A stretch of DNA of 22,962 bases from positions 1 to 22,962 of IMG/VR virus record IMGVR_UViG_3300027668_000110; one strand, written 5' to 3'. Below, one piece after another: positions 1 through 22,962 of this stretch; position 1 is the first letter of the stretch; each line of letters opens with the position of its first letter. The stretch is from a virus. The position numbers were made by a program, and so were the translations under genes. The notes beneath the pieces were generated by a model that saw only the letters and a list, made by a program, of their open reading frames with translations, was not told the DNA's origin and searched no databases.

Positions 1-199
1 GATTTTCTTGTATTCTAGCTATGTATCCAATTTGATTTTTTAAATGAGTATCGTTTATGATGGCAATTTGATCTCTGTTTTTATCAATAGTCTCTGTAAG
101 ACTTACGATATACTTAACGCCCGTAAACGTTCCAACTAAAATCGATATTATTACCGGTATCATTACAAAGTTTTTCTTTAATAATTCTGCTATTGACAT
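1..199 (-). CDS. Small membrane-anchored protein, C-terminus cut by window edge
   Basis: The reading frame opens with ATG at 199-197 and stays open to the left edge, giving 66 visible residues. The N-terminus is short and basic (MSIAELLKKN). It is followed by one hydrophobic segment at about residues 11-30 (FVMIPVIISILVGTFTGVKY) and then a polar, probably helical stretch with many Asp, Asn, Lys and Gln residues (TETIDKNRDQIAIIND). This predicts a single-pass inner-membrane protein with a coiled-coil tail. The ATG lies inside the last codons of the upstream cysteine-rich gene (10-base overlap), so translation is probably coupled. I do not recognise the family. A holin accessory, spanin-like or signalling role is possible, but nothing in the sequence decides between them. 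Confidence 0.6.
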   Translation of the reverse strand, partial: MSIAELLKKNFVMIPVIISILVGTFTGVKYIVSLTETIDKNRDQIAIINDTHLKNQIGYIARIQEN

Positions 200-351
200 G
201 ACAAACATTCCTCATATTCAATTTCTTTTTTTTCTTCATGATCACATTTTTTACAACCACATACGTCCATTAAAGGTGTATAATGATCTGCTTTTATTTT
301 ATATTCTTCACAATGACATCCGCAGCCACAAGTTTTACATTTTACAAACAT
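190..351 (-). CDS. 53-aa cysteine-rich protein (putative metal-binding)
   Basis: This small gene runs from ATG at 351-349 to TAG at 192-190. Of its 53 residues, ten are Cys: a dense N-terminal cluster (VKCKTCGCGCHCEEY, Cys 5, 8, 10, 12, 14 with His13), then CGCKKCDH near the middle and CLSC at the C-terminus. The CxxC spacing suggests a small zinc-ribbon or metallothionein-like fold; metal binding is inferred, not shown. It starts 4 bases after the stop of another tiny cysteine-rich gene and overlaps the next gene by 10 bases, so it sits in the tail of the replication operon. Cys 5, 8, 12, 14 and His13 match positions in its upstream neighbour exactly, which suggests a tandem duplication. Function is unknown. 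Confidence 0.65.
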   Translation of the reverse strand: MFVKCKTCGCGCHCEEYKIKADHYTPLMDVCGCKKCDHEEKKEIEYEECLSCQ

Positions 352-355
352 TTAA

Positions 356-478
356 TTATCTCCAAAATTGCCACCATTTTTTATCGGAATCTTTTACGCA
401 ATAACAAATACGACAGCCTTTAATTCCAGGCCCATTACAATGGCACTCCATCTCACATTGTTTACAAATTTTTTCCAT
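356..478 (-). CDS. 40-aa cysteine-rich protein (putative metal-binding)
   Basis: This tiny gene runs from ATG at 478-476 to TAA at 358-356. The 40-residue product has seven Cys, in the pattern CKQCEMECHC (Cys 5, 8, 12, 14 and His13) followed by CRICYC (Cys 22, 25, 27). It ends in a Trp-rich basic tail (KKWWQFWR). The Cys/His spacing suggests a zinc or other metal knuckle. The C-terminal WWxxWR could bind membrane or nucleic acid, which is speculation. It lies 45 bases after the DNA polymerase stop and 4 bases before the second Cys-rich gene. No Shine-Dalgarno is evident; instead a short hairpin ends two bases before the start codon. Coding status rests on the shared Cys pattern with its neighbour and the tight packing. 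Confidence 0.55.
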   Translation of the reverse strand: MEKICKQCEMECHCNGPGIKGCRICYCVKDSDKKWWQFWR

Positions 479-480
479 AA

Positions 481-498
481 TCTGATTATTTTATCAGA
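481..498 (-). other. Hairpin immediately upstream of the 40-aa Cys-rich gene
   Basis: TCTGAT at 481-486 and ATCAGA at 493-498 form a perfect 6-bp stem with a 6-base loop. The RNA hairpin would end two bases before the start codon at 478. No U-run follows it on the minus strand, so it is not a standard terminator. It may instead protect or hide the start codon of the tiny gene. With this AT content a 6-bp stem could arise by chance. Confidence 0.3.
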
Positions 499-523
499 AA
501 ATGTCGTCCAGGAAAGTTTTTTA

Positions 524-2461
524 TTATTTAATTTCGCCCCAATTGGGTCCAGATTCATAGTCTACTTTGTTAGGTACTTCTAGATCTACTGCAGTTTCCA
601 TAATATGTTTTATTTTTTCAGCCTGCTCTTCTGATTCTACAGAAAAATCTAATTCATCATGTATTTGTATATGAGCCAGTAAACCGTCTTTATACAACTC
701 TACCATGGCTTTTTTAGTCATGTCGGCAGCACTACCTTGAATTAATTTATTTAAAGCTTTGTAAGTAAAAGCTCTCCTAGCTGGATTGTTATGCCAATAG
801 TTTTTCTTAGGTTTACCTTCTTTATCTTTAATAATATTTTCTTCAAAATCTTTTAATACTGGACCCATATCTTGAAGTTCTTTCATACGTTCTTCATCTT
901 CTGCAGGAACATAAGTTCCCCAATCGTCACCTCTAAGTACAGGTTCATATTTAGGAAATCTACAACGTCTACCCAATATGGTTTTAATTACACCCTTACT
1001 GGCTGCTGCATTCATTGCTTTGTTAGTAAGTTGTTTTACAAAAGGTGCATTCTCATGATATTTTTTAAATAATTCTTCAGCTTTATCTTTTGTTAAATCT
1101 AATTCATTCATAAGTTTAGCTTTACCCATACCGTAAAAAAGACCTAAGTTAATTACTTTAGCTTGTGATCTAGGTATCTCAGCCATATCTGCTACAATTT
1201 TGTGAAAGTCTGTATTAGGATCATTTTCATATGAGTCTGCAATAGTATTAACAGAAGGTAATTCAAATTGTAATGAGTAGTGTGCTACAAGTCTTGGTTC
1301 CTGTTGCGAGTAGTCAAACGTACCCCACTTGCAACCTTTGTCCGGAATAAATAAAGATCTAATTAAAGGTCCTGTTTCTGGATCCTTAGCAGGTATCTGT
1401 TGTAAATTAGGATTAGAATAAGAAAATCTTCCGGTAACTGTTCCTCCATCGTCAGATCTAATTTGATTTATATCTGCATGAATACGTCCTTTGTGTTCAT
1501 GTTTAATAATAGAGTCTATAAAAGTTGTCCTAACCTTGTTTATTTTTCTAGCTTCTGCTATCATTCTAACTACAGGATGTTTATGATTTACAAGAAAATT
1601 TTTAGTAAAGGATGGTTCGCCTGATTTCTCAGTTTTGGAATACTCTAAATTTAATTTATCAAAAAGTGGTGCAATTGATCTTGCAGCCATTAGTTGAATA
1701 TCTATTCCTGTTTCTATTTTTATTTGGTGGATTAAGTTTTCTTCTTTTAATGCTAATGCTGTCTTCAGTGTATGAGCTTTTTGAACGTCTACTTTTACAC
1801 CGTAAAACCTCATGTCAACAAGACATGGAAACAGTTCAGTCTCAAGATCAAAAACTTTTTTAAGATCTTGCTCTTTAATTATTTCTTTTAATTTTTGCCA
1901 AAGCTCTAATGTAAGAACTGCATCTTGTTCTGCGTAAGATCCAACTTCCATAGCTGGCAGTCTCCACATATCTGCTTTAGGATCTAAGCCTCTTTCTTTA
2001 GCTGCTTTATTTAACAGAGCTTCATTCTTACCTTTACTTAAATATTTCCATGACATTGAATTTAAAGTATATGAGAATCTATTCTCATCAATCAATGATG
2101 ATGCAATCATGGTATCTATTATTAAACCATTGATTTTTATACCTAAATGTCTTATCCAAGATACGTCATACATTGCATTATGAAATATTTTGGTAGCAGG
2201 AGTTTCACAAACATGTGTAAACCATTCTAAAACTTTTTTCTTTTCCATGTTAGGTCCTGCTTCATGAGCTATTGGATAATAACCTTTCCAACCTTCTACA
2301 GCTACAGCTATACCTACAACTTCACCATTACCTATGATGGCTCCTGAACCTTTACTTTTTAAATCTGGATCTCTTGTTTCTAAGTCAATAGCAATCTCTT
2401 TATGCTTTGATAGATCAGGAAATTCTGTAGGTTGTAACCACTCAGTTTGAGGTATAATCAT
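524..2461 (-). CDS. polA: Family A DNA polymerase with 3'-5' exonuclease (Leu762-type)
   Basis: This is the phage replicative DNA polymerase, 645 aa, of E. coli Pol I/T7 type but without a 5'-3' exonuclease domain. The proofreading domain comes first and looks intact: Exo I IDLET (Asp26, Glu28), Exo II HNAMYD (about 94-99) and Exo III YAEQD (176-180). The polymerase domain has TGRFSYSNPNLQQIP (about 343-357), motif A DYSQQEP (Asp383), motif B RSQAKVINLGLFYG (Arg431, Lys435, Tyr443) and motif C HDE (601-603). Aligned by eye to Pol I, the Phe762 position is Leu439 (INLG instead of INFG). Leu762 polymerases are a known, abundant class in marine virus surveys. The start overlaps the DUF3310 stop as ATGA, so the two are translationally coupled. 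Catalytic residues are all present. Confidence 0.97.
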   Translation of the reverse strand: MIIPQTEWLQPTEFPDLSKHKEIAIDLETRDPDLKSKGSGAIIGNGEVVGIAVAVEGWKGYYPIAHEAGPNMEKKKVLEWFTHVCETPATKIFHNAMYDVSWIRHLGIKINGLIIDTMIASSLIDENRFSYTLNSMSWKYLSKGKNEALLNKAAKERGLDPKADMWRLPAMEVGSYAEQDAVLTLELWQKLKEIIKEQDLKKVFDLETELFPCLVDMRFYGVKVDVQKAHTLKTALALKEENLIHQIKIETGIDIQLMAARSIAPLFDKLNLEYSKTEKSGEPSFTKNFLVNHKHPVVRMIAEARKINKVRTTFIDSIIKHEHKGRIHADINQIRSDDGGTVTGRFSYSNPNLQQIPAKDPETGPLIRSLFIPDKGCKWGTFDYSQQEPRLVAHYSLQFELPSVNTIADSYENDPNTDFHKIVADMAEIPRSQAKVINLGLFYGMGKAKLMNELDLTKDKAEELFKKYHENAPFVKQLTNKAMNAAASKGVIKTILGRRCRFPKYEPVLRGDDWGTYVPAEDEERMKELQDMGPVLKDFEENIIKDKEGKPKKNYWHNNPARRAFTYKALNKLIQGSAADMTKKAMVELYKDGLLAHIQIHDELDFSVESEEQAEKIKHIMETAVDLEVPNKVDYESGPNWGEIK

Positions 2462-2706
2462 TTTTTCTTTTTAAGGTCTTTCATTTTTAAAATTTCTAAT
2501 TCACAATAATGAATTACTTTTTCTAAATCCTGTATTCCATTTTTGTTCATGTAACGACAGACATATTTAATAACACAACCTTGAAAGAAACTCAAGTCGT
2601 TGTGTGATATAAATTCATAGGGTTGAATTTTAAAATTTTTATAATGTGATCCACCGATTTGTTTATTTTGTGGAAATGTATCTTCAAACATATCTTTATG
2701 TGTCAT
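2458..2706 (-). CDS. DUF3310-family small protein
   Basis: The 82-residue protein shows the hallmark of the DUF3310 (SaV-like) phage family: GGSHYKNFKIQPYEFI at 18-33, then FQGCVIKYVCRYMNKNG and DLEKVIHYCELEI. This matches the usual GGSHY..IQPxEFI...G.VIKYV.R...K.G..DL.K..HY pattern. The family is common in phage replication regions. It has sometimes been labelled nucleotide-kinase-like, but its biochemical role is not established. The product is close to full domain length plus a Lys-rich tail (DLKKKK). It is stitched into the replication operon by ATGA overlaps at both ends, with the UvrD-like helicase upstream and the DNA polymerase downstream, which suggests co-expression with the replisome. 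Confidence 0.9.
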   Translation of the reverse strand: MTHKDMFEDTFPQNKQIGGSHYKNFKIQPYEFISHNDLSFFQGCVIKYVCRYMNKNGIQDLEKVIHYCELEILKMKDLKKKK

Positions 2707-4136
2707 AGCTGGTATCCTTTTCTTTTTATTTTTGCTTTTAATTTATACAGGTTATTTCTTGCTCTAGTAGTTCCTACGTACCAAACTCTATGTTCTTCAT
2801 CTTGTTTGTTCTGACTCTTTTTAATTGCTTTAAGAATCTTATCTCCCATATCTAAACATAGAATTACATTATCTTCTTCTCCACCTTTTGCTGCGTGTAT
2901 AGTGGACAACCATATTCTTGCAGGTTCATTTAAATTCTCTCCGTTATCTAACATATTTTTTATATACAATTTTTCTTTTTCATCAGCTAATGTAAAAGCT
3001 TCATACCAACCTGTCATATGATCCCATTGAGGATTTTCTATATATTCATTTATATCTTTTATAACTTTGTCTTCTAATATTTTTCCTTTAGTCCACAATT
3101 CATAATTCATTGCTGCTTTGTACAAAGATACTTTTAAACTTTTACCTTTGTTGGTTTCAAAAAATAAATTTTTCTTTCTAAGTTCTTCATCTACTTTCAT
3201 AAGTCTAGATATCGTTCTTGATAAGATTAACCATTTTCCTTTGTTTAAATCTACTTGACCTAAATTAGCTATTTCAGACGATTCTCCGACAAAATCACGA
3301 GGATAATAGTTTTTTTGCTTCCTGATGCCCATAATTCTCTCAATAGGCTTCTGTGACTCTTCCTGGACCATTAAAGAGATCCTTTTTGAGTACATTAAAA
3401 CTCTTTCTTTCGCAGGTTCTTGTATAAATCTATCTACATCTGCACCAGCCCAGGCAAAAATAGCTTGGTCATCATCACCAGCCAGGTACATATCTTCTGC
3501 TTTTGTTTTTAATACATCAAATAATTTCCATTGTAGAGGTGATAAATCTTGAGCTTCATCTATAAATACAGCTTTAAAAGTTGGAAAATCTGGATCATCT
3601 TTTTTCTTAATTGTTAAATCTACAATATCATTAAAGTCATATAGTTTTTTTTTATCTTTATAGTTTTTTAAATTATCATTAATGTATTTTAAAGTAGACC
3701 ATTTAATATCTTTACCGTTGTGTTCATTTAAATCGTATTCTTCTTCTATGGTTGTGCATCTGTTAATCGATTTGTGAATTATTTGAAAATAAGGATTGTC
3801 ACAAGTTAAAAAATTTACTTCATCTTTATTATATTTATCTACGTACTTAACTTTAATATTAATTTTCTTACCAAAGTTTTCATAATGAAAAGGTTGCATA
3901 ATATCTTGTTCTTTTAATTTTAAAAAATGAAAACAAAATGCATGTAGTGTTTGAAAGTAAGGTAAGTTCTTGTCATCTGAAGGCATTCTTTTTTTAGCTT
4001 CTCCTGCTGCCTTTCTACTAAAAGCAAAGTATCCTATTTTATGTAAAGGTACACCTGTTCTAGCATAAGCTTTAGCTCTACTAATTAATTTATAAGTTTT
4101 ACCTGTTCCTGGTGGTCCATAGTATTTATAAATCAT
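2703..4136 (-). CDS. UvrD/PcrA-like superfamily 1 DNA helicase
   Basis: This is an ATP-dependent helicase that probably unwinds DNA at the phage fork or in repair. SF1 motifs appear in order: Walker A GPPGTGKT (7-14), FAFSRKAAGEAKKRM (motif Ia region, 37-51), FQTLHAF (61-67), Walker B FIDEAQD (191-197), motif III AGDDDQAIFAWAGA (219-232), motif IV LILSR (303-307), motif V STIHAAKGGE (411-420) and motif VI YVGTTRAR (453-460). At 477 aa it is much shorter than host UvrD/PcrA (about 720 aa), so accessory 1B/2B domains are reduced; in size it is closer to phage T4 Dda, although the motif III sequence is UvrD-like. ATGA overlaps couple it to the primase gene upstream and the DUF3310 gene downstream. 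Confidence 0.95.
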   Translation of the reverse strand: MIYKYYGPPGTGKTYKLISRAKAYARTGVPLHKIGYFAFSRKAAGEAKKRMPSDDKNLPYFQTLHAFCFHFLKLKEQDIMQPFHYENFGKKINIKVKYVDKYNKDEVNFLTCDNPYFQIIHKSINRCTTIEEEYDLNEHNGKDIKWSTLKYINDNLKNYKDKKKLYDFNDIVDLTIKKKDDPDFPTFKAVFIDEAQDLSPLQWKLFDVLKTKAEDMYLAGDDDQAIFAWAGADVDRFIQEPAKERVLMYSKRISLMVQEESQKPIERIMGIRKQKNYYPRDFVGESSEIANLGQVDLNKGKWLILSRTISRLMKVDEELRKKNLFFETNKGKSLKVSLYKAAMNYELWTKGKILEDKVIKDINEYIENPQWDHMTGWYEAFTLADEKEKLYIKNMLDNGENLNEPARIWLSTIHAAKGGEEDNVILCLDMGDKILKAIKKSQNKQDEEHRVWYVGTTRARNNLYKLKAKIKRKGYQL

Positions 4137-5752
4137 ATAATATCTTCTTCACTTTTAAACTCTACTGTCTCATGAACATCTTCATCCTTTTCAAAGAATT
4201 TCAAAGGTAGTCTCAGAGTTTTTAATGGAGGAAATATTTTACTCTTTGAATCCTTACCTGGAAATCTTTTACTGTGATCAAACTTAGCTTCCTCTTCTGG
4301 ATTTTTACTTGGAAATAAATCTTTAATCATTAAAGAAGTTTTAGCTGAAGACTCTTTCCACTCATAAGTTTTAATATCATCATAGAATGAAGTGAATAAA
4401 AAGTATGCATGGTCATCATCCAGTAAAGGTCTACCACTTTGAAATGAACTGTATTGTTTTGCTGCTGGTTCATTAATGTATCTATGTAAATGATTCATCA
4501 ACACATCAGATGGATTTGTACCTTCGGCTGGTTCAAGAACATCTATTTTATTTCCTTCAAATAAAGATTTTATAATTTCATGAAAGTCATTACCTTTTAT
4601 TTGAGGCGGAACTACATGAGCTTGCTCCATTATTACTGCTCTTAATTCTTTTTGACTTTCTATCTTGTGAATATTTTTAGCATGTATTTGTTTAGTTTCT
4701 CCATTTTCTTTCTCTATAGTAAAATACCATTCTGGCGTTGGTTTTATATTTAATTTTTGTAAAGCTGATAACATAGGCCATCTAGGTTTATTATCAGATA
4801 TAATTCCAAACTTTCTTTTTACACAAACTGATTTTACACATGCAGGTGCTATTAAAGGATCATTACAAGTATGTCCTTTGGTATCTTTACTCCAACTCTT
4901 TACCTTTGCATTAACATGAATGTCAGTCCAGTTACTATCAAACTCAAAATATTTTCTAGCAGCTTCTATAATTTTTCCTTGCCACTTATCTGGATATTTT
5001 TTTTTAGCAAAAACCATGTAGTTATATAAAAATCTATCTCTACCATCTTTCATTACTTCTTTAGTTAAAATTCCTAAACAAGGTGGGCCATCATCAAACT
5101 CTTTATCTCCCCCTGTCAATTCATCTTTAATTATTTTTTCATTAATTCCTTTTAGCTGTTCTTTAGTTTGAGCATTTGCAATAACAACTTTTATAAACAT
5201 ATCTAAATCCATCTCTTCACCATTTGGAAGTAATGCTCTTCTAGATTTATTATTGTAAGGTAAGTTTAAAAAGTTACCGTTTGTTTTTGCTCCATCAGCA
5301 TTTTCTCCAAGTGTAGTTTGTTTTGGAAAAATTTCTGTATTGATTGGTAGCTTGAATAAGAATAAAACTTGTTCCAAAAATTCCCTTATCTCTTTTGCCT
5401 TAACGTATTCAGTGGTGAACACATATAAATGTAGTCCACCACTTTTTGACAGGACAGGAATTATTGGGAGATTTTTCTCTTCAATAATTTTTAAATAAAA
5501 TTGTCTATCTATAGGATACTTATCTACATCAATAGCACCAAACCTTGCTTTACCTTCGTCAGTACAAGGTTGAATTCCAATAGATTTGTTTCCTTTTAAA
5601 TGTTCTTCATAGTCTATTTGTGTAACAGGAATACCAGACCATTCATGTGGGTATCTTTTTTTACCTGTTTCTGAGTCTATATAACCTTCATTGGTTTTAC
5701 ATACTCCATAATTTCTTTTTAAGCCCTCAAAATATTTTATATAATCTTTCAT
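4133..5752 (-). CDS. Archaeo-eukaryotic-type (AEP) DNA primase, TOTE-like
   Basis: This is a probable RNA/DNA primer-synthesising enzyme of the AEP (PrimPol) superfamily. The N-terminal 190 residues carry the AEP triad: FGAIDVDKYP (Asp75, Asp77), SKSGGLHLYVF (Ser104, His108) and NTEIFPKQ (Glu140). The opening YFEGLKRNYGV and the HLKGNKSIGIQP segment resemble primases of TOTE conflict systems and related phage proteins; this sub-family call is less certain. A middle region (about 210-320) has four Cys (225, 296, 305, 310) preceding a KRKFGI segment and may form a metal- or Fe-S-binding PriL/PriCT-like module. The C-terminal 200 residues have no recognisable helicase motifs, so unwinding must come from neighbours. 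An AGGA ribosome-binding site lies 5 bases before the ATG. A TTGACA-N16-TATATA pattern straddles the start. Confidence 0.85.
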   Translation of the reverse strand: MKDYIKYFEGLKRNYGVCKTNEGYIDSETGKKRYPHEWSGIPVTQIDYEEHLKGNKSIGIQPCTDEGKARFGAIDVDKYPIDRQFYLKIIEEKNLPIIPVLSKSGGLHLYVFTTEYVKAKEIREFLEQVLFLFKLPINTEIFPKQTTLGENADGAKTNGNFLNLPYNNKSRRALLPNGEEMDLDMFIKVVIANAQTKEQLKGINEKIIKDELTGGDKEFDDGPPCLGILTKEVMKDGRDRFLYNYMVFAKKKYPDKWQGKIIEAARKYFEFDSNWTDIHVNAKVKSWSKDTKGHTCNDPLIAPACVKSVCVKRKFGIISDNKPRWPMLSALQKLNIKPTPEWYFTIEKENGETKQIHAKNIHKIESQKELRAVIMEQAHVVPPQIKGNDFHEIIKSLFEGNKIDVLEPAEGTNPSDVLMNHLHRYINEPAAKQYSSFQSGRPLLDDDHAYFLFTSFYDDIKTYEWKESSAKTSLMIKDLFPSKNPEEEAKFDHSKRFPGKDSKSKIFPPLKTLRLPLKFFEKDEDVHETVEFKSEEDII

Positions 5753-5765
5753 ACAATCCTGTCAA
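5738..5765 (-). promoter_or_regulatory. TTGACA-N16-TATATA motif straddling the primase start
   Basis: On the minus strand, TTGACA (5765-5760) is followed 16 bases later by TATATA (5743-5738). The same spacing and hexamers occur at 7231-7258 and, with one change, on the plus strand at 7599-7626. It lies just after a terminator-like hairpin, where a new transcript would be expected to begin. However, the primase ATG (5752-5750) falls inside the spacer, so transcription would start about 20 bases into the gene, and no alternative in-frame start lies nearby. It may be a decoy, an operator-like copy, or coincidence. Confidence 0.35.
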
Positions 5766-5785
5766 AGTTTGTTTTTTGTATTAAA

Positions 5786-5813
5786 AGGTGGCGTTAGTCT
5801 CCCGACGCCACCT
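5786..5813 (-). terminator. Probable intrinsic terminator after the 262-aa gene
   Basis: AGGTGGCGT at 5786-5794 pairs perfectly with ACGCCACCT at 5805-5813: a 9-bp GC-rich stem with a 10-base loop in otherwise very AT-rich DNA. On the minus strand the hairpin is followed by TTTTAATA, a short U-run. It lies 25 bases past the stop of the 262-aa gene and before the primase gene, so it would end or attenuate the early transcript there. The U-run is short, so partial read-through into the primase operon is likely. Confidence 0.75.
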
Positions 5814-5814
5814 C

Positions 5815-5838
5815 CACTTGCAAGTGTCCCTAAAGGGA
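5815..5838 (-). repeat. Two adjacent short palindromes next to the terminator
   Basis: CACTTGCAAGTG (5815-5826) is a perfect 12-base palindrome. It is followed directly by TCCCTAAAGGGA (5827-5838), a 5-bp stem with a 2-base loop. They fill the whole gap between the 262-aa gene stop (5841-5839) and the terminator hairpin. They may be extra hairpins that stabilise the 3' end, or a protein-binding site. Which of these cannot be told from sequence. Confidence 0.5.
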
Positions 5839-6627
5839 TTAGATAATATCTTTTTTAGTTTTATCAGCTTCAACCTTTTCGTACTTAGGTTGAGTAGAAC
5901 CTTTAGATACTTCTCTCTGTAACTTTTGACCTGCTTGGTATAACTCAGCATCTTCAGGGCTAGACACAACATCTAACATTTTTACAAAAGAAGGCTTATA
6001 CACATGCCAGTTCTTATCTCCCCAACTCTTACCTGCTGTTTTTAATTTAAACACAGCTGTAAAAGATGCAGGTTGAAACGAACCTTTAGCGTCTACCATT
6101 CTTAAATTTGAAATCATATCATTCAAATCTCTTCCTGGAGTTAAGTTAGAAGACCTCATAGGTATTACAGCAGATCTAGATCCATTTTCTAAAATAGCTA
6201 TTGCATAGAAGTACATTGTCTTCTCTACATAGTTACCATTAGATAATCTATATCTACCACCTTTTTCCTCAACAGCATCTGCTGGTGGGTTAAGGTGTGT
6301 TCCTACTGGTGCTGCGGTACTATCTCCTCTTTCTTGCCATTCAGGGTACCTAGTTTGAAAGTGAGATACAACTATATCTAAACCTTTCTCACCGCTGACT
6401 AAACTACCAAAACTGGATGCATAAATCATTCCAGGTTGAGCGCCTTCAACGTACTTTGCACTTCTTGAATTGCATTCTGGAGATAATTGATGAAGGATTT
6501 TCAAGATAGGTGTTGACCTATCACTTGATTGCATCTCTTCAGTCCCTTTACCAGAGTCTGCTCTTAGGTTGATTGTTGATAATGCTCCTGCATCATCTTT
6601 CTTGACCATTGTACTTTGTGTACTCAT
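5839..6627 (-). CDS. Replication-module protein, possible ssDNA-binding-like
   Basis: This 262-aa protein is of uncertain family. After a disordered N-terminus (about 1-38), it has PILKILHQLSPECN (40-53), YVEGAQPGMIYA (59-70) and a beta-rich core with GLDIVVSHFQTRYPEW (82-97). Next comes a YFYAIAIL strand, then a lysine-rich end. This layout resembles phage proteins annotated as single-stranded-DNA-binding or recombination-associated, and its place between early genes and the primase fits such a role. That assignment is by general pattern only. The start is supported by AGGA five bases before the ATG. The gene is followed by tandem hairpins, so it probably ends an early transcript and may be expressed at a higher level than the primase operon. 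Confidence 0.75.
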   Translation of the reverse strand: MSTQSTMVKKDDAGALSTINLRADSGKGTEEMQSSDRSTPILKILHQLSPECNSRSAKYVEGAQPGMIYASSFGSLVSGEKGLDIVVSHFQTRYPEWQERGDSTAAPVGTHLNPPADAVEEKGGRYRLSNGNYVEKTMYFYAIAILENGSRSAVIPMRSSNLTPGRDLNDMISNLRMVDAKGSFQPASFTAVFKLKTAGKSWGDKNWHVYKPSFVKMLDVVSSPEDAELYQAGQKLQREVSKGSTQPKYEKVEADKTKKDII

Positions 6628-6655
6628 ATATATCCTATTGGGTTATCGTTTATTA

Positions 6656-7201
6656 TTACTTACTTTTTATCTTAGTTTGATTTCCATCAAACGTCCAAAA
6701 TAGATCAGCAGGAATTTCTTTACCTTTAGTATGAACTTCCTCCATCACTACTCTTAAAGTGGACGGGTGAACCTTCTCTTCTTGAGTAGGTTCATAGCCC
6801 TGTCCCTTTGCAAGGGTAGCATATTCTGCAGCCTTGGTTTCCTCGTCACGACCAAATGATACTGTAATATTATTTTTTATAATATCACCTAAGCCGTTAT
6901 CTCGAAGCCATTGTACGCACTCACCTTTTCTATCAGCTTTCATGGTGGTGCTGAAAACTTTTTTTACAGACAGTTCAGAACCATCTTGTAACTTTAAACT
7001 TTTTAGATTCATCTCTTCCATTAGTTTTGGAATAACGACTGTACTAAAATGTTTCTCGTCTTCTTTTAAATCTTTAATTCTATCTTCGTTGGATTTTATC
7101 TGTCGTTGAATAGATACTAATTTTTCAACCTCTTCAGATAGTTTTTTTGGATCTATTATATTGCTTTGATCAGGAGCATCTTGTCTTAAGTTAATTGACA
7201 T
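6656..7201 (-). CDS. Coiled-coil protein of unknown function, early/replication module
   Basis: This 181-aa protein has a predicted coiled coil from about residue 17 to 65 (charged heptad-like segment EEVEKLVSIQRQIKSNEDRI onward). A compact C-terminal region follows, with MNLKSLKLQDGSEL, ITVSFGRDEETKAAEY and FWTFDGNQTKI. I do not recognise a named family. The coil followed by a small beta-rich region is seen in several phage proteins of unknown function. The start is good: AGAGGA lies 9 bases before the ATG, and a TTGACA-N16-TATATA promoter lies just upstream. It sits 28 bases before the 262-aa gene, with which it shares a short N-terminal INLR-x-D peptide. Probably an early-expressed DNA-metabolism or host-interaction protein; this is context only. 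Confidence 0.8.
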   Translation of the reverse strand: MSINLRQDAPDQSNIIDPKKLSEEVEKLVSIQRQIKSNEDRIKDLKEDEKHFSTVVIPKLMEEMNLKSLKLQDGSELSVKKVFSTTMKADRKGECVQWLRDNGLGDIIKNNITVSFGRDEETKAAEYATLAKGQGYEPTQEEKVHPSTLRVVMEEVHTKGKEIPADLFWTFDGNQTKIKSK

Positions 7202-7230
7202 ATTATTTATTCCTCTCTTTCATACCTAGA

Positions 7231-7258
7231 TATATAGGATACTTATAAATTTTGTCAA
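7231..7258 (-). promoter_or_regulatory. Sigma70-type promoter for the 181-aa/262-aa early genes
   Basis: On the minus strand a perfect -35 TTGACA (7258-7253) and a TATATA -10 (7236-7231) are separated by 16 bases. They lie in the 59-base gap between the 112-aa gene stop (7263-7261) and the 181-aa gene start. The predicted transcript start is about 20 bases before the AGAGGA and ATG, an ideal arrangement. The -10 sits inside an imperfect inverted repeat (CCTA...TAGG), which could be an operator. Confidence 0.7.
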
Positions 7259-7260
7259 CC

Positions 7261-7599
7261 CTAGTTTTGAAAAATATTTATTTCGATCGGATAATATGTT
7301 TTTTCTTGTCTGTCCCATTTAAGAAGTTTGTATTTTCCATTAGTTATATCTGAAACAACAGAACATACGACACCAATAACTGCAGGATCACCAGATAATA
7401 ATAAATAATCTTCAACCTTATAGTCTTTTAGAAGAGTTCTAAGTTTCAAAATTAATGGACCTGGAGATAGTATAATTTGAGAGTACATAGGCAGTAGCGT
7501 CACTATGTCGCCATACTTAGAAGCCCCTAATACATTGTATTTAGGCTGCCCTGTGTCTCTATCTACAGGAATATCCTGTGTTAAATATACTTTGCTCAT
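7261..7599 (-). CDS. Conserved-looking 112-aa protein of unknown function
   Basis: This 112-aa protein begins MSKVYLTQDIPVD. It has alternating hydrophobic strands (YGDIVTLLPMYSQIILSPGP, YLLLSGDPAVIGVVCSVV) and a basic C-terminal strand region. No membrane segment, signal peptide or catalytic motif is visible, and I do not recognise the family. It is the first minus-strand gene of the left-hand module and is divergent from the SNF2 helicase gene across a 52-base control region. Such divergent first genes are often early regulators or host-takeover proteins, but no DNA-binding motif is seen. The ATG has only a weak AT-rich leader (AAAATAAAAAGTCA) and no clear Shine-Dalgarno. Confidence 0.8.
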   Translation of the reverse strand: MSKVYLTQDIPVDRDTGQPKYNVLGASKYGDIVTLLPMYSQIILSPGPLILKLRTLLKDYKVEDYLLLSGDPAVIGVVCSVVSDITNGKYKLLKWDRQEKTYYPIEINIFQN

Positions 7600-7626
7600 T
7601 GACTTTTTATTTTAACCACATATATA
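7599..7626 (+). promoter_or_regulatory. Sigma70-like promoter for the SNF2 helicase gene
   Basis: On the plus strand, TTGACT (7599-7604) and TATATA (7621-7626) are separated by 16 bases, matching 5 of 6 -35 consensus bases. The spacing and the TATATATC context equal those of the promoter at 7231-7258. The predicted start is about 20 bases before the helicase ATG at 7652. The -35 touches the first base of the divergent 112-aa gene. Confidence 0.6.
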
Positions 7627-7648
7627 TCATGTATAGAAAGAAAAGCAA
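7621..7648 (-). promoter_or_regulatory. Putative divergent promoter for the 112-aa gene, sharing the -10
   Basis: On the minus strand, TTGCTT (7648-7643; 4 of 6 consensus) is followed after 16 bases by TATATA (7626-7621). Those are the same six bases used as the plus-strand -10. Because TATATA is self-complementary, one element could serve both directions, and polymerases could not occupy both at once. The weaker -35 makes this call less certain than its plus-strand partner. Confidence 0.4.
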
Positions 7649-7651
7649 ATT

Positions 7652-9085
7652 ATGAACTATAAATTTAAAACAAAGCCTTTTGAGCATCAGCTTAAAGCAC
7701 TGGAAGAATCTTGGGACAAAGAAAACTTTGCCTATTTTATGGAGATGGGAACAGGTAAATCTAAAGTGTTATTAGATAATGCCGCTATTCTGTATGACAG
7801 AGGTGACATAAATGGTCTACTATTAATAGCACCTAAAGGTGTATATAAAAATTGGTATGACTCAGAAATTCCTATTCACTTACCAGATCATATAGAAAAA
7901 AAAGTAGTTCTGTGGAAGACTACAGATAAAACAATTAAACAAAAAAAGATTTTAAATACTTTGTTTGAAACTGGAACTGACTTTCATATTTTAATTATGA
8001 ATGTAGAAACATTTTCTACAGGTGATGGTGCAGCATTTGCAGCTAAATTTTTATCTTGTCACAAAGCAATGATTGCAATTGATGAGTCTACAACTATTAA
8101 AACTCCAACATCAAATAGAACTAAAAATATTTTAGCTTTAAGAGGTGAGGCAAAGTATAGAAGAATTTTAACTGGATCTCCGGTTACTAAATCTCCATTA
8201 GATTTATTTAGTCAATGTGCCTTTCTTGATCCATGGCTCCTGGGGCATGATTCTTACTACACGTTTCGATCTAGATATGCCAACATGAGGAAGATAGAAG
8301 TTAATGGTAGAAGAATAGAAATTGTTACAGGCTACGTGAACCTGGGTGAACTGTCTGATAAAATAAAACCTTTCTCTAACAGAATATTAAAAGAAGATTG
8401 TTTAGATCTTCCAGAAAAAACTTTTGTTAAACATTATGTTGAGTTAACTAAAGAACAAAAAACTGTTTACCAACAGATGAAGAAAGAAGCAGTAGCTTTT
8501 TTAGAAGGTAAAATGCAATCTACAGCAACCGTTATGACTCAGTTGATGAGATTACATCAAATTACTTGTGGTCATTTTACTTCTGATGATGGTGTTATTA
8601 AAGATTTACCTTGTAGTAGGTTAAATGAATTGATGAGTATCTTAGAAAAAATAGAAGGTAAAACTATTATCTGGTCTCATTACACACATGATGTAAAAAG
8701 AATAATTAAAGAGATAAAAAAAGTATATGGTGATGACTCTGTAGTAGATTATTATGGTGCAACAGACACAGATTCAAGGTCAGCTAATATAAAGAAATTT
8801 CAAACAGATGACAACTGTAGATTTTTTGTAGGAACTACACATACCGGCGGATATGGTATCACATTAACTGCAGGAAGTAACATGGTTTATTTTTCTAATG
8901 GTTATGATCTTGAGAAACGTCAACAGTCAGAAGCTAGAATTGATCGTATAGGTCAAACTAAAAAGATGACTTATATTGATATCATGGCCCAGGATACTAT
9001 TGATGAAAGAATTGTTAAAGCTTTACGTAATAAAGTTAATATTGCTAATGCAATTATGGATGAAGATTTTAAAGAGTGGATCTAA
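7652..9085 (+). CDS. SNF2-family (SF2) DNA helicase/translocase
   Basis: This is a compact phage SNF2-like ATPase of 477 aa, likely a double-stranded-DNA translocase acting in replication, recombination or displacement of bound proteins. Motifs appear in order: FEHQLKAL (Q-type motif, 10-17), Walker A EMGTGKS (31-37), IAPKGVYKNW (motif Ia region), Walker B IDES (143-146, DEST in place of DEAH), LTGSP (motif III, 173-177) and the C-terminal lobe with TIIWSHYTH (338-346), GGYGITLTAGSNMVYF (motif V) and QQSEARIDRIGQ (motif VI, 424-435). No extra nuclease or chromatin-reader domains are present. It is the only plus-strand gene in the window, driven from the divergent region. Its stop overlaps the end of the convergent 63-aa gene by four bases. 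Confidence 0.95.
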   Translation: MNYKFKTKPFEHQLKALEESWDKENFAYFMEMGTGKSKVLLDNAAILYDRGDINGLLLIAPKGVYKNWYDSEIPIHLPDHIEKKVVLWKTTDKTIKQKKILNTLFETGTDFHILIMNVETFSTGDGAAFAAKFLSCHKAMIAIDESTTIKTPTSNRTKNILALRGEAKYRRILTGSPVTKSPLDLFSQCAFLDPWLLGHDSYYTFRSRYANMRKIEVNGRRIEIVTGYVNLGELSDKIKPFSNRILKEDCLDLPEKTFVKHYVELTKEQKTVYQQMKKEAVAFLEGKMQSTATVMTQLMRLHQITCGHFTSDDGVIKDLPCSRLNELMSILEKIEGKTIIWSHYTHDVKRIIKEIKKVYGDDSVVDYYGATDTDSRSANIKKFQTDDNCRFFVGTTHTGGYGITLTAGSNMVYFSNGYDLEKRQQSEARIDRIGQTKKMTYIDIMAQDTIDERIVKALRNKVNIANAIMDEDFKEWI

Positions 9086-9273
9086 AGTTCTAAAAGCATT
9101 ACTATAATTCCACCCATGCCAGTTAATAATAAACCAACACAACTTAGTAATATTTTTTCTATTCTATTTATTTGATGTTCTAATTTAAAAATTTTTGCAT
9201 GAGTTTGTTTTTGCATAATACGACATAATTTTTCGTGTGAGTGAATTTTTTCTAAAGCTAAATTTTTTACCAT
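9082..9273 (-). CDS. Small C-terminally membrane-anchored protein, candidate holin
   Basis: This 63-aa protein has a basic amphipathic helix (about 1-40, with EKIHSHEKL and KIFKLEHQINRIEK) followed by one strongly hydrophobic segment at 41-62 (ILLSCVGLLLTGMGGIIVML). A coil followed by a C-terminal membrane anchor resembles small XhlA/holin-type lysis proteins, and the position at the end of the virion operon fits a lysis role. No lysozyme gene is adjacent in this window, so the call is only a hypothesis. The start codon overlaps the end of the 24-aa micro-ORF (ATGGTAA). A hairpin presenting a G-run in its loop ends three bases before the ATG. The end overlaps the convergent SNF2 gene by 4 bases. 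Confidence 0.75.
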   Translation of the reverse strand: MVKNLALEKIHSHEKLCRIMQKQTHAKIFKLEHQINRIEKILLSCVGLLLTGMGGIIVMLLEL

Positions 9274-9341
9274 TGGAATGTAACCCCCGCTACATTCAAA
9301 CCCCGATAAGACCAGCCTATCAAACCTCCCAAATAATCCAT
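9267..9341 (-). CDS. 24-aa micro-ORF coupled to both neighbours
   Basis: This is a very short frame from ATG at 9341-9339 to TAA at 9269-9267. The product is 24 residues, hydrophobic, starting MDYLGGLIGW and ending VTFQW. Its start overlaps the stop of the 1412-aa gene as TAATG, with AGAGG about 9 bases upstream. Its end overlaps the start of the 63-aa gene as ATGGTAA. It exactly fills the only 67-base gap here, which argues for real translation, either as a tiny membrane-active peptide or as a coupling leader that carries ribosomes to the 63-aa gene. No family is recognised, and its short length makes chance occurrence possible. Confidence 0.5.
   Translation of the reverse strand: MDYLGGLIGWSYRGLNVAGVTFQW
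9276..9297 (-). promoter_or_regulatory. Hairpin with G-rich loop before the 63-aa membrane protein
   Basis: GAATGTA (9276-9282) pairs with TACATTC (9291-9297) in a perfect 7-bp stem. On the minus-strand RNA the 8-base loop is GCGGGGGU, the only SD-like purine run before the ATG at 9273. No U-run follows, so it is not a terminator. It may set the timing or level of translation of the 63-aa gene. Confidence 0.4.
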
Positions 9342-12300
9342 TATGCTAAACCTCTTTGTCTTAACCTAATCATTTTTTCTTCTTGAGAAAGTAATGCATT
9401 TTCTGTATTGGTTAATCCTTCATTCAAAGGATCTGTTGCCTGAGCCTTGACACTTGCCTGTATAACATTTTGGTTAGGCATTGGGGTATTTGGTAAAGGT
9501 GGTGTCTGTAATTTTTGTTGTGTAATATAATTATTAATATCAATTTGATCATCAAACTCTTCATCTAAATCTAAATTTTTCATGTCTCTATCTACTTCAG
9601 ACAAGACAGAAGTTATATCTTTCATGGATTCTGTAAACATAGTAGATTCTACATGTCCACCTACAGCAAAGTCTGCTCTAAATTTTTCATCAAAACCTAA
9701 AGCTTTAAGGTCATTTTTAATACTTTTTAAATCTCCTTTAGCTGCTAAATAAGCGTTGTCTTCACCTAAGTTTAAAGCTATTTCTTTAAATTTTTTAATA
9801 ATATCTTTAGAAGGATAATAAGCCTCAAATTTTCCTTTGTTTAATTGATTAAATGTTTTACCACTTAATTGTCTTTGTTCAAAAACTTCTCTTAATTGAT
9901 TTTTAGTATTACCTAATTCTTGTGCAGCTTGTAAATCTTTAAACATTTCTCTTTGAACTTCAAATCTAGCTTTATTAGATTTAAGATATCTACTAATAAC
10001 ATCATTTTCATCAACAGAACCACCTTTTAATAAACCAAAAAATCCTCCAGTAAATTCTCTTCTAGCATTTCTTATTCCTGTTTGGTAACCTGCAATTTTA
10101 AAAGTCATTGCATTAAGTGGATCTACTTTAATAGGTCTAAAACCCATTAGCCCCGCTAACTCTGGTCCTATTTCTAATTCATTTCCTCTTTTATCTGTAA
10201 TACCAAAAGAAGCTTGACCTATTCTTTGAAATTGTTTGTAAGAAGGTGCTAAAGCACTTCCTAAATGCATAAATTGGATAGCAAGTTTATCTCCTATAGA
10301 TGTTTGTTCTGTATATAGTTGTCTTCCCTCAGAAGTTCTTCCACCTCTTATAGTTAAATCTGCCATAGCTTCTGTCCAAATAGATTCTGATATAAATGGA
10401 TTCATAATTTCTCCACTTGCTTCACCAACTCCTGCAGCAAACCCTGATAATAATGTATCTCCGTTTTCTTGACCTTCTTGAATATTGCTCATTAAAGTTC
10501 TAAAAGGTCTGGCCATTAAATCATAAGCATTACTTTTACTAAAATCTATATACCTTAATTCACCATCATCATCTCTGATTGGAACCAATGTAGAATTTTT
10601 TGACCAGTCAGGAACAAATCTTCTCATAGCTTGAATTTCATCTTCAGTTACATCATATAAAGCTTTGGCTCCTTCTGTAACTGCAACAGGAACAGCAGTT
10701 AAAGTAGTAGCCATCCCCACTATTCTTTTCATTCCAGTGCTATAGGTGCCTCTTTCAATAGCATCATTTGCAACATATTTATTTAATTTTGTATCAAAAA
10801 CTGTAGGCAACATATTACTCCCTTTAGTGGGATTAGAGTGCGCCATTTCTTTAACACCTTGTCTAGCGATGTTGGTAGAAGTTCTTATAATTTCAGATGG
10901 AAAAGACATAAAATTACCAATAGGTAATAGTCTTGCAGTCTTAACTGCTTGTCCAACATAAGCATAATTAGGTACGGTATTTTTAACAATTTCTGCCGCT
11001 TGTTGTTTTAATGCCCAATGAGATTCGTTTCTTACTCCCTTTACATCTTTTAAACTGTTTTCAAATTCTTCAAAATTTTTCCAAGGAACTTTTTTACCCT
11101 TTACTATTCGCCCTTGTTTATATTTTGCTTTTGTTATTCTATCTAACTCTACGACAAAATTAGTAATTTTAAAAGTGTCATCTTCTGCCATGTATTTCCC
11201 TTGAAAAAATTCACCTACTTTTTTAAATTTTTTAAACATTCGACCTAAAGCATAATCATTATTCAAAAAACCTTTTCCTCCTGAAGAATCTCTAATCAAA
11301 GAAGTCATGTCTCCTAATTGAACTTGTGAATTTGTAATACCTAATTCCAACATATCTCTGTATGCTTTTTGATTAGCTGCAGTTCCTCCTTCTACTCCAC
11401 CTAATTTTAATAACCCTGACTCACCTATTCCTCTTTTAAAAGCTCTAGCAAATGTTTTTGGATTTTCTAACATAAAAGGTATAACACCATTAGCTGCACT
11501 AAAAGCTCCAGCACTCATAAAATTTCTTATGTGGGTAGGTATTGAAAAAATAGTTTTTGCCATTTGAGAAACACCTTTTGGAAACATTAATAAATTTCTA
11601 TAAAACCAACTAACTCCTGCTTCAGCGCCACTCATTTCTTTATTACCTCTTACAAATCCTTGAAGAGATCCTGGAACATCATTAGCAACTTTTATAGCTT
11701 CACCTATTTCTCTAGTAGTCCATTTAGCATTTAAAGGGTTTACAATATTCTTGGTAGCATCAATTTTTCCTAAAACATCACTCATTGCAACTATTTTTAT
11801 TCCAGTTTCTTTAGAGTTAACCGCTGCTATAGCATCCGCTTCACTTTTCCAAAAAAAACCTCTACCTCCTCTTTTTTGTACTTCATCATTTTTAAGAAGG
11901 ACTCCAGTCATGTATTCAGTAGTTCTAGCTATGTTTGAAAGATTAGTGATGCCTGTAAATAATGTAAATCTAGGATCTTCTACTTTTCCAAATAATTGTT
12001 TAAGAGCTTCTTTTTCACTAGGAGTTCCTTTAGATGTAGATTTTAAACCTATTTTAAAAATTTGATTAGAGCCTCCTTTCTCCATGGATTTAGCTACATA
12101 ACTAAAATCTTGAAGATCTTTTGGAGATTTTATTTTCTCAGCTTGTTTTAAAATATCATCAATAATTGATCTGGCTTCTGCTGAAGTTCTTTTGCCATTT
12201 TTCATAAATACGTTTTCAGCATTTTTATATGCTTCATCCGTAGGTTTATATTTTCTAAAAGCATTAAAAATATTACTTCTATGTTCAAAAATTTCATAAG

Positions 12301-13579
12301 TATGGGCTACATATTTATCTAATCTTGATTTCATTAAATCTTTTAATTCATCAGAAGCACCTTTTCCTACTGTAGCATTTTTATTTAAAATAGTTAAAAG
12401 AGTATTAAATTCTACTCTACCTTCAGCAAGTGTGGTTAATAATAAATCTGCTTTTTTTTTTGAAACATTTTTTTTATCTAATTTGGATAGTAAATTACTT
12501 AATGCTTTTTGATCAATGGGTTTTGATACATCCCCACTTACCAATAATTTATTTAATTCTTTACTAAAAGATAATTTATCTAGACCTTTACTTTTAATTG
12601 TTTTATCTGCCATTTCCTGCACAGTAGGAAATAAAGAATCAGTTAATTTAGTTAAATTAGATACAATTTCTTTAGCTCTATAAGTATCTTTAACTTTTAA
12701 ACCTTGTTTCTCCATTTCTTTTACAAATACTTCTGCAGGTAAATCTCCTCTAGGACTAAATGGAGCTCTGATATATTTATTTATCCATCGCTCAAATGCA
12801 CGATTGCTGTAAGCTAAATCAGTTCCTCTATTTGCTAAAAGTTTACCTGTTTTACCTATGCCATAAGCAAACGGTGTTGCAAATATAGATTCACCCCCAA
12901 ATTTAAACCTATTCATTAATTTTCTAGCGGCATCATCACTTCCACTTAAAGATGTATCTCTATTTAATTCAGTAGGTCCTTCAAACATATCTCCAAAAGT
13001 ACCTATGTTTTCATTGTCCACAACAAGAGTTTCCCCTGCAGCTCCTCCTAAAATAGCTGCTGAAAATCTAGGAGCTTTAAGTCCTTTATTTAATTTATTA
13101 ACTTTAGTTAAGGCTTCAGATAAACTTTCTCTATTATAATTTTTAGAAATTTTGACTTTTTTAGAAGTTCCTTTTGTTAAAGGATTATCAGCTTTATAAA
13201 ATTTACTACCTTTTCCAAAATCTGCATAAGCTTTACCACGTTTTGCTTTTAAAGCTTTAAGAGTCATTTTTCTTGCAGCTGTACTAGCAACTTTAAAACC
13301 TATTCCTCCAGGGACGGCTATTTGCATTATAGCTTCAGTTAGTTTACCTATAGTATTTTCTTCAGCTATTTCTTCAAAGGGATTTATTTTATCAAAAAAT
13401 TGTTCTACATCTGCTGCAGTATCTGAATCCGCACCAAGATCTACTAACTCTGCTCCTAAAGATACAATTCCTTCAGGTATTTTAATTAAACCTGATACAA
13501 GTCCGGCACCAAAAGATTTATACCAACTCGTCTCATTATCTTGTTCTGCTGAGTTTAAAGAAGCATTGTATTCAGCCAT
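9341..13579 (-). CDS. Giant internal virion/ejection-type protein (1412 aa)
   Basis: This is the largest protein in the window. Length, position and composition resemble the large internal virion proteins of short-tailed phages (T7 gp16 is about 1318 aa), which are ejected with the DNA and help it cross the cell envelope. I see no lysozyme/transglycosylase catalytic motif, so enzymatic activity is not claimed. Visible features: weakly hydrophobic N-terminal helices (SFGAGLVSGLIKIPEGIVSL at 22-41; IMQIAVPGGIGFKVA near 90), a long Lys/Glu-rich helical middle, an Ala/Val segment near 945-960 (GMATTLTAVPVAVTEGAKAL), FAVGGHVE near 1305 and a Gln/Pro/Asn-rich C-terminus. AGGA lies 6 bases before the ATG. 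It follows the 466-aa gene by 8 bases and ends in a TAATG overlap with the 24-aa ORF. Confidence 0.8.
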   Translation of the reverse strand: MAEYNASLNSAEQDNETSWYKSFGAGLVSGLIKIPEGIVSLGAELVDLGADSDTAADVEQFFDKINPFEEIAEENTIGKLTEAIMQIAVPGGIGFKVASTAARKMTLKALKAKRGKAYADFGKGSKFYKADNPLTKGTSKKVKISKNYNRESLSEALTKVNKLNKGLKAPRFSAAILGGAAGETLVVDNENIGTFGDMFEGPTELNRDTSLSGSDDAARKLMNRFKFGGESIFATPFAYGIGKTGKLLANRGTDLAYSNRAFERWINKYIRAPFSPRGDLPAEVFVKEMEKQGLKVKDTYRAKEIVSNLTKLTDSLFPTVQEMADKTIKSKGLDKLSFSKELNKLLVSGDVSKPIDQKALSNLLSKLDKKNVSKKKADLLLTTLAEGRVEFNTLLTILNKNATVGKGASDELKDLMKSRLDKYVAHTYEIFEHRSNIFNAFRKYKPTDEAYKNAENVFMKNGKRTSAEARSIIDDILKQAEKIKSPKDLQDFSYVAKSMEKGGSNQIFKIGLKSTSKGTPSEKEALKQLFGKVEDPRFTLFTGITNLSNIARTTEYMTGVLLKNDEVQKRGGRGFFWKSEADAIAAVNSKETGIKIVAMSDVLGKIDATKNIVNPLNAKWTTREIGEAIKVANDVPGSLQGFVRGNKEMSGAEAGVSWFYRNLLMFPKGVSQMAKTIFSIPTHIRNFMSAGAFSAANGVIPFMLENPKTFARAFKRGIGESGLLKLGGVEGGTAANQKAYRDMLELGITNSQVQLGDMTSLIRDSSGGKGFLNNDYALGRMFKKFKKVGEFFQGKYMAEDDTFKITNFVVELDRITKAKYKQGRIVKGKKVPWKNFEEFENSLKDVKGVRNESHWALKQQAAEIVKNTVPNYAYVGQAVKTARLLPIGNFMSFPSEIIRTSTNIARQGVKEMAHSNPTKGSNMLPTVFDTKLNKYVANDAIERGTYSTGMKRIVGMATTLTAVPVAVTEGAKALYDVTEDEIQAMRRFVPDWSKNSTLVPIRDDDGELRYIDFSKSNAYDLMARPFRTLMSNIQEGQENGDTLLSGFAAGVGEASGEIMNPFISESIWTEAMADLTIRGGRTSEGRQLYTEQTSIGDKLAIQFMHLGSALAPSYKQFQRIGQASFGITDKRGNELEIGPELAGLMGFRPIKVDPLNAMTFKIAGYQTGIRNARREFTGGFFGLLKGGSVDENDVISRYLKSNKARFEVQREMFKDLQAAQELGNTKNQLREVFEQRQLSGKTFNQLNKGKFEAYYPSKDIIKKFKEIALNLGEDNAYLAAKGDLKSIKNDLKALGFDEKFRADFAVGGHVESTMFTESMKDITSVLSEVDRDMKNLDLDEEFDDQIDINNYITQQKLQTPPLPNTPMPNQNVIQASVKAQATDPLNEGLTNTENALLSQEEKMIRLRQRGLA

Positions 13580-13587
13580 TTAAAATC

Positions 13588-14988
13588 CTATCTTTTTCTA
13601 ATATTTGTAGTGTCTATTTTAGACATATCTACTGGGGTCGTTATAACATCTTTTATTTTTTGAGTAGTGTCTTCTGTGTTTTTAAGCATATCTTCGTAAG
13701 AAGTAGGTACTGGTTTTTCACCAGTTATTGTTTCATACATAGTTTTATCTTCTACAACTTCAGGAGTTTCTGTAATTTTTTTTGAACTAGAAACTTCTCC
13801 ATCAAGAGATATTTCTACTAAATCATATTCACCTTCAACTAATTGAACTTGAAGCGCTCTACCCTCATCAGTGTAAGGATCCCAAAAAACTTTTCCATTA
13901 TTACCTTTACCAGCTTGTTTTTTAGCAAAAGCCTTAGCTTTTTTTCCTGAAGTTTGATTTTCTTCTAAATAACTTCCTACTTTATAATTTTTTAATGCTG
14001 GAGAACTACTTAGTTTATATGTCCAATTAGCCATGTTTGTAGCTTGCTTTAAAGATAAATCCGAGTCTCCCTCCATTATTTTAACTACAGCACCTTTAAT
14101 TGAATTGCTTAAGTAATCAGCATTATCTAATTCTCTTTCAGCTTTATTAATTGATTTTTGTGATTCTTCTTGTTGTTTAATTAATGCAACTTCATTCTCA
14201 AAACCTAATTTTTTCATTTGAAGATCCCAAGCTTTTTTATTTGCCTCACTGGCTTTACTACGTATAGCAGCTTGTTCTGTTATCCAATCTTCTCTAGTTA
14301 ATGTTTGTTTTCTCTTCACAGCTTCTTTAGCCCATTGTACGCCTGTTACTTTTTCAGTGTACATTTTTTCATTTATATCCTTAGCATAGGCATATTGTTT
14401 ATCACTTAAACTTACCCCATAATTATATTTTCTACCTTCTATTTTTTCTGCATTGGCTAAAGACATTTCAGATGCTTTTAAACCTATATTTCTTAAATAC
14501 TCTGCTTTTTTCTCTGCTTGTTCTATTAATGCTTTATTAGGTTCTTTTAATTTTGATATAGCATCACCAAAAGATGTTGCTGTAGATATTGCAGGTCCAG
14601 CTGTTAATAAATAAGCAGTTAATGGATCCATTCCTCCATATTCTCCAGCTCCTGCCATAATTTTATCTTTAAAATAATCAACACCTTTTTCAGTTCCAAA
14701 ATCAGGTTTTGGAAATAAATCTGCTGGCATTTTTCTAGCGTCTTCCGTAGTCAATATAGGAGAAGTATCTTTAATTTCTTGTTCGGTAGGTGGATAAGGT
14801 ACAAAAGAATTATTATCATATGTTTGATTTAAAATTTCAGCTTCTTTACCAAAATCTGTTTTCATTCCTTGATTACCCGTTACAAAAGGATTTTCAGCAT
14901 GCATAGATCTATCTACGATACCAGTCATGACGCCTGAACCCACGTTCCCGCCTCTTCTGAACATAGGTCTTTTAAATACTCTACTCAT
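13588..14988 (-). CDS. Probable internal virion protein with FRRGGNVGSG N-terminus
   Basis: This 466-aa protein begins MSRVFKRPMFRRGGNVGSGVMTGIVDR, shown here only to describe it in part: the key element is the basic FRRGGNVGSG peptide at about 10-19. That opening recurs in proteins of marine phages lying near the tail/internal-protein genes. A hydrophobic helix (MDPLTAYLLTAGPAISTATS, about 119-138) is followed by a long charged helical region (about 145-310, LIEQAEKKAEYLRNIG onward) and a low-complexity Thr/Asp/Lys C-terminus. No enzyme motif is visible. It lies between the Gln-rich 271-aa protein and the 1412-aa protein, so it is likely part of the same ejected assembly. AGGA four bases before the ATG, overlapping the end of the 271-aa gene, supports the start. 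Confidence 0.75.
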   Translation of the reverse strand: MSRVFKRPMFRRGGNVGSGVMTGIVDRSMHAENPFVTGNQGMKTDFGKEAEILNQTYDNNSFVPYPPTEQEIKDTSPILTTEDARKMPADLFPKPDFGTEKGVDYFKDKIMAGAGEYGGMDPLTAYLLTAGPAISTATSFGDAISKLKEPNKALIEQAEKKAEYLRNIGLKASEMSLANAEKIEGRKYNYGVSLSDKQYAYAKDINEKMYTEKVTGVQWAKEAVKRKQTLTREDWITEQAAIRSKASEANKKAWDLQMKKLGFENEVALIKQQEESQKSINKAERELDNADYLSNSIKGAVVKIMEGDSDLSLKQATNMANWTYKLSSSPALKNYKVGSYLEENQTSGKKAKAFAKKQAGKGNNGKVFWDPYTDEGRALQVQLVEGEYDLVEISLDGEVSSSKKITETPEVVEDKTMYETITGEKPVPTSYEDMLKNTEDTTQKIKDVITTPVDMSKIDTTNIRKR

Positions 14989-14989
14989 A

Positions 14990-15805
14990 TTATCCTTTTG
15001 AAGGGTTAAACGCTCTGTATATTCCTGCTAACGTAGTACCTGTACCTAATAGATTAGCCATAGGACTTGAGTTAGGAGTATTTTCTTGAATTGTTTTTCC
15101 AGGGTATCCTGCAATCAATCCTGTAACACCTGCGCCGTATTGTTGTGCTGCAGTTAAATCTTGATTTAAATTTTGTGTAGCTAATTGCTGTTGTGCACTT
15201 AACTGTGCTTGTTGTTGTTGTTGTAGACCTGAACCTAAAGTTTGTAGACCAGCAACTTGTTGACCTTGTAAGTTAGGTACTTGACTAGCCATAGCAGATT
15301 GTTGGTTAAATTGATTTTGTGCTAAATTTTGTGCTTGGTTAAATCCTTGTCCTAATAGTTGAGCTTGTAAAGCTGCTCTATTTCTATCTGATCCAGCCAT
15401 GTATTCTGCTTCTTGAACACCTTGTCTTGCTCCACCAAATGCTCCAGCGCTATAAGCATTGTTTGCAATTGAACCAATACCTTTTTCTGCTTGCATATCA
15501 AAACCTGATAAAGTTTGATCAATGACTTCTTGTTGGTACGGAGACATATAAGGTTGATAACCTTGAGGTCCCGTTGCTGCTTGCGCTGCATTTAAAAAAG
15601 GTTGAAATGATCCAATACCTTGAGTAGCTTGTTTAACAGCTTCTGCTTGTAAAGGATCTTGTCCTGCTACAAATTGTGGACCATAAACCTTTGAGAGGTC
15701 TGCTGCTTTATAATCACCTACTGCTGTACTTAGATCATTTAAAAAAGTTTTACCCCCGGCTTCTATAAATTCCGATGGCCTTACTACTGTTTCATTAACT
15801 GCCAT
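14990..15805 (-). CDS. Gln-rich internal/DNA-ejection-type virion protein
   Basis: This 271-aa protein has the layout of phage ejection or internal core proteins. YMSPYQQEVIDQTL (86-99) and NAYSAGAFGGARQGVQEAEY (116-135) match a pattern I associate with such proteins in many short-tailed marine phages (PYMQ..I......GAFGGSR.G). A long Ala/Gln-rich helical region (about 145-225, including LQQQQQAQ and SAQQQLATQ) follows, then a Gly-rich hydrophobic end (MANLLGTGTTLAGIYRAF). These glutamine-rich helices probably pack inside the head or tube and cross the host envelope on infection; that is inference from family behaviour. It is coupled to the upstream 407-aa gene by a TAATG overlap, and its last codons supply the ribosome-binding site for the 466-aa gene. 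Confidence 0.75.
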   Translation of the reverse strand: MAVNETVVRPSEFIEAGGKTFLNDLSTAVGDYKAADLSKVYGPQFVAGQDPLQAEAVKQATQGIGSFQPFLNAAQAATGPQGYQPYMSPYQQEVIDQTLSGFDMQAEKGIGSIANNAYSAGAFGGARQGVQEAEYMAGSDRNRAALQAQLLGQGFNQAQNLAQNQFNQQSAMASQVPNLQGQQVAGLQTLGSGLQQQQQAQLSAQQQLATQNLNQDLTAAQQYGAGVTGLIAGYPGKTIQENTPNSSPMANLLGTGTTLAGIYRAFNPSKG

Positions 15806-17028
15806 TATACTCTGCCTCCTTTTTCAAGCATTTTCATTTGATCATATAAACGTTGTGCGCCTTCATTTACATCACCGTCGCCCATGCCTCTAACAGCATC
15901 AGCTGTCATTACAAATTCGTTATTAGATAACATTGCTGGAACGTCATCTGCCTTCTCTTTTACACCAACTGGAGGAATAAAGCCACCACTATCTCTTAAA
16001 TCTAATTCTTTTATACCAGCTTCATTAGTCCTTTGAGGTAGACCCATGATCCCTGAGGCTTGATCCACGATCTCATTACCACCATAAGCATAGCCTACTC
16101 TACCACCTTTATTAAATTTTTTAAAATACTCGTTTGCAAATGATTTTATATCCATTCCTGTACCTTTTTGACCACCAGCTTTAATATACATTTCGGTTAC
16201 CATAGCATTAAAGTCAGTGTTTCCACCTAAAGTACCATCTTTTAAACCAATCCTACCACCGTTGGCTTTTAATTCTTTTCGTTCTTCAGATATTTTTTTA
16301 CTTAATCTTTCACTAGGCTCACCAAAGAAAGGTTTCATCATACTGTCATATTGAGACTTACTAATATCTCCTGCTTTATATGCTTTAGCTGCATTTTGTC
16401 CTACTAGATTAAATAAAGTTTTTGATCCTAAAGTGTTTTGAGAAGCTTTCATATTTCTAGCTAAAATATCTAATGTTCGTTTACCATCACTTTCTCTTGG
16501 TTTAGCTTTAGGTAATATCATAGGTTCACTACCGTCTGCATATTTTACTCTGCCACCCATTGCGTATTCAGAGGTGTTAGTATTTACAAAATTGTCTACT
16601 TCTTTTGAATCAGCAGTTGTATTTAAATTTGAATAGTATTGTCTAAGATATGCTTTTACAGCATCGGGATTTCTAGAAGTTGCTTGAGCTTCTGCTTCAC
16701 CCATTCCTGTTGACATTAAAGCAGCTATTGCACTTCCTCCTGCAAATTGTTGCATTCCAGATAAACCCTTTACAAAATTTTTAGCTTTACCAAACATACC
16801 CATAATGCCAGAACCACCACCAAAACCAGATGCTGGTTGTGTCATTCCCATTCTACCCAAGATAGAACCTAAACCACCACCACCCATAAGAGCGTTAGCA
16901 CCGAAACCTAATATAGCTGCTTTACCTATAGGTGATTTTATAATACTTTTAACACCTTTACCTATAGATTTAACTATACTTCCTAGTCCGTAAAGTTGTC
17001 TGGGGTTTTGCATTCTTGAAATTGGCAT
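15805..17028 (-). CDS. Virion protein with repeated GGRVG motifs and DDVPAMLS segment
   Basis: This 407-aa protein has a Gly/Ala-rich hydrophobic N-terminal third (for example SPIGKAAILGFGANALMGGG, 32-51; FAGGSAIAALMSTGMG). Four GGR(V/I) peptides occur: GGRVKYADG (158-166), GGRIGLKDG (257-265), GGRVGYAYGG (308-317) and the terminal GGRV (404-407). A segment DDVPAMLSNNEFVMTADAVR (361-380), continuing to GMGDGDVNEGAQRLYDQM, is a motif I know from minor tail, tape-measure and ejection proteins of many phages. The role of the GGRVG repeats is unknown. No Shine-Dalgarno precedes the ATG, but promoter-like TTGTAA-N17-TACAAT ends 6 bases before it, so a leaderless transcript is conceivable. Probably a minor structural or ejected protein. 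Confidence 0.8.
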   Translation of the reverse strand: MPISRMQNPRQLYGLGSIVKSIGKGVKSIIKSPIGKAAILGFGANALMGGGGLGSILGRMGMTQPASGFGGGSGIMGMFGKAKNFVKGLSGMQQFAGGSAIAALMSTGMGEAEAQATSRNPDAVKAYLRQYYSNLNTTADSKEVDNFVNTNTSEYAMGGRVKYADGSEPMILPKAKPRESDGKRTLDILARNMKASQNTLGSKTLFNLVGQNAAKAYKAGDISKSQYDSMMKPFFGEPSERLSKKISEERKELKANGGRIGLKDGTLGGNTDFNAMVTEMYIKAGGQKGTGMDIKSFANEYFKKFNKGGRVGYAYGGNEIVDQASGIMGLPQRTNEAGIKELDLRDSGGFIPPVGVKEKADDVPAMLSNNEFVMTADAVRGMGDGDVNEGAQRLYDQMKMLEKGGRV

Positions 17029-17033
17029 AGTTT

Positions 17034-17062
17034 ATTGTACAGGAAAATAAGTTTTTTTACAA
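17034..17062 (-). promoter_or_regulatory. Possible promoter inside the virion operon, before the 407-aa gene
   Basis: On the minus strand, TTGTAA (17062-17057) and TACAAT (17039-17034) are 17 bases apart, matching 4 of 6 and 5 of 6 consensus bases. They occupy one of the few real gaps in the virion module (28 bases). The predicted start falls at or next to the ATG at 17028, which also lacks a ribosome-binding site. In AT-rich DNA this could be chance. Confidence 0.3.
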
Positions 17063-17302
17063 CTCAGAACCGGCTCCTAGGTTAAATTCTTCTACTGTTA
17101 TCTTAACATCTCTACGTATATGTTCAGCCTTAGTATCTGTTCCTGAATTTTGTACATCAGCTAAAGCCTCTGAATCAGACATGTATTCTACACCTGTTAC
17201 TGTATTAGTTAAGGTTACCTCACACTTAGGTGTGATAATTGGAATCTTTTTACCGTTAACTGTCTCATATCTTACTGAAGCTTCTGTTTCTATAAATGAC
17301 AT
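17057..17302 (-). CDS. Small virion-module protein, 81 aa
   Basis: This 81-aa protein begins MSFIETEASVRYETVNGKK and has the compact segments ITPKCEVTLTNTVTG, VEYMSDSEALADV and RRDVKITVEEFNL. It is mostly beta-strand with one Cys and no membrane segment. I have the impression that similar short proteins sit beside the tail-fibre/neck genes of other marine phages, but I cannot name a function. It starts 1 base before the stop of the 109-aa gene is cleared (gap of one base), so the two are probably translated together. It is followed by the 28-base gap with a promoter-like element. Confidence 0.75.
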   Translation of the reverse strand: MSFIETEASVRYETVNGKKIPIITPKCEVTLTNTVTGVEYMSDSEALADVQNSGTDTKAEHIRRDVKITVEEFNLGAGSEL

Positions 17303-17303
17303 T

Positions 17304-17633
17304 TTAATCCCTGTTTATTTCTAATATTGATGCTACCACATGTAATTCATTAGCATCAGATGCAGTAACTTTCAATATTTCATTTTCTAATAATATCAAT
17401 GGTTCTGTTAATAATTGTTCGGTAGTATTAGAAGCTATTGATTTTACATTAAATAAACTAAATACAGCAGCAGCTGCATTAGTTAACGTTGCTGTTAATG
17501 TTGTGGCACTTCCAGCATCATTTGATACTAACAATGATTTTATAATTGCTCTAGAGTTACTAGGTGCTGTATAAAATGTAGTAGCATTTGTTGTAGTTAA
17601 ATCTACTTTTGCATTTGTATATATGTTAGCCAT
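17304..17633 (-). CDS. Small beta-sandwich-like virion protein, 109 aa
   Basis: This 109-aa protein is rich in Thr, Ala, Asn and hydrophobic residues in alternating strands: TTNATTFYTAPSNSRAIIKS (13-32), LLVSNDAGSATTLTATLTN and ASDANELHVVASILEINRD at the C-terminus. This pattern predicts a small beta-sandwich, typical of phage decoration, tail or neck accessory proteins. The TFYTAPSNSRAIIKSLLVSN region looks like a motif recurring in marine phage virion genes. The exact position in the particle cannot be told. Its ATG lies inside the last codons of the 54-aa gene (8-base overlap), and the 81-aa gene follows after one base, so three small genes form a coupled cluster. Confidence 0.75.
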   Translation of the reverse strand: MANIYTNAKVDLTTTNATTFYTAPSNSRAIIKSLLVSNDAGSATTLTATLTNAAAAVFSLFNVKSIASNTTEQLLTEPLILLENEILKVTASDANELHVVASILEINRD

Positions 17634-17790
17634 TAAACCACGTAAACCTTTCTTGATCTTGTTTCTGTTCGTTTAAAAACGTTGAATTTAATTGTTCTAC
17701 TATCAAAGCAATTGATCTGTTAATTTGTTTTTGATTAGAAATATCATATTCTTCTTTAGGCTCGGGTAATCTAATTACTATTTTAGCCAT
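17626..17790 (-). CDS. 54-aa helical protein in the virion operon
   Basis: This short gene runs from ATG at 17790-17788 to TAA at 17628-17626. The 54-residue product begins MAKIVIRLPEPKEEYDISNQ and continues with an amphipathic helix (QINRSIALIVEQLNSTFLNE) and a polar end (QKQDQERFTWFNG). It overlaps the end of the 522-aa gene and the start of the 109-aa gene by 8 bases each. That arrangement, with the clean helical composition, is strong evidence that it is translated. The peptide resembles small proteins next to tail genes in other marine phages, with the 'LPEP..EYD..NQ.Q..R.I' pattern. Function is unknown; a chaperone or small tail-fibre-attachment role is possible. Confidence 0.7.
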   Translation of the reverse strand: MAKIVIRLPEPKEEYDISNQKQINRSIALIVEQLNSTFLNEQKQDQERFTWFNG

Positions 17791-19351
17791 TTTTTCCTAC
17801 CAAATAGCATAATGGTTCTAATATTTTTCTATATAATCTACCTAGTAAATGTACCTTGCCTCTTGCTTCTTGTCTAATATCGATGGTTCTATGTACTGCA
17901 ATGTGTTCTAATATTTTCTTAACTACTTTATTTGTTTTAGATATTTTAATTAATGGTAAGAATATTTTATGGTATCCTATTTGATATTCTGGTGCCATGT
18001 CTTTAGAATGTTTTAACCAAATTTTATTTCTAAATGATCCAAAGCCATATGACTCGTTCATCATGGTACATACTATTTTACCACCGCCGCCTGAATCGTT
18101 ACCACCACCGCCGCCACCTGATCCAGGTCGTGTAGTTGTTCCAGTTTGATAAGTAGGTGTTGAAGGTTGCATTTGATAATCACCTAAATTACCACTACCT
18201 GTTCCATAGTTTGAAGGATTTGTTATACTTCCTTGACCTGCAGGGCCACCTTGACCTGTCGAATTGTAACCGTTTCCGGGATCATATCCACCACCAGAAT
18301 AATCATTTTGATTTGTTCCTCCAGTAATAGGTCCAAGTCCAACAAAATCATTTTGATTTGTTCCTCCAGTAATAGGTCCAAGTCCAACAAAATCATTTTG
18401 ATTTGTTCCTCCAGTAATAGGTCCAAGTCCATCAAAATCATTTAAATTTGTTCCTCCAGTTATTATTGGATCATTTCCATATCCTGAACCATAACCTTGA
18501 CCAAAAGAAGCTCCATACTGTGGAGCAGTTAAAGTAAAAGCACTTGGTGCATTCATACCAGAAAAACTTGGCATAGAATCAATTTGATTTAAAGGATCAA
18601 AGCTATCTATATCCTCATCGCTATCATCTTCACCTTCTAAAGCTTCTTTCATTTTTTGATTTATAATTTTTTGAGATATGTAATCAGGATTTTTTGCTAG
18701 AGATTTGTTATCAAAAACCATATCTGCTTTAGCTTTTGCACCAAAGAAACTTGCTTCTGCTGCATCAAGAGCCGCTAACTTTGCTGCTTTTTGTTTGGGG
18801 TCTTTCATATTTTTTTCAATTACATCTCTTCTTTTATCAAAAGTTTTTTTAGTTACTTTAGAAGCATTGTAACCTGCCATAATATTTGACCCATCTGCTT
18901 TATTTATATCTCCACCATCCGATACAAATTGTCCGATATCGTTTAATTGCATTCCTGCACCTATTAATTCATTATTTAAAATAGCTGTTTGATTGACTGG
19001 AAGTCTATCAGCTAACATTTTTATTCCAGGAATTTTTCCCATTAAAGATTCAAGTCCTGATGTTTGTTCAACCCCTTGATAATCAGGAGTTCCAAGTAAA
19101 CTGTCATTGATAGCATTTTGATATGGTCTAGTTAAATAATTAGAATTAGAATTAGAATTATAAACATTATTTCCACCGCCACCGCCACCGCCACCACCAC
19201 CACTAGGTAATGTTGGAGCATTAGGATTTTGAGGTGTAACAGGAGTTGGAGTTGGAGTAGGGGTTGGAGTAGTGGTTCCTGGTGCTTGAGTTATATCAGG
19301 CATTCCCTGATTTAAATACTCCAGTGCTAAGTCATATAAAGTTTTTGCCAT
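17783..19351 (-). CDS. Modular low-complexity virion protein with poly-Gly linkers and conserved C-terminal domain
   Basis: This 522-aa mosaic protein has several parts: a short helical N-terminus (1-20), a Thr-Pro repeat (27-37), ten glycines (51-60) and a charged helical core (about 100-240). An acidic stretch follows (EGEDDSDEDIDS, 239-250), then 15-residue tandem repeats of GLGPITGGTNQNDFV type (about 295-350). The protein continues with Gly/Ser/Thr-rich linkers (to about 424) and a final domain of about 98 residues. The final domain opens with KIVCTMMNESYGFGSFRN (425-442), contains YHKIFLPLIKI, HIAVHRTIDIR and LGRLYRKILEPLCYLVGK, and carries two Cys and four His residues. The Gly-linker plus CTxMNE domain recurs at the C-termini of marine phage proteins; its function is undescribed as far as I know. 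Fibre, adhesin or internal protein are all open. Confidence 0.8.
   Translation of the reverse strand: MAKTLYDLALEYLNQGMPDITQAPGTTTPTPTPTPTPVTPQNPNAPTLPSGGGGGGGGGGNNVYNSNSNSNYLTRPYQNAINDSLLGTPDYQGVEQTSGLESLMGKIPGIKMLADRLPVNQTAILNNELIGAGMQLNDIGQFVSDGGDINKADGSNIMAGYNASKVTKKTFDKRRDVIEKNMKDPKQKAAKLAALDAAEASFFGAKAKADMVFDNKSLAKNPDYISQKIINQKMKEALEGEDDSDEDIDSFDPLNQIDSMPSFSGMNAPSAFTLTAPQYGASFGQGYGSGYGNDPIITGGTNLNDFDGLGPITGGTNQNDFVGLGPITGGTNQNDFVGLGPITGGTNQNDYSGGGYDPGNGYNSTGQGGPAGQGSITNPSNYGTGSGNLGDYQMQPSTPTYQTGTTTRPGSGGGGGGNDSGGGGKIVCTMMNESYGFGSFRNKIWLKHSKDMAPEYQIGYHKIFLPLIKISKTNKVVKKILEHIAVHRTIDIRQEARGKVHLLGRLYRKILEPLCYLVGKNG
18301..18460 (-). repeat. 45-bp in-frame tandem repeat
   Basis: Copies begin at 18301, 18346, 18391 and 18436, exactly 45 bases apart. 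The first two units are identical or nearly so, the third differs at about one base near its end, and the fourth matches for about 25 bases with changes. Each unit codes for 15 residues (GLGPITGGTNQNDFV type), so copy-number change would keep the reading frame. The near identity indicates recent duplication, and copies could vary among relatives. Confidence 0.95.
19136..19201 (-). repeat. Simple-sequence tracts coding Ser-Asn repeat and Gly10
   Basis: At 19172-19201 a run of GGT/GGC codons encodes ten glycines. Just downstream in the gene (19136-19160) a TTAGAA-type hexamer repeat encodes alternating Ser-Asn. Another short repeat at about 19235-19272 encodes Thr-Pro. All lengths are multiples of three, so slippage would change linker length without breaking the frame. 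Confidence 0.8.
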
Positions 19352-21576
19352 TATCTTCTTCCATCGGGTTGAACGTCAATTCTAAATGTACCAAAACGCC
19401 AATTTTGATTAGCCCCATCATTTTCTATTTTAAGGTTAACAAAACGGCCCCTGGCTCTAGTATCCTTTTTATCAGTACTTGCAGTGATTGTAAAGGGGCT
19501 TAATGCTGTTGTAGTTTCCGATTGTTGAGGGTATCTTTTGACTGCTAAAGTTATTTTAGCGTCTCCTTGTAAATTTTTAAAATCAGGTACAAATCTTCTA
19601 ACTGCTAAGAAAGTCTCTCCGGATATTGCTGGTCCAGAAGCCTTGCCATCAGGCCCTTTTTGTTTTGATTGTAGGTCAAAATCATAAGATTTAACAAAGG
19701 AAGTAACGGTTGTTGTAGTACCATTTGGATTAACTTGGTCTGTCCCTACTTCGTGTTCAAATAGTACTGTTTGACCTAAACCATCTTCTCCTACTATAAT
19801 TGGAAAAGTACCTGAATTAGTACTATTAAATTTAGTTGCAATAGGTTTTGGATAAATACTAGCATCAAGGTAAGTTGTTCTAGCTTCAGTTCCAGTGTAC
19901 CACACTCCACCTTTCATAGCTTCTCCATAATTAAATACTACATACTGATCATTGTATTCTGAATTAGTTGAAGGGTAATACCAAATAACCTCTGTAAACA
20001 AATTATTAATACCTGCATTTATTTGTTGACCTTTAGTAGTGTCTATTTGATCATAGACATAATCTTCAACAGAACAAGGTAAAGATTTAACGGTACCATC
20101 AAACATAAAGAATCCATTAGTAGACATCCAAAATGCAACACCATCAATTTCAATAGCTGCATTCTTACCTATCAATCCACAGTTAGTACCTACTTGTTCA
20201 AAACCAAATGTAAATGGAGCTCCAATAAATTTCATTGTATATACAGCATTATCTGTCCACACTAGAATAGTTTCTTTAGCTTTTAAAGATCCTATAATTC
20301 TAGTTCCATCTTGTAATCTTTGAGACCCTGCCGAGTTAATAGCTGTAGGGGTATAATCATTTATATCTTCTTGATCTGAAAATCTTATAAACATATCATC
20401 TTGTGTTGAAGTTGATCCAATAGTTGTTTCAGTTCCTAAATGAATTAAATGCCTGGTTGTGGGTGAAACTAAAGTAACTCTAGTTGCAGTTGGATTATTT
20501 GTAGTTGAAAAACCTGTAGTGCCTGTAGATGCTCTTGTTGTAAATCTTGCAGCTATACCCGAGTTCCAAGTAAAAGTTTTACCGTTTGCAATAGTTGCAA
20601 CTAATACTTGACCAAAATTACTCAATGACCATAAGGCAGATTCTAGAGTCACTTGAGAAGCTTGAACAGCTGAACCCCAACCAGAATAATCTGAGGCATC
20701 AGTAACTGCAGATCCAGTACCATGAGCTTGACCATTTGATGTTCCAGTAGTAGCCGTTCCAAATGCTCCTCTAGTAATACCAGTTAAAGTATTTGTACCT
20801 TTTCCCGTATAAGAAATTAATTCATTACCGACTGCTATAGTTCCTGCAGTTGGAAATCCTGCATTAGATACAATATTAATTGTAGTTCCTGATCCTGCTG
20901 TTCCTGCAGTATCCGCAGTTAAAACTCCATTTAAAGCACTGGTTAAGGCTCCTGAAACAGTTCCACCATATTGAGAAATACCAAAACCATAACCATAAGA
21001 TTGTGCTGCGGGACCTATTTTTTCATAAGGTATAACAGAAATACTTCCTCCAGTAGATACAGTCGCTGTTGCATTAGTACTTTGAGTAATTGTAAAAGTT
21101 GTTGTTGTGGGTGCTGAGGTTACTTGAAATAATTTATCATCAAAAACGTTTGGATTATAACCTGTATTACTAGGTAAAGTAACACTAGCAAATAAAACAA
21201 TATCTCCTGGTTCTAAACCATGTGCACTTGCTGTAGTTATTGTACAAATTGGAGAGTTCTGAACTGTTGCGATTGTTGAAGAAGCTAAGGGAGTTTTTAA
21301 AGGTGTTATATCAAATAGCTGACCTTCAAAATATATAAGTAAAAATTTATCTGTTCCTATTGCAACATATCTATTTCCGTCTAAATCAACAAATGCAAAT
21401 TCTTTTCTAGCTACTCCTACAATAGTATCTGATAAAAGAGAAGACCAACCCCCTACTTTTTCAGGTAAGTTATATCTAAATCGTACATTGTCTGAATCTA
21501 CCCAACGAAACTCTGCACCTGAAGTGGTGTCCTGTTTATCAATTCCAGGTAATACTTTAAAATCAATAAGAGCCAT
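19351..21576 (-). CDS. Neck/tail structural protein, P22 gp10-like or tail-hub type
   Basis: This 741-aa virion protein opens with ALIDFKVLPGIDKQDT, then RWVDSDNVRFRYNLPEKVGG (24-43) and W44. That pattern (residue set RW.D.dNVRF..g...k.GGW) resembles phage packaged-DNA-stabilisation/neck proteins of the P22 gp10 kind and similar marine phage structural proteins. Two embedded beta-modules are visible: a SAHGLEPGDIVLF module (about 118-130) and a module with ELISYTGKGTNTLTGITRG (about 258-276), the latter type often inserted in phage tail and fibre proteins. The C-terminal part is beta-rich (QNWRFGTFRIDVQPDGRR end). AAGGAG lies 8 bases before the ATG, the strongest ribosome-binding site in the module. 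Its stop overlaps the 522-aa gene start as TAATG. Structural role is likely; exact position is uncertain. Confidence 0.8.
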   Translation of the reverse strand: MALIDFKVLPGIDKQDTTSGAEFRWVDSDNVRFRYNLPEKVGGWSSLLSDTIVGVARKEFAFVDLDGNRYVAIGTDKFLLIYFEGQLFDITPLKTPLASSTIATVQNSPICTITTASAHGLEPGDIVLFASVTLPSNTGYNPNVFDDKLFQVTSAPTTTTFTITQSTNATATVSTGGSISVIPYEKIGPAAQSYGYGFGISQYGGTVSGALTSALNGVLTADTAGTAGSGTTINIVSNAGFPTAGTIAVGNELISYTGKGTNTLTGITRGAFGTATTGTSNGQAHGTGSAVTDASDYSGWGSAVQASQVTLESALWSLSNFGQVLVATIANGKTFTWNSGIAARFTTRASTGTTGFSTTNNPTATRVTLVSPTTRHLIHLGTETTIGSTSTQDDMFIRFSDQEDINDYTPTAINSAGSQRLQDGTRIIGSLKAKETILVWTDNAVYTMKFIGAPFTFGFEQVGTNCGLIGKNAAIEIDGVAFWMSTNGFFMFDGTVKSLPCSVEDYVYDQIDTTKGQQINAGINNLFTEVIWYYPSTNSEYNDQYVVFNYGEAMKGGVWYTGTEARTTYLDASIYPKPIATKFNSTNSGTFPIIVGEDGLGQTVLFEHEVGTDQVNPNGTTTTVTSFVKSYDFDLQSKQKGPDGKASGPAISGETFLAVRRFVPDFKNLQGDAKITLAVKRYPQQSETTTALSPFTITASTDKKDTRARGRFVNLKIENDGANQNWRFGTFRIDVQPDGRR

Positions 21577-21588
21577 GATCCATGCTCC

Positions 21589-22308
21589 TTATGCTGTGTT
21601 GGTTTTAAATGCCCAACCTCTTGTTGCATCTATATATAACAAAGTAATAGATTGACCATTAGTATTTAATGTTAAATTACTTGTGCCAGAGTTAATAGGT
21701 TTACCATTTCTGTTAATAATACAGTTGTTAGATCCCCATGTTCCTCTAGTATCAATTATACTTACTTCATCTCCTACAGCCGGAGATGCGGGTAAAAGTA
21801 TGGTAATAGGATTAGAAGAAGTGTTAGCTAAAATTTGATCTCCTGAAACAGCCGTGTAAGGTGTGTTTGAATCTGTAATTGTATTATAACCTTTTTCAGT
21901 TATACCTTTAGTAGTATTTGTACCGTCTGATTTAACTAACATGACAGCACCTGTAGGTATTGCTAAAGCTGTTCCACTTGCTGTTAATACGCTTAAAGTT
22001 CTATTTGATGTTCCTCTAACTGTAGTGTCTTCAATAATAAAAACTCTTTCAGCTCCTGCAGGCATAGTAACAGTTCTATTTGCTGTTAATGTTCCTGTTA
22101 ATTTAATATATAAATTTTTACCATTTGAAGTAGCTCCATTATCTAAAGCCAAAGTAACGTCAGCTCCACCTACAGCTAAAGATAAATAACCTGAAGCTGC
22201 TTGTTGTAAAATTTGTAAGTTAGTATTAGTTATAGTTCCCCAAAGCCCTGCTTTTTCTCCAGTGGTTACTAGTTCTAATTTTAAATCTGATGAGTATGAT
22301 GATGCCAT
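21589..22308 (-). CDS. Tail-fibre-like virion protein, 239 aa
   Basis: This 239-aa protein begins with a conserved-looking attachment region, SSYSSDLKLELVTTGEKAGL (3-22) followed by WGTITNTNLQILQQA. That opening is frequent in marine phage fibre-like proteins and probably docks the protein to the particle. The middle is all-beta and Thr/Asn/Ala-rich (LTGTLTANRTVTMPAGAERV). The C-terminal third has a fibre-tip-like fold signature: PYTAVSGDQILANTSSNPIT, GDEVSIIDTRGTWGSNNCII and LLYIDATRGWAFKT. The role is probably adsorption apparatus or capsid/neck fibre; the receptor is unknown. No Shine-Dalgarno precedes the start, only an AT-rich leader. It lies 12 bases before the 741-aa gene and 7 bases after the 148-aa gene. 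Confidence 0.8.
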   Translation of the reverse strand: MASSYSSDLKLELVTTGEKAGLWGTITNTNLQILQQAASGYLSLAVGGADVTLALDNGATSNGKNLYIKLTGTLTANRTVTMPAGAERVFIIEDTTVRGTSNRTLSVLTASGTALAIPTGAVMLVKSDGTNTTKGITEKGYNTITDSNTPYTAVSGDQILANTSSNPITILLPASPAVGDEVSIIDTRGTWGSNNCIINRNGKPINSGTSNLTLNTNGQSITLLYIDATRGWAFKTNTA

Positions 22309-22315
22309 AATTTAT

Positions 22316-22762
22316 TTAAAAGGGTTCAATTGGTGTCCATGTCATATTTACTCCTGGTATTATATCATTCCAAGTGATGACCCCTGCTTCTCCTGTGTTA
22401 GCTATTAGTTGTGATCCCGTAGGATTTACTAAAGCGGTTCCAGTTACTGTAACACTTCCAGTAGATAAGGTCAACGCATTTCCAGTTACAATTGCCGTAG
22501 CGCCTCCAGAAGCCACAACAGTTCCAATACTTAATGAAGTAGCGTTACCCGTAACAGAAAAATTAGCATCTGCTGAAATTGTAACAGTTCCGGTTCCTAA
22601 AGTAAGTCTATTAGGATCTACTGGAACAACAGTACCTGCTATTACTACTGGAGTACCGATACTAATATCTAAGGCGTTACCTGTTACTTGAATTGTTACA
22701 TTGTTGTTATCATCGACCGTAGAAAAGGGTCGTTCTGCAAATGAGGCAAATCCGAAAAGCAT
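22316..22762 (-). CDS. Repetitive beta-rich virion protein, 148 aa
   Basis: This 148-aa protein is made largely of imperfect repeats of the type VTGN....S.GTV at about residues 26, 70 and 92, interspersed with GTVVPVDPNRLTLGTGTV and TGSVTVTGTALVNPTG. It ends in a tryptophan-bearing tail (VITWNDIIPGVNMTWTPIEP). Repeats of this kind, with the W..I.PG...W..I ending, are known to me from neck, collar or fibre-associated proteins of marine phages. They probably fold as a beta-solenoid or repeated beta-hairpins. The opening LFGFASFAERPFS may be an attachment peptide. It lies 3 bases after the stop of the S74-domain gene and 7 bases before the fibre-like gene. Molecular function is inferred from composition only. 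Confidence 0.8.
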   Translation of the reverse strand: MLFGFASFAERPFSTVDDNNNVTIQVTGNALDISIGTPVVIAGTVVPVDPNRLTLGTGTVTISADANFSVTGNATSLSIGTVVASGGATAIVTGNALTLSTGSVTVTGTALVNPTGSQLIANTGEAGVITWNDIIPGVNMTWTPIEPF

Positions 22763-22765
22763 TGG

Positions 22766-22962
22766 TTAACTCTCCAATGTTTCTATTCTAGATTTTAAAC
22801 TATCGTTTTGTGTTTTAAGTTCTTTGATTGCATTAACTAATACTGGTATTAAATGTGAGTTAGTTACTTTTAAAGCCTCATCATTTTCATTATCAATAAT
22901 AACATTGTTATCACCTTCAAGTGCAAGAATATCTTGTGCTAAAAATCCATATTTTTTCATAC
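22766..22962 (-). CDS. C-terminus of a tail spike/fibre with S74 intramolecular chaperone domain
   Basis: Only the last 65 or so codons are in the window; the gene runs off the right edge, so the Met visible there is probably internal. KYGFLAQDILALEG, ALKVTNSHLIPVLVNAIKEL and the terminal coiled coil KTQNDSLKSRIETLE match the C-terminal half of the peptidase S74/endosialidase chaperone domain. In this family the domain drives trimer assembly of the fibre and then cuts itself off. The cleavage-site residues lie upstream and cannot be checked. The gene probably encodes a receptor-binding spike or fibre. It lies directly upstream of the repetitive 148-aa gene in the same operon. Confidence 0.88.
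   Translation of the reverse strand, partial: MKKYGFLAQDILALEGDNNVIIDNENDEALKVTNSHLIPVLVNAIKELKTQNDSLKSRIETLES

Follow-up and report, generated by a model that had tools for sequence, protein, structure and literature searches.

Relation of the locus to described replication systems

Ring helicases are used by cellular replisomes and by the best-studied phage replisomes. In the T7 replisome a family A polymerase works with a TOPRIM primase that is fused to a DnaB-type ring helicase. A different arrangement, the linkage of a Leu762-type family A polymerase (PolA) with UvrD and SNF2 helicases, was published in 2018 (Nasko et al., PMC6302109). According to that paper, it ranked second in abundance among the arrangements in a Chesapeake Bay virome; of all reads that PolA contigs recruited from one estuary virome, it drew 16.4%. 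For the opening of its forks, strand displacement by PolA or a slow, temperate-type replication has been suggested. HTVC023P-type phages have helicases and polymerase among their core genes (PMC9599517).

The locus analyzed here lies in a window of 22,962 bases, a complete virus record, yet a fragment of a genome. A preliminary description of this DNA had listed an AEP primase, a UvrD-like helicase, an SNF2 protein and a Leu762 PolA; all four were present with intact catalytic motifs, together with three further conserved members of the same module that it had not named, the gp32-, gp33- and gp34-like genes (Table 1). The gap between the divergent SNF2 gene and the replication operon is probably a promoter region, judging from the gene starts on either side. 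The PolA type and both helicase types are those of the Leu762 Group II PolA contigs from virioplankton; the account of Nasko et al. treats DnaG primase and does not appear to describe an AEP primase, the gp32-34 genes or an exclusion of SF3 and DnaB helicases.

Table 1. Features of the replication module in the window
Feature	Position	Strand	Description	Profile match or basis
PolA	524..2461	-	family A DNA polymerase, Leu762 type, 3'-5' exonuclease domain, without 5'-3' nuclease domain	DNA_pol_A 1.8e-68; DNA_pol_A_exo1 (3'-5' exonuclease) 3.1e-15 (Pfam)
DUF3310 protein	2458..2706	-		PF11753 2.6e-9
UvrD-like SF1A helicase	2703..4136	-	2B region shortened; candidate fork helicase	PF00580 1.5e-27; UvrD_C 8.8e-14
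AEP/Prim-Pol primase	4133..5752	-	stand-alone	PF22548 (AEP-TOTE) 3.1e-14
Pam3 gp34-like	5839..6627	-	candidate OB-fold ssDNA-binding protein	PF23977 3.4e-38
Pam3 gp33-like	6656..7201	-	conserved in module	PF23984 1.9e-25
Pam3 gp32-like	7261..7599	-	conserved in module	PF23992 7.8e-28
Divergent gap	7600..7651	.	52 bases, between SNF2 gene and replication operon	gene starts 7599(-), 7652(+)
SNF2 protein	7652..9085	+	minimal SNF2-type SF2 ATPase, divergently transcribed	PF00176 1.3e-23; PF00271 6.3e-9

The gene set, gene order and divergent SNF2 gene were shared with HTVC027P (MN698241), with identities of 72.5% for PolA (gp10), 67% for SNF2 (gp87), 61% for UvrD and 45.5% for the primase. Unlike in the window, the primase and UvrD genes of HTVC027P are separated by one additional gene, and its DUF3310 and PolA genes by two. 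The window also clustered with HTVC027P in the SNF2 tree, and the features of HTVC023P-type phages, a homologous PolA, a DEAD/DEAH (SNF2) helicase, a primase and the conserved order, were all found in it. Judged by gene homology, these genes form the replication module of a marine pelagiphage of the HTVC023P type, a SAR11-infecting type.

Helicase content of complete relatives and exchange of the primase/helicase part

No DnaB_C match was obtained in the profile search of the 22,962 bases. As the window is only a fragment, this alone proves nothing, and complete relatives were therefore checked. DnaB_C was not found in 12 complete named relatives and 8 long related contigs, with phage T7 as the positive control (6.8e-20), and the proposed absence of a DnaB-type helicase thus held. 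For gp4/AAA_25 the complete relatives were all under the cut-off and T7 alone above it. The complete relatives also gave no match for the TOPRIM primase (TOPRIM_2; T7 control positive) or for the SF3 helicase (DUF5906). The family A polymerase is shared with the T7 replisome; the TOPRIM primase and DnaB-type ring helicase of T7 are absent from the complete relatives. No DnaC-like loader scored above the cut-off in them, in a search that a loader of another fold would escape. A Walker-A scan of three complete genomes, using a pattern that misses SNF2 and is thus of incomplete sensitivity, matched UvrD alone once virion and peptidase ORFs were set aside. Based on these searches, a ring helicase hidden among unannotated genes was rejected. 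The set had been called unusual and possibly a distinct mechanism; no ring helicase was found in the complete relatives, but the set belongs to a known and abundant module, whose linkage of Leu762 PolA, UvrD and SNF2 was already published in 2018 (PMC6302109).

The co-occurrence of the set across marine contigs was confirmed without exception wherever the flanks sufficed. Among 80 marine contigs, counting for each gene only loci with enough flanking DNA on the contig, UvrD was present in 54/54, gp34 in 53/53, gp33 in 44/44, SNF2 in 20/20 and PolA in 14/14. Primase relatives occurred in 24 of 50,697 phage records, and the same 24 carried a UvrD relative. In 50 gp34-anchored contigs, each of at least 35 kb, the AEP primase was found in 38, a primase-SF3 fusion in 10, DnaB in one and none of these in one, with no overlap. 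UvrD was present in 37 contigs, all of them among the 38 with the AEP primase, and the exception has its primase at the contig end. Fisher tests of this distribution, uncorrected for kinship, gave 1e-10 and 6e-9. This distribution indicates that AEP primase and UvrD are always inherited as a pair in the module.

The shared core that carries the exchangeable part is SNF2-gp32-gp33-gp34. On the SNF2 tree, parts of which are unsure owing to two long-branch rows (L156 and L169), the primase/helicase type requires five changes, at least three of which, for SF3, are forced by well-supported branches; only about 2-4 of these contrasts are independent, below the requirement of a sign test. In the YuA, phiVC8 and Pam3 version of the module, SNF2, a family A polymerase and the gp33- and gp34-like genes are present as in the window; unlike the window, it has a primase-SF3 (DUF5906) fusion and no UvrD-like gene. 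Phages with 2-aminoadenine or deazaguanine genes have the same module as the window, and so does phage R5C of Dinoroseobacter shibae DFL12. The alternation of AEP+UvrD, SF3 fusion and DnaB on a common core is new as far as we have searched.

Properties of the module proteins

The primase matched phrog_21866 ('primase', 1e-193) and consists of an AEP domain, a PriCT-like Cys cluster and a C-terminal domain. The acidic pair of motif I (D75/D77) and H108 of motif II were invariant in 43 sequences, and the predicted structure (pLDDT 89) matched the CAPP (CRISPR-associated Prim-Pol) structure 7nqd with an E-value of 3.8e-11. Its catalytic residues, the PF22548 match and the predicted CAPP fold place it in the AEP/Prim-Pol superfamily. 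The catalytic domain resembles CAPP in fold and motifs, whereas the C-terminal part and the genomic context differ, and the NCBIfam CAPP model gave 41.7 bits, well under its 200-bit cut-off. With the TOTE conflict system the window has the AEP domain alone in common. No Walker A motif was found in 90 primase relatives, and no helicase domain in the predicted structure; a helicase hidden in the C-terminus was therefore rejected, and by its sequence the protein is neither a gp4-type nor a D5/SF3-type primase-helicase fusion.

The UvrD-like protein has intact motifs I (GPPGTGKT), II (DEAQD), III (GDDDQAI), V (TIHAAKG) and VI (RVWYVGTTRA), and its closest solved structures are PcrA, Rep and UvrD, PcrA being the best. 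Its motifs assign it to the SF1A UvrD/Rep/PcrA type, for which 3'-5' polarity is expected. The stretch from motif III to V comprises 192 residues, against about 313 in PcrA (∼120 shorter), too short for the full-length 2B subdomain of this type. The SNF2 protein contains both family domains, the SNF2-related domain and Helicase_C, and its closest solved structures are INO80 and the Sulfolobus SNF2/Rad54 protein. In PolA, motif B reads RSQAKVINLGLFYG, with leucine aligned to E. coli position 762.

For the gp34-like protein the predicted structure (pLDDT 85.8) gave RPA as top fold match, followed at lower scores by Stn1, Cdc13 and SSB, all of them weak matches (E 1e-3 at best, TM about 0.2). The protein is thus a candidate OB-fold ssDNA-binding protein; some relatives that carry it encode a separate classical SSB as well. 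In the window gp34 ends in KKDII and the primase in EEDII. Compared with the acidic C-terminal tip in (I/V/A)PF expected of ssDNA-binding proteins, 80 of 204 gp34 relatives end in PF and 145 in an aromatic residue, unlike the window copy. Within the same genome the gp34 and primase tips agreed at 1.74 of the last four residues, against 0.78 after permutation (p<5e-5 with 22 clusters); at 40% clustering, or in tests of independent pairs, which are underpowered, the co-variation was not significant. The claim is therefore limited to a C-terminal tip that, by sequence, gp34 and primase have in common, short of proven co-evolution. The acidic, aromatic C-termini of T7 gp2.5 (..DGDF) and gp4 (..DTDF), an SSB and a primase, provide a parallel for such a shared tip.

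The DUF3310 gene had been regarded as a possible part of the replisome because of its ATGA overlaps. Both overlaps exist (2703-2706 and 2458-2461), and a third joins primase and UvrD (4133-4136), but the role was not borne out. Of 61 marine loci, just 15 retained both DUF3310 overlaps, and the gene was missing from 88 of 96 gp34-anchored loci with UvrD and PolA. In T7, residues 122-184 of gp1.7, annotated as a nucleotide kinase, match PF11753, the DUF3310 family. DUF3310 was therefore rejected as a core replisome component and is a passenger of the marine lineage, missing from most of the others.

Candidate helicases at the replication fork

As AEP+UvrD was never found with SF3 or DnaB, we infer that the UvrD-like protein probably occupies the fork-helicase slot. 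The SF1 part of the earlier fork-helicase proposal is now better supported. In the best explanation, to which we give an even chance, the HTVC023P-type module would work as follows. The UvrD-like helicase would run ahead of PolA along the leading-strand template in the 3'-5' direction, its shortened 2B region releasing it from the usual 2B autoinhibition; Rep monomers become active once 2B is deleted (PMC13238157). The gp34-like protein would cover the single strand exposed at the fork, and the AEP primase, tethered there via the tip peptide that gp34 also bears, would initiate lagging-strand fragments. SNF2 would be an accessory motor tracking duplex DNA, and the module would exchange its primase/helicase part while the remainder stays constant. 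We hold somewhat more tentatively the general form, a large class of phages, abundant and including marine ones, in which an SF1A UvrD-type, 3'-5', non-ring enzyme would be the sole fork helicase, with tip-docked AEP and OB-fold partners, and in which this cassette swaps with an SF3 fusion or DnaB on an SNF2-gp32-33-34-PolA core.

Enzymes of the UvrD type generally have low processivity and act in repair, which counts against a fork helicase. YuA-type phages have an SF1 (Dda-like) helicase besides the SF3 fusion, so an SF1 protein can be accessory there too. Host DnaB is used by many phages, and a phage without its own ring helicase is compatible with such use. Host DnaB might then be recruited to the phage fork, with UvrD-like and SNF2 proteins clearing bound proteins or restarting forks, like E. 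coli Rep or UvrD; UvrD-family enzymes are typical accessory helicases (PMC6158625). Host dnaE, dnaN, dnaQ, dnaX and dnaG are induced in HTVC027P infection; dnaB is unmentioned among the induced genes in the text (PMC12753301). The exclusion of SF3 and DnaB would be unexpected for an accessory UvrD and no DnaC-like loader exceeded the cut-off in complete relatives, which leaves this reading unlikely. Strand opening by PolA itself, merely assisted by SNF2 and UvrD, is less likely again: some viral PolAs from SNF2-carrying contigs, including 2/5 active Leu762 enzymes, displace strands in vitro, but at high enzyme concentration (PMC9069017), and the retention of UvrD, SF3 or DnaB one at a time would be left unexplained.

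We regard it as improbable that unwinding is driven mainly by SNF2, with UvrD acting in recombination and repair. No motor of the module is more widespread than SNF2, which has relatives in 2405 phage records, but it also adjoins SF3 fusions and DnaB (locus L169 in G036) and is therefore no substitute for them; its solved relatives are remodellers such as INO80, and the family is not known for strand separation (PMC9069017). A conflict cassette of the TOTE or Gabija kind in place of a replisome is scarcely credible. The primase domain is named AEP-TOTE in Pfam, and UvrD and SNF2 match PADLOC models of GajB and ZorD, respectively; these matches reflect shared helicase folds only, and the defence cassette was rejected. 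A partner nuclease gene was not seen within the window, HTVC023P-type phages count helicases and polymerase among their core genes (PMC9599517), and the genes of the set share an operon with the sole DNA polymerase, an arrangement kept across several phage lineages.

Through the strict exchange of AEP+UvrD with SF3 fusion and DnaB, the Leu762/UvrD/SNF2 arrangement gains a fork-helicase candidate that is specific and testable, and gp34 and primase are candidate partners with a common docking tip. As the 2-aminoadenine and deazaguanine phages share the module, an answer would extend to several lineages. The proposed pairing resembles the herpesvirus UL5/UL52/UL8 helicase-primase, in which a non-ring SF1 helicase and an AEP-type primase act at the fork; UL5 translocates 5'-3' (PMC8187027), whereas 3'-5' movement is expected for the SF1A type of the phage enzyme.

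Organization and relatives of the replication module

The window represents the entire virus record of 22,962 bases but an incomplete genome. All genes of the replication operon were found on one strand, with 4-base ATGA overlaps linking the primase, UvrD, DUF3310 and PolA genes, and the PolA has a leucine at the 762 position. The replisome gene set named in the preliminary description (AEP primase, UvrD-like and SNF2 helicases, Leu762 PolA and DUF3310) was confirmed in the window. The divergent SNF2 gene and the operon are just 52 bases apart; SNF2 remains divergent in the marine lineage, whereas it is co-directional with the operon in SH-Ab 15497-type phages. The remainder of the window consists mostly of virion-like genes, based on synteny with Pelagibacter phage HTVC027P. 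A probable tail or virion gene contains 45-base tandem repeats; its character shifts in the C-terminal part past a glycine-rich stretch, and this part may be frameshifted.

Coordinates of features in the window
Feature	Position	Strand or orientation
Replication genes, in the order gp32-, gp33-, gp34-like, AEP primase, UvrD-like SF1 helicase, DUF3310, family A DNA polymerase	7599 to 524	minus
gp34-like gene	5839-6627	minus
AEP primase	4133-5752	minus
Spacer between SNF2 gene and operon	7600-7651	
SNF2 gene	starts 7652	divergent from replication genes
Probable tail or virion ORF	17783-19351	minus
45-base tandem repeats	18287-18463	

The closest complete genome was that of HTVC027P (identity of 72.5% for PolA, 67% for SNF2, 61% for UvrD and 45.5% for the primase), in which the gene order is alike and SNF2 is likewise divergent. 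023Pt_psg01, HTVC023P, ct3Et533 and DSL-LC04, a phage from a lake, have this gene set too. Its seven core genes occur in a rearranged order in SH-Ab 15497-related phages of Acinetobacter, Klebsiella, Salmonella and Providencia, as well as in the R5C/R26L/Pan1 group, which has deazaguanine genes. R5C, Pan1 and R26L carry the module but with a Phe762 polymerase, and Leu762 is therefore not strictly bound to it. An adenylosuccinate synthetase gene adjoins PolA in several SH-Ab 15497-related phages; SH-Ab 15497, PMBT28 and K21lambda1 are phages of this kind that carry the AEP, UvrD, SNF2 and gp32-34 module, and the annotation of K21lambda1 names the 2-aminoadenine type. The separate SSB of these three phages ends in DDDIPF or DDDLPF.

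Helicase content and exchange of the primase-helicase part

DnaB_C matched none of the 12 complete named relatives, nor any of 8 additional contigs, while T7 gp4 was detected at 6.8e-20. AAA_25 exceeded the cut-off in T7 alone and not in the relatives, TOPRIM_2 was found in T7 alone and not in the complete relatives, and no DnaC-like loader exceeded the cut-off in the latter. The suggestion that these phages have no DnaB- or gp4-type helicase was supported in the sequences searched with DnaB_C. Co-occurrence of the set in relatives was complete wherever it was measurable. Primase relatives occurred in 24 of 50,697 phage records, all 24 with a UvrD relative. Among 80 marine contigs found by their primase, with each count limited to contigs having sufficient flanking DNA, UvrD was present in 54/54, gp34 in 53/53, gp33 in 44/44, SNF2 in 20/20 and PolA in 14/14.

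The SNF2-gp33-gp34-PolA core also occurs in YuA, phiVC8 and Pam3, but there the primase forms a fusion with an SF3 (DUF5906) helicase, and a UvrD-like gene is absent. We classified 50 contigs of at least 35 kb, selected by gp34 independently of any helicase or primase. An AEP-TOTE primase was present in 38 and UvrD in 37, every one among the 38; in the sole exception (G034) the primase sits at the extreme contig end. DUF5906 occurred in 10 contigs with zero overlap with AEP or UvrD, and DnaB_C in one (G036, locus L169), which has neither AEP nor SF3. One contig (G043, locus L183) had none of the four families tested; it could represent a fourth type or be a fragment. Fisher tests on the 50 contigs, uncorrected for kinship, gave 1e-10 and 6e-9. 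On the SNF2 protein tree, the primase/helicase type required five changes, with at least three SF3-label changes forced by well-supported branches; independent contrasts were too few for a sign test. As AEP plus UvrD, the SF3 fusion and DnaB exchange on the gp34 core without overlap, the simplest reading is that UvrD occupies the replicative-helicase slot. SF3 helicases and UvrD-type SF1A helicases have 3'-5' polarity in common, so substitution of one for the other fits. That UvrD is the only fork helicase of the module is plausible and testable, and we consider the chances about even.

Properties of the module proteins

The primase carries the AEP motif I and motif II residues and a conserved cysteine cluster (C225, C296, C305, C310). 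Its confidently predicted structure (pLDDT 89) matches the fold of the CAPP Prim-Pol domain, which starts primers de novo (PMC10345425), and a PriCT-1 domain is present in the primase relative of SH-Ab 15497. A Walker A motif was found in 0 of 90 primase relatives, so the primase carries no fused helicase. The UvrD-like protein retains every catalytic motif intact. Motifs III and V lie 192 residues apart, compared to about 313 in PcrA, while the spacing of motifs I and III is normal, indicating a shortened 2B region. Deletion of 2B converts the inactive monomer of E. coli Rep to an active helicase (PMC13238157); by analogy, a helicase with a shortened 2B may need no dimerization.

The gp34 model (pLDDT 85.8) matched RPA best among solved structures, with Stn1, Cdc13 and SSB all lower in the ranking; the matches are weak, with E no better than 1e-3 and TM about 0.2. 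Many gp34 relatives have SSB-like tips, with a PF terminus in 80/204 and an aromatic last residue in 145/204; no PF terminus occurred among the UvrD, PolA, SNF2, gp33, gp32 and DUF3310 proteins. The unrelated gp34 and primase end alike in the window (KKDII and EEDII), where (D/E/N)I(I/V) termini are confined to these two ORFs, and in HTVC027P (QDIV and ENIV); other within-genome pairs were ESNY/ESNY, ESNF/ESNF and APF/SPF. Among the last four residues, 174 distinct pairs had on average 1.74 identities, compared to 0.78 when permuted; the difference holds with 22 primase clusters at 50% (p below 5e-5) and does not with 5 clusters at 40%. In T7, gp2.5 (ending DGDF) and gp4 (ending DTDF) show a parallel, and both tails dock on the polymerase. 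The shared tip of gp34 and primase likely reflects a common docking partner. HTVC023P and R5C depart from this pattern, and a classical SSB is encoded separately in SH-Ab-type phages, so gp34 is no more than a candidate for the SSB.

DUF3310, previously suggested to be part of the machine, did not behave as such: both ATGA overlaps were retained in 15/61 marine loci, genes can intervene in relatives, and DUF3310 was missing from 88 of the 96 gp34-anchored loci having UvrD and PolA. The domain makes up the C-terminal portion of T7 gp1.7, a protein with a nucleotide kinase annotation, and is more likely a nucleotide-metabolism passenger.

Relation to known replication systems

The interpretation as an unusual replisome was supported in part; the module is of a known kind. 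According to Nasko et al. (2018), UvrD-like helicases beside Leu762 Group II PolA are always accompanied by SNF2, an arrangement second in abundance at 16.4% (PMC6302109), and HTVC023P-type genomes have been published (PMC9599517). For SNF2-carrying viruses, PolA itself was proposed to part the strands (Keown et al., 2022; PMC9069017). The literature searched, with subscription journals mostly outside its scope, held no account of the AEP and UvrD pairing, the exclusion of SF3 or DnaB, or the shared tip. The exchange of the primase-helicase part is the new point, and the UvrD fork role would plausibly be a new variant within a known module kind. Such a machine has precedents in parts, not as a whole. 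SF1A helicases act in the rolling-circle replication of certain phages and elements, among them CTXphi, which involves host UvrD (PMC4439123), and an integrative element that also uses a helicase processivity factor (PMC3542172). In herpesviruses, an AEP primase works together with an SF1 helicase (PMC8187027).
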